64,000 nucleotides of DNA from contig NC_073303.1 in assembly GCF_027595985.1 (NCBI RefSeq), positions 94,620,591 to 94,684,590 on the forward strand, given 5' to 3'. This document shows, in pieces, positions 1 through 64,000 of this stretch (the stretch's first letter is position 1; the number at the start of each line of letters is the position of its first letter). Source of the DNA: Sorex araneus (lineage: Eukaryota > Chordata > Mammalia > Eulipotyphla > Soricidae). Position numbers and translations under genes: made by a program. A model generated the notes under the pieces. That model had not been told where the DNA came from. It searched no databases and was given only the letters and a program-made list of their open reading frames with translations.

Positions 1-295
1 GGGGGGGGGGGTGAAATAATTGTTTTAAAATTACAGACATAAATCAAGAAAAGCAATCACCATCAAATTAGTCACTTACTAATGCTGTCGCATTCTCATT
101 CTGCCAAACCCGACAATCAACTACGTGTCATGAATATTTCAGAACGTCTTCATTTACTTCTCCAAATCCAAATTCACACAATATCTAACCTATTTTGTGC
201 ACAAAATATATTTAACTGGCACTGTCATTTAAGTGGAGAGGAGAAGTCAAAGGTCAGCAGTTGATCAATTATCTTTTTAAAAATATAAATATATT

Positions 296-488
296 GGGGC
301 CGGAGCGATAGCACAGCGGGTACGGCGTTTGCCTTGCACGCGGCCAACCCGGGTTCGATCCCCGGCATCCCATATGGTCCCCCAAGCACCGCCAGGAGTA
401 ATTCCTGAGTGCAAAGCCAGGAGTAACCCCTGAATATCGCTGGGTGTGACCCAAAAAGCAAAAAATAAATAAATAAATAAATAAAAGT
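296..488 (+). mobile_element. SOR-type tRNA-derived SINE
   Basis: Head GGGGCCGGAGCGATAGCACA, B box GGGTTCGATCCCC, body CCAGGAGTAATTCCTGAGTG, end GTGTGACCCAAAAAG and an (AAAT)n tail. Close to the consensus inferred from copies in this window, so probably young. Confidence 0.92.
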
Positions 489-1094
489 AAACCTTTAAAA
501 AAATATATATATATAAATATATTTAAAATATAGATATGAATCAATCACCTTTTTTGAAGTGTAACAATGTGGTTTTGTGCTCTAGTGCATGTCTCTATGA
601 GCAATTTTATCCATGTCACTTATCAGGATGTGATTCCCACACAGGTTTTCAGCCAGCGATACAATCAGCAAGTCTACAGTTCTTGACTTTAGTACCCATG
701 GAACTAAAGTTCCTTCCTCACATGTCCTCCTCCCTGGAGCAGAGGGGGATCAAGAATGGACCCCTCAGCAGCCCAGGGCCCAGCTACAGAGGGACCAGCA
801 CTGATGACCTCTAACCCCCCAGATCCTCCCTGATCTCAGCTTCAGGGCTGAGCAGTTTTAGTTAGTTGCGCCAGGTTGGATTCGAGAAAACCAAATGCAA
901 CCACATCTCTTGGACCCTGCCCATGTCTTAGGCCTCGCCACTGTTTTGGAGCCCTATTATCTCTATTATCTCTAGGTCCCACCCCAGGACCTTTGAAGAT
1001 GCTGGCCTTTCTGCCCCCTGAGTCCACCAGTTCAACTGTAGGAAGAGATAGGCAGAGTGTCCTCCTCCCTGCAGCCTAGGGAGTCAGGACTCAC

Positions 1095-1295
1095 TGTCAC
1101 AGGCTGGCCGGTGCCCAACCACACGGGTCCCAGGCACTTCCTCTCCACTGTCCAGGACACACCAGCAGCTATCCTGGGCCGGGTCACATTGAGTCCTGGA
1201 AAAGCTTCCATCCTCCATTCTGCAGGTGGGAAGGGAGCCCGGCCTGGCTCCTCTGGACAGGCGTCCATCCTGGAGAGCGTCACAGAGGCCGGGAC
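1095..1295 (-). CDS. TG: TG exon 15 (type-1 repeat 10)
   Basis: 201 bases, intact. It encodes PGLCDALQDGRLSRGARPGS, then LPTCRMEDGSFSRTQCDPAQ and DSCWCVLDSGEEVPGTRV. This is the tenth type-1 repeat, with its CWCV core. Acceptor TGTCAG, donor GTGAGT at 1,094. Being intact right after the damaged exon 14 argues against general decay of the gene. Confidence 0.95.
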
Positions 1296-4200
1296 CTGAC
1301 AGAGAGGCAGACTCGGTGAGATGGGGGTCCCAAGCTCACCTGCATGACTGACCCCACCTCACATGGCCTGTCTTAACTCTCTGGTACCACCTGCAGGTAC
1401 CTCCAGGGTCCAGCACTGCCTCTCCTTCAGGGTGGAAGCAGAATGAAGCAGGTATCTGTCCTTTGGCCACCGTGCTAAGGACAAGATGGGTAGCCCTGGT
1501 TTTCAGCAGAGGCGAGGCCTCAGCACACTCACGTTCCAGAGACAGCACATTCAGAGGAGCCATTCAGGGTCATTCAAAAGAGATATGAAAGACATTATGA
1601 GATGCCACGGTGGCAAGGGCCAGGAAGGGTGCAAAGGTGGCTGGGAACAACTGTCGAGCCCAAAGCCCACATTTAGGCATCACCATGAGACCTAAATGCA
1701 GGGCCACGCTGCTACAGAGACAGGGAGCATCAGCACGGGACAGCCAGTCAAATGGCACCAATGCTCCCTTTAATGGAGTCCGTGCTGGTCTGTGCTCCTC
1801 CTGCATCCTGCCACAAACCCACAAAAACAGTGGAACTTCGGCAGCTTACAGCAAGCTGATGGTACCACCTATGGAGTAAGCAGGGACGCAGCAGCTCTGG
1901 GTGCTCATGCCCACAGTGCGTTGGGGGTCACTGGGTAGAGGGGGGCAGATACTCACACTGGGCAGTGCTGTTCAGGCCTGGTGGCATGCCTGCTCCTGAG
2001 GCCGGGTCCACGCACCAGCTGCCAGTTTCCAATGCCTGCAGCCTGGCATGCTCTCCTGTCTGAGACAAAGCCACAGGAAGGTGCTTTGGTGGCCCTCAGG
2101 TCTGTGAGCGGAAGTCAACACCCCTGCAAACTGTCCTGATGATAGCTTCCCAACAGAGGTGGATAGCCGTGGCAGTGCCTCCCCTCCCAGTCCCCTTACA
2201 CACATTGTTTCTGAACTCCTGAAACTGTGGGTGGTGGTCTTGCAAGGGGTGTGAAGGGCATGTCAAGAATTGCTTTAAAATTCAATTCTCAGTGAGTCAT
2301 TATCAGAAAATGTTTCATTGGTATACCGATTTTACATATTTATATACCCAGGATTGTATAAAACACGACTTCAACCAAAAAAGTGTTTGAAAAAGTGAGC
2401 AGAGTTCTAGGACCCCTACATTGATGGTTCTGCAGCAGAAACCACAGTGTGGTCTTGAAGAGGATGACGGCTCCTTCAGAGGAGGGATGAGGGACATTGT
2501 GAGGTCCCAAGGTGGCAAGGGGCAGGAAGGGTGCAAAGGTGGCTGGGAACAACTGTCCAGCCCCAAACTTCAGCCACTCACTTGACCCAAGACACCCTAC
2601 TTCAATACCCGCACATTTTCTCTGTCGGTCTGTCGGTCTGTCTCTCTCCAGAAATTACACAAGAAGGAGGGACTAGATTGATTCTCAAGCAAGAATAATC
2701 CTTCCAGGGGGCTGGAGAGATAGCACAGCGGGTAGGGCGTTGCCTTGCACGCGGCCGACCCGTGGGTTCAAATCCCAGCATCCCATATGGTCCCCTGAGC
2801 ACGGCCAGGGGTAATTCCTGAGTGCAGAGCCAGGAGTAACCCCTGTGCATCTCCAGGTGTGACACAAAAAAGCAAAAAAAAAAAAAAATAATAATAATCC
2901 TTCCAGGATGAGGAAGACTAAACTCAGGAACCTGGTGCGCGGTGCCCCACAGGCTCACTAGCTCCACTAGTATCAATGCTCCCCTCTAGTTTCCAGGCAC
3001 CCTGGGAGCTGACTGAAGCAGAGAGTGGCTGCCTCATCCCTGCTAAAATTGACTTACATTTCTTAGAGATGATTCCAGCTGGAATCCTCTGCTTAGGCAC
3101 TTTTTTTATAACTTTTAAATTCATTTATTTATTTTTACAGACTTACAAACTTCTTAGTACCTATTTAGGCACTTTTATACTAATGGTCAGTCACACTAAA
3201 CTATGAGCACCCAGGAGAGGTTATATTTGGGGGAGGTGGTCTCATCACATCTCCCACTGGTGTTGAAGCACAGGTGGAAGGGTACCAATATTCTGCCCAA
3301 ATGACTTTTTGGAAAATTGGTAGCAACTGTAGATGGGGAAATTATAACTTTCTTGAGGCTTCAAGATAACCCTTGCTATCAGTAGATAGGTTTTACACTA
3401 TCTACTCAATGTTATCATTGAGTGACTCAATGTTATCATTGAGTGACTCAAGGTTATCATTAAAAAAAATTTAAACGGGTCAGAGACCTTGAATTTTATC
3501 CCAAGGGTACCAAATACCCCTGAGCAGTGCTAGATGGGGCCTACAGACTCCCAGCACTATCCATCCCTGTGTACCATTGTGGGGTAGAGGGCTTAGCAAT
3601 TAATCCAAAACTGAAGCACAGAGAAGCAAGTACATTGTCTAAAGTCTCATAGCAACATCTACAAGAAACAGGACAAGAATCCAAGCCTAAAATTTCTTGT
3701 GAATTTTTTTACTAAACAAATTGATTGAGAGAGAGAAAAGTCGTCATGAGAGAAAGTGCTGGTACCCTTCCTGAACCATTGGACCTTACCTCTAGACAGG
3801 TGGGGATAAACAGGTTTCTGGGAGATGGGATGCTTTGGGATCCAGCCTGTTTCCAACTGGAAAGTAACCCATTGGCTCGGGATGTCTCACAGGTGGAGGG
3901 GCCTGTAGGTGAGAGAAGTACTTAGCAGACTGGTGCGGATGCTGAGGGAGAGAGAGAGCCTGAGCATCAGAGCCAGGTGTGTGTATATGTGTGTATGTAT
4001 GTGTATGTTTGTGTGGGGGGTAAGGGGTGCTCTGCAGAGAGCTGGAACCACAGAAGATAAAGCAGATAGGGTGCAGAGATGACATGAGATACAGCAGCTC
4101 TGAGGCAGGATTCAGGCATTTAGTTGATAGACCTGGGAAGTGTCGTGGGATTAGATCATTGGTGTGAGGGGGTGGACAGAACTAGAGAAGTGAATAAAAA

Positions 4201-7200
4201 GCCCAGAAGCAGGGTGTGGGGGACCCTGCTTGGCTCCTGCCCTCTCAGCGGCTTCCACCTGAGAAAGCTGGTCGTTCAGAAAGGTCAGGGTCAGCGAGCA
4301 TAGTCCAGCTCTGGACACTGGCTCCGCTGGGGACACATCAGCAGGGGTTCTCCCATCCCCAACCCACTGGATAACAACACCTGTGCTCATAGCTCATGGT
4401 GCCTGCAGTTAGGCTCAGAAAGGAGGGATCCACAGGCTTCACTTACACTGTGGAGGCTTTGAGAAGCGGGCAGTCAGCGAGGCAGGAATGTATTGGCCCT
4501 TCCTGTCCACACACCAGCAGTGTCCTAGAAGACAGTCCCAGGTCAGGATTCAGGAAGCATACAGGGATGCCCACACCCTGCAAACAACTCTCCCTCTGAG
4601 CATTCACAGCCATCCCGGGAAAACCCCATTCCTGTGCACTTCCTGTGAGAACTGCCCATGATCCCAGGTCTCAGTAGCCACCACCTCAACCTTGAGGTTG
4701 GCACAAGCTTACTTCTCTCATGGTACAAAAGAGGACACATAGGACAGGGGGCTCGGTGATTAGCCCATAGCTGCCGGGATGGGCCCGGTTTCCCCTCACT
4801 TGCCCCAGTGACTGTGGGTTCTTTCCTCCAAAGGCAAAGGGCCCATGAGAATCCCCTTGACACCATCACCTTAGGCCCACCCTGCTCACCAGTCTGGGCA
4901 TGGCACTGCATGGGCTCCCATTGTCCTGAGGCATCACACTGTGGTATATAGGGCAGAGAGGCTCCTGTCCCGTCACCCACAGCAGGACTCTGTCTCTGAT
5001 AGAAGTTCCAGGCTGCATCAGGAGAGTGGTGTCAGAGGTGAACGATGAAGTGGGGAAGCCGAGAGCTACCCAGCATGTCCTGCCCCCACAAAGGAGACCC
5101 TCACGTGGACATATTTCCACCCACACTGCATAAGGGGCCCTTGAACAGCAGGAAGGCGTTTGCCAGTGTTCCTTCAACCTACATGTAGGTGGAGGTCTGA
5201 GAGAATCTTTGCAGTCCTCTAGGAAAGGTAACATGATCTCATTAAATGGGTGGAAACTGAGACATAGGAATGGTCCTCAGAGGTCCTAGCAAGCTGAAAT
5301 GCTACTAATCAGGTGAAGTTGGACTTGGACTTAACCTCTGCCCCCACTGGTAGAGTCACAATGGGGAGATAACAGCAGCTCCTCATGGAACACTCGGATG
5401 TCCCATACACAGATCAGGGCATCTAGTTGGTTCAGAAATGCCAAGCACACTTCTCTATTATCCACAGCTGATAACTCATAACCACTGATGCTTTGGGGAG
5501 TTCCTGTGAGGATTAGATAAGACCATATGGCAAGTACCTGAAACCCAGTAGTTCCTCAATAATAGGGTGCCCCTCCTTTACCCTTCAGGGTGACCCCAAA
5601 TCCTTGAAACTGGAGAGGAGCCCATTAAAATCAGGCCATAAAGGGGGGGCATATGGAATTGCCACCTTTGATCTCTGAAAAAGAAACCTGTCTCCAATAC
5701 ATCGTGTGGGACTCTGCCCTCAGCAGGCTTTGCTGAGTCTCTTTGGAGAGATGTGCTTCAATGCTGACAGGAACCACACAACTAGCTTGCTTTTTCAGTC
5801 CGAAAAATCTTTTGTCTGGGGAAAACCAACCCAATGAAGTCCTGAAGATGAGCCAAAGGCAACTCAAGTTGAAGTTCAAGCCCACCCAGATGAAATGAGT
5901 ATGAGAAGAGCATGGTACTCACTAGACTGGGCTGCCAAGTGGAGGGCATAATCGCCTCCATTCAGAAACTTCTCTATGAAAGTCTCCCGGGAGGGAGAGA
6001 GTTGAGGAAGGGCCAGTTCTTCATCAGTTAGTTGGATTCCCTTGGCCACTAAGAAACTCTCTGCCAGAGGGTACCAAGAACTGTTAGAGGCCAATATGAT
6101 CTCTTCTGTGTCCTCAATGAACTGCAGAACGCGAAGCTTCGCTTCCTCACAAGAGCCTGGACCTAAGAGAGTAAGATATTCTTATATCTTATATTCTTAT
6201 ATCTTATCTTCTATCACCCCACAAACACAGCTCCCTTGAACCATTTTGAAGTGTGTGCACAAATGCATATACACACAAGCACGTACACACACATTTGTGT
6301 CCCCACAGTTTTCTTTGCTTCATCTCCTTCCACACCCTAGAATGTTCTTTCTATTTTATCTCCATGAATTAATTTAGTCAATAGTTATAGAGAACTTATT
6401 ATGTAAGGAGACTAGTAATTCTTAATGTCAGGCATTTACTTAGCCTTATTTAATTGATGTAACAGTCCAGGAGTTACCTATAGTATAGGTGAGAAAGTGA
6501 TGAATGTAAGTCATATAACTTAAGTTTCCAGCTAGCCTTGAAGATTTGAATGAAGTAGACGAAGGCAGCACAGTCTGGAAAGAAGGTAGGAAGGAAGGAA
6601 GAAAGGAAAGAAGGAAGGAAGGAAAGAAGGAAGGAAGGAAGGAAGGAAGGAAGGAAGGAAGGAAGGAAGGAAGGAAGGAAGGAAGGAAGGAAGGAAGGAA
6701 GGAAGGAAGGAAGGAAGGAAGGAAGGGAGGGAGGGAGGGAGGGAGGGATAAAGGGAAGGAGGAGGAGAGGGAGGGACCTAGTTTTCTCTAGGCTTAGTTC
6801 CACATTTGACACTCAATTATTCAATCTGACACCTTAAAAACACACACATATGGGGCTGTAGAGATTGTACAGTGGTTAAGGATCATGCTTTGTTCTTTGA
6901 CACCACCACCACATGGTCCCCTAAGCATCTCCAGATGCAACTCTGGAGGTCCTATAAATTGTGCTGCATGTGGGTCTAGAGGACTCCAACTATTACCAGC
7001 TAAACGGAATAATCCTTTGGACCATAACACTAACACAGTATCACATCCTTAGATCTTTGAAGTGAACTGAAGGCCTGGTTGGCCAAAACTCACTGGTAGG
7101 GGCCAGAGAGATAGCACAATTATTAGGACACTTGCCTTGCATGTGGTCAATCTGGATTCTATTCTCAGTACCCCTTATGGTGCTCCAAGCACAGCCAGGA

Positions 7201-10200
7201 GTAATTTTTGAGCACAGAACCAGGAGTAACCTCTGAGCATAGCCATATGTTGTCCCCGAACAAACAAACAAACAAAAATCACTGGAAGGGGCCCTCAGGC
7301 CTCATTGAGCACTTGGGACACCCAAAACGCACATGTGTACACACATGCAGCACTTTTTAACACAGTTTTACTCACATGCTGGGATCTTGTTTGGCCCTGT
7401 CTGAGTCCCTTGTAGTTGTTGACCAGCCTCATCCACACACCAGCAGCTCCGCAGGTCCAAGTGTGCTAAAGGAGAGTTAAAGTCTGAGTAGGGCCCAGGG
7501 TACCGGGTTAACTGGCCTTTTAGAATTTGCCAAAAGAGGTAGGGCTCAAGGAGGATGTTCTTCTCAGGCTGTGTAGGCTTGCCTTCCAACACCTCCAGCG
7601 GGACATCCTGGAAAACAGAGTATCTTGCCAGCCCTGGGAAGATGCTATGTTGGCCAGACTCATACAAACTTTGAACAAAGAAATGGAAGCTTCCGGAAGC
7701 TGCTTCTCTGTAGCTTATGTTCTTCATTAGCAGCTGGATAGAAACCAGCTCTTCACCACCTCTGTTCTGATCCTTCCACCGTCCATACCACTCAAAGGCC
7801 TGCTCGGGGGGACCGTCACATTGAATGCGTCTCCACTGCCCACTGGCACTGCACTGTGGAACGTAGATGTCGGAGAGGGTGGCCGATGTGTTAGAATCCC
7901 AGAACAGGGTTCTCACTGTGCCAAGGAAGGCTCGCTCAGCCTGTAACTGGCAGGGTGTGGGGCCTGGGGAGAAACAGCAAATAGCATGGCAGATTGAGAA
8001 GTCAAATAAATATGAAAGACCTGGATTGAAACATTAACTGTGCACTAGGCCTAAAGCCTGATAGAGCCACAGAAATCCCCTCAACCTCATGTTCAGAGAG
8101 TATACCCCTCACTGACTCAGCACTGGAGCAACTGACTGCCATCATCACAGCGGAAATGTAGGTGGCCCAAATATTAAGACAAAATCAACCCCCTTCCTGC
8201 ATCAATTAGTATAATTCATATTATCCAGACTGTTCTGGACACTTTTTAGGGGGTTGGGGGTGGGAGAGTGAATATCTGGTTTACTCCTGGCTCCTGTACT
8301 CAGAAATCATGCCTGGCATGCCAAAGGAACCATGTGCAGTTCCAGGAACTCCAACTAGGTCACCCTTGTGCAAAAGCAAGCATCTTAGTCCCTGTACTAT
8401 CTCTCCAGCCCACACTCTTTAAATTAGCCAGCAAACAGGACCACTAACAGAATTGTGTGCTTAAGCTATCACTAACTTCTTTGTTTCTGTCATGCATTGT
8501 GCTAGAGCCCCTAGAAAAAGTCAGTTGATAGATTAGATGTCCAACTGGCTTACATTGTGTAGGTTCTCCAGGTCCACTTTGGGTTCCAGGAATTGTCTGA
8601 CCCTCTGCATCCACACAGTAGCACTCTGAGCCAAAGCATTGCACAGGTAGAAAGTGCCCCTCGCTGGTACAAGAAGGCACAAACAGGCTGGATCCTGCAG
8701 GCTGGCTATTAGAAAGACTTTGCATGCGAGCCCTTTGTTTTTCACACCGTGTGGGACACCTCGGCCGACTGCCTCGAAGCCTGGATCCTGGAAGCTCTTG
8801 GCCACGGGAATCCACACACCAGCACTCTCCAGCAAAGCACTGAATATCCTCATAGCGCCCTTCCTCTGTGCATGATGGGACAAAAAGGCTGCCAGGAGTC
8901 TGCTCACAGCCTTGGGAGCTGAGGGCCATTTCCATGACATCCCCCAAGTCTCTAGCTATGTCAACTGGGACAGAAAGGGCATGTTGCAAGAAGAGAAGGA
9001 ATTCTGGAAGCTCCAGAAGAGAAGCCAGTAATTTCAGGGCCTTCACATTCTCTTGTAAGTTGACCTCGAAGCCAAAGTTGCCCACAATTGTCTTATTGAT
9101 AGAAACCCCTTCCTTGGAGACTTCAAGCATTTCTGTGGCAGGATCTGAATCTAAGTCCACAGAGAAGGGCTTGGTTGCATCAACTAGAGTCCCTCCATTC
9201 TGCAAGCCTGGGAGACCAAGCTTCTGGAAAATCTGACTGAAGTTAAATGTACCTCTTGAACCAAGGGCTCCTGACAAATTAAACTGGCCAGCATTCTCCA
9301 AGAATTTCCCGCCAAAGAGGTTTTGCTGGAGTTGCTTTGAGTTGGTTGTAAACTGAAGGGCCAGACGAGCCAGCATACGGGAGGGGAAAATTGCACGGAT
9401 GGCTTCTCTGAGGAGACTTTCTGAGGTAACAATCTGTGTGTCCTGCCCTTCTTGGATTGGGCGGAAAATCCCAGAGTCCACAAAGAGATCCTTGAACAAG
9501 GATGGGCAGGAAGCGGCAGACTTGGACACGCCCGGAGAGACCTGTCGTTCCTCAGGAGCCGAGAAGAGTAAGCTATATTGGCTGAAGTAGCCCACGGGTC
9601 CAAAGTGGAGTTTAGACAGAGCTCGCCGCCTCTCCGAGAGACAGGCTTGATCTTCAGCTGCACAATACAGAGCAAACAGACATAAGTTATCCTCAGAAGA
9701 CAACCCTCAGATCTTTCCAGTAATAACATGTCAAAGCTTCTATCAAGGGACAAGGGAAGGTGACATGACAGCTCAGGTGGCAGAGCACATGCATGACATG
9801 GGCAAGGCCTGAGTTCTAACACCACATGCTACCCCCCAAGTAATGTTTGAAGAGCCTTCGTGCCCCCCAAACCCCAATGAGGGTGGTAGGCTGGTCTTTA
9901 AAAAGTTTAGGTCAAGGGGCTTTAAAAACAATACAGTCGATAAGGCTTGCCTTGCAAACAGCTACCCTGGGTTCAATCCCTGGCACCACATAGGTCCCCG
10001 TGAATCTCTCCAAAAGTGATCTTGACCGCAGAGCCAAGAGTAAGCCTTGATCTCAGTCTAGAGTAAGGCCACCCTGCCTCCCATGCCCCACCTCCAAATT
10101 TGGCCCAGAACAAGTGCATTTTATTCCTTTCTTCTCTGTATCCTTGTCTTTGTCCTTCCCCTCTGAGTTGTGGGATAAGAGGAAGGACACATTAGGGTGC

Positions 10201-13200
10201 AAGTTTTTCTGTAGCTATGAATTCTCCTGGACTTTACTCTCCAGGGTCGACCACCCTTCTAAGAGAAGATTCAAGATACTGGTCGACCTGCAGAAAACTC
10301 AACCGTCTCAAGTAATGATGATCTCCCGGCTGCTCTACCTGGGTCAAGTCTTGTCTGAAATCCCCCAGTGTGACTTTGTTTGGAAATAGGGTCTTTACAG
10401 ACATACTGAGGTCAGACAAAATCATGTTGGCCTGCGACCCTACATCTAATGACTTCTGTCCTTACTAGAGGGCCTGGTGAAGAGACTACAGAGGTAGACT
10501 GAGAGAAGGGCCGGGAAAGATGGAGACAGAGACTAAAGTAACACAGTCGGTAATGAAGACTGGACCTCCGGCTGCCATCCAGGAAGTGGTAAGGAAATGT
10601 TCTCTCCTAGAACCCTCAGAGGGAGCATGGCTCACACCTTGAGTTCAGTCTTCCTCTAGAGCAGCTTGGTGCCTTGTGAGACCCCAGATTATTCCAAGGG
10701 ACCACAGGTAAATCACTTAAATAAATAACCACACGTAAAACTAGGGGCAACTGGTAAGACACAATGGTCCACAGAAATGTAACAAGTTTGGAAAGAGGAA
10801 CCATGGGCAGAAACCAGCTTCATAAACCATAGGGACACCACCACTGAACAGAGGGCACAGCAAATTCAACGACAGATAAATATTTGAACATTCAATGACA
10901 AATAATGTCTTCCAAAATCAAGTGCACCATGAATCTGAGGTAATTCTGGCAGTGCTCGCCATGCTGCGTTTCTTGGGTAAAAAGATGTGGCAAGTGGAAC
11001 CAGATTAAGAAGCCGGAGCTGAAGAACTGTGGGATGACAGTTGTCTGTCTTGTCTTCCAGTTTGTGGCAATATTTCTTCAGCACACCCATGTGAAACTAA
11101 TATGCCAACAGATTCCTATCTGATTCCAGTGAAATACTATCTTGTTGGAATTCTTAATAAGTACTAATATTTCATTAAAGTTTCTTCTTGAGGTTGTCTC
11201 TTTCCTCTTTCTGGCTTTCTCGGTAGTCTTGTCTTAACTAAGGAGGTTTATTTCTTTGAAGATAAAAGCCACACCTAAAATGCTATGATTATTTGCCACT
11301 TTAAGAAATATTTCTTCCCTGTAATGTAATATTTCTTTTAATATAATGCACTGATGTCCACTTGAAAACATAAGTAACACATTTTTCTAGGCTTCTTGGA
11401 CATTTCTCTGAGATTGTTAACTGCCTGGTCAGGACATTTTATCTGAATAACTGAGACGGACTATAATCACATTCACTGTATCACCATCATCCCTTTGCTC
11501 ATCAATTTGCTGGAGCAGGCACCAGTAACGTCTCCATTGTAAGACTTGTTGTTACTGTGTTTGGCATATTGAATATACTATGAGTAGCTTGCCAGGCTCT
11601 GCTGTGTGGGCGAGATACTCTCAGTAGCTTGCCGGGTTCTCTGAGAGGGGCAGAGGAATTGAACCTGGATCGCTCCAGCCATAATCACAGTAAGAAAAAA
11701 ATTATATTCAAATTCCAGGAACCTTCCCTTTTCTCCATAAAACCATGAATATTAGAGGTTTTCCACCATCCACCTGAACTTGTAAAATAATTCTTTTGCC
11801 TTGGACAACTTGGATGCCAAAAAGGAAGCTAGCTATTTTTATCTGTAACCAAGCAACTAAGAAATAACTTTAACATGTGGTCAAAGGAAGAGGAATAGAC
11901 CTGAAACATCAGAATACATGGCACAACTCTCAGCAAGGCTAGCTCTACCTTTAATAACTGTTAGAGCAGTTATTAAATATTATTAACAGTTATTAAATAA
12001 TACTATTAAGTAATATTATTATTAACCTTTATAAAATATTATTATTAGTCATTATTAACAGTTATTAAATATGATAGAAATTAACATCACTGCTTTCTTT
12101 CATTTGTTATGTAGAGTTACCAAGGAAAAACAATTTCAGGTATTAGTTACATATGGTATTTGTTTCCAAGGAAATTGGACTGATTAACCAGCAACAAAGA
12201 ATAAAAGTATATGATCTGTTGATTAATAGATTTGCTTTAAATTTGGAAAAAATGTGGTTTTTCTTTCCACTTGAAAATAAGTAAGAAAAATATTCCTTAG
12301 GTTTTATGGAGCTAAATGTAATTGCAAATACCCATAAGGGAGAATTTTGTAATTTCTTTTTAAACATCCTCATCCATAGCAGATAGAATATTCTCAGTGA
12401 GAGCACTCTAAATGTTACATTTGAGGAACTGAATGACAAAATAGGAAAAAAATAGTGCATGAGTATTAACACACACACATTCTAAGGACTTAGAAATACC
12501 TGTATCCTCCTTCAGTCACTGATTGAAATTTTACTGAATCTACCTTGATCACCCAACTCAGAAGCCTGCGAAATGCTCCTGGGCCCTTCCACCTTCCTCC
12601 TTGCTGATATCCTTCAGAATCTAATAAAGTCTAACTAAAATGATACATTCTTCAAACTCATACTCTTCTCCCTACATCTACTTCTACTTCCTTGTTTGTG
12701 CATGGACTGTGTTGTTTAGTGTTTCCCAGAAAGACTTGCCTGAGGCTCTCAAACTATGACCTTTAGAAATAGGACAATTATCGAGCAACTGATCAAGACA
12801 AGGTCACATTCTTGGAGAGTGTCTCAATCCAATGCAACTGGCATTTTTTTTTCTTCTGTGCTCAGGGGTTACTCTTGGCTTTGCACTCAGGAATTACTCC
12901 TGGCGGTGCTTGGGGGACCATATGGGATGCCGGGGATCGAACCCGGGTAAACATTTGTGATTACGTTTCGGTCACACAATGTTCAAGTGCCCATCCCTCC
13001 ACCAGTGCCCATTCTCCACCACCAATGTTCCCAGTATACCTCCTGCCACCCCCACCTCTTCCCACCCCCTGCCTCTGTGGTAGGCACATTCCCTTTTACT
13101 CCCACTCTCTCCTTCTGGGTGCTACAGAATGCAATACAGGTACTAAGCAGCCATCATGTTTGGTCCATAGTCTACTTTCAGCAAGTATTTACCATCCCGA

Positions 13201-16200
13201 GACAGCCCTCCAGCCATCATTTACTTAGTGATCCCTTCTCTATTCCAGCTGCCCTTTCTCCCAGCATGTGACACCAGCTTCCAAGCCGTGGAGCAATCCT
13301 CCTGACCCTTATCTCTACTGTCCAAAGGTGTTAGTCCCCTATTATGTCACTTTATATTCCACAAATGAGTGCAGTCATTCTATGTCTGTCCCTCTCTTTC
13401 TGGCTCATTTAACTTAGTATGATACTTTCCATGTCCATCCACTTATAACCAAATTTCATAATTTCATCTTTTCTAACATAACAGCTGCTTAGAATCATTG
13501 TGTAGGTAAACCAAAGTTTCTTTAATCAGTCATCTGTTCTCGGGCACTCGGGTTTTTTCCACATTCTAGCTATTGTAAACAGTCCGGAGCCTGTAGTGAT
13601 TTGTTATCACAGGTCTAAACTATAATAAAAAGAAAAAGTCCCTCATCTCTTTCCAAGATATTACATGTCCTTCAGATTGGTGCCAATGTATCTAGTCTAA
13701 TAAGCCTTTAAATAGCTCCTTCAAAATGCCTGAATGATCTTTCTGATAAGATCCATCCTCAGTGGGAGTGGTACTTGGTGGTACAGTGTAACTTCCTCAA
13801 GCATGAGGTCACAAAGTATACAAAAGAAAAACACTGACAGCACTAAGCTCTAAAATACCTCCCATCAACTCCAGAATGAATATTAAGACTTTGTAATGAC
13901 TTGAAATACCATATTGTTTTCCCCTGCCTTGCCCTCCAGTCAAAGTTCAGAGTACCAACAGGTTTTCCTCTTTCTAGCATATCCACTACCCAGGAACACA
14001 TCGATGCCTATTGTTTTTGTCCTGACATAGCTTGCTTCTCCTGCTCTCACTATGGAATATTTTTTCCTTACTTTCCTTCTTCAGGAAACATCTTTATTTT
14101 TCAGAATAACCAGTTCCTCCTTATACGCACTATAAGACAGAAATGACTCCACCCTGCTTTGAGTAGTTTCAGTTTCAGTATACGCTTCTCTCATGGCATA
14201 AATAAACTCAATCCTCTTTTCTTTTTCTTCACCTATGAAGTTCGTAATATCCTCTGAGCTCCCTGAGGAGGCAGCTCTGACAGAAGGTGAGAACTATGTT
14301 GGAAGTTAGTAAGGAAAAACAAGCTTTTCATCACGATAAAAAATCATGATGAAATGATGATTTTTAAAGGTCTTGTGGAGTACACCAAAGAGATGGTGAT
14401 ATTAATGGACTCTGGAGTAATTGGTCTGAAGGAGTATTTAGAGTTACATTATCTGATCAGACAAAAGGAGGTAGACATTCAGGGGGTACCCACCACAAAG
14501 CAGCTGCTCCCCTTGTTGCTGCTGAGTTCCATAGATCTCCCTTCCTTGTACATCCACACACCAGCATGGCCCCTCCTTTTGACACTGTACGGCTTGGAAG
14601 TTTCCATTAGGGTCGCAGCTGGGAATGTAGGGGTGATCAAAGTTGGTGGCGGCAAATCGCTCCACTTCACACTTTGTGGGACCTAGGACAAATCCATACA
14701 ATGAAGAAGTGAATGTGCAACCAATGCTTGGGTTATAATACAACTTCTGCTTGCTGTTAAATTTTTGTTGAATCCCTGAATCCTTTCTGGCGGGGGGGCG
14801 GGGTGAGCCAAAGATTTAAATCATCAACTTTAAATCCCCAAATTGTTCCCTCCAAGCAGAAATAGGCACAACTACTGTGGGCTCACTCCTTACATCGGAA
14901 TCTGCCTGAGATGATTAGCTGAACTGCTAGAAACCGTCTCTGCAGCAAACGGTAGAGGGTGGTTTCACTAAAGGTGGACGCTCGGTTCAGACCAGCAAAA
15001 ATGGTGTCATAAATTTCATCCAGTAACAACTCCAGACCTGTGCAAAGACAACAAGTGTTTCAAGAGTTTCAAGGATCAGAAAGCAAATCTAGTGCTTGCC
15101 CTGCAAGCAGATAATAAGAGCCCATAATCATCTCTGGTATCATTTTGCAGAGTCTGGGCAAGACAGTAAAGACTGGGGCCGGAGCGATAGCACAGCGGGT
15201 AGGGCGTTCGCCTTGCATGCGGCCGACCCGGGTTCGATCCCCGGCATCCCGTATGGTCCCCCAAGCACCGCCAGGAGTAATTCCTGAGTGCAGAGCCAGG
15301 AGTAACCCCTGAGCATCGCTGGGTGTGACCCAAAAAGAAAAAAAAAAAAAGACAGTAAAGACTTCTGAAGTTAGGGCTGTTGTAGTGGGTTGTAAGTGAG
15401 AACTCAGAGAGAGTGAGGGAGAAGGCTGAAATTCTTCCCATGGACCACCTGCCAAGCTCAGTCATGCATCTGTCAGCGAAGGCTCCTCATCCCGAGGTAT
15501 ACAAAGGCATGATCAGGGCCAGTGGCAGCTCTGTTCAAGGTACCCTACATGGGAGTTGGCTAACCAAGCCTTCTTCAGAGCGTAGGAGAGCCTGGCAGAG
15601 CAACCAGCAGGCACGACTATTCCTGCTTTACTCGAAAAGGTTGGTAGACTCTCTGGCCTGTGGATAGTGCTCCCTGACTTCACTCTCCCCAAAATGTACT
15701 TACCTGTCTCAGCCAATTCCCGCCCCTGACTGTCCACACAGTGACAATAGCCAGACACTTCTGGGAACCTGCTCCGGAAGGACTTGAAGGTCACAAATGC
15801 GTCTGGAAACCTAAAAAAGGGTGAGATTCATGGACATCATTTTACGGAAGACAGGGTATCACAAGTTCTTCCTGTAGAAATAAATACTTACAGCTATAAT
15901 TTATCTAGGAAAAAGAAATCTCATGCTTCTCTCTCCATGGATCCTGAGGCCAATTAATTTTTTTTCAAAAATGACCTCTGTTAGGTTAAGCAAGGTGAGA
16001 CCTTTTAAAATAAAATTGTGCTTGGTTGTTCTCCACTTGGTTATTCTCCATAATTAGCTATTTTCCTCACTCATGGCCTTTGATCAATTTACGCATTTGT
16101 GCCCTAGCACAGGTCTTCCAGAATCAGCCAGAAAACAGATCATGAGGATTGTGTTTATTAGTTCTCTTACTAGAACCTAACTCTAGAGATTGAAGACTTT

Positions 16201-19200
16201 TGAACATACGGTACATAGTAGACGATCTCATTTGAGGAGATCAAACATCTCCAGAGCCCTTTACAACTTTTCAAGAGCTTGAAAAGAAGCCAGATTTCAC
16301 CTATGGAAGTTCTCTAGAAGAATATTTCCCAGTTACACACTAGGGAAAAAAAAGCGAAATCAGCATGATGTCACTAATGGGAGCTATGCAACCTAACACA
16401 CAAGTAAGGAAAGTTTGCCTAAATCATGTATAACTTGGCAATGGTTATAAGGAGCTACTTGGCTGGGTTCCCCACCTTGGAAGTAATATGAAGCTTAGGT
16501 GATGTAAAGCTGTATTAAGGAGTTCCTCCCATATGCAATGATTTAGCAACCAGGGAGGAAATTTTCATCTACATACAACATTGAGATTTTTTTTTTTTTG
16601 CCCTATAGAGTCAGAACATGAGAATCAAGCACAGCGTGTTTCTACCCATGTCTGGAACTCTATCCCTTATCCTCCCAAACAAGTTAACAGAAATTGCAAG
16701 TGTCTGTGCAAGCAGGTCTGTGTAGAATTGAATAAGTAGACTATCTGGCATTCTAGCAAAACGTTGAAATCAACCTCAATATTTAATAACAGGGAAATTA
16801 AGATATAAATTACAGCTCATCTCCTAAATGGTTATGCTCAGAACATTGTGTAAGAATGTGTAGAATATAAAATGTCATTTACGTACAGTGAAATTACTAA
16901 GCATCAGGAATGGGGAATATCTGGCCTGTGGGTTGTTTCAGGGCCTGTGAAATCATGTGGTCTGACCCTTGTACATGATGGGGCAGGCCGGTATATTTCT
17001 CCTTGCTTGCCCACAGCCTGCACTGCATGGCCTGAAAATGATATTATAAATGTACAAATGGTGCAGGATAAAGATTTCCTTCCCCAGATAAATGAGCCAG
17101 TATCTGAGTTTCTGTGCAGGGTCTCTCAGAGCCTGAGTAAGGGGCTACAACAAGTATTAATAAATGTTAATGGAATAAATATGCTTAATGAAACCTATAA
17201 AAGCATTATTAGATTACAGATCTTTCTCTCACATTGTTTCTGTATTATATGACTATAATTTTTTAAAAAGACTGTAATCAATGAGTGGTATACTAATAAT
17301 TAAGAAGCTTTGCCAGTTGCCACTATTGAAGCATATAATTAAAGTTATTACAATTATATTTATTATATTAATTGGACACTAGAACAACTCAATCCTAAAT
17401 GTGGTAATAATAATTTAATTGTAACCTCAATTTATAAAGCTTAAGTTTATGAAGCTTTAAAAGACAATCTGTTGGAGCCTGAATGATAGAACAGCAGGTA
17501 AGACACTTGTCCTGCGTGTGGTCAGCCCAGGTTTGATCCCCAGTATCCCATATGATTCGCTGAGCATCATCAGGAAATATCCCTCAATGCAGAGCTAAGA
17601 GTAAGCCCTGAGCAAAAAAAAAGATTTTAAGATAAAAGACAATCTTCAAGGGCTGGAGCGATAGCACAGCGGGTAGGGCATTTGCCTTGCATGCGGCTGA
17701 CCCAGGTTCGATTCCCAGCATCCCATATGGTTCCCTGAGCACCTCCAGGAGTAATTTCTGAGTGCAGAGCCAGGAGTAACCCCTGTGCATTGCTGGGTGT
17801 GACCCAAAAAGTAAAAAAAAAAAAAAGACGAACTTCAAGATGTTTATTATACACTGATTTGTCTAATCCATATCGCACTTCTTAAAAGGCAGATGGAATA
17901 TTTTTTATCCACGTTTTAGAGATTAAGAAGATGAGATATTTAGTTCATCACCTTGATAAATTAGTGGATGCATAATCCAGGTCTTACCCACCAAGTTGAT
18001 ACATATCTATCTCTGTCAGTAGCATATGCTTCATACGTATTTGGCTGAACTTAGTTCTGGTACATATCCTAAAGGTATACAATACACTGAGTTCTGACTC
18101 AATTTTCTATAGACTTTTTCCGGCTTCTAGTAGATGTTGAAGTCACAGGCTAGACAAACACATTGATAGGTCCGGGCAGGTCCAAAATAACACAAAATAC
18201 TCTAGCAGGAGGAACCAGATGTTTAATCACTCTAATCCCATATTCCAACCGTTCTGAGAATTCCACCTGTAAATATTCCTCCAACCCTGTTCCCCCATCT
18301 CTGCACCTACTCTGGTCCAAGTCAGCACCGCCTCTCACTAGGACCAAAGTCTCACAAAGGCACCTCCAGCACCACACTACCTTCTCCTCCCCCAGCCCAT
18401 TCATTTGTAAATCCAACTCTGAAGATTTCTTTTTAGTGTTCTCCCAGGGCTTGAAATTCTCGATACAACATTGGAGACGTACTAAAACGTTTCCCTTTAC
18501 TTATCTGAAACCCCAGGAGAGCTAGCCATGCAGTACTTTATCTGGCAACACTATATTTTCCATCTCATCTCTGCACTTGGTCTCCAGTCCTTCCTCACTG
18601 CCCAGTGGAGTCACTGGGTCTGACACTGCCCATGTCTGCTTATCAGAAAAATCCCTGGTTACAGCTGGGCTTCCAGTAACCACCATGTGACCCTTCCCAT
18701 GACCTTTCGAAATCAGAATTCACTTCAAGACATGCTGAGTTACAGAAAAGATAGGATCCCATTTCAGGAGCAAATGTTTTTGTTTTTAAACAATGGACGC
18801 TTAGTCCTGAGTTTTTTGCATTTCACTCGCCTGCCCTCTGGTGGAAGGAGCTGTGAAGTGTGCCTCAAGCTGGAACTGGCAGAGACATTCTTTGTTGCAT
18901 TAACTGTCTGCATTGATTGCAGGCCTACTGTGTGCAAGCCCGTAGACTAGGTCCTAGAGGAGAATACTGGTGAACCGATGCAGTTGGAGAGTGTGAAAGG
19001 AGCCTGTCAACACTGTGTTCACAGTCTGTCTGTACTTCCTAAGGAGCATTTCTTCACCTTTGTTCAGAGTTCCCATTATATGCTCAACTATAATCTCCCA
19101 ATTTTTTTTTCCTGCAAGATTTAAAGTAGTAGAAAGCACATCCAGCCCATATAGAGGCAGCACTCAGCCGAACTTGAGCTGAGACTACACTGGTGTGTTT

Positions 19201-22200
19201 CAATGAACATTGAAACCTCAGGCTGTTTAGAGCATTAGTACTCACAACCAGGTCATCCTAGGCCTAGGGGGAAAATCTGGAGGGTCTTGGGTGCTCCCTG
19301 TTGGGTCACTTTAGGCTTAGGGAAATAGTCTGATGATGAATGCATGAGTAGGTCCCAATCCCCTCAAGTACAATAGCCACAGGAGTTCATAGATAAGGTC
19401 CCATCAGACTTCACCAAGACCCAAAACTAAACAGAACTTTATCTTGTACTTCCCAGAAGGAGGGTGTGGAGACTCCAATAGGGTAAGTGGCCAGGAAAGC
19501 ACTGGTGAAGTGTGAATGAAGGTCACAAAGAGAAATGCAATGCGTGGTTGAAACAAGAGGTTGATGAACACAGAGGGGACAGATAACTAAAGTGTATTTG
19601 CTGGGCTTAAAAAGGATGATTTTTTTTCAAAGCCAGGTTTTAAACCATGAATAATTAATTAACATACTTAAAAAAAAAATTAGCCACAGCCGTGGTGGTG
19701 AGGGCTTACTACCAGCTCTGTCCTCAGGGCTCAGGAGACCATAGGGGGTGCTGAGGATCAAACCCCAGTTGGTTTCAAGCAAGGCAAATGCCCTACAAGC
19801 TACACTATTGCTCCAGAGCCTAAATTAATTTCAATTTTTAATCCCTTTTCTGTTTTATTTTGTTTGGGGTTTCTTGTGCAGGGATAGGAGTTATGAGCTT
19901 GGTTTTGTTTTGTTGATTGATTGATTGATTGATTGATTTTTGGGCAACACCCAGTGGTGCTCAGGGCTCAGGGCTTACTCCTGACTCTGTGCTCAGAGAT
20001 GACTTCTGACAGGGCTCAGGGGACCATGTAGGACATCGGGGAGTCACTCTACCCATTGTTCTATCTCTCTGGCCCTAATTAAACATACTACTAATAACCT
20101 ACACAAACACAGCTTACAAAAATGCACAAGTAGGTTCTGATCTTTGCTTTTTCGAGTGCCGTCCTTCTTCCTTTCTGCTCGTGCTCTCCTCTCCACCCCC
20201 CTTTCTCCCCAGCAGCCCTCACCCGCATGCTCACTCCTGCCATCTCGGCACTCAATCCTGAACAGACAGACACAAAATCATGCAATCATCTATGCACTGA
20301 AAATATTTTTTGCTTGTTTCCTGAAAATCATACCATCAAGTCTTTGCACGTTATATTATATTACGGTAATTGCTATATTACCGTATTAATATGTTAATAT
20401 TAGTATTATAATCTATTACAAACTCCTCCCCAACTGATTTCTAGTACATTCTGTGTAACGGCTGTCTGTGTATTTGAAGTGGATGTGGTTTGATTCAGCA
20501 ATTGATTTTGATGACTCACTTTGCCCTCCGTTTTCTGCTACAGTGCAAGCTGGCACCACAGACGCCCTCTGACTTTTCTTCACACACTGCTGCTTTGCTT
20601 TCCAGCAGCTGGGTTGGAGGCTCCATGCATTTTTTTTTTTTTTTTTTTTTTGCTTTTTGGATCACACCCGGCAATGCTCAGGGGTTACTCCTGGCTCATG
20701 CACTCTGGAATTAACTCACGGCAGTGCTCAGGGGACCATAATGGGATGCTGGGAATCGAACCCGGGTCAGCCGCGTGCAAGGCAAGTGCCCTGCGCACTG
20801 TGCTATTGCTCCAGGCCCTCCATGCATTTTTTAAAAAAAGAATTTGAATCACTAATGCTCACTCACTTTGCTTAAAATGCTGCAGCCATTTAAGTGTCAG
20901 TGGGAAGCCCGAGAGTGAGGGCAGGCTGTAGAGCCCAGACGGGGCACCAGCCATATCTGGCCCTGCTGTGAATGTCAGCTGGGGACACCCGGAGAGTGAC
21001 ACAGGATGCCTGGCTGCATGCATGCTCTAGAGCGCGCTCTCCTCACCTGTTGTAGCTGTGGACCAGGTCGAAAACCATCATGTCTGTGGTGTTGACGAAC
21101 TTGCACTGCACAGGCATAAAGCCTCCATCTGTAGAACACTGTGGGGGTGACTTGTCCCCTACTCCGTGGAGAAGGCGGCGGTTTCTGATCTCACAACTCC
21201 CAGGACCTACACATTTCCCAGGAAACAACCTTAGTCCTCTGAACGAGGAGGTGCCTTTTCAGAAAAGACATCAGACCTCCCCCCTCCATCCCCCCCCCCA
21301 CCCCGCCCCCAACCTTGCACCTGAGGCCCCTGCCAGCCCCCTCCGGGGCACTGAATCTGGCTGCTAAGATTCATCCCAGTAAGACATGCACGCAGGCCTC
21401 TGCTGGAGCCTCCAACCGGCTCCAGGATGATCGCCCACGCAGGGAACACAGACCTGACCGGGGCTGCGGGACAAGTGGCCAGCTGAAGCACACGTGGCAG
21501 ACGGGCACTCCCCCCCAGAGACTTACACCGCAGCGGCCGGCCCTGCTGGCGCGTGCCATACACCTCCATCCCTTCCGCGTCCACACACCAGCACTGCTCC
21601 CTCCGCAGGTCGCACTGCACGGCTTCGTAAGCCCCGGAGTCCTGACACTGCGGGAGGTAGGCGGAGCTCGTGCTGTTCAGGTAACCGCTCAGTAAAATCT
21701 GCTGTTTCTGCAGCTGGCACGAGGACAAGCCTGTGGGTGCGGGCGCGAAGAGCAGAGTTTAAGAGGGGGGACCCCTGGGTGGGCGGAGATGGGGCCCCCG
21801 CCCTGAATCTCAGGCTCAGGGTTAGGAAGGAAGAAGAACTTGCAAGTTGAGGAGCAGTTTCCTCCCAGCTGGACACACAGTTCCTTGGAGCATTGCCCAC
21901 GGAGAGGAGCACTGCCAGCTGAGACTGGGGAGGGCAGATTTTATCCGGCCCATTTAGCCAACTGGGCCCTCCCCGGGACCAGATTCAGCCACCATGCTGC
22001 AGAGGTGAGGATAGGGCCTGGTGGAGAGCCCAGCGCCTCTGATTCAAATGTCCCCACCTGCTTACTGTGTCACCTCAGGGCGGTTGCTCCAGCCCTCTGT
22101 GCCTCGTGTTCCTATGTTGGCCTAGAGTTGAGGTCTTCACCAATTTCTCAGAGCACATTCATGGTTACTGCCCCCATCCATGCCTCCTTTATGCCCTGAG

Positions 22201-25200
22201 GGTTTTGCATCTTATCTCCTCACCCCCACCCTGCACTTGCTCCTGGCACATGACACAACCAGGATCATTCATGACGTCCCAGAGGGTTAGGGACTAGCCT
22301 GCTCCCCCGGTCACTCAAGTTGCCCATAAAAAAATAACCAATCAACCACGTCACAGTTGCCCAAACTGAGCGTTCCAACCCCCCTCCCCCAACCCTCTTA
22401 AAGGATAGAGTGGTTCTGGGCTCCAGTTCTCATAGTCTGGTCAGCAGCTTACATGAACCTTTGCTTTATGGTGTTATGACTGGTTTTAACTGCCACTCAT
22501 CATCATTCCCCACCCACCACCCCTCCCCCAGCTCTCCATGCACACCGCAGTGCAGGCAGGGATGATGGGAGAGTGGGCTGGCTCCCGGGGCTGTCTTTGT
22601 CTCCCAGGCTATCTTTTAATTGCCTGCTGTATGCTGACCGTGGGGCCTGCTTACCTGTGGTTTGCTTAATGCAGGGGCTGCTCTCCAAAGAGCAAGAACC
22701 TGCAGCCCCGGGGGAGATGAGTGAGTCCCGAGCCTTTGCACTGCACCCCTCCAGGCAGGTCCCTCCCCCAGGCACCCACACTTACAGGCTGAGGGACGGC
22801 CGCGCTGCCTGCTGCCTGGCACCTCCCTGCCATCAGCACCGACACACCAGCAGAGGCGGCCACTGTCATCACACTGCACCGTCCTAAGGGTGGGAGAGAC
22901 ACGGTGACCCACTTGTCCAGCCTCAGTCCTGGGACTGCTCCGCTTCCTCCCACATTCAGGAGAGAGCTCTGAAGAGTGGAGAGGAGCAGGTGGCGGGAAG
23001 GGAAGACTGAACGTCCCTTCCTGGCTCAGTGAGCATCACCCTGGAGGCTGTGAATCCCTCACAACAGAGCCCTGCATGCAGGCAGGGCCTGCTGTCTGGA
23101 CACTGATGATACTCCAGAGGCCTCCGGTTCCCAAAGTGAGGCTGGTCTTAGGGGTGTGCAGGAGAATGTGGGGTAGAGTGTCCTGGAAGAAGTGAGGGCT
23201 CCATGGAGGACTCGGGGGTGCAGGGTGTTAGCCCCGGGTTATAGGGAGGTCCACGGGGTGCCAGGGGAAGGGAGCAGAAAACAGAATTTCCTGAGGAGGG
23301 CCAGGAGGGCCTTAAAAGTGCAACTAGCCCCAGATTCACCTCCTTCAAGAAGAGAGTCATGGTGAGGGGTCACTTAAGGTCTTTTACTGCCCCAAGATTC
23401 CCAGAGTCATTCAGGCAACGTTCAGTTCCCTCTTGAGAGTCTGGACACATCTGGTTGGGCGAGTAAGAGCATCTGCCCAACGGAGGGAGGGAGGGAGGAG
23501 TTATAATGTTTCCTAGCATAGGGTCACAGAAGCCAGGAATCTTCAGGAGCCAGGCCACAGACCAGTGCTCGTCTGCGAGAGCGGAGTGGTGAGAAATCAC
23601 AGTTGCATCACTTTGGCCCGTATGCAGGACATCTGCCAGCCTGCAGAAAAGGGTGAGAAATGCTGGTATAGACCGAACTATGGTTCCAGAGAACCAGAAG
23701 AGTGGTGGGAAAGTTGATTGCCTGTCCAATACAAAGAATTCCTGTATTTTCCACAGGGTTGTTTAGATGTGTAGGCTTTTACCTTTGTCACACCTGCAGA
23801 CAGGTGAAAATAGGAGACATCGTACGCGACGGCTAAGGCAGAAATTAAAATCATTATCTATAATAGTATCTTGTGAATCTGCTTTTAAACTGAATGTCAT
23901 CACAGTCACAGTCGATTTGCTCGAGCAGGCACCAGTAATGTCTCATTGTGAGACTTATTGTTACTGTTTTTGTTTTTGGCATATCGAATACACCACAGGT
24001 AGCTTGCCAGGCTCTCCTGTGTGGGCGAGATACTCTAGGTAGCTTGCTGGGCTCTCCGAGAGGGGCGGAGGAATCGAACAGGGTCAGCCACGTGCAAGGC
24101 AAATGCCCTACCATTGTGCTATCGCTCCAGCCCAAACTGAATGTCATAAAATTATTTATTTGTCCAGGTGAGCCTTGTGTGAAAGTGGCAACCACTATTT
24201 GGTGAACTAGCAGAAAATTTCTTGCCGACCACTATGGAAGTCGTGAGCTGGGGACTGAATCCCACTGGTTGGGATCATAACTCCACCATACATGGGAAAA
24301 ACCCTTGCTAGGTGCATTTCCCTTTTAGAGCAACTCATATTCCCTTTCATGAGAGGAACTTGTTGGTGGGATAAGGACAAGTAGCCAGAGAGATGCCTTC
24401 AAGGAACTCACAAACAATTCAGCCAGCTTCCCCTCCATCTCAACCTTTCAGGATCATACAAGGAGGAAGAGGAGGCATCAAAGCGTACAAGAACTAACCG
24501 CCTCCCCTACCTCACACACACACTTCTATTCAAGCAGTCATAATAAGAGTTAGACAGGAAAAGCCTGGTGGATCCCAGCTGGAATGAATAACAGGTTGGG
24601 AAGCTCTGGATCTGACTATCCAGCCTGGATTAGTCTGGAGAACCAAGAGGTGGGAACCCTCCAAACAACAGGGGCTCATCTTCCACACAGAGAGGAGAGT
24701 GAAGGGCTGAGTGGGGAGGCAGAAGGGGGATGTTCTTGCGTACCTCTGCGGACCGGTCCCCCCAGGGAGAAGGACACTTACTGGAAGCTGCCATCTTCTG
24801 TGCACTGGGGAACATAGTCTGCACGCCTCTGGAAGGCCTCTTCCCTTTGCAGCTCGCAAGGTCGCAGGGGTTGTACATCCACCTGGTACTCTAGAATGAG
24901 AGAAGCTATGCATCAGAGAAGAGTGTGGACTGCATTCCAGGAATGACGGCCCAATGCCTGTTGCACAGGTGTTGCATCCGGGTTTTCATTTTCATTCTAG
25001 CTCTGCTGCCAACAAGACTTAAACTTGTGATTATAGCTTTTAGCACTTGTGCAAGTGTGAAGCTTACTCCTTTAACCTCTTTCCGGCCACGCAATATCAC
25101 CCCTGAAGCATAGTAGCACTAAGTCTTGGGCAGTGGAAAAAGGTCCCGGTCCAGACCATATAGCTAGCAGGAGGAGTGCCCCGGGCTGAGAATTCTCCAG

Positions 25201-26211
25201 GTGTTCCTGAAAGTACCAAGCCACGCACTACACACCGGGCTCCCTCCCAGACAGGTCAGCCATACAAATAAAATAATGACTCCCCCAGGGTCTCCTAATG
25301 TGCAGGTGCCCGCTCAGAAACCATGACCCCATCGGGAGGTAGGTGTCATGTGTTTGCATCCTCACAGAAGAAGCATCAGCTGATTTCCATCTAAGCAGAT
25401 CCGGAAGTTGTGAAACAGAGGGTGTCAACACATGTGCGCTTAGAAGAACAAAACCTGAGACCTGACTAGAAAGGTGTGATACACCGGCAATGAGAATGTC
25501 CCTCCTGACCCAGAAACATCCACCAAGACTCTGTTTCCACCCTTCAGCCAGTGGGTGTGTGGCTTGGACACCCTGGGTGCTTTCTTCTCTCTGTGCCCCA
25601 AAGCCCATCCCCCTGCACAGGCCAAACCTCCACAGACTAGTCTGGCTCTGCCGACTGCAGGTGCTTCCCAAACTGCAGCTCCTCCTTGGATAAACTCCAT
25701 CTTTGGAAAATCCAGCTCCCTTCAGTTTATCTCTCTACTAAGTTGACAGAACTAAAGCTCAGGCTATCCAAAGACACACAGTAGGTGGGTTAAGCACATT
25801 ACACAAGAAGACTTGTTAGGGTTCCTACCTGGGGACTAGCACTCAAGTTACCTCACCCGGATGACAAGGTTTAAGGAGAGCTTAGGGAATTAAGGGGGGA
25901 AATAAGTGAGACATTCGCTCACAGGGTGAGTTTAAGGAGCTAGAGTCCTATGAGAAATTTCTGCTCTGGCATTTCTGTGACTTCAAGCAGTTCCATCTAT
26001 CTCTCAGAGTGAGTAATTGGCCCTAGAGGGGTTCCTAAGATGACAAAGAGTCCTGGTCTTGGGGCCAAGCCTTCCTGCTGGGAGCGCAGAGCCGTAAAGC
26101 TCCCTTTAGCCCTGCAGTTCTACATTCTAAGGGTAAGGACTCACCAAAGATGTTGGCAGACAAGCACCAGACGGAGCCTAGCAAACCGCAGAGCCACAGG
26201 ACTAGGCCCAT
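1095..26211 (-). CDS. TG: Thyroglobulin gene, 5' part (exons 1-15)
   Basis: Thyroglobulin is the very large secreted glycoprotein of the thyroid follicle on which iodinated tyrosines are coupled to make T4 and T3. Fourteen exons were located by translation and checked for AG acceptor, GT donor and matching phase; all coding lengths fit. The encoded protein has a 19-residue signal peptide, then NIFEYQVDVQ with the hormone-forming tyrosine at mature position 5, and then a series of thyroglobulin type-1 repeats with CWCV motifs (exons 2-3, 4, 5-7, 8, two at the end of 9, 10, 11-13, 15). N-glycosylation sequons are seen in exons 4, 5, 9, 10 and 11. The gene continues beyond position 1; the type-2 and type-3 repeats and the cholinesterase-like domain lie outside the window. 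Exon 14 appears decayed. Exon numbering follows the human gene from memory. Confidence 0.97.
1591..2566 (+). repeat. Direct-repeat pair flanking the TG exon 14 remnant
   Basis: About 70 bases at 1,591-1,662 and 2,495-2,566 share GGAAGGGTGCAAAGGTGGCT and the following GGGAACAACTGTC, with roughly nine of ten bases identical by eye. The copies bracket exon 14. I do not recognise the unit as one of the SINE or L1 families here. Confidence 0.75.
1957..2172 (-). pseudogene. TG: TG exon 14 remnant (type-1 repeat 9), apparently inactivated
   Basis: The 3' half is clearly homologous: TGEHARLQALETGSWCVDPA, then SGAGMPPGLNSTAQ, then a GTGAGT donor at the expected phase. The 5' half is degraded. In the same frame I can follow RSQ, then a TGA stop at about 2,098-2,100, then GPPKHLPVALSQ, against human RSQENPSPKDLFVPACLE. 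The internal cysteine is gone and three bases are missing. At the expected acceptor (around 2,167) the dinucleotide is GG, not AG, and the sequence just upstream is purine-rich instead of pyrimidine-rich. The next usable AG (at about 2,061, after a good pyrimidine tract) would shift the frame. Exon 14 is phase-symmetric, so exclusion would cleanly delete one type-1 domain. Alternatives are a local assembly or sequencing fault, or an unrecognised replacement exon. Confidence 0.62.
2709..2892 (+). mobile_element. SOR-type SINE with TSD
   Basis: Full-length copy with an A tail, flanked by a perfect 15-base duplication AATAATCCTTCCAGG (2,694-2,708 and 2,893-2,907). In TG intron 13. Confidence 0.93.
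3404..3462. repeat. Tandem 21-bp repeat of a palindrome
   Basis: ACTCAATGTTATCATTGAGTG occurs at 3,404-3,424 and 3,425-3,445, with a partial third copy. Each unit is itself an inverted repeat (ACTCAATG, loop TTAT, CATTGAGT). Confidence 0.9.
4447..4524 (-). CDS. TG: TG exon 13 (end of type-1 repeat 8)
   Basis: 78 bases encoding HCWCVDRKGQYIPASLTARF, the core of type-1 repeat 8. Acceptor TTCTAG, donor GTAAGT. It ends one base into a Cys codon, the same phase in which exon 14 should start and in which exon 15 does start, so a direct 13-to-15 splice stays in frame. Confidence 0.95.
4890..5012 (-). CDS. TG: TG exon 12
   Basis: 123 bases encoding NFYQRQSPAVGDGTGASLPY followed by IPQCDASGQWEPMQCHAQT. 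Frame and splice sites (GCAG, GTGAGC) are intact. Between FYQR and PQC the shrew sequence is about five residues shorter than the human protein as I recall it. Confidence 0.94.
5923..6162 (-). CDS. TG: TG exon 11 (start of type-1 repeat 8)
   Basis: 240 bases encoding PGSCEEAKLRVLQFIEDTEE, ASNSSWYPLAESFLVAKGIQ and GGDYALHLAAQS. Acceptor CTTAG, donor GTGAGT. The NSS sequon is conserved. Confidence 0.96.
6577..6775. repeat. (GGAA)n microsatellite in TG intron 10
   Basis: About 200 bases of AAGG/GGAA units ending in GGGA units. Confidence 0.95.
6851..6960 (+). mobile_element. Diverged SOR-type SINE fragment
   Basis: GGGGCTGTAGAGATTGTACA resembles the SINE head and CATGGTCCCCTAAGCATCTC its body. 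Heavily diverged. Confidence 0.5.
7100..7278 (+). mobile_element. SOR-type SINE, diverged
   Basis: GGGGCCAGAGAGATAGCACA, then GCCTTGCATGTGGTCAAT, CAGGAGTAATTTTTGAGCAC and a (CAAA)n tail. An older copy in TG intron 10. Confidence 0.85.
7376..7963 (-). CDS. TG: TG exon 10 (type-1 repeat 7)
   Basis: 588 bases starting PTPCQLQAERAFLGTV and ending CWCVDEAGQQLQGTQ. Type-1 repeat 7 is split by a long insertion, as in other mammals, containing NISYREAASGSF and NILLEPYLFWQILKGQL. Sequons NTS and NIS are present. Acceptor CCCCAG, donor GTGAGT. Confidence 0.97.
8245..8411 (-). mobile_element. SOR-type SINE, diverged
   Basis: Reverse orientation: GTTTACTCCTGGCTCCTGTA, then a tRNA-like head ending CTATCTCTCCAGCCC. 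It lies about 140 bases after the exon 9 donor. Confidence 0.75.
8554..9657 (-). CDS. TG: TG exon 9 (large exon; spacer plus type-1 repeats 5 and 6)
   Basis: 1,104 bases, open throughout in the phase set by exon 8. The N-terminal three quarters is the TG spacer region (for example ELFVDSG-like and FPSRMLARLALQFTTN motifs, and FNLSGALGSRGTFNFS with two sequons). The C-terminal part holds two type-1 repeats, with GECWCVDSRGQELPGSR and SECYCVDAEGQTIPGT cores. Acceptor TGTGCAG, donor GTAAGC. From memory the human exon is within a few bases of this length. Confidence 0.97.
9750..10090 (+). mobile_element. Two old SINE fragments in TG intron 8
   Basis: At about 9,918-10,090: GGGGCTTTAAAAACAATACA, GGCTTGCCTTGCAAACAG and GGGTTCAATCCCTGGCACCA follow the SINE head. 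At about 9,750-9,840 GCAGAGCACATGCATGACAT may be a still older copy (weak). Confidence 0.5.
11470..11682 (-). mobile_element. tRNA-headed SINE with RTE-derived tail, diverged
   Basis: The same tail (GGTGCCTGCTCCAGCAAATT on the minus strand) and body (two GGCAAGCTAC-type blocks, TTTGGCATATTGAATA region) are present. The head is internally deleted: only the end of the B box and the first 13 or so bases remain. Lies in TG intron 8. Confidence 0.8.
12844..12950 (-). mobile_element. SINE 3' part next to an L1 3' end
   Basis: Reverse SOR body GGGGTTACTCTTGGCTTTGC and ATGGGATGCCGGGGATCGAA, cut off in the B box. L1 3'-end sequence follows directly, so the SINE head has been lost at the junction. Confidence 0.8.
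12951..13610 (-). mobile_element. L1 3' UTR and ORF2 end, 5'-truncated
   Basis: Reverse L1 3' end: CACCAGTGCCCATTCTCCAC, CCACCACCAATGTTCCCAG and on to CATTCTAGCTATTGTAAACA (end of ORF2). Same order as in the L1 at 40.7-41.4 kb. Confidence 0.85.
14494..14682 (-). CDS. TG: TG exon 8 (type-1 repeat 4)
   Basis: 189 bases with PTKCEVERF, HPYIPSCDPNGNFQAVQC and GPCWCVDVQGREIYGT: one whole type-1 repeat. Acceptor CCTAG, donor GTGGGT. A run of four glutamines (QQQQ) sits where the human protein has a shorter RQQ. Confidence 0.96.
14894..15037 (-). CDS. TG: TG exon 7
   Basis: 144 bases encoding LELLLDEIYDTIFAGL and YRLLQRRFLAVQLIISGRFR, the long insertion near the end of type-1 repeat 3 that is typical of TG. 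Acceptor GCACAG, donor GTAAGG. Confidence 0.96.
15175..15348 (+). mobile_element. SOR-type SINE with TSD, near consensus
   Basis: Perfect 15-base duplication AAGACAGTAAAGACT (15,160-15,174 and 15,349-15,363). Head, B box, body and A tail all match the window consensus. In TG intron 6, about 120 bases upstream of exon 7 in gene order. Confidence 0.94.
15704..15810 (-). CDS. TG: TG exon 6
   Basis: 107 bases encoding FPDAFVTFKSFRSRFPEVSG and then CHCVDSQGRELAET, the divergent CxCV core of type-1 repeat 3. The acceptor follows a T-rich tract (TTTTTTAG) and the donor is GTAAGT. Confidence 0.97.
15811..17473 (-). other. TG intron 5, low-coordinate part, unique sequence
   Basis: No exon, SINE or L1 recognised here; AT-rich, with a short T run at 16,588. 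Nothing else seen. Confidence 0.6.
17474..17622 (+). mobile_element. SOR-type SINE, diverged
   Basis: GAATGATAGAACAGCAGGTA, GTTTGATCCCCAGTATCCCA and GAGTAAGCCCTGAGC. Older copy, immediately before the younger one at 17,650. Confidence 0.75.
17650..17826 (+). mobile_element. SOR-type SINE with TSD
   Basis: Head GGCTGGAGCGATAGCACAGC through GTGTGACCCAAAAAG and an A tail. Flanks AAGACAATCTTCAAG (before) and AAGACGAACTTCAAG (after) are an aged duplication. In TG intron 5. Confidence 0.9.
17840..19680 (-). other. TG intron 5, middle part, unique sequence
   Basis: No coding exon or recognised repeat. A plus-strand open frame at 18,163-18,525 has no family resemblance. Confidence 0.6.
19684..20077 (-). 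mobile_element. Two diverged SOR-type SINEs
   Basis: Copy one at about 19,684-19,822 (GGATCAAACCCCAGTTGG, CTACACTATTGCTCCAG). Copy two at about 19,937-20,077 (GGGCTTACTCCTGACTCTGT, TTCTATCTCTCTGGCCC), preceded by a (TTGA)n tail. Both reverse and old. Confidence 0.7.
20634..20817 (-). mobile_element. SOR-type SINE with TSD
   Basis: Reverse copy with a long T (A-tail) run, GGGAATCGAACCCGGGTCAG and TGTGCTATTGCTCCAGGCC. Flanked by CTCCATGCATTTT (20,621 and 20,818). About 230 bases from exon 5. Confidence 0.92.
21047..21206 (-). CDS. TG: TG exon 5 (start of type-1 repeat 3)
   Basis: 160 bases beginning PGSCEIRNRRLLHGVGDKSP and including QCKFVNTTDMMVFDLV with an NTT glycosylation sequon. Nearly identical to mammalian TG over this stretch. 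Acceptor GTAG, donor GTGAGG. A 5.2-kb intron follows before exon 6. Confidence 0.97.
21527..21730 (-). CDS. TG: TG exon 4 (type-1 repeat 2)
   Basis: 204 bases encoding a complete type-1 repeat: CQLQKQQILLSGYLNSTSS with an N-glycosylation sequon NST, then YLPQC and QCWCVDAEGMEVYGTR. Acceptor CCACAG, donor GTAAGT. The local sequence is GC-rich compared with the neighbouring introns. Confidence 0.97.
22786..22883 (-). CDS. TG: TG exon 3 (end of type-1 repeat 1)
   Basis: 98 bases, phase continuous with exons 2 and 4. Translation TVQCDDSGRLCWCVGADG carries the CWCV core of type-1 repeat 1, followed by the GSRQRGRPSAC end. The acceptor is CCTTAG and the donor GTAAGT. Confidence 0.96.
23901..24133 (-). 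mobile_element. tRNA-headed SINE with RTE-derived tail, complete copy
   Basis: On the minus strand it starts GGGCTGGAGCGATAGCACAA with a B box (GTTCGATTCC), passes through a GC-rich body (CTCTCGGAGAGCCCAGCAAG) and TATTCGATATGCCAAAAACA, and ends ATTACTGGTGCCTGCTCGAG followed by CAAATCGACTGTGACTGTG. A perfect 14-base TSD AAACTGAATGTCAT flanks it (23,887-23,900 and 24,134-24,147). The last ~60 bases match the 3' end of the RTE element at 46,141-46,205. Confidence 0.88.
24782..24890 (-). CDS. TG: TG exon 2 (hormonogenic tyrosine, start of first type-1 repeat)
   Basis: 109 coding bases between a CTAG acceptor and a GTAAGT donor. It encodes YQVDVQPLRPCELQ and then ADYVPQCTEDGSF. The first residue, Tyr of NIFEY, is the main thyroxine-forming acceptor site known for the family (mature Tyr5). 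The CELQ...YVPQC pattern is the first half of type-1 repeat 1. Confidence 0.96.
26145..26211 (-). CDS. TG: TG exon 1, coding part (signal peptide)
   Basis: The start ATG lies at 26,211-26,209. Translation gives MGLVLWLCGLLGSVWCLSA, a hydrophobic signal peptide of 19 residues, followed by NIF. The exon ends one base into the Glu codon, before a GTGAGT donor at 26,144. Start choice is supported by a TATAAA box 68 bases upstream and by the length and sequence match to mammalian TG. Confidence 0.96.
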
Positions 26212-26239
26212 TGCTCCGGGCCCTCCTGGGGGAAAGGGG

Positions 26240-26420
26240 TGGAAGCCACTGCCCACTCAGGGCTACGGCTAGGGAGCATTTATAGTGCCGTCCTGGGCAG
26301 ACTCCCCACCCACACTCAGCAAAAAGCAGCTCCCACCCTGTTTTCTCTGCTGGTCACAAGGAGTTCTTCCACTTACGTCTGATCCCTCTGAGGGCACTTA
26401 TGTAACAAATGAAGGATAAA
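26240..26420 (-). promoter_or_regulatory. TG: TG core promoter with TATA box
   Basis: On the minus strand TATAAA lies at 26,284-26,279, about 30 bases before a likely start near 26,250 and 68 bases before the ATG, as in other mammalian TG promoters. Upstream at 26,361-26,352 is CCTTGTGACC (reverse complement GGTCACAAGG), which lies in a block I recall as conserved in TG promoters and which holds a CTTG/CAAG core of the type bound by NKX2-1 (TTF-1). The factor assignment is family knowledge and was not tested. Confidence 0.75.
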
Positions 26421-26572
26421 ATCTTGTTCGGGCAATGGCCGGTTGGGGCGGGGGTGGGAAAGGGAGGCAGAAAAGTTTGAATGGAAACTTTGAAATTCAT
26501 CATTGTAGGTAAAGGCCAAAGCTCTGCGGCTTTGAGGCAATGAGCTTAGGTCTACCACAGAAAACAAGAAAG

Positions 26573-27315
26573 TCCTTCCTTCCTTCCTTCCTTCCTTCCT
26601 TCCTTCCTTCCTTCCTTCCTTCCTTCCTTCCTTCCTTCCTTCCTTCCTTCCTTCCTTCCTTCCTTCTTTCCTTCCTTCCTTCCTTCCTTCCTTCCTTCCT
26701 TCCTTCCTTCCTTCCTTCTTTCCTTCCTTCTTTCCTCCCTCCCTTCCTTCCTTCCTTCCTTCCTTCCTTTCTTCCTTCCTTCCTTCCTTACTTCCTCCTT
26801 CTTTCCTCCCTCCCCCCCTTCCTTTCTTCCTTCCTTCTTTCCTTCCTTCCTTCCTTCCTTCCTTCCTTCCTTCCTTCCTTCCTTCCTTCCTTCCTTCTTT
26901 CCTTCCTTCCTTCCTTCCTTCCTTCCTTCCTTCCTTCCTTCCTCCCTACCTCTCTTCCTTCCTTCCTCTCTTCCTTCCTTCCTTCCTCCCTCCTTTCCTT
27001 CCTTCCTTCCTTCCTTCCTTCCTTCCTTCCTTCCTTCCTTCCTTCCTTCCTTCCTTCCTTCCTTCCTTCCTTCCTTCCTTCCTCCCTTTCTCCCTCCCTC
27101 CCTTCCTTCCTTCCTGCCTTCCTTCCTTCCTTCCTTCCTTCCTTCCTTCTTTCCTTTCTCCCTCCCTCCCTCCCTCCCTCTCTTTCTCCCTCCCTCTCTT
27201 CCTCTCTTCCTTCTTTCCTTCCTTCCTTCCTTCCTTCTTCATTTTTTTCTTCCGCCCATCCATCCTTCCTTCCCCCTCCCTACTTTCCTTTATTCTTTCC
27301 TTCCTCTTTTTCTCC
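26573..27315. repeat. Giant (TTCC)n / (GGAA)n array upstream of TG
   Basis: About 740 bases of almost uninterrupted TTCC units (to about 27,240), then degraded pyrimidine sequence. On the TG coding strand it reads GGAA. Its near end lies about 320 bases upstream of the probable TG start site. Confidence 0.95.
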
Positions 27316-28594
27316 CTTGAAAATGCTTCAGAAACCCACAGTATCAGGCACTATTCTACACAATGAAGTTATGGTAGAAAACAAAATAAGCAGTCTTTTA
27401 CAAAGGTAAGAATTTCAGTGTTACAACCCATGCATTTGCATTCATATTCATATTTTTCCCCTCTCTCCCAGGACTTGGCGTATTGCCAACCTAAAGGGAT
27501 CAGGACCTGCATCTTGCACACAGAAGCTTTATATGAGTGTCTCCTTTGACTGGGCACACTGAGTGCCCTGGAGAAACCATCTCATATCCCTGTGACCCAT
27601 CTGCATTCCACAGAAAAGAGAAGTGAGGTAAGAACTATATGTGTGCCCACTTGCTAGGGTTGCTAGTGGGAAAGAAGTGTGACATGAAGGAAGATTAGGC
27701 ACGTAGTAATCACGGCTCATACTTGTTTCTTTCTTTAATTTGTAAGTGACATCATGCCTGGGAAGGTCAGATTTGAAGAAGAGCCACCCAACAAGTGAGA
27801 GGCAGGTGACAGGGTGTGGGCAGGCAGGGGAGGCCTTATTAAGGCTCCCTTAATAAGGAGAGGCAGAGTTAGTGAGACACCGGGGGAGGGGAAAGCAGGC
27901 TGGGAGACAAGTCACCATGAAGAACATGGAAGGGTAACAGACTGCATGTAGGAAAGCAAAAGCCAGTAGTTCTAGAGAGTACAGGTGTGTTCAATGCAGA
28001 ATGCTTAAAACAGGTCAGTATCTGGGACATAGTAAGGACTCAGCATTGATGCTCTCATTGCTGTGATGCAAAACAAAGAAAGTAAAATTTAGTAACAGTT
28101 TTCACTGTTGAAATTAGAAATAGTCCAGAACTGCCACTTGTCGCTTCCTTCCAGGGGAATCCCACTGCTCCACGGTGCTGGTATCTCTGCTTCTGTGACT
28201 GCCTCAAACTGGATCTTCATTTTCATCCGTGTTCATGTGCTCGTACGTCACTCTGTCCAACTCTACTCCCAGCCCCAGTCCAGTGTTTCCCTTCCCGGGA
28301 AGGGGCACTGGAGGGCTTGGGGGGGGGGGCAGTGGTAGGTGTCGGTGCCCCAATTGGGTTCAGTCAGTAATAGTAGGCAGATTTCCAGGGCAAAAGTGGG
28401 GGGTCTTGAGTACGTTTCTTTCAGCAAAGGGGACAGTAGACCAGCCTGGGGAACCTCTGTCACATCTATCTCCAGCTCCAAAATCAGCCATCATCCCATC
28501 CCCACCCCTAGCCCCAGCTCCCTCTCTTTATCTCCACACAGACATTTCTCTGGACTCCCAGTCCACTTTCCCCAGATCATCTACATTTCAAACT

Positions 28595-28852
28595 CAACTG
28601 TCACTGCCACTGTCACTGTCATCCCGTTGCTCATTGATTTGCTCTAGCAGGCACCAGTAACGTCTCCATTGTGAGATTTGTTTATTACTGTTTTTGACAT
28701 ATCGAATACGCCACGGGGAGCTTGCCAGGCTCTGCCATGCAGGCAGGATACTCTTGGTTGCTTGCTGGGCTCTCCGAGAGGGACGAAGGAATCAAACCCG
28801 GGTCGGCCACATGCAAGGCAAACGCCCTACCACTGTCCTATCGCTCCAGCCC
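28595..28852 (-). mobile_element. tRNA-headed SINE with RTE-derived tail
   Basis: Same family as at 23.9 kb, full length. On the minus strand the tail reads GTTACTGGTGCCTGCTAGAG, then CAAATCAATGAGCAACGGG and ATGACAGTGACAGTGGCAG. The TGACAG-type repeat replaces the A-tail of the ordinary SINE. The flanks AACTCAAC and CAACTCAC suggest a short, imperfect TSD. Confidence 0.85.
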
Positions 28853-29329
28853 ACAACTCACATGTTTCAAAAAAATAATTTCTGGAGACTATCCCCAGTG
28901 CTGCATCTTACCAGGAATTTTCTGTTTCTCTAACAGCAAGCCCAAAGGGCATCCCAGACCTTGTACTTGGATCTAACCAGTCCTGACTCCTACCAGCACA
29001 TGTTTAGAGTCTGTCCTGGGGTACAGGCTCTCTGCACAGCACCCACCCCTCATTCCTCTCTGCCCTTCTGGCTCCCCGGCTGTGAATGAGCCAGCCAGCA
29101 CTGCCTCCTATCCTGACGCTCACCAGAGTCCTGCTGCAATCTGGGGGTGTGGAGAGAAGGGGCATGGGCAGAGGGGGCTGGGCAGCGAGAGTCACTCCAC
29201 AGGTGTTTGGGAGGAAGTGCGAATGGGCCTTGGAGATCAGGGAGGGGGGTCACAGGGCAGAATAAAAGTGGAATTCAGATTTAGACACAGAGAATTTGAG
29301 ATGATGTGTTGGCATCTACTGGCGGGGGG

Positions 29330-29513
29330 GAGACAAAGAGATAGAGAGTAAGAGGATAAGGTGCTTGCCTTGCACCTGATGAACGTGATTCTAGTTCCGA
29401 GCACTACCAGAAGCAATCCCTGAGCACTATCAGGGTGATCCCTGAGCCCTGCCTGGAGTGATCCCAGAGCACTACCAGGTATGGCTCCCAAACAAACAAA
29501 CAAACAAAGAAGA
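29330..29513 (+). mobile_element. Old SOR-like SINE
   Basis: GGTGCTTGCCTTGCACCTGA, three tandem CCTGAGCAC/CCAGAGCAC-type blocks and a (CAAA)n tail. The body appears expanded by internal repetition. Confidence 0.55.
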
Positions 29514-31362
29514 CAAAACGGAAGCATTGCCTTCAGCTTGCCGCTGCTCCTACTAAGGGCCGGGTGACAGCCCATGCGATGGTGAGCCATTGCCGCAGGA
29601 AAACAGAACCAGTAGAGCCTCGTGCAGACCTGGCCGTTCCTCCACTTCCAAGTGTGCTGCAGCAGATGAGATCCATTCAGAGCAGAAGCAAAAACATGTT
29701 GAACAGGGTTATAAGGTTAACACAAGCCCCTCTCACTGTGTGGCCCCCTCAGCCGAAATGTGCACACCAGCTGTCACAGTTCTGGCCCTGTGCTGAGTCA
29801 CTCTCAGTGGCAGCAGAATGGAATCTAGGTCTCCTGACCCATTTGTGGTGGTGGTGGTTGAGGGGGGTGAGTGGAGATCTCTGCTCCACTGGGTTTGCTG
29901 CTTTAGACTAGCTGAAGTTGGGGACTCTGAGGCAGCCTGGGAAACAAGATGCCCATGAGAGAAACAGTGGACATGAGCTGTCTCCACGTGGGACCCCCTG
30001 TGGCAATGGCGTCTGTGGAGAGGAGGCTCAGAGAGTCAGAACAATGCCAAGAGTCCTCAGACGAAGTGCTTCTCTCCACCCCAGCAACAGAGCAGTGAAC
30101 TAGGAAGAGACTTGGCCGGTTTCACCCCCAAAGTCCCTTTCTCACAATGACTCAGCTGTTCGTCACTGCTGTTCTCACAGTCCTGCTCACTGAGTGCAGG
30201 AACATGCAGACTTGCACAGTTCTGTCCTTGTTCATTCCACCACTTCTGCACTACCAGGTCTCCATCACTCTGCCATCTCTCCTTAGCCCCAGTACAATGT
30301 CCAACTCATGCCTCTCACCTCCTGCCTTCACTAATGTTAGGATACTGTGCGTGATATACTTCCAGAAGATCCAGGGTGAAAGGGAGGGTAACTGGAATGC
30401 AAAAGAGAACTGTATTTTAAAGCCAACATTAGATGTCACTGTTTCTGACATCCATCATCTGTCTCCCACCACAGAGAATTAATTCCCAGGCATGCCTGCC
30501 TAACCTAGCTTGCTGCCGCATGTCATACTGCTGGACCCCAGGGACACTCCCCAGGACACCTTCATGCCATCTTTTTATCTTCCACAGACCTCAAAATTAC
30601 AGCTATGATAAAGATTCTTGGGACTTGACTTCTTTTTCCAGAAGTATGAGATATTCTTCAAGCTAAGTGTAGCTGAGCACCTTATTATCTATATAACAAA
30701 TGGAAGTTGATGCTGAAAACTGGATGAAGGACATCATCCAGCTAACAATCTCAAGATGAGAGAAACAACCCTAAGCTCTCTGAATTTTACTTGTATCCTA
30801 GGTTTCAGAAGATGTTTAGAAGCTAGCAACTAGATATGCTACTAAACAAAGACAAACAGAAAAAAGATCCAGTACAATCTCTCAGAAGTTCAAGAAAGGG
30901 GAAAGCTGGTGAGATAGAAAACCTTTAGGCCATGGCTGCTCTATTCCAGCTAACTTCATAGTAAGAACCATAACTCCAGTCAATCCATGCTAGCAAAGGT
31001 TAACTGGAGACTGAAAGTTCATGCTTGCTAAGATGTAAAGAATCTTTGCAAACATACAGATTGTTATTTTACCACAATGGAATCATACGGACAATAGGAA
31101 GTTTTCCAAACACTTGAAAATTTAGCAACATACATGTAAATATTCCAGTTATCAGTAAGGAAGTCTCAAGGGAAATTTAAATATGTCTTGAAAGGAATTA
31201 AAATTTAAATGCATTATGTTCAAATTTGTAGTACACAACTAATGCAGTGCTGAGAGGAAAGAGTAAATTAAAATGTTTGCATAAGAAAGCTGGAAAAGTA
31301 ACCTACCACCTAGGTAATTTTCCACAACTAAGGAAAAATAAAGGGTATAACATTAGGTCAAG

Positions 31363-31480
31363 AGTACTGGTGAAGGGATGGGTGTTTGAGCATTGTATGA
31401 CTGGGACTTAAAACTGAAAGCTTTGTAACTTTCCACATGGTGATTCAATAAAAGAATAAATTAATTTAAAAAATTTAAAA
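31363..31480 (+). mobile_element. L1 3' end fragment
   Basis: GGTGAAGGGATGGGTGTTTG, then GATTCAATAAAAG and an A-rich tail: the terminal ~115 bases of L1, plus strand. It follows one copy of AGAGTACT(T)GG and precedes another. Confidence 0.8.
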
Positions 31481-31692
31481 AAGAGTACTTGGATTCTATT
31501 GGTTAGTATTTTGTTGGGGATCTTTGTATCCGTGTTCATCAGGGATATCGGCCTGTAGTTTTCTTTTTTTGTGGTGTCTTTGTTTGCTTTGGTACTAGGG
31601 AGATACATGCCTCATGGAAACTGTTTGGGAGAGTTTCTGTTTCTTCAATTTCCTGAAAAAGCTTGAGAAGAACTGGCAATAGGTCCTCTTTA

Positions 31693-32496
31693 TTTTTATT
31701 TATTTATTTATTTATTTTTTTTATTGAATCACCATGTGGAAAGTTACAAAGTTCTCAGGCTTATGTCTCAGTTATACAATATTCAAACACCCATCCCTTC
31801 ACCAGTGCCCATATTCCACCACCAAAAACCCCAGTATACCTCTCGCCCCCGCCCCCCCCCACCCCCAACTGCATAACTGATGAATTTCACTTAATTTTCT
31901 CTTTACCTTGATTACATTCCATATTTCAGCACAGAACTCACTATTGTTGTTGGAGTTTTCCCCCAAGAAAGACAGCCCTACTACCAAGGAAGCATTTGAT
32001 AATTAGTTTTCCATTGCTTAGAATGAAGAGATATGTAGCCCCACTGCTCCAAGTACATAACTCTTTTTTCCCTTTTTCCTTTTCCATTTTTTTTCCTCAT
32101 CCCCCTTCCCGCTGCCACGCAGCATTTCTCCCCGAAAATGGGAAACAACCGGCAAAGAGGGATATTTCCTCTTCTCGGCCAGCTTGGGGCTATTGCTTAG
32201 TTCACAGTATAGAGAAATGGCTGCTACTTTGATTACCTTCAATATTTCAACAAAAAACTCATTGTTATTGTTTGGAGTTTCCCCCCAAAGTCAGACCTGG
32301 TAAAAAAGAACCGTTTCACATTGCTGACAATTAAGAGATGTTAAGTCTTGGTTTTGGATTTCTGTATAAAGTCCAGGGAAAATTCTTCCAGAAACTGCAT
32401 AGCCCAGCTCACAGTCCCAGTGAATTGCTGTAAGAAGCTGCTCTGGATGCCAAAATGTGTTAGAAGGCCTCTGGAATCTTTAGGAGCAGAGGGTCA
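31693..32496 (-). mobile_element. 804-bp non-coding retroelement with an L1-like 3' end
   Basis: Flanked by a 16-base duplication CAATAGGTCCTCTTTA (31,677-31,692 and 32,497-32,512) inside the older L1. On the minus strand it ends with an L1-type 3' terminus (GGTGATTCAATAAAA and an A/T-rich tail, about 31,890-31,693). The rest (about 31,900-32,496) has no L1 ORF similarity and contains two imperfect copies of a unit of roughly 320 bases (starting near 31,905 and 32,228). I do not recognise the body. Confidence 0.7.
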
Positions 32497-33629
32497 CAAT
32501 AGGTCCTCTTTAAATGTTTGGAAGAATTCAGTAGTGAATCCATCTGGACCTGGGCTTTTGTTTTTCGGAAGACTTGATTACAGTTTCAATTTCTTTGATA
32601 TTAATAGGTCTATTCAGGTACTCCAGATCTTCGTGGTTCAACTTTGGGAGATGATAGGAATCCAGGAATTTATCCATTTCTTCTAGATACTCTTGTTTTG
32701 TGGCATACAGCCTTTCAAAGTAGTCTCTGATGATCTTTTGAATTTCTTTGGTTTCTATTGTGATGTCCCAGTTTTCATTTCTGATTTGGTTCATTTGGGT
32801 TCTCTCTCTCTCTTTCTTTGTGAGCCTTGCTAGTGGTTTACCAATCTTGTTTATTTTATCAAAGAACCAGCTATTGGTTTAATTGATCTTTTGGATTGTT
32901 TTTTAGGTTTCCAAGTTGTTAATTTCTGCTCTAAATTTTGTTATTTCTTTCCTTCTGCCTGGTTTGGGCTCTTTTGTTGGTCCTTTTCTAATATCTTGAG
33001 CTATGAATTCAAGTTATCTATGTAGGCCCTTTCTTTCTTCCTGAGGAATGCTTGCAGAGCTATAAATTTTCCTCTTAACATGGCTTTAACTGCATCCCAT
33101 AGGTTCTGGTAACTTGTGTCTTCATTCTCATTTATTTCCAGGTATCTTTTTGATTTCTTCTTTGATTTCCTTCTTTTTTTATTTTTAATTAGTGAATCAC
33201 CATGAGGGTACAGTTACAGATTTATACACTTTTGTGCTTATGCTTCCCTCATACAAAGTTTGGGAACCCATCACTTCACCAGTGCCCATTCTCCACCACC
33301 AGTAAACCCAGCATCCCTCCCACCCTCCCCAATCTTATCTCCCCCCACCCCACACTGCCACTGTGGCAGGGCATCCCCTTCTGTTCTCTCTCTATAATTA
33401 GCTGTTGTGGTTTGCAATAAAGGTGTTGAGTGGCCACTGTGCTCAGTCTCTAGCCCTCATTCAGCCTGCAACTCCCTTCCCCAACATGACCTTTGACTAC
33501 ATTATAGTTGGTGATCCCTCCTCTGAGTTGCCCTTTTCCCAGAATGTGAGGCCAGCCTCCAAGCCTTGGAGTCAACCTCCTGGTACTTATTTCTACAATT
33601 CTTGGGTGTTAGTCTCCCACTCTGTTATT

Positions 33630-36600
33630 CTATATACCATAGATGAGTGCAATCTTTCTATATCTGTCTCTCTCTTTCTGACTCATTTCACTCAGCATGA
33701 AACGTTTCATGACGATCCACTTAAATACAAAATTCATGACCTCCTTTTTTCTAACAGCTGCATAGTATTCCATTGTATAGATGTACCAAAGTTTCCTCAG
33801 CCAGTCATCCGTTCTAGGGCATTCGGGTTTTTTCCAGATTCTGGCTATTGTAAACAGTGCTGAGATGAACATACATGTGCAGATGTCGTTTCGATTATAC
33901 TTTTTTGCCTCTGTGGGATATATTCCCAGCAGTGGTATTGCTGGGTCAAATAGGAGCTCAATGTCTAATTTTTTGAGAATCGTCCATATTGTTTTCCAGA
34001 AGGGCTGAACCAGTTGGCATTCCCACCAGGAGTGTAGAAGGTCCCTTTCTCCCCACATCCTCTCCAACAGCGGTTGCTTTTGTTCTTTTGGATGTGTGCT
34101 AGTCTCTGTGGTGTGAGGTTGTATCTCGTGGTTGTTTTGATCTGCATCTCTCTGATGATTAGTGATGTAGAGCTCTTTTTCATGTGCTTTTTGGCCATTC
34201 GTATTTCTTCCTTGGTAAAGTTTCTGTTCATTTCTTCGCCCCATTTTTTGATGGGGTTGGATGTTTTCTTCTTGTAGAGTTCAACCAGTGCTTTATATAC
34301 CATTGATATCTACCCCTTATCTGATGGGTATTGTGTAAATATCCTTTCCCATTCTGTGGATAGTATTTGTATTCTGGTCACTGTATCTTTTGCAGTGCAG
34401 AAGCTTTTTTGTTTAATGTAGTCCCATTTGTTGATCTCTGTTTTTACTAGATTGCTTAGTTCCGTGTCACCTTTGAAGATACCTTTATCTTCAATATCGT
34501 GGAAGGTTTTGCCAACTTTGTCTTCAATGTACCTTATGGTTTGTGGTCTAATGTTGAGGTCTTTAATCCATTTTGATCTGACTTTTGCGCATGGTGTCAG
34601 GTCAAGGTCTAAGCCCATTTTTTTGCATGTGGTTGTCCAGTTGTGCCAGCACCATTTGTTAAAGAGGCTTTCCTTGCTTCACTTCACATCTCTTGCTCCC
34701 TTATCAAAGATTAGATGATCATACATTTGGGGTTGTGTGTAGGGATATTCCACCCTGTTCCATTGGTCTACGGCTCTGCCTTTGTTCTAGTACCATGCTG
34801 TTTTAATTGTTACTGCTTAGTATTAAAGTTTGATGTTGGGGAGGGTGATGCCTCCCATCGTCTATTTCCCAAGAATTGTTTTAGGATCCTTGGACGTTTG
34901 TTGTTCCATATGAAATTTAGGATTGCTTGATCCATTTCTTTGAAGAATGTCATGGGTATTCTTATAGGGATTGCGTTGAATCTGTATAATGCTTTGGGGA
35001 GTATTGCCATTTTGACAACATTGATTCTCCCTATCCACGAGCAGGGTATATGTTTCCATTTCCTCATGTCCTCTTTGATTTCATGGAGTAGCGTTTTGTA
35101 GTTTTCTTTGTAGAGATCATTTACTTCCTTGGTTAAGCTGATTCCGAGGTACTTGATTTTCTGGGGCACGATTGTGAATGGGATTGCTTTTTTCATGTTC
35201 CTTTCCTCTGTCTCATTGTTTGTATATATGAAGGCCATGGATTTTTGGGTATTGATTTTGTAGCCTGCAAATTTACTGTATAAGTCTATTGTTTCTAAGA
35301 GTTTCTTAGTAGAGGCTTTAGGCTTCTCTAGATATAGTATCATATCGTCTGCAAATAGTGAGAGTTTGATTTCTTCCTTTCCTATCTGGATGCCCTTAAT
35401 CTCTTTTTCTTGTCTAATAGCTATCGCAAGTTCTTCCAGTACTATATTGAAGAGGAGTGGTGAGAGTGGGTATCCTTGTTTTGTGCCTGATCTCAGAGGA
35501 AAGGCCCTTAGTTTTTCCCCGTTGAGGATAATGCTTGCCGTAGGCTTGTGATAGATGGCTTCGACTATCTTGAGGAAAGTTCCTCCAAACCCCATTTTGG
35601 CGAGGGTTTTAATCATGAAAGGATGTTGGATCTTGTCAAATGCTTTCTCTGCATCTATTGATATGATCATATGGTTTTTATCTTTACTTTTGTTGATATG
35701 GTGGATTATGTTGATTGATTTCTGAATGTTAAACCATCCTTGCATCCCTGGGATGAATCCCACTTGGTCGTGATGTATGGTCTTTTTGATGAGTTGTTGG
35801 ATCCTATTTGCTAGTATTTTGTTGAGGATCTTCGCATCGGTGTTCATCAGGGATATTGGTCTGTAATTTTCTTTCTTAGTGGTGTCTTTGTTTGCTTTTG
35901 GTATTAGGGAGATGTGTGCTTCATAGAAACTGTTTGGGAGAGTTCCTGTTTTTTCAATTTCCTGGAAAAGTTTGAGGAAAACAGGCAACAGGTCTTCTTT
36001 AAATGTTTGGAAGAATTCGCCAGTGAAACCATCTGGGCCTGGGCTTTTGTTTTTGGGGAGGTTTTTGTTACAGTTTCAATTTTCTCAACATTGATGGGTC
36101 TATTCAGGTATTCCAAGTCTTCTTTGTTCAGTCTTGGGAGATTGTAGGAATGGAGGAATCCATCCATTTCTTTTAGGTTCTCCTGTTTTGTGGCATATAG
36201 ACTTTCAAAGTAGTCTCTAATGATCTTTTGAATCTCACTGGTTTCTGTTATGATGTCCTCCTTTTCATTTCTGATTCGATTTATTAGGATTCTCTCTTTT
36301 TCTTTCTTTGTGAGTCTTGCTAGCGGTTTATCAATCTTATTTATTTTCTCAAAGAACCAGCTCTTTGTTTCATTGATCTTTCGGATTGTCTTTTTGGTTT
36401 CCATGTCATTAATTTCTGCTCTAATTTTTATTATTTCTTTCCTTCGATCTGGTTTGGGTTCCTTTTTTTGGTCCTTTTCTAAGGTCTTGAGTCCTGAAGT
36501 CAAACTGTCTATGTGGGCCCTTTCTTCCTTCCTGAGGAATGCTTGTAGAGCTATAAATTTTCCCCTTATCACGGCTTTAGCTGCATCCCATAGGTTCTGG

Positions 36601-37445
36601 TAGCTCGTGTCTTCATTCTCATTTGTTTCTAAGTATTTTTTGATTTCTTCCTTGATTTCCTTCCTGACCCACTCATTGTTCAACATTGAATTGTTTAATT
36701 TCCAAGTGTTTGATTTGATTATCCGTGTCGGTGAGTGGTTAGCCTCTATCTTCAGCACATCGTGGTCTGAAAAGATGGTTGATACAATTTCTATTTTTCC
36801 GATTCTATTGAGGTATGTTCTGGGGCCCAGTACATGGTCTGTTTTAGAAAATGTTCCGTGTGCACTGGAAAAGAATGTATATTCTTTCTTTTTGGGGTGT
36901 AAGTCCCTGTATAGGTCTATTAGCCCTCTCTCTTCAATTTCTTCTTTCAGAGTCAGTGTTTCCTTGTCGAGTTTTGCTATTGTCGATCTATCTAGAGGCG
37001 ATAAGGCTGTATTGAAGTCTCCGACTACAATTGTGCTGTTAGTGATGTCCTCTTTGAAGTCTGTTAGGAGTTGTTTTAAATATTTAGCTGGTCGTTCGTT
37101 AGGAGCGTATATGTTTAAGAGTGTGATTTCTTCCTGTTGTACATATCCGTTGATAAATAGAAAATTACCTTCGCTGTCCCTTTTAATCTTTTTCAACCTG
37201 AAGTCTATGTTGTCGGATACCAGGATGGCCACTCCAGCTTTTGTTAGGGAGTTGTTTGCTTGCAGGATTGTTTTCCATCCTTTGACTTTGAGTCTATGTT
37301 TACTCTGTTTGTTCAGGTGTGTTTCTTGCAGGCAGCAGAATGTTGGGTTTAATTTCCGGATCCATTTTGCCACTCTGTGTCTCTTGATGGGTGCATTTAG
37401 GCCGTTGACATTGAGAGAGATTATTGTGATAGGATTTTGTGTCAT
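33630..37445 (-). pseudogene. L1 ORF2 (endonuclease and reverse transcriptase), disrupted
   Basis: The N-terminal endonuclease begins ITIISLNVNGLNAPIKRHRV and has QETHL and YAPN motifs. The frame shifts between about 35,988 and 35,904. The reverse transcriptase part carries the FADD catalytic box (about 35,362-35,340) and [11 protein letters not shown] further break near 34,810 and others near 34,310 and 34,244 interrupt the C-terminal part, which ends near 33,630. ORF1 and ORF2 are separated by about 42 bases. Confidence 0.9.
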
Positions 37446-37487
37446 ATTTCTGTAGTATTTGTTGTTTTTATGGGGCTCCTCCTTGTC

Positions 37488-38436
37488 TTACAGTAGCCCC
37501 TTTAGACCTTCTTTCAAGTTTGGTTTTGAGTCTATGAAGTTCCTGAGCTGTTGTTTATCCGAGAAATAGTGTATGGTTCCTTCGAGTTTGAGTGAGAGTT
37601 TAGCCGGATAAAGTATTCTTGGTGAGGTATTCATTTCACTGAGTTTTTTCACTATGTCCCACCATTGTCTTCGGGCTCGGAGGGTTTCCTCTGACAGGTC
37701 TGCTGTAAACCTGAGGGGTGCTCCTTTGTATGTGGTTTCCTTCTTTGACCTTGCTGCTTGCAGAATTGTGTCTCTATCCATAGCATCCGTCATTCTGACT
37801 ATGATATGCCTTGGAGTCTTTTTATTCGGGTCTCTTTTTGCTGGCACTCTTCAGATTCCTTGTATCTGGATGCCTGCCTTCTCGAGCTCTGGGAATTTCT
37901 TAGCAATGATGTCTTTGACTGTGTTTTTTTCATTGGGGTTACTTCCCTGTGGTTCTGGTACTCCAATGATTCTTATGTTGTTCCTCTTGAAGTCATCCCC
38001 CAGGGCTCTGATTCTCTATAGCCATTTTGAGGTCTTTGGCCATGATTTGTTGTTGTCTATAAGCTTTCTGCAGCTTATCTTCCAGGTTGCTGATTCTGTC
38101 TTCAGCTGTAGTCATTCTACTGTTGAGGGCATCTCGTGAGATTTCTAATTCATCTACCGATTCCTTTATTTGTGTGACTTCCGTTCGTAGGTTTGAGATT
38201 TCTGCTCTCATTTCTTCCTGCATTTTCTTGGTAGACTGTTCCAGTGCTTCATTCATCTCCTCCCTTAATTTATTGGATGTCTGTTCCATGGTTGCTTGGA
38301 GTAGGTCAACTCTCCTCCAGATCTCCTCTCTGAATTGTTTATCTGAGAGGACGTAGATGTGAGTAGCCCCCGTTGATGTTTCTGGAATCTTTTCTTCTCC
38401 CTCTCTTGGTGGAGGGGATTTTCGCTGCTTCTTCAT
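37488..38436 (-). pseudogene. L1 ORF1 (RNA-binding coiled-coil protein), disrupted
   Basis: Starts MKKQRKSPPPREGEEKIPET and continues with heptad-like coiled-coil sequence to about 37,993, where the frame is lost. The C-terminal part resumes in another frame after a TGA at about 37,853 and includes TPRHIIVRMTDAMDRD, the conserved L1 ORF1 C-terminal region. At least two lesions. Confidence 0.9.
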
Positions 38437-38968
38437 ATTGTTACGGAAGTATAGAGTTGGAACTTTGTAGTTATCTATTCTTGTTCCCTCTTGCTGAGGA
38501 AAGGAGGGGCTCTGGTTGTGCTAAACTTCCCTTAATCACTGACAGCTTTTATAGTGTCAAACTAAGCTAATGGATATTTTGCATGAGTGTTTGAGATAGC
38601 TAAAGTGATTTTCAGAGAAATAGATAGTAACAATTATGCTGAGGTAACAAAGAATAACTGCGGCCGTGTTAGCGGCCGCCGCTCCGACAGGAGGCCACGC
38701 CCACTTAGAGACCACGCCCCTAAGATACAGGCCACGCCCCCAGTGTCTTCCTGTTAGAGAGTCAGGCGGGAAGACCCCAGGCCTCAGTTAGAGAGCCTGA
38801 TCGGGAGACGGGACGCGCAGGACACGGGGTGGGGCAGCTGCAGGATGTCGGGGACCCCGTTCAGTGGGAAGCGGGGTCGGGAGGGCGTGGTCGAGAGTCA
38901 GTGACGGTACCTGGGTGGGCAGGCCTCAGTTAGAGAGCCTGTCGGGAGACGGGACGCGCAGGACACGC
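38437..38968 (-). promoter_or_regulatory. L1 5' UTR with internal direct repeat
   Basis: GC- and CpG-rich leader of the L1 above. A segment of about 46 bases, starting GGCCTCAGTTAGAGAGCCTG on the plus strand, occurs at about 38,780-38,827 and again at about 38,922-38,967, roughly 142 bases apart; the second copy forms the very end of the element. Repeated CCACGCCC motifs lie at 38,693-38,740. Confidence 0.75.
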
Positions 38969-41406
38969 TTGATTTCCTTCTTATCACACTCATTGTTCAG
39001 CATTAAGTTGTTTAATTTCCAGGTGTTTGATTTGGTTCTCTGTGTCTGTGTGTCATTAACTTCTATCTTCATTGCATCGTGGTCTTAAAAGATAGTTGAT
39101 ACAATTTTTATCTTGCTGATTTTATTGAGGTATGTTTTGTGACCCAGAACATGATCTATTTTGGAAAATGTTCCATGTGCACTGGAAAAAAATGTGTATT
39201 TCTTTTTGGGATGCAAAGCCCTGTATAGCTCTATTGCCCTCTCTCCTCTATCTCTTCCTTCAAAGCCAGTGTTTCCTTGCTGAATTTTAATCTTGTTGAT
39301 CTATCTAGAGTTGATAGGGCAGTGTAGAAATCTCCAACTATTATTGTGTTGCTATCAATGTCCTCCTTAAAATCTGTTAGTAGATGTTTTAAGTATTTAA
39401 CAGGTCCCTCATTAGGTGCGTACAACTCATCAAAAAGATTATACACCACGACCAAGTGGAATTCATCCCGGGGATGCAAGCATGGTTTAATATTTGGAAA
39501 TCAACCAACATAATCCATCATATCAAAAAAAGATAAAGATAAAAATCATATAATCATATCAATAGAGGCAGAGGAAGCATATGACAAGTTCCAGCACCCA
39601 TTTATGATGAAAACTCTCACCAAAATGGGTATAGAAGGGACTTTCCTCAATATATTCAAAGCCATCTACCACAAGCCATCTACCACAAGGCAAGTATCAT
39701 CCTCAATGAGGAAAAACTAAGAGCCTTCCTTCTAAGATCAGGAACGAGACAAGAATGCCCACTCTCACCACTTCTGTTCAATATAGTACTGGAAGTACTT
39801 GCAATAGCAATTTGGCAAGAAAAAAATATTAAGAGCATTCAGGTAGGAAAGGGAGAAATCATGTTCTCACTATTCGCAGATTATATGATACTATACCTCT
39901 ACCAAGAAACTCCTAGAAACAATAGACTTGTATGGCAAAGTAGCAGGCTTTAAAATCAATACCCAAAAGTCCATGGACTTCTTATATGCAAATAATCAGA
40001 GAGAAGAAAGCAGCATGAAAAAAAGCAATCCCTTTCACAATTATGCCTCAGAAATTCAAGTACCTCGGAATCAGCTAAACTAAGGAGGTAAAGGACTTGT
40101 ATAATGAAAACTACTAAACTCTACTTCAAGAAATAAAAGAGGACACAAGGAAATAGAAACATATCCCCTGCTCATGAATTGGGAGAATTAACATTGTCAA
40201 AATGGCAATACTCCCCAAAGCATTATACAAATTCAATGCAATCCCTATAAGGATACCCATGACATTCTTCAAAGAAATGGAGCAAACACTCCTGAAATTC
40301 ATATGGAACAATAAGCACCCACAAATAGCCAAAGCAATTCTTGGGAAAAAGAAGATGGGAGGCATCACCTTCCCCAACTTCAAACTCTACTACAAAGCGG
40401 TAATAATTAAAACAGCATGGTACTAGAACAAAAGCAGAGCAGCAGACCAGTGGAGCACAGAGACTGCCCACATCCAAAAGAACAAAAGCAACCTGTGTTG
40501 GCGTGGATGTGGGGAGAAAGGGACTCTCTTTCACTGCTCGTGTGAATACCAACTGATTCAATCCTTTTTCAAAACAATATGGACAATTCTCAAAAAATTA
40601 GAAAGTGAACTCCCATTTAACCCAGAAATACCACTTCTGGGAATATATCCCAGAGAGGCAAAAAGGCATAGTAGAAATGACATCTGTATTTGTATATTCA
40701 TTGCAGCACTGTTTACTATAGCCAAAATCTGGAAAAAACGGAGCGCCCCAAAACAGATGACTGGTTAAAAGAAACTTTGGTACATCTACACAATGGAATA
40801 CTATGCAGCTGTTAGAAAATATTAAGTCATGAAATTTGCATATAAGTGGATGAACATGAAAAGAATCATGTTAAGTGAAATGAGTCAGAACGAGAGAGAC
40901 AGACATAGAAAGATTGCACATATCTGTGGAATATAAAGTAACAGAATGGGAGACTAACACCTAAGAGTAGTAGACATAAGGACCAGGAGGTTTACCCAAC
41001 AGATTGGAAACTGGCCTCACATGCTGGGGGTAAAGGCAGTCTAGATAGAGAAGGGAACATCAAGTAGAGGACATTGGGAGGATCCATTCGGGTTGAAAGA
41101 TGTGTGCCGAAAGGAGACTATAGACCGAACATAATGACCACTCAATACCTCTATTGCAAACTACAACACCCAAAAGGAGAGAGAACAAAAGGGAATGCCC
41201 TTCCACAGAGGTTGAATAGGGTGGTGGGGAATGGGGTCGGGGGCGGGGGGGATACTGGCAACATTGGTGGAGGAAAATGGGCACTGGTGGAGGGATGGGT
41301 AAATGATCACTGTATGACTGAAATGCAAACACGAAAGTTCATAAGCTTGTACCTGTACCTCACCATGATTCACTAATTAAAAAACTTTTAAAAAGAGTAC
41401 TTGGAG

Positions 41407-41545
41407 GCAGGGGGAGGGTGTGAAAGGGGGTATACCGAGGATATTGGTGGTGGAGCACTGGTGGAGGGATGGGTGTTTGATCATTGTGTGATTGTAACCA
41501 AAACATGAGTAACTATATCACAGTGGTTCAATAAAAGTTTTTTAA
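41407..41545 (+). mobile_element. L1 3' end fragment
   Basis: GGTGGAGGGATGGGTGTTTG and GTGGTTCAATAAAAG with an A-rich tail; the last ~140 bases of an L1, flanked by AAAGAGTACTTGGAG (41,392) and AAAGGGTACTTGGAG (41,546). Confidence 0.82.
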
Positions 41546-41560
41546 AAAGGGTACTTGGAG

Positions 41561-42984
41561 TAAAATCCTTTTTTATGAACTGAAAAATCAGAAATAAACT
41601 ATAACTATGATGTCTTTTAGATGTTTCTCTCCAAACCAAAGAAATCCAAAAGTTTCAACCGAGAAAGAATAGATAAGAAAATTATTACTCATCCATCCAC
41701 ATATACCTACTTCCATTTCCATAATATCCTGCAGGAATACCAATTCTGTGATCATGGATAACCGACATAATCTTTACGTGCCTCAGCTTTCCATTTATCA
41801 AGTCATGGTGCCACTAGTTTCCAATTTTATAAGATGATGTGATCACTAAATAAATCAATAAACTTAAGGTGCATAATGTGTGGCAAAAGTACTGCATGAT
41901 TATCTTGTAAAATGAGCAATTTACAGTGGCTAGTGGCAGCACAGACATCAGTCTTATTTAAGGTGCATTTCTTTCCTTTCAACGCACCAAAAACATCTTT
42001 GAGTCAATAAGTCACACTGAATGGGGACATAACCACCAATACCTCATTCACTAGTTCTGGTGGAAAACTGTTCACAATCCTGTCCCACAGTGACTTCTAT
42101 CATGCTCTGTGTCTGGAATTACACAACCCTCTGAAACCGCAGCCTTAGAAATAAATCCTTCTTCATCTTCAATTTTGAGCTGAATCAATTCTTAGTTCAT
42201 TGAGACTCAGGGCTGTAGGGTGACCAGAAGTCTGATGCTCCTGAAGCTATGCTATCTATATTTTTGCATGTCCCATGACTTAATCAGTATTCTGTGTCTA
42301 CAGTGAGGGGGAAAAATGAGGCTGCAGTCCCTTTGACTTTCAGAGAAGCTGTCTATTTCCATAATAATTTGAATATGCCATTTGCTTTTCTTCTCTGATT
42401 TTGGACTGGTCTTTATTGGTTTTGTACTCTCTCTGGGAAATATTTTTTAAAGTATGCACTTAAAATCTTGTCCTTTGGACCTCCCAGAACTAAATCAGCA
42501 AAATGTGGCACTACAAAAGCATCATTTATTCACACATCTTGTCTGCTGCTAGTTCTTCAACTGTCAGTCAAGACATTCTGCTATCTGGTCAAGATTCTAG
42601 ATAAGGATGCTATCGTGTTGGTTGGCTTTCCTTTAATGGATTTACTATTCTCTTATTTATGGCATTAGAGCCATCATTCTATAATATTCATTATTCTACA
42701 ATATTTAATGGCATGTTCTTCAGGGTAAGCACCATCTATATCTCCATCTCTCATGAGGGTGACTATTTTACACTGAAATCATATGGAGAATTTATTCTGT
42801 GCAGATCTTTCTGGAGCAATGTATCCACATATCCACATATCTAGATATGTATCCACATACCCACATATATATCCAGTGTATCCACATATCCACATATCCA
42901 CATATCTAGATATTTCAAATTCTCAACAAATTAACCATTTTCTATTTCTATTCAGTCATTTAAAAATTTGATTAAAGTGCCATG
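41561..42984. other. Intergenic, unique sequence
   Basis: No gene or transposon recognised apart from the minisatellite near 42.85 kb. Confidence 0.55.
42825..42912. repeat. Short AT-rich minisatellite
   Basis: Variants of ATCCACAT and ATCTAGATAT repeated about ten times. Confidence 0.85.
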
Positions 42985-43150
42985 ATGTACAAAGTTACTC
43001 ATAGTTGAGTTTTAGACATGCAATATTGTAGCACTGATTACCCCCCCCCCACACACACACACACACAACCAGTGTCAACTTTCTCCACCAATGTTACCAG
43101 GGTCCCTCCATATTTTTCCCCACCTCCCACCACTGCAGACTGGCCTCTTT
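42985..43150 (-). mobile_element. Diverged L1 3' end fragment
   Basis: GTACAAAGTTACTCATAGTT, CACCAATGTTACCAGGGT and pyrimidine-rich CCCCACCTCCCACC follow the reverse L1 3' UTR pattern. Confidence 0.5.
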
Positions 43151-43179
43151 ACAGGCAGCTTTGTAAGTTGTTTTTTACT

Positions 43180-43352
43180 TTTAATGTTTATTTATTTGTT
43201 AATAGTATCACAGTTACAAACTTGTTCATGATTGGGTTTCAGTCATATCACGTTCCAACACCCATTCCTTCACCAGTGTATATTTCCCACCACCAATGTC
43301 CCCAGTTTCCCTCCCTCCTGCCAACCCCCCAGTCCCCGTCTCTATGAGAGGC

Positions 43353-43431
<79 letters not shown>

Positions 43432-43560
43432 CCCCCACACACACATTCCCCTACCTCCCACTTTGGGCATTATGGTTTGCAATACCAATACTGAAGGTTA
43501 TCATGTTACCCTTTGGATCTCAATTTATTTGTTGACTCTGTAGTTTGGATACTTAATTTT
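43180..43560 (-). mobile_element. L1 3' UTR, interrupted by a (CT)n array
   Basis: CCATTCCTTCACCAGTGTAT, CACCACCAATGTCCCCAG and GGTTTGCAATACCAATACTG are reverse L1 3' UTR. A (CT)n run at about 43,352-43,430 has expanded inside its pyrimidine-rich segment. Confidence 0.78.
43350..43432. repeat. (CT)n microsatellite
   Basis: About 80 bases of CT units inside an L1 3' UTR. Confidence 0.95.
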
Positions 43561-43967
43561 GTCATTTAACACCACTTTTGTACTTAACTCCCCTGACCTG
43601 GCCTCTTGGCCTCTGGCTTCTCATCTGTCTCCTCTCTCTACCCCTTTCTTCTAGTTTTTTTCCTTTCCCTTTCTATATTTGCTTTTTTTTCAACTTTAAG
43701 ATTTTACTTTATTATAATCTTCTGCTCTTTTACCATACCCCATAGACTGCGAGTTCAGTACTAACATCAAAGCTTTCCATGACATTTCATGCCTACCATT
43801 ACAGTCTGTGTTTATTGACAGGTAAACATATGACTAAGAAGCTAATTTAATTATATTATGGCATTGCTATAATATTCGAAGTATTGAACATTACATTTAA
43901 TACTTTGCTTTATACATTGCTATATATACATTGGTATATATTTAAAGTATGCTACACATAAAACAAA

Positions 43968-44144
43968 TTTTTTTTTTTTTGCTTTTTGGGTCACGTCCGG
44001 CAATGCACAGGGCTTACTCCTGGCTCTGCACTCAGGAATCACCCCTGGTGGTGCTCAGGGGACCATATGGGATGCTGGGAATCGAACCCGGGTCAGCTGC
44101 ATGCAAGGCACATGCCCTACCCGCTATGTTATTGCTCCAGCCCC
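43968..44144 (-). mobile_element. SOR-type SINE
   Basis: Reverse copy: GCTTTTTGGGTCACGTCCGG, GGGAATCGAACCCGGGTCAG and GTTATTGCTCCAGCCCC. AACAAATTTTT-like sequence on both sides suggests a TSD. Confidence 0.9.
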
Positions 44145-44187
44145 AACAAAATTAATTTTTAATTTTTAACTGAATCATCGTGGGAAG

Positions 44188-46205
44188 ATGCAATGGTTGA
44201 CAACATTGACGAGGAATACGATCGACTGGTTCAGCACCTCTATGACTGCATGAAGAATGCCAAGAGTGGAAAAGCCACAAACAGACGCCTGTCTTCAGAA
44301 ACTCTCAAGCTCATTCACCAACGTGGTTTGGCATGAGCCTCAGGTAATCACAAGCTAACGTCCAAGCTCACAAAGCTGTGCAGAGAAGCGATTAAAGGAA
44401 GGCCTTAAAGAGAGAAGAGCAGCAGTGTTGGACAATGCAGCAGAAGCCAGGAAAAGTATTTGTAACGCTTGCCTGTCCTCGGCCAACTACAAGACCAAGA
44501 TAACTGCGCTCTGACATCCTTATGGATCTATCACATCTTCCAGAAGGGCAATGGAGAGGATTAGTCACGACTTCTACTCAGATCTCTTCAACAGCCATGT
44601 ATACCTGCCCACATACCAAATTCCACAGGATGGATATGTCAGCCCCAACGTCCTCCCTTCTGAAATCCAACACGCTGTTTTGTCGATAAAGATGCATACA
44701 GCACCTGGTCCAGAGAAGGTCAGACCTGAACACCTGAAGAATCTGCCACCAGTACTCGTCAATACACTGGCTCGGCATTTTTTACGCTGCCTGTCCATAG
44801 GCAAGGTTCCATCCCAGTGGAAAACCAGCAGGACCGTCCTATTGGACAAGAAAGGAGATATCCAAGACATTGGCAACTATTGCCCAATCTGCCTGTTGTC
44901 CGTCGTCTACAAGTTGTTCACTCGAATCATCCTGAATAGAATAGGCAGAACACTAGATGAAGGACAACCATTTGAGCAGGCCAGGTTCCGAAAAGGATTC
45001 AGCATGATTGACCATATCCACACAGTGACCAAGCTCATCAAAGTTTCTCGAGAGTTCAAGATGCTGCTCTGTCTAACGTTCATCGATTTAAAGAAGGCCT
45101 TTGATTCTGTTGAGACTGAAGCAATCATCAAAGTCCTAGCCAAACAGGGCGTTCAATCTCAGTAGATCAGGATCCTCCATGAACTGTATTTTGGATTCAC
45201 CACCAGAATCTCACCATTCTACAGGGAGGTGATCATTGATGTAAAGAGAGGAGTGCAGCAGGATGACACCATTTCACCGAAACTCTTCAGTGCCACCCTG
45301 GAGAATGTCATGCGAGACTGGAATGCGAAGGAATGGGAGTGAAGATAGATGGTTGGCAACTACACCACCTCCACTTCGCTGATGACATTGTTCTAATAAC
45401 ACCAAACATTAGCCAAGCAGGACAAATGCTGGCCGACTTCAACCGTGAGTGTGGAAAGGTCATACTGCAGCTGAATCTCACCAAGACAATGTTCATGAAA
45501 AAAGAACTAGTCCCTGGCGTTTCATTTGCTCTCAATGGAATGAACATCTCCGAATGCAGCAGCTATGTGTACCTGGGTTGAGAACTCAACATGAGGAATG
45601 ACTTTGGCGCCAGAACTATGCAGGAGGAAGAGAGCAACGTGGAATGCCTTCAAGAGCTTTGAAGAAGTTGTTAAGAGGATGAAGAACCTCTGGCTTCAGG
45701 CACATCTTTTCGACTCCACTGTTCTCCCTGCACTAACATACGCCTCAGATACCTGGGCCCAGTGAAAACAGGATAACAATGCTATTTGGGTATCCCAAAG
45801 GGGAATCAAAAGAGCTATGACTGGAATATCACATTTCACTCAAGTGAGAGAAGGAATCTGGGGTTCTGACCTCCGTCAATGATCAAGAATCAGGGACGCT
45901 GTCTTGTTTGCCAAGGCATCAAAAATCAGATGGGCTGGACATGTAATGCGATTTAGAGATGACCGCTGAACTAGAGCTGTTACCGACTGGATTCCATGGG
46001 ACATCAAAAGACCGCATGGCCGCCCACCTACGAGATGGTCAGGTTTCTTTGTCAAAACCCTGAATGAATGATTTGAGGGTCTTTGTGTTCCTGGAGTGAG
46101 CAGATACCATTGAGCTACACTATCATGTGACAGGGACAAATGGAGACATTACTGGTGCCTGCTCAAGCAAATCGGAGATCAACACAATGACAAGTGACAA
46201 GTGAC
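44188..46205 (+). mobile_element. 5'-truncated RTE-clade retrotransposon (RTE1_Sar-like)
   Basis: A degenerate non-LTR element lacking the endonuclease. The reverse transcriptase is recognisable: LPSEIQHAVLSIKMHTAPGP, then RTVLLDKKGDIQDIGNYCPI, then LTFIDLKKAFDSVETEA, with the catalytic FADDIVLITPNISQA box at about 45,375-45,420. The C-terminal part follows (RPPTRWSGFF-like and RDKW). Stops and frameshifts occur at about 44,335, 45,165 and 45,580 and later. The 3' end is short TGACAAG repeats, not poly(A), as usual for RTE elements. The flanks AACTGAATCATCGTGGGA (44,169) and AATTGAATCATCATGAGA (46,206) look like an aged target duplication within an L1 3' end. A nematode-shrew RTE transfer has been reported as I recall; family assignment is from recognition only. 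Confidence 0.85.
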
Positions 46206-46680
46206 AATTGAATCATCATGAGATAGTTACAAAGCTTTCATGATTGAGTTTCAATCATACAATTATCGAACACCCATCTCTCCAGCAGTGTACATTTTCC
46301 ACCACCAATGTCCCCAGTATCTCTCCCCCCAACCCACCCCATGCATGCCCTGCCTCTGTGGCAGGCACTCTTTTTATTACTCTCCTCTCTACTTTGGGGC
46401 AACAGGGTTTGCAACACAGATACCAAGGACCATCATGTTTGGTCCTTTTCAGCACACATCTCCGTTCCGAGTGATCCCTCCAATCATCATTGACTTAGTG
46501 GTCTCTTCTATATCCCAACTGCTTTTCCCCCCATGAGCCAGGCTTCCAACCTAGGAGTGATCCTCCTGACCCTTGTCTCTACTGTCCTTGGGTGTTAGTC
46601 TCATGTTACTTTTATATTTCACAAATGAGTGCAGTCATTCTATGTCTGTCCCTCTCTTTCTGACTCATTTCACTTATATT
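46206..46680 (-). mobile_element. L1 3' UTR fragment
   Basis: AATTGAATCATCATGAGATA, TTCCACCACCAATGTCCCCA, GGTTTGCAACACAGATACCA and TCTTTCTGACTCATTTCACT: reverse L1 3' UTR and end of ORF2. Adjoins the RTE element. Confidence 0.85.
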
Positions 46681-46755
46681 TGCTTCTTTTTTTTTAACTC
46701 AATAGTGACTTCTATGCAACTCTATTTCCCACTTCATCACCTACCCTTGACTTTC

Positions 46756-48023
46756 TTTTCTTCTTTTTTAAAAAATTTTATTGAATCACCGTGAGATAGT
46801 TACAAGCTTTCATGTTTGGGTTACAATCTCACAATGATCAAACACCCATCCCTCCACCAGTGCACATTCCCCACCACCAATATCCCGGGTATACCCCACC
46901 TTTCCCACAGTCCCCCTGCCTCTAAGGCAGACAATATTCCCCATACTCTTTCTCTACTTTTGGGCATCATGGCTTGCAACACAGACACTGAGAGGTCATC
47001 ATGTTTAGTTCATTATCTACTTTCGGCCTGCATCTCCCATCCCGACTGGTTCCTCCAGCCATCATTTTCTAGTGATCCCTTCTGTATTCCATCTGCCTTC
47101 TCCCCTCTGCTCATGAAGCAGTCTTCCAGCTATGGGGCAATCCCCCTGGCCCTTGGATATACCATCCTTGGGTGTCAGCCTCATGTGATACTACCCCACA
47201 CTCCACAAATGAGTGCAGTCCCTCTATGTCTGTCCCTCTCTTTCTGACTCATTTCACCTAGCATGATACTCTCCATGTCTATCCATTTATAAGCAAATTT
47301 CATGACTTCATCTCCCCTAACAGCTGCAAAATATTCCATTGTGTAGATGTACCAAAGTTTCTTTAACTAGTCATCTGCTTTAGGGCACTCGGGTTGTTTC
47401 AGATTTTGGCTATTGTGAACAGTGCTGTAATGAATATATAGGTACAGATGTCATTTCTACTGTGCTCTTTTGCATCCTTGGGATATATTCCCAGAAGTGG
47501 TATTGCGGGGTCATATATGGAAGCTCAATTTCTAGTTTTTGAAGGACTGTCCATATTGTTTTCCAAAAAGGCTGGACTAGTCGGCATTCCCACCAACAGT
47601 GAAGGAGTGTTCCCTTTTCCCCACATCTACGCTAGCACTGGTTGCTTTTGTTCTTTTGAATGTGTGCCAGTTTCTGTGGTGTGAGATGATATCTCACTGT
47701 TGTTTTGATTTGCATCTCCTTGATGACTAGTGATATGAAGCATTTTTTCATGTGCCTTTGGGACATTTGTATTTCTTTTTTGAGGAAACTTCTGTTCATT
47801 TCTTCTCCCCATTTTTTGATGGGGTTGGAGGTTTTTTTCTTATACAATTCTACAAGTATCTTGTATATCCTTGATATTAATCCCTTATCAGATGGGTATT
47901 GGGTAAATATTCTTTCCCATTCTGTGGGCTCTTTCTGTATTTTGGTCACTGTTTTGTTTGGAGTGCAGAAGCTTCTTAGTTTGATGTAGTCCCATTTGCT
48001 TATGTTTGCTTCCACTTGCATAC
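46756..48023 (-). mobile_element. 5'-truncated L1 (ORF2 end plus 3' UTR) with TSD
   Basis: 1.27 kb reverse L1 with A-rich tail at the low end and ORF2 C-terminal coding traces ([20 protein letters not shown]). Flanks CTACCCTTGACTTTC (46,741) and CTACCCTGACTTTC (48,024) form the target duplication. Confidence 0.88.
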
Positions 48024-48122
48024 CTACCCTGACTTTCAAAGTCTCATTTTCTGTTCCAAATCTGGCCAGTCTGCCTTGAATGGTTTTAATGTTTTCCCAA
48101 TCAACACTCTTTTGTTCTATTT

Positions 48123-48587
48123 ATTTATTTGTTTGCTTGCTTTTTGGGTCACACATGGCAAGGCTCAGGGGTTACTTCTGGCTCTGCACTCAGGAATTGC
48201 TCCTGGTGGTGCTCAGGGAACCATATGAGACGCCGGGGATTGAACTCAGATCAGCAGTGTGCAAGACAAACACCCTAGCTGCTGTACTATTGCTCTGGCC
48301 CCCTGTTCTATTTTTTTTTAAAATCTTGTTTTCAATCTTTTGATGTTCCTGTGCTGATTAAAGAAGCATGCATTCTTAATGATTGTATTTCCTCCTTTCT
48401 TTTCTTTCTTTTTTCTTTTTTTTTGCTTTTTGGGCCACAACCAGCAAAGCACAGGGGTTACTCCTGGCTTTGCACTCAGGAATCACCCTTGGCGGTGCTC
48501 AGGGGACCATATGGGACGCTGGGAATGGAATCCAGGTCAGCAGCGTGCAAGGCAAACACCCTACCGGCTGTGCTATTGCTCCAGCCC
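48123..48587 (-). mobile_element. Two SOR-type SINEs
   Basis: First at about 48,123-48,303 with TSD TGTTCTATTT on both sides. Second at about 48,410-48,587 with flanks TCCTCCTTTCTTTT and TCCTCCTTTATTTT. Both reverse and full length. Confidence 0.88.
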
Positions 48588-49410
48588 CTCCTCCTTTATT
48601 TTCTAGGCAAGACTGACTCCTAGAGATAAGAGTATTTGAAGGATAGATTTAAATAGCCTGTAGTCTTACAATTTTGCTTCTAAAAGTTTAAACATAGCAT
48701 AATTATCACCTCATATCTTTTTCTCTATTTAGCTAGTAGACTTTGTTGTAGATTTACAGAAAAACTAAGTGCATTGTATAATCAATATCATTCTTCTCTA
48801 CAATTTCTCCTATTATTTAAATATTGAATTAATGTTATATTTGTTACAATGAGCCAATATTCATACGTTATTTTCTAAAGTTTGTAGCTTGCATTTTCTT
48901 TTTGTGACATCCTGATTTTCTTTTTAACTTTATTTGGAAACAATTTTTCAACTTATCCAAAAGTTGAAATAGCATGAAATTCCCCATATAATCTTTAGTA
49001 AATTTTACCTAATTTGTATTTTCATAACCTTGCTGAAATGACCAAAACTAAGAAACTTTCATTGATGAGATATTGTTAATTAAATTACACCTTAGTAGAA
49101 CTGTTTTTTAATAGCATTTTCCCTGTTCTGAGATCCAGTTTTTTTCTTTTTAAAGAAGCTGACAATTTTTAGTTGTGTTTTTTGTTGATTAAAATGAGAA
49201 AAAATAGGGAAAACAGTTAAGAAAGAACGTAAGTAGAGGAATTACACTATATACCTAATTCCATGTGTTACTGTAAAGCCTTGCTAATCAAGAATTTGTT
49301 ATTTTGGTTAGATATAGAAAAATGAGAAGAGATCACAGAGAGCAAAACTAAATCTCAATAATTATCACCAAGAACTAGCTAATTTTTAATTTAATTTAAT
49401 TTAATTTAAT

Positions 49411-49558
49411 TTGCTTTTTGTGTCACACCCGGTGATGCACAGGGTTTACGCCTGGCTCCTGCACTCTGGTGGTGCTCAGAGGACCATATGGGATGCTGGG
49501 AATTGAGTCAGCTGCATGTAAGCAAACATCCTACCCGCTGTGCTAACGCTGCAACCCC
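49411..49558 (-). mobile_element. SOR-type SINE with internal deletion
   Basis: Reverse copy preceded by (TTTAA)n: TTTGCTTTTTGTGTCACACC, then CTCTGGTGGTGCTCAGAGGA with about 25 bases of the body missing, ending GCTAACGCTGCAACCCCC. Confidence 0.75.
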
Positions 49559-49739
49559 CAGAATTAATTAATTTAAAGGGAAAATGAAGACAGTATTTTC
49601 AGCCAGTACTGCTGGACCATTTGGATCCACATACAAAGTAAAAGCAGGTATTACTGCAAACCTATTACAATGGCTGAAATACCAAACATTCCAACACATT
49701 CTGACAAAGATTTGGAGCAACACAAACACATTCATTTAG

Positions 49740-50260
49740 CTGGTATGATTCTTTTAGGTCTATTTTTTTGATGCCCTGTTCTGACCATTATGCCACTTTC
49801 ACCCCATTTTGGTTACTGTGGCTTTATAATAGCCCCCTTCTGCATATTAGGAATTGTAGAACCTTTAGTTTTGCTCTTTTATTTCAAAATTGCCTGAGCT
49901 ATTGAGTCTTTTACATGTCCATAACATTATAGAATTACTTTTTTTTTTTTTTTTTTTTGCTTTTTGGGTCACACCTGGCGATGCACAGAGATTACTCCTG
50001 GCTCTGCACTCAGGAATTACCCCTGGCAGTGCTTGGGGACCATATGGGATGCTGGGAATTGAACCTGGGTTGGCTGCGTGCAAGGCAAATGCCCTACCTG
50101 CTGTGCTATCGCTCCAGCCCCCAGAATTACTCATTTCTATGTCAAACAGACTCTGAGGATTTTAATTGGAATTATCCCATATGTAAAGATCAGTTCTGAG
50201 AGAAATGACCTTTTTACAGTACTCAGTCTTTCAAACCATGATGTGGGTATATTAATTGGT
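49740..50260 (-). mobile_element. Ancient L1 ORF2 fragment carrying a younger SINE
   Basis: Reverse ancient L1 text (CCCCATTTTGGTTACTGTGG, AAATTGCCTGAGCTATTGAG). A SOR SINE sits at about 49,938-50,121, flanked by AGAATTACT on both sides. A diverged SINE also lies just below, at 49,411-49,558. Confidence 0.7.
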
Positions 50261-50895
50261 AGCAATTTACCACAATAAAGCCAACTGGATGGGCACCTTC
50301 AACCTCCATCCAATGAGGATCTATCGGAGAGAATGAAACAGATAGATATTGAAAGGAGATAAAGAAGCACACAAGGACTGCCCACGCTTTCTGGTTACTG
50401 GGCAGCCCTGAGTGAGCGCACAGGCTGCCCATTTACTCAGTAATATATCAGTCCCCCTGCATGGCTCCCAATAGGCGAGCCACTGCTTAAGTTAACAGAG
50501 ACACTAAGGACACATCAAAATTTTGTGGGTATATTAAAAGCAGAGACTGGGATACTTTACATAGCCATAACTCAAGTATAAAGTCATGACCACTTCCTAC
50601 TCTATTTTTGCCTATGCTGCCCTCTACATTACCTGCTTTATTCTGTCCTCTCCTAGATGTATTTTTGCTGCCTATGGGCATATTTTTGCCTGTTCCATTA
50701 TATATCCTAAGCCCTAGTCCCCAGGGAACTACCTGTGCTAGGGGGTATTTTGTTTGGGAAATGATCTTCCACATTATCTCGTATTTTGTTATTCAAGGCG
50801 TTGTTTTGTAGTTTTCCATGTGCAGAATCGGCACATACCTTTTCTCAGACTTATACTAATCTTTTATGCTACTGAAAACAGTATGCACAATTTTC

Positions 50896-51052
50896 AATTT
50901 CAGTCCGGAGATAGTAGGGCACTTATCTTGGACACAGTCAAGCCACGTTCAATCTCCAACAGACACCCTGTGTGTCCCCAGGTCCTGCCAGGTATGATCT
51001 CTGCACAGAGCCTAGAAAAATCCCTGAGCACTGCGGGTGTGGCCCCCAAACA
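50896..51052 (+). mobile_element. Old SOR-like SINE
   Basis: CAGTCCGGAGATAGTAGGGC, CAAGCCACGTTCAATCTCC and CCCTGAGCACTGCGGGTGTG follow the SINE order, strongly diverged. Confidence 0.6.
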
Positions 51053-51411
51053 ACCCATCCCTGCCCCCACTTCCCATTATTTACTGATGATGTACACAAG
51101 TTATTTTAGTAGCATTTTCTTAGATTCCTAGTCCTTTTCCAGGTATATGCTATCTGTAAATGTTTATTTCCAACTTCTGTTTTTTTCTCTTTATCAGTGT
51201 GTAATTCTGCATGCACAGGCATTATCTCTAGATCAATACTGGATAGAAGCAATATACATTTTGGTTCTTGATCTTTATCTGAGAGGAAAGGAAGTATTCA
51301 TTATTATGTTAAGGACAAGTTCCTTTAGGAAATGCTCTTAGAAATTACACAAATTACTGTCTTCTTATTTTAAATCACAAATGAAAGCTGGTTTGTAGAA
51401 CGTTTTTTCAC

Positions 51412-51584
51412 TTTTTTTTTGGTGGGGGGGTCACACCTGGAGTTGCACAGGGGTTACTCCTGGCTCATGCACTCAGAAATTACTCCTGGTGGTGCTCAGG
51501 GGACCATATGGGATGCTGGGAATCCAACCCGGGTCGACTGCGTGCAAGGCAAATGCCCTACCCGCTGTGCTATCACTCCAGCCT
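51412..51584 (-). mobile_element. SOR-type SINE with TSD
   Basis: Reverse copy flanked by GTTTTTTCAC (51,402-51,411 and 51,585-51,594). Near-consensus body CTCAGGGGACCATATGGGAT. Confidence 0.92.
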
Positions 51585-51699
51585 GTTTTTTCACACTTAA
51601 GAAATTTCACACTTAACTGACATTGTATTCTTGTGAAATACTCAACTACATCTTTACCTATTATCCTTACAGTATGTTTTGCACATTTGATTTGCATTG

Positions 51700-52589
51700 T
51701 TAATATCTTGTTAAGGAATATGTTTTCCAACTGCATATACTAGTAACTTTTTTTCTGGCTTGAAGTTAGATTTTTTAAATGTGCTCTGATTTTATGTTTC
51801 CTACGTGTGTGTATTTGAGGTTATTTCTTCTATGTTTACTATATTTCACACTTAAGTCTGGTATTTTGAAAGCTCCTTTTGTCACTACAAATTTCATTTG
51901 CTTTCATTTTGAGTAAGTTTTGGTAGTGTCTTTTGAGGAATTTTCCCATTTCTTGGAATTCCCAAATTGCCATTTAGTTTTACATAATATTTTCAAAAAC
52001 TCAGGTATGTAGAAGTATATACCTTCATTCTGATTTTCAGAGTCTATCTCAGTATTTCATTATTGTCTTCAGTGAGCCTTTTGGTTCAGATGTTTCTGTA
52101 CTTAGTTTTTGTATTTGATTATTTTGACATGAATACTTTTTCTAATCTTTTAAAATTTTTAATCTGAGATCAGTGATTTTCCTCCTTCTAATGTAAGCAT
52201 CTACAGCTATTAATTTCTAACATTGGTTGAGATGCATCCCACAAATTTTAGTGTATTCCTTTTCACTCAGTAAAAATACTACCTTTACTTGTAATTAATT
52301 TTTCTGACTCACATGTTACTTACAAGTACATTATTAACTTCTAAATACTGGGGTGAAGGGCATGTCCAATTTTATCTCATTGTCATCAGAGAACATAATG
52401 TGTATGGCTTCAGTTCTTTAAAAACAGACACCTATTTGATATTCAATATCTATTTTTTGGGTGTTTCATGTGTACTTGGAAAGGAAATGTGTATTCCTGT
52501 TGTTAAAAATGCCAATTAGATCTAGTCAAGTGTTCATTTTTGTTCCAGTTGTATCCTGATTTCTATTGGTCCTCTCAATCTAAAGGATG
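51700..52589 (-). mobile_element. Ancient L1 ORF2 fragment
   Basis: Reverse ancient L1 ORF2 text such as GTGTACTTGGAAAGGAAATG and TAGATCTAGTCAAGTGTTC. Too decayed to translate. Boundaries approximate. Confidence 0.6.
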
Positions 52590-52757
52590 CTTGAGAGGTT
52601 GGAGAAATACGACAGGAGGTAAGGAACTTGGCTTTGCATGTAGCTGACCTGGCACTGCATGTGGTCCCTTGGAGCCCTACTAGTAATAATCCCCGAGCAC
52701 AGAGCCAGGAATAAGCCCTGAGTCCCAGTCCCAGTGAGGTATAGTCCTTAAACAAAT
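52590..52757 (+). mobile_element. SOR-type SINE, diverged
   Basis: GTTGGAGAAATACGACAGGA, TGGCTTTGCATGTAGCTGAC and AGAGCCAGGAATAAGCCCTG, then an (AAAT)-like tail. Confidence 0.7.
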
Positions 52758-52981
52758 AAATTAAAAGGTGAGGGGAAAGTTGAAACCATCAACGGAATTT
52801 TGTCTATTTTCTACTCAATGTTAGTATTTGCTTCATGTATTTTCATATTCTATACAATCTGTATATCTTACAATTGCAATTTACTTTTTTTTTGGTGGAC
52901 TAAAGATGGATGACAAAGTAAAAAGTAGGATAATATTCTATTGGATAGTTAAATGAAAACAGAAAAAATAGAAATTATGTA

Positions 52982-53111
52982 GCACTGTCATCCCATTGTC
53001 CATCGATTTTGCTTGAGCGGGCACCAGTAACGTCTCCATTGTGAGAGTTGTTGTTCCTGATTTTGGCATACCGAATATGCCATGGGTAGCTTGCCAGGCT
53101 CTGCCTTGCAA
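52982..53111 (-). mobile_element. 5'-truncated copy of the RTE-tailed SINE
   Basis: Only the body end and the RTE-derived tail are present, with the tail at the low-coordinate side (GCACTGTCATCCC on the plus strand). A perfect 10-base TSD AAATTATGTA flanks it (52,972-52,981 and 53,112-53,121), so this truncated form was a genuine insertion. Confidence 0.82.
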
Positions 53112-53129
53112 AAATTATGTACTATTTCC

Positions 53130-53245
53130 AAATGTTAAAGGAAGAGCTTGTTCATGTACTTTTAGTAGGGACACACTTGCAATGCTCAGGTGCCCAACAA
53201 AGCTGTGCTGGGGACCCAATTCAGAGCCTTGTACTAGCTAGACAT
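53130..53245 (-). mobile_element. Possible ancient SINE fragment
   Basis: AATGCTCAGGTGCCCAACAA and GGGGACCCAATTCAGAGCCT loosely follow the reverse SINE body and B box. Confidence 0.35.
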
Positions 53246-56199
53246 GTGTTCTTAACTTGAACTGTTTCAGCGCACCCTGCTTGTATATATTTATTTTTTA
53301 ATTTACATTTTATGGTGCCAAGGATCAAGCACAGGGACTCACAGCTCATACATTTTAAAAATAGATGTTAAGTATCCAAACTGTATTTACCCTATTGCAT
53401 ATATTTAAAAACAGTATGGGAATATATTTTTGGTGGTGAACTTACTGCATTAGACACATTCATTTTTAATGATGCATATCTGAACTTGTTATAATGCAAT
53501 GTTATTTCTATTTTTAAAAGATTGAAAGGAAAATAAAAATGATTACAAATAAATTTTAATATGCAAATATTTACAAACTGGAAATCACATCCTTTGAAAT
53601 TTAGATTTATGATAAACAAATTTGAATGGAAAAATCAAAATCTCATCGACATAGCAGTGTCAATTTGTGTGCACATTTGTATTGGCTTCTCCCACCCATC
53701 CCTTACTCTTCTATACTTCAACTCCCCTTGATGACCTCTATTTAAGTACATTTGAATTTTATCTCCAGTACAAAAACCAGGAGTACCAAAAGATACTAAT
53801 AGTGCATTATATTTTTAAAGAATTCCTATGAAGAGGTTGCTGACAGAAAATATTTGAAGACCACTATTTTAATTGCAATACCCAATGTTTTCCCCAAGCC
53901 CCTTAACATTTAATCATCTTTATTTTCTTTTATCTCTTTGGTTCCATGAATTCTCTGAAATCACCTATCTCATGGGAAAATGTCAAGAGTATTATCTAAC
54001 CATTAATTCAACATCCAGTCACATAAGTTAATGGCTGACACACACAGATAACATTCAGCATGTCTACGACATTTAATTTTCAACTTACAATTATAAACAC
54101 TTTCCAGGCACTTCATTTCATTCTCAAAACAAGTCCTAACCCAGGTATTATTTCCATTTTATGGATAAAGAAACCAAAGGTAAGAGATTATTACTAGTGA
54201 TTTACCAGAGTGAAAATTTGAGCAGAGGATTACAAAGCATGCCTGGTCCACCACACAACTTAGTATTCAATGATACAGTTTCTCCATAGTTGTGTACAAT
54301 ATAGGATAGTGTAAAATCCCTCATTGAGGAATTGTATCTCTAGGCATAGGAAGAGAATGAAGTTCAAATAATTTTCCATGTCTGTAGAGACAAAATAAAT
54401 GAGTTCTCGGAAGAGAAAAATGACATGAAGACACAAGATGTGAATTGTGAAGACACAATTACAATCTAACATTGTATTTAAATAAACTTAAAATTTTTTT
54501 TACAGGGAAGCCCAAAAGATTCATATCACACAGATTTGATTTGCTTTCAAACAGTGGAGCTACTAGTGGTTTCAGAGAAGAAAGCTGAATTAACAACGGA
54601 TCATTAAAACAAAGGAAAGAAAATGAGCCTGAATTAATACAGGCTTTGAATCTTAAATATGTCACTTAAATATTATCTAGCACTTGAACGTGACTCTGTT
54701 TTACCTATTTTATCAAAGAATGCAATAAGATATCATAGGTAGTATGTACATTACTGGGTAGAACAGGGACTGAAGACGCATTAATCCTCTAGCCCGGAAA
54801 TGACATTTTAATGAGTCAGAATGAAAACAAAGCTAAATTTCTGAGAACAGTACTTGAATCTCCATGACCTTTTTAATGCAAAATAGTGGACTACAATAAA
54901 TAGTAGAATTGGGAAGGAGGAAGATAACTCCATCCACTCTGAAGAAGCAGCAAGTTACCGATGAGATGGATATAGGTAGGACACATATTACAAGCTGGGA
55001 CAGTTCAGATAATGTTCTTAATAGAGTGGAGCTCCACCAATTCCAGTTTATTGAAGGAAAATGGGGTGCTTCCTTTTGAACATGTGGAATATGGACATCC
55101 GAGAGAAAAATAAGTCCAAGGAAGTAAGATGAGTGTAGGGAAGATGGCCAGAATTTAAAATTATGAGAACAACCACATTTTAAAGAAAATAAAAAATTAC
55201 TTTTAAGTCAGTAGGACCACACAAAAATATGAAAAAGTACAAATTACGTTTATCAGTAAAATGCTAAGAAGGGTCCATCCCCACCAATCCTCTGTTACGT
55301 CTGGGTAGCAGTGAAAGGTTCTTTTGATCAAGAAACACCCTATTTTACTGCATATATATGCATATCTATGTATAGTGTGTGTATGTGTATATGTATATAT
55401 AGGTCTGCATATGCATTTAAAAAAAATTTTAAAGTAGATCCAAGTGGAAAGATCTGAAATCTCACAATGATCCCTTTTCTCAAAAATGAACTCACTGTCT
55501 TACACAAGGGAAGGCTTAGCCCATCAGTTGCTAAAACACTTTAACTGGTTGTTTCTATACTCTGTAATAAAATGGATAGCATGATATAAAACTGATTTTA
55601 GACTAAATAAAAATCAAGACTTCCAATTAATATACATAAAACTAGAGCAAAGAGTTCAATAATCTAATTCTTAACAAAATTCCAGTTTGCTGGCTTCTAA
55701 TAAAGTTATTTACTTCAATGGCATAATAGTAACAAATGTACACTACTTTAAAATGGTCACCAGGGACTGAAAAGATGAGTATTTCTGGGGACAAAAGGTT
55801 TTCTGTGCATGTGACAAGAATTTAGGCAACAATAACCATTCACAGGCTAAGGATGCTATTTTTGCTTACATCTGACAAAAAGATACAACTTAAGTGTTTT
55901 GAATTGACAAGGAAGAAAAGTACCAGAGCTACTGTTTTAAAACACAAAAAATGCAGTACCAATCCTGAAATGTACACATCAGCAAATTTACTCCACACAT
56001 GAAATATAGGCACTATTGTCTACCTTTAATATGCAAATATAAGCAATTATTTCATATTATCTCTACTAAAGCTTTTCATGTCTTGATAAGACCTTTGACA
56101 AAGTTCACTAGTAAATATACAGGACTGTATATAATGTCTGTTCATCTTTGGCACATTTGTCAAGTTGAAGAATCTCAAAAGGCAATAAAAATTGTAGTG
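53246..56199. other. Intergenic between PHF20L1 and TG, AT-rich
   Basis: No coding sequence or SINE seen. The upper end may belong to the PHF20L1 3' UTR. Confidence 0.5.
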
Positions 56200-57921
56200 A
56201 CTGTTTAGTACAATCTTTTAATTACCTTTACATCAAAATATAAGGCCGCAAAAAGGCAAACTGAAGTTTCAGGATATATGAATAGTTTTAATAAAGAGTT
56301 TTACATACAGTACCTTACATATAGAACAGTGTGTTTGCAAATTTAAATAATATCTGAATGTACAATGGCATGTATTCTTATCAAAGATAAATTCAAGTTT
56401 ACTGTGTATCAGTTCTAAAATTCATTTATACAGACTGCTAGAACTGATAAACAGAATGAGGCATAAAATATTCAAGTGTTATATGTCACCAAATAGCCTC
56501 CTCAACAGTCTTTTTTCCCCCTTTTAAAAAAGTTTCAAAACCTGTACATACATTTTTTAAAAAATTTTAAAAACAGTCTGTTAAAAGGTAACATTTCATG
56601 TTAACCACCAATTCTTATAGACTATAGTATTAAAACTAGATATGTGTAGATATAAATATGTGTAGATTATGTACATATACACGTTGAGTGTTTGTTTCGA
56701 ACAAGCATACACTCTTACGCATAACTGCGTATGGAGCACTGGGGACCGCACATAACTCACAAGAGCACTGGCAGGCAGGAGGACCTAGGCTCAAAATCCA
56801 GCAAGAGCGAACAAAGCAACTTGGTTGCCTTTGGTTTCAGGAGTTTGTCCATTTGTGATCAAAGCTACACGTTTTGAGTGCGCATGTATTTTTTAAAAAT
56901 AAAATTTATCTTCAGAAATGAAGCTTTTCCAGTATTCCGCTACAGCAGTTAAAAATTCCACAACCACATATTATTTTTGATTTTTTTGTCACTCCTCATC
57001 CCAGCTGAGGCTATTTACAGTTTTATTTATTTTTTTCCTGAAGGCAAACACCAAAGCATACTCAGGATCAAACTATATGTTGAAGCCTGAATACTGCAAT
57101 GCAACTATATATGTAACATATATAGTGTTTATGTCTGAGATACACATTTGTGATAGACTGATGGCATTATGTAAGACTTGGGGTGGGAGAACTCCCACAA
57201 TTTAGAAAATCCTCTTTCCAGCAGTAACATCATTTGGCACAGTGACCCTTCTGCAAGCCATTTTGTTTTTAGTGAGCTTAATGCTTGCAATAAAATCCAA
57301 TTATTTGGTGTCTTTTAAAAATAATTCATAATAAAGTAAGAATCCACAACTGTTTTCTCCAGAAGTGAGGTTTCTACTGCCAGATTTCTGATTCAGTACA
57401 TTCATCATCTATGAAACAGCTCATGATCCTTTAAGTTGAATATCCCATATTTTGGTGCAGCTGGATTAACTGCAGAGAAGACAGTTCTTACAACAACCTT
57501 ACAGAACTCTCCAGAAATTTAATTTTCCTCTACAATTATGCTGGCCAGACACTGGTATATAAACAAGGCTCTTTCAGCTAGAAACTATATAAATACCATA
57601 TTTCACTCTACAGGTATCCCAAGTTTCACGTAAGCAACTACTCAAAAATCCTGCTAACTCGATTCCCTTGTATTCTACTTCATTGATCCTTAGCACATAA
57701 CACATTATCATTTGTAGTTTGCTCATATAAATTTTTTATAAGAACTTCCTCCTTGATGAAGTAGTTCTACATCTTCCTTTTGAGGGCGCCACCAATACTG
57801 ATGTCACAGCTAATAACCAAAGATGACCAAGCTTTGACTTAACTATCCACTATTATGTGGGTAGCAAAAATTACTTGAAGAAAGCCATGCCTCTCTCCCT
57901 TCCATTTGATTTTCACTGTTG
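56200..57921 (-). other. PHF20L1: PHF20L1 3' UTR (extent uncertain)
   Basis: AT-rich sequence without SINE or L1 insertions directly after the PHF20L1 stop. AATAAA hexamers on the minus strand occur at about 57,031-57,022, and ATTAAA at about 56,222-56,217 followed by a T-rich stretch. The true end could be at any of these or lower; I cannot place it from sequence alone. Confidence 0.5.
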
Positions 57922-58064
57922 TCATACAGAGCAAAGTGTTGCTATTTGTTGAACTTTGCCCATGTCAATTAGGAGCTGTTTGATGTGGCGTTTAAGCTGG
58001 GGCAGTCTTGCTAGAGGATCAGGTGGTTCCAACTCCCCTGTGAAATCAAGCCAGCTTTCCAGAA
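57922..58064 (-). CDS. PHF20L1: PHF20L1 last coding exon, end of CDS
   Basis: 143 bases after a TTTTAG acceptor. It encodes [20 protein letters not shown] and ends [11 protein letters not shown] then TGA at 57,924-57,922. The first two bases complete the Val codon begun in the previous exon. Confidence 0.92.
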
Positions 58065-61000
58065 CTAAAAGAGAGAAGAGAGCAAATAAATTAGATGGTA
58101 ACTGAAAGAAGAGTTAAACAATGATAGCATCAGAAGGTTGAAAAAGTAAGGGAGACAAAAAGTCTATGCTTCCTCTCAACAGTCTCGAACTGCATTCTGT
58201 CTTTCTTTTAATTTTTTTCTTTTTGGGTCACACCCGGCGATGCTCAGGGGTTACTCCCGGCTCTACACTCAGGAATCACTCCTGGCGGTGCTCAGGGTAC
58301 CATATGGGATGCTGGGAATCGAACCCGGGTCGACCACGTGCAAGGCAAATGCCCTACCCGCTATGCTATCGCTCCAGCCCTTCAAACTGCTTTCTGGGCA
58401 AGCAGAAGAGCATCTTTTCTGCAAAGAAGTTCTGCTCTTTTCTAGGACACTCTGTGGTAGCATAAGCTAATCCCTGCCACCAGTCCTCTATACAAAACAG
58501 CTTTATTTTGAGTATTTTCTCTTCCTGTTTTTTTCTAAAATTGGAAACAATCTTTCCCAGTCAAGCTTTCTACTTAAATCGCTTAAATCCTCTTGACTTT
58601 ACACAAAATACAGGTATGTTAACACATTTGATTCTTTTAAATGCTAAACCTTTTTCTAACACATGAGGAGATAATTTCTTACCATCTTTTGCCATCCCAT
58701 TATTTTATCACTACTTACAATATGCAAGCATATTAAAAATGGTATGAATGCAATTATTTTCTATATTTTTTAATGAATAACAATGGACTAATAATTCTAA
58801 TAGGGTTAGGGTTTTGAGTATAAAAGACCACAACAGCCACTGTTGTAAATGTAATATAAAGGGAGCAATAGAGTCCCAGCAGTATGGAGAGCACGTACAG
58901 TTTTCTATGCCATCATTTAAAAAGTTTTTCACTAAAAAACATTAAAAATCATCAAAATATTATATCACTAAAATAGCAAATGCACTTTTCAGCCTATAGT
59001 AATTGTACTTTGATTTTTTCACAAATTACCATCAACTTCTTTTTCTATGAGGTCCATCCTGCTGGTAACTTCATTCTGCACATTCTCTATGTGTGTAAGG
59101 AGATTGAGCTGCCACTGAAGATGTGCATCTCCTGGGTCTTCGGTGCTCTTCTTATCACTATAGACAAACACTGTCTTCTTTTCAGCTGGGGTCTTCTCCA
59201 AAGAACCATTGGGAAAAGGAGATTTGGATAAAATGTAACAACATAAAGGAAAGACATGTTAAGAACCTCATCATCCACAATTATTGGTGAAATCCAAACG
59301 GAGTCCCACAATGTTCTTAAAATGATCAAATTAAACCTGAGGATGCTTCAAAGCAGACTCAGCCACTATGTCCACAATGTCTAGCAGAGTTATCCAGGAA
59401 TAAACAGCACTCAATAAATCATGCTACCAAACTGCTATATTTTGTTAGAACATATAGTTAATATTAGACTGATTCCACTCTCAATCTATACCAAAAGGGT
59501 GAAGGCAAAAAGCAATAGTGGAAATAGTAAGTAAGTAAGCAAGAATAGCATATAGTATAATTAACTATAGATGAGATTTTACTATTGTAGTAAGATCATA
59601 AAGGAGAGGAAAGCTAAAAATATTTAAAAATTTCAAGTACAGACTGTGTAACATACAAAACGTGAACCTGGATTAACAAAAAGTAACCCATTTCATAATA
59701 TGGATAAATTAAAAAAATACATTGACCATAAACTTTACTAAATACAAGTTTCCCAAATTCAATTAAATATTTATAATGGTTACATGATAAAGAAGTCCAG
59801 AAAAATAAAGAACTCATTTTATTTTCTCATCTTATTCTGAAGCACTGGAAATCAAAGTCAGATCTTCCACACAAAAGGCATGCACACTAAAACTTAACCA
59901 TGTCCCTAACTACTAACATCAAAGTGGCATTTCCAGGATCAGAGTAAGGTAAGGTGCTTGCCTTTCATGTAGCTAAGCACAGAGCCAATAGTAAGCCGAG
60001 CACAGCTGGGTGTGGCTCCAATTCTCCCGGTTTGGTTCCCCCCATAAAAAAAAAGTAGCATTTCCAACTAACAGCAACAATTATCCCCCAATATTAAAAT
60101 AGAGGATGTACAACAACTCTAACGTGAACAGGAAATGTATATAAATATCCAATGTACACAGAGCTGCTTACTACACAATGAGATTGATAACACATTAACA
60201 CAAATGCTAAATATTAAAAAAAAATTATACAGTGTCACCTTCACCTGATACACATAATCAAAGGAAAACAAGCTTTTATTAATGGTTGTATTAATATAAA
60301 CATATAACCATAAGGACTTTGATTTTCTCATACACAGATCTTTCCATATACCATAAAACCTGGCACATGTTTTGTGGGGATCTCTTATGTGTGGTTAAAA
60401 AAAATGAAACTCTGGGGGCCAGAGAAATAGTACACTGGGTTATGCACTTGCCAATAATGGGCTATCAGGGTTCCAGCTCCAGCACCAAGTCGGTCCCCTG
60501 GGCACTGCCAGGAGTGATTTCTGAGCACAGGGTTAGGAGTAAGCCATGAGCATCACCAGGTATGGCCCAAAAACAAAATGAAAGAAATTGAAATGCTTGT
60601 CAGAGCAAAAGCTTATTGATTATCACAGTCCTGAATTAGGATAAAATTAAATATGCCAGTGATTCCTTGTAGAGAAACCAAAATATGTCCTTATCCTAAT
60701 AAGGCATAATTGTGAAATTGAAAATGTAATTATAATTTAAGGTTTCAATATGCTTTCCTTTGTTGTTCTAGCACTAAACAAGACTAGTTATACCTTTCGG
60801 GACATTCCATCTTCTTTTCCTGAGTGCTGCAAACGGTTTTTATCTCTTATGTGGAATTCTTGTTCTTCTTCAAAACTACTAACATCATCATCTGAACTCC
60901 CTGGGTCTGCAAGAGATTTGCAGTCTTGACCAAAGTTTTGTGGCTTCTGGTAGCTGTGCTCACTTGTTATGTAAGTTCCTTCCATTTTTAGAGGCAAATG

Positions 61001-61157
61001 AGATGGCTCTTTATGGTTTTGTACATGATGTTTCTTTCCTTCTAAGTTAACCATGTCTTGCATTGTTTTTTTTTTCTCTATTCCAGCAATTACTTGATCG
61101 TGGTCTAATCGTTTCCCAGAACAAGCCCAGAAACGAAGGTCAGGATGATATTTTTTC
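57922..61157 (-). CDS. PHF20L1: PHF20L1, last three coding exons
   Basis: PHF20L1 (PHD finger protein 20-like 1) is a nuclear methyl-lysine reader with Tudor-type domains and a PHD finger, related to PHF20. Only the C-terminal part is here; the reader domains lie beyond 64 kb. Three exons with compatible phases were found, ending in [17 protein letters not shown] and a TGA stop. The C-terminal segment contains a likely helical region ([20 protein letters not shown]). The gene lies upstream of TG in the same orientation, as in other mammals. I identified it by recognising the C-terminal sequence; a protein search would confirm it. Confidence 0.9.
58205..58381 (-). mobile_element. SOR-type SINE in the last PHF20L1 intron
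   Basis: Reverse near-consensus copy: CTTTTTGGGTCACACCCGGC, GGGAATCGAACCCGGGTCGA and GCTATCGCTCCAGCCC. About 140 bases above the last coding exon. Confidence 0.92.
59030..59195 (-). CDS. PHF20L1: PHF20L1 penultimate exon
   Basis: 166 bases encoding [20 protein letters not shown] followed by [20 protein letters not shown] and [10 protein letters not shown]. The donor is GTAATT. The acceptor is taken as TTTGGAG, the first AG after a branch-like CTTAAC and a long pyrimidine-rich tract; using the next AG (GAAG) three bases on would also keep phase 0. Confidence 0.85.
59938..60030 (+). mobile_element. SINE fragment, diverged
   Basis: GGTGCTTGCCTTTCATGTAG joined to GAGCACAGCTGGGTGTGGCT, with the middle of the element missing. 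Confidence 0.5.
60415..60580 (+). mobile_element. SOR-type SINE, diverged
   Basis: GGGGGCCAGAGAAATAGTAC, GGTCCCCTGGGCACTGCCAG and GAGTAAGCCATGAGCATCAC. In a PHF20L1 intron. Confidence 0.75.
60794..61157 (-). CDS. PHF20L1: PHF20L1 antepenultimate exon
   Basis: 364 bases (one base plus 121 codons) between a TTTTAAG acceptor and a GTATAA donor. It encodes [18 protein letters not shown], then [20 protein letters not shown] and the acidic stretch [15 protein letters not shown]. It ends in phase 0, matching the next exon. It contains a run of ten adenines on the coding strand (61,075-61,066). Confidence 0.9.
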
Positions 61158-61649
61158 CTTAAAACAAATTTGAAGAGACGAGGTGGGGGGGGGGGAGGCA
61201 GATTGTAAATTGGGATGGGGGTGGGGGGAACAAAGGAGGAACATCCATTAACAAGGTTAATATCGTAATAAGATTTAGATGGTAAAATTATATAGTTAAC
61301 TCTTGATTATCTATGCTGACTTGGGTGACCTTAACCCAAATTTTACTAAAGACTTAAACTACCACATAAGGGAATCAAGTTAGCAGGGAGTCACAGACTT
61401 AAGACAAAAGCAAAAGGTATTCTTTAGGTTAATTTGCCCCAGAATTTAAATTTTCACCATTTTATAAAAACGGTACTCAGATGACACAGTGATAATAAAT
61501 TCAATTCAGTTGACTTCACACACCATAATCTTATATAGACACTGCTTCTTCTAGATTTTTCATTGTAGTTTCATGATATGAAACATTTTTTGGCATATTT
61601 GAAAAATGCTATTCAATCAAAAGTAGTACTTATATACAGCAACTAATGA

Positions 61650-61795
61650 ATGGGAGAGATCATATAGCCGCACTTGCTTTGCATGTGACCAACCCAGTTT
61701 GATCCCAGATACCATACACGAACCCCACAAGGAGTGATCCGTAGGCATAGAGCCAGGAACATGCTCCAGGTACCGCTGTGAGTGCTCCAAAAATC
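61650..61795 (+). mobile_element. SOR-like SINE, old
   Basis: GGGAGAGATCATATAGCCGC, TGACCAACCCAGTTTGATCC and AAGGAGTGATCCGTAGGCAT follow the SINE order. Confidence 0.6.
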
Positions 61796-61984
61796 AAAAT
61801 AAATTATGAAAAATCAAATAATTAAATAAAAATAAAAAGCAACTAAATTTTTTAAAGGAACATTTTAAAGAAAAAATGATACTAGCCCATCACCAAAATA
61901 GGACTATAAATCTCTACAAGCAAAACTATCCCTTCATGGACATTACCAATAACTGAAGTGCAATCTCTTATGCTATTATTCCTA

Positions 61985-61987
<3 letters not shown>

Positions 61988-62028
<41 letters not shown>
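61988..62028. repeat. (GT)n microsatellite
   Basis: About 20 GT units, in a PHF20L1 intron. Confidence 0.95.
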
Positions 62029-62030
<2 letters not shown>

Positions 62031-62525
62031 GTTTTACAAAACAGCAGACAGTTTTTTTACACACAAATAGGGAGGTCCCATACAATCTGCTTTACTCATA
62101 TGTATCATGTATGGGCATTTTGCCCATTAATATATTTAGAATCCCCTTACTTTTACTCTAGGAGTTGTTAAGTATTAATATACCCTTCTCATCTACCCAA
62201 CTAACTCCCCATTGACAGACTTATGTGTAAGTATATATCTTATATGGAAACGAGAATATATTTTAGTCAGATCAATTTCTATATATTGCATTACAAGACA
62301 ATGTATGCACCTTTTTTATTCCAAGAGGCTTACAAAGAGGTTATACTAACTGTAACCTCATCAAGAGTTTATGTCAATATCCTTTTATTGTTATATCCAA
62401 TTATCATACTACCGTACTGTACAGTTAATTGTACAGTAGTTAAAATTCTACAGTGGTAAATGAATTCATTCATTAGAATCAGAGAAAGAAGCCATTATCT
62501 GGTACATATAAAACTTTCATAAGGC

Positions 62526-62700
62526 GGGGCTGGAGTGATAGCACAGCGGGTAGGGCGTTTGCCTTGCACGCGGCCGACCCGGGTTCAAATCCCAGCATCC
62601 CATATGGTCCCCTGAGCACCGCCAGGGGTAATTCCTGAGTGCAGAGCCAGGAGTAACCCCTGTGCATCGCCAGGTGTGACCCAAAAACCAAAAAAAAAAA
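62526..62700 (+). mobile_element. SOR-type SINE with perfect 16-base TSD
   Basis: Flanked by AAAACTTTCATAAGGC at 62,510-62,525 and 62,701-62,716. Full length, near consensus; a recent insertion in a PHF20L1 intron. Confidence 0.95.
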
Positions 62701-62924
62701 AAAACTTTCATAAGGCTCAAGAATGAATGCATATTAACAAATTCCAAGTTAGATAAAAACTGGAATCAAATTTATCTTCTACTGATATATAAGTAGAATT
62801 TTATCATTTGGACCACAAACAATAGGATTTCATCATTAGTAAAATGACAGTTTTTAAAAAAGCTAGTTTTATAGTGCAAGATATTCAATTAAATCCCTTT
62901 AAGCACTGAAGAGTTTTCTTGGGG

Positions 62925-63275
62925 GGGGGCACTGTGGGTGCTGTGCTCTGCTCTTAATCTTGGCTCTATGCGCAAAGAGTACTCCCAAAACACAAAGGAT
63001 TTGGGGGACAATATACAGTACCATGGATTGAACTCAAGTCAGCTTCAAGAAAACTTAATGAGGGGCTGGAGTAACAGCACTGCAGGTAGGGAGTTTGCCT
63101 ACCTGGGTTTGATTCCCAGCATCCCATATGGTCCACCAAGCACCGCCAGGGGTAATTCCTGAGTGCATGAGCCAGGAGTAACAACCCCTGTGCAATGCCA
63201 GGTGTGACCCAAAAAGAAAAAAAAAAAGAAAGAAAACGTAATGCCCTACCTACAATACTCCCTCCTGCCCCTTGA
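62925..63275 (-). mobile_element. Old SINE split by a younger SINE
   Basis: The outer, reverse element (GGGGGGGCACTGTGGGTGCT, CCATGGATTGAACTCAAGTC, then ATGCCCTACCTACAATACTC) is interrupted by a plus-strand copy at about 63,062-63,222. AGAAAACTTAATG before and AGAAAACGTAATG after form its TSD. Confidence 0.8.
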
Positions 63276-63549
63276 CTGGAGTTTAATTACCTGACCTCTA
63301 CCACTGAGTATCCAACTATCAAAGGAAGAAAGATGAAGTTTCAAACTTATTATAAGAATTAAATCAAAATATTTGGCATACAACAGACTTTCAATGTAGA
63401 GTGATAATAATCATTATTATAAGAAAAATTCCATGAGGGGAGATTACAGGTATGAGTGGATAAATGGTTCAATTAATATGCTTATCAAAATTAGAGATGC
63501 ATAAAAGTTCATACTGATGTCAATAATGATAAACCATTTTAAATTTCAG

Positions 63550-63835
63550 GGTTTTGTGTCACACCTGACAGTGTTCAGGATTTACTTCTGGCTCTGTGCT
63601 CAGGTTGGCTAGACTAAAAGGCCAAGTGCCTTAGTGCCTTACTTCTTTTTTTTGGGGGGGGGTCACACCCGGCGATGCACAGGGGTCACTCCTGGCTCTG
63701 CACTCAGGAATTACCCCTGGAGGAGCTCAGGGGACCATACGGGATGCTGGGAATCAAACCCGGGTCAGCCGTGTGCAAGGCAAACGCCCTACCCGCTGAG
63801 CTATCACTCTAGCCCCAGTGCCTTACTTCTTATAC
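63550..63835 (-). mobile_element. Old SINE split by a younger SINE of the same family and strand
   Basis: The outer fragment (TGTGTCACACCTGACAGTGT, GGCTCTGTGCTCAGG) contains a near-consensus reverse SINE at 63,648-63,816, with a perfect 15-base TSD AGTGCCTTACTTCTT (63,633 and 63,817). Confidence 0.85.
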
Positions 63836-64000
63836 TATCCCTCACACCCTATATTATTTCTTTCACTAACGTAAGGCTGGTTTACAATATTTTTTAAAAG
63901 GGATGGTTTCAGACCTTTTCAAGCGTGTTACCAAAAAATGCCTGACACTCAGTGCCAGTATCCATCCACCCACTTGATGCCCTCCACTCTTCCAAACTCC

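Follow-up and report, generated by a model that had tools for sequence, protein, structure and literature searches.

Pairing of SINEs with LINEs through common 3′ ends is already established, and BovB provides the precedent for a SINE that depends on a transferred LINE. SINE/LINE pairs compiled in Table 1 of PMC3747384 include Bov-tA, Bov-A2, Ped-1/2 and the Afro SINEs, and the mammal rows of that table hold no shrew entry. BovB was likely acquired horizontally (PMC13295347), RTE-dependent SINEs have been described (PMC8620236), and Sor is a shrew T- SINE (PMC8466645). Sorex araneus moreover carries RTE1_Sar, an abundant RTE-clade LINE with its nearest relatives among Heligmosomoides and Nippostrongylus elements. 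It was found in nine parasitic nematodes besides S. araneus and not detected in three other eulipotyphlans, from which horizontal transfer was inferred, with a nematode-to-shrew direction favoured and unproven (PMC6542046). SINEs receive no mention in the main text of that paper. Our search of mostly open literature found no description of an RTE-tailed shrew SINE; Repbase, Dfam and SINEBase lay outside this search and may hold an entry.

Here, we analyse a SINE (further referred to as the tailed SINE) and its RTE partner in a 64,000-nt stretch of S. araneus DNA (the window), together with their relatives throughout the genome (a 2.406-Gb assembly of 65 contigs).

Anatomy of the tailed SINE

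The focal copy is flanked on both sides by AAACTGAATGTCAT, with 14 of 14 nt matching (Table 1), which supports its insertion as one unit, as an earlier note based on the letters of the window had already proposed. In a genome search for this element, 40 of 5,031 candidates were scored. The family consensus spans 247 nt and is laid out as a tRNA-Ala head (positions 1–65), a segment of the RTE 5′ UTR (64–174), a short junction and the RTE 3′ end (182–247), with roughly three quarters of the SINE being RTE-derived. Specifically, the head is identical to that of a poly(A)-tailed SINE at 63 of 66 sites (family consensus), the body to the RTE 5′ UTR at 105 of 111 sites (against a consensus of 11 copies, i.e., ten genome places plus L031), and the tail to the RTE 3′ consensus at 51 of 53 sites. 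This succession of a tRNA-like head, an RTE-derived body and an RTE-derived tail is secure. Since both RTE ends are present, most of the SINE has been borrowed from its likely driver.

Table 1. Coordinates of the features in the window, and places representing the deletion variants
Feature	Position or places	Strand	Evidence or remark
Focal copy of the tRNA-Ala-headed SINE, body and tail RTE-derived	23901..24133	-	40 genome places scored
Target-site duplication, SINE 3′ side	23887..23900		AAACTGAATGTCAT
Target-site duplication, SINE 5′ side	24134..24147		AAACTGAATGTCAT
tRNA-derived head, also in the poly(A)-tailed SINE	24069..24133	-	89% over 66 nt to family head
Body from RTE 5′ UTR	23965..24071	-	86% over 107 nt to RTE 5′ consensus
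3′ block from RTE ORF end, with TGACTG repeats	23902..23945	-	33 nt, 94%, RTE 3′ consensus
Second copy of the tailed SINE, near full-length	28605..28858	-	3′ block in common
Third copy of the tailed SINE, head largely deleted	11474..11672	-	3′ block in common
Fourth copy of the tailed SINE, 5′-truncated	52983..53110	-	3′ block in common
5′-truncated, broken RTE copy with RT domain, end of the ORF and tail repeats	44183..46205	+	RVT_1 Pfam matches on two pieces
RTE 3′ end common with the SINE tail	46136..46204	+	alignment to SINE and consensus
Probable RTE target-site duplication, 5′ side	44168..44182		AACTGAATCATCGTG vs. AATTGAATCATCATG
Probable RTE target-site duplication, 3′ side	46206..46220		13/15 identical to 5′ side
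Variant V1	L088/L121		~90 nt of RTE end retained
Variant V2	L078, L082, L085		
Variant V3	L086, L021, L023, L026, L094-L107		
Variant V4 (window type)			~53 nt of RTE end retained

The tail as the sole RTE part of the SINE was rejected, as the body matches the RTE 5′ UTR; the RTE share is thus far larger than the ~60 bases given by the earlier note, the middle ~110 nt being RTE as well. Likewise, the idea that a native shrew SINE had adopted foreign machinery holds for the ~65-nt head, which is native, and fails for the remainder, which is RTE. The proposed tRNA origin of the head is upheld by its likeness to the head of the poly(A)-tailed SINE, in which ARAGORN reads tRNA-Ala, even though ARAGORN made no tRNA call on the focal copy itself. 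A and B boxes could be read by eye in the tRNA-related head, from which transcription by pol III can be predicted. Having such a head, and being short, dispersed, present in high copy number and flanked by target-site duplications (TSDs), the family is a tRNA-derived SINE. The RTE 5′ UTR segment was not unusually stable upon folding (z of –1.5), and Rfam returned no match at gathering score for window positions 23,800–29,000. In one copy (L019:740-990), a ~38-nt unit of the RTE 5′ UTR segment appears by eye to be present three times rather than two.

Alignment of the SINE and RTE tail consensuses scored 101, as opposed to a maximum of 31 in 500 dinucleotide shuffles, and a further shuffle control gave 148 vs. 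a maximum of 26 (500 shuffles). Both consensus differences fall within a single stretch (GATGAGC in the SINE vs. GAAGATC in the RTE consensus), and the SINE form is present in some RTE copies. Within the window, focal SINE positions 23,944–23,913 agree with RTE positions 46,143–46,174 at 96.9% over 32 nt, so that the RTE match described for the focal tail stands, whereas its repeats are TGACTG rather than the TGACAG described. The stretch ATGAGCAACGGGATG is absent from the focal copy, a loss seen in one of 47 tails read. Among these 47 (which include seven places representing one multiplied insertion), 46 end without a terminal A tract and a single one (the second L008 copy) continues into A-rich DNA; the tailed SINE hence lacks the A-rich tail of the Sor-type poly(A) SINE. 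Most tails finish in TGACAG, TGATACAG, TGACTG or TGCTACAG repeats, which vary among copies and resemble those of the RTE. The TGCTACAG repeats mostly go together with GATGAAC in place of GATGAGC.

The RTE partner and its ends

The partner in the window appears to be an RTE-clade LINE, with RVT_1 (reverse transcriptase) found on two of the three window pieces tested with Pfam. DNA at its 3′ side (46207–46240) recurs within the window at 46780–46812 and 31415–31449, so that an older interspersed repeat was probably the target of this RTE insertion.

All 24 RTE 3′ ends that were read by eye (20 chosen as best matches to the window copy plus four from the window and random stretches) stop in short TGATACAAG/TGACAAG-type repeats, beyond which the DNA differs. 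The RTE 3′ consensus translates in frame to HWATLARDRDKWRRYWCPLEQIEDQRDDK and a stop, indicating that the block in common codes for the C-terminus of the RTE protein (~17 codons). The stop codon falls within the tail repeat, so that the 3′ UTR is very short and made up of TGA-rich repeats, as is typical of RTE elements. The alignment of the consensus 3′ ends, which could have refuted the reading of the earlier note, together with the 24 termini confirms that the SINE ends in the RTE terminus, as that note had held.

With up to one mismatch allowed, the SINE-type ending was found at nine places in the genome. RTE sequence runs throughout the ~60 nt shown upstream of this ending in three of them (L075, L077 and L079), and over ~20–25 nt in two others (L076 and L080), as expected of 5′-truncated copies. 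Of the remaining four, L074 is an RTE that reads GATGATC, two (L078 and L082) belong to the SINE-like variants, and L081 has almost no upstream RTE. The SINE tail is identical to L075 and L077 at 52 of 53 sites and to L079 at 51 of 53. RTE copies that end in the SINE-type form, such as L075 and L077, are rare, and the RTE ending with which the SINE tail agrees best is not the commonest form among the copies read. The upstream 35-mer AGCAGACGCC..., i.e., the type of L075, L079 and the V1 junction, occurs in 192 exact genome copies.

At the other end, the middle segment of the SINE lies immediately 5′ of the RTE reading frame in a random genome stretch (L031). When a 391-nt query comprising this UTR and the ORF start was searched, 39 other places spanned 384 nt or more of it at 88–90% among the best 40 of 8,948 candidates scored (query included); as best-scoring places, these point to many loci with the UTR contiguous to the ORF and are not proof that every RTE has it. 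The 11-copy RTE consensus reaches ~310 nt further upstream, over which agreement drops from 0.9 to 0.63. The start of the RTE consensus, MTVCTFNAHTLASEASIEDLMVQAQKIKYDIIGLTETR, presumably resembles an APE-type endonuclease; the endonuclease region gave no Pfam match in one decayed copy (L031), and two weak PDB matches to the endonuclease piece (E of 0.81 and 1.5) were judged to be chance. A scan of viral_contigs with the RT piece returned no relative. Rfam scans of nine RTE or V3 stretches were empty at E up to 1, i.e., no catalogued ribozyme family was seen.

Genome-wide counts and the poly(A)-tailed SINE

Exact 35-mers were counted throughout the genome. The head/UTR junction of the tailed SINE yielded 19,261 copies and its UTR/3′-end junction 15,308, while the corresponding 3′ junction on the RTE side yielded 1,558, roughly two thirds of them true RTE; the reversed control was 0 in each case. 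Among 31 RTE-side places read, ~20 had RTE upstream (7/11 plus 13/20), eight were SINE-like variants and three were ambiguous. The exact 35-mers thus place SINE-side and RTE-side junctions at ~10:1, a ratio that rises above this value once the SINE-like variants are removed from the RTE side. In a 264-kb sample (the window plus 20 random 10-kb stretches), 19 tailed SINE copies reached the 3′ block and five RTE copies were at least 600 nt long. Extrapolating from this small sample would put the tailed SINE at around 10^5 copies (order of magnitude).

The poly(A)-tailed SINE that has the same head and a different body is abundant and is probably Sor. AAAAAA was found within 15 nt of the end in 42 of 89 copies, and all seven ARAGORN tRNA-Ala(TGC) calls in the window fell inside copies of this type. 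In the 264 kb, its head/body junction was present 102 times vs. 16 for the tailed SINE (~6 times commoner). Its divergence ranged from 1 to 29% (85 copies of at least 120 nt; window plus L014–L033), which suggests prolonged or recurrent activity or a mixture of subfamilies; since such a mixture is probable, it was left out as an age measure. The body did not match the RTE-derived V3 element. Both primers of a Soricidae SINE assay (PMC8608897, Table 1) are exact in the consensus of the poly(A) SINE; by eye, the probe shows two differing positions.

Deletion variants

Four types of join between the RTE 5′ UTR and the RTE 3′ end, i.e., V1 to V4, were distinguished (Table 1). The V1 join, a second UTR/3′-end junction, counts 96 exact copies (reversed control 0), and the one V1 copy read upstream (L121) begins in the RTE UTR without a tRNA head. 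In fact, no tRNA head was present upstream of the variants in any of 18 copies (14 V3 copies and L118–L121), although L118 and L119 are 5′-truncated and therefore carry little weight in this count. Headless derivatives that join the RTE 5′ UTR to the RTE 3′ end therefore exist. The longer variants (V3) as tRNA-headed ancestors were rejected, with the head lacking within ~150 nt upstream in all 14 copies fetched.

V2 and V3 have in common a region further upstream that is not related to the UTR, seen in L120 and in nine of the 14 fetched V3 copies (L094–L107), and are thus not fully independent of each other. This region holds a TATAAAA motif (GAGACTATAAAACAAAGC) and might represent a promoter or LTR that was captured. 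The ~53 nt plus repeats that are common to all variants likely constitute the recognition end. The deletion series in this way maps the smallest retained end and offers a direct experimental target.

Divergence and insertion marks

Divergence was taken from the consensus at sites outside CG/TG/CA dinucleotides. In the 264-kb sample it amounted to 5.3% (95% interval 4.2–6.3) for 17 tailed SINE copies of at least 150 nt that include the 3′ block, and to 6.4% (4.8–8.5) for the five RTE copies of at least 600 nt, whose five-copy consensus underestimates divergence (pairwise non-CpG differences were 10–18%). With matched selection, i.e., by a perfectly matching 35-mer in the 3′ block, in 40 non-random places from the start of the match list of contig C1 alone, divergence was 4.4% (3.5–5.4) for the SINE and 5.8% (4.5–7.1) for the RTE, and 2.2% and 2.5%, respectively, by transversions alone. 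These values are based on 17 of the 20 places on the SINE side and 11 of the 20 on the RTE side; among the nine RTE-side places dropped, L130 and L140 resemble short RTE stretches, L126–L129 and L132 are SINE-like, and L123 and L125 are ambiguous. Given the overlapping intervals, the SINE and the RTE are of similar age, and the comparison of ages suggested by the earlier note gives no sign of an older SINE.

TSDs were scored in 34 of 36 full-length copies, seven of which have one TSD in common. A score of at least 10 was reached by eight of the 34 flanked copies (one of which, L073, sits in simple AT-rich sequence) vs. none of the mismatched-flank controls, and a score of at least 9 by 16 of 34 vs. 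5% of controls, with seven of these 16 representing one multiplied insertion; ten of 34 had no TSD by the scoring rule. The seven places concerned (L002, L003, L006, L007, L059, L060 and L061) are spread over several contigs and all have TTAATAACCTGGA as their flanking TSD; three of them lie no more than 0.35 Mb from a contig end, and all seven probably stem from one insertion within a larger duplicated unit. A tailed SINE nested in an older poly(A) SINE (L030) was the sole credible case of nesting, other listed nested pairs being judged chance pairings.

Proposed origin

The tailed SINE is very probably a non-autonomous retroposon that was built from RTE ends and a tRNA-Ala head and is mobilised in trans by the RTE, the latter being the best reading that the sequence comparisons offer. 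Its assembly most likely took two steps and started with an RTE-clade LINE giving rise to internally deleted copies that kept the 5′ UTR, the last ~53–90 nt of the ORF and the TGA-rich repeats. Subsequently, a tRNA-Ala head with pol III boxes, of the kind also present in the native poly(A) SINE, would have been placed upstream of the UTR segment; the order of these two steps is itself our inference. Pol III would then transcribe the composite, whose 3′ end the RTE reverse transcriptase would recognise in trans, priming at the nicked target and inserting the SINE with a TSD. As two separate RTE parts lie within it, the SINE cannot predate the RTE.

The same segments would also occur in both elements if the RTE had instead taken its 5′ UTR (and perhaps its 3′ end) from a pre-existing shrew SINE, and LINEs with captured 5′ ends do exist in general. 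This reversed direction is nevertheless very unlikely, because the common 3′ block is RTE coding sequence, forms that join the UTR to the 3′ end occur without a tRNA head, the UTR continues through the ORF start in the 40 best-scored places, and the 11-copy RTE consensus reaches further upstream still, albeit with the falling agreement mentioned above. Similarly improbable is that L1 moves the tailed SINE as it would the poly(A) SINE, with the RTE parts as mere passengers: the head is common to a SINE that is often poly(A)-tailed, and one of the 47 tailed SINE ends does enter A-rich DNA, but the other 46 lack an end A tract and mostly carry short TGA-containing or TGCTACAG repeats. Moreover, the terminal block was retained, while other parts of the RTE went missing in the various deletion variants. 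Chance or low complexity as the source of the 3′ block similarity can be dismissed altogether, being refuted by the shuffle tests and by the genome counts with their empty reversed controls.

A further question is where the partner came from. Its host, abundance and RTE class suggest that the window RTE is RTE1_Sar, in which case its nematode descent would be suggested by the published transfer of that element (PMC6542046). The indirect nature of this identification leaves some room for a long-standing shrew RTE that preceded any transfer involving nematodes. We consider such a native origin unlikely, as RTE1_Sar was reported from no other mammal and as absent from hedgehog, solenodon and star-nosed mole reads (PMC6542046), and as divergence is modest (5.8–6.4% at non-CpG-like sites). 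More tentatively, and with somewhat less than even confidence, RTE-driven mobilisation of the SINE can be extended to a BovB-like parasite chain that re-evolved in shrews after the nematode RTE transfer, passing from the LINE via a 5′ UTR/3′-end derivative to a tRNA-headed SINE. If true, the RTE 5′ UTR would carry something that the parasites need besides the 3′ tail, and a transferred LINE would be open to seizure by host SINE heads soon after its arrival. With the shrew LINE being probably the one whose nematode transfer was published, the SINE would also provide a relative clock and a copy-number measure of the aftermath.

Comparison with known systems

The shrew system resembles those of ruminants in two respects: Bov-A2 likewise combines the 5′ end and the tail of its LINE, BovB, and Bov-tA likewise joins a tRNA head to the tail of an RTE-clade LINE (PMC3747384). 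The analogy with Bov-tA and BovB drawn in the earlier note therefore stands, and is closer than could be known at that time since both the 5′ and the 3′ end of the RTE are present. The tailed SINE works alike and is not Bov-tA, however, its head being tRNA-Ala-like whereas that of Bov-tA is tRNA-Glu. In addition, the shrew LINE is another RTE, for which, as the probable RTE1_Sar, a connection to nematodes has been published, while the link of BovB is to snakes. Although likened to the BovB system by its layout, the shrew system most likely arose independently of it.

In the springhare, Ped-2 with BovB_Pca similarly pairs a native SINE head (ID) with an RTE tail, and the Afro SINEs with RTE1 of afrotherians pair a tRNA head with an RTE 3′ end, this latter system also listing an RTE 5′-end derivative, RTE1-N1_LA (PMC3747384). 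The shrew system differs from Ped-2/BovB_Pca in host, head and LINE, and from the Afro SINEs in partner lineage and host. Sor belongs to the same host group and differs in having another body and often a poly(A) tail. Finally, shrews and ruminants both have derivatives that retain the 5′ UTR, which raises a testable question about the role of this UTR.
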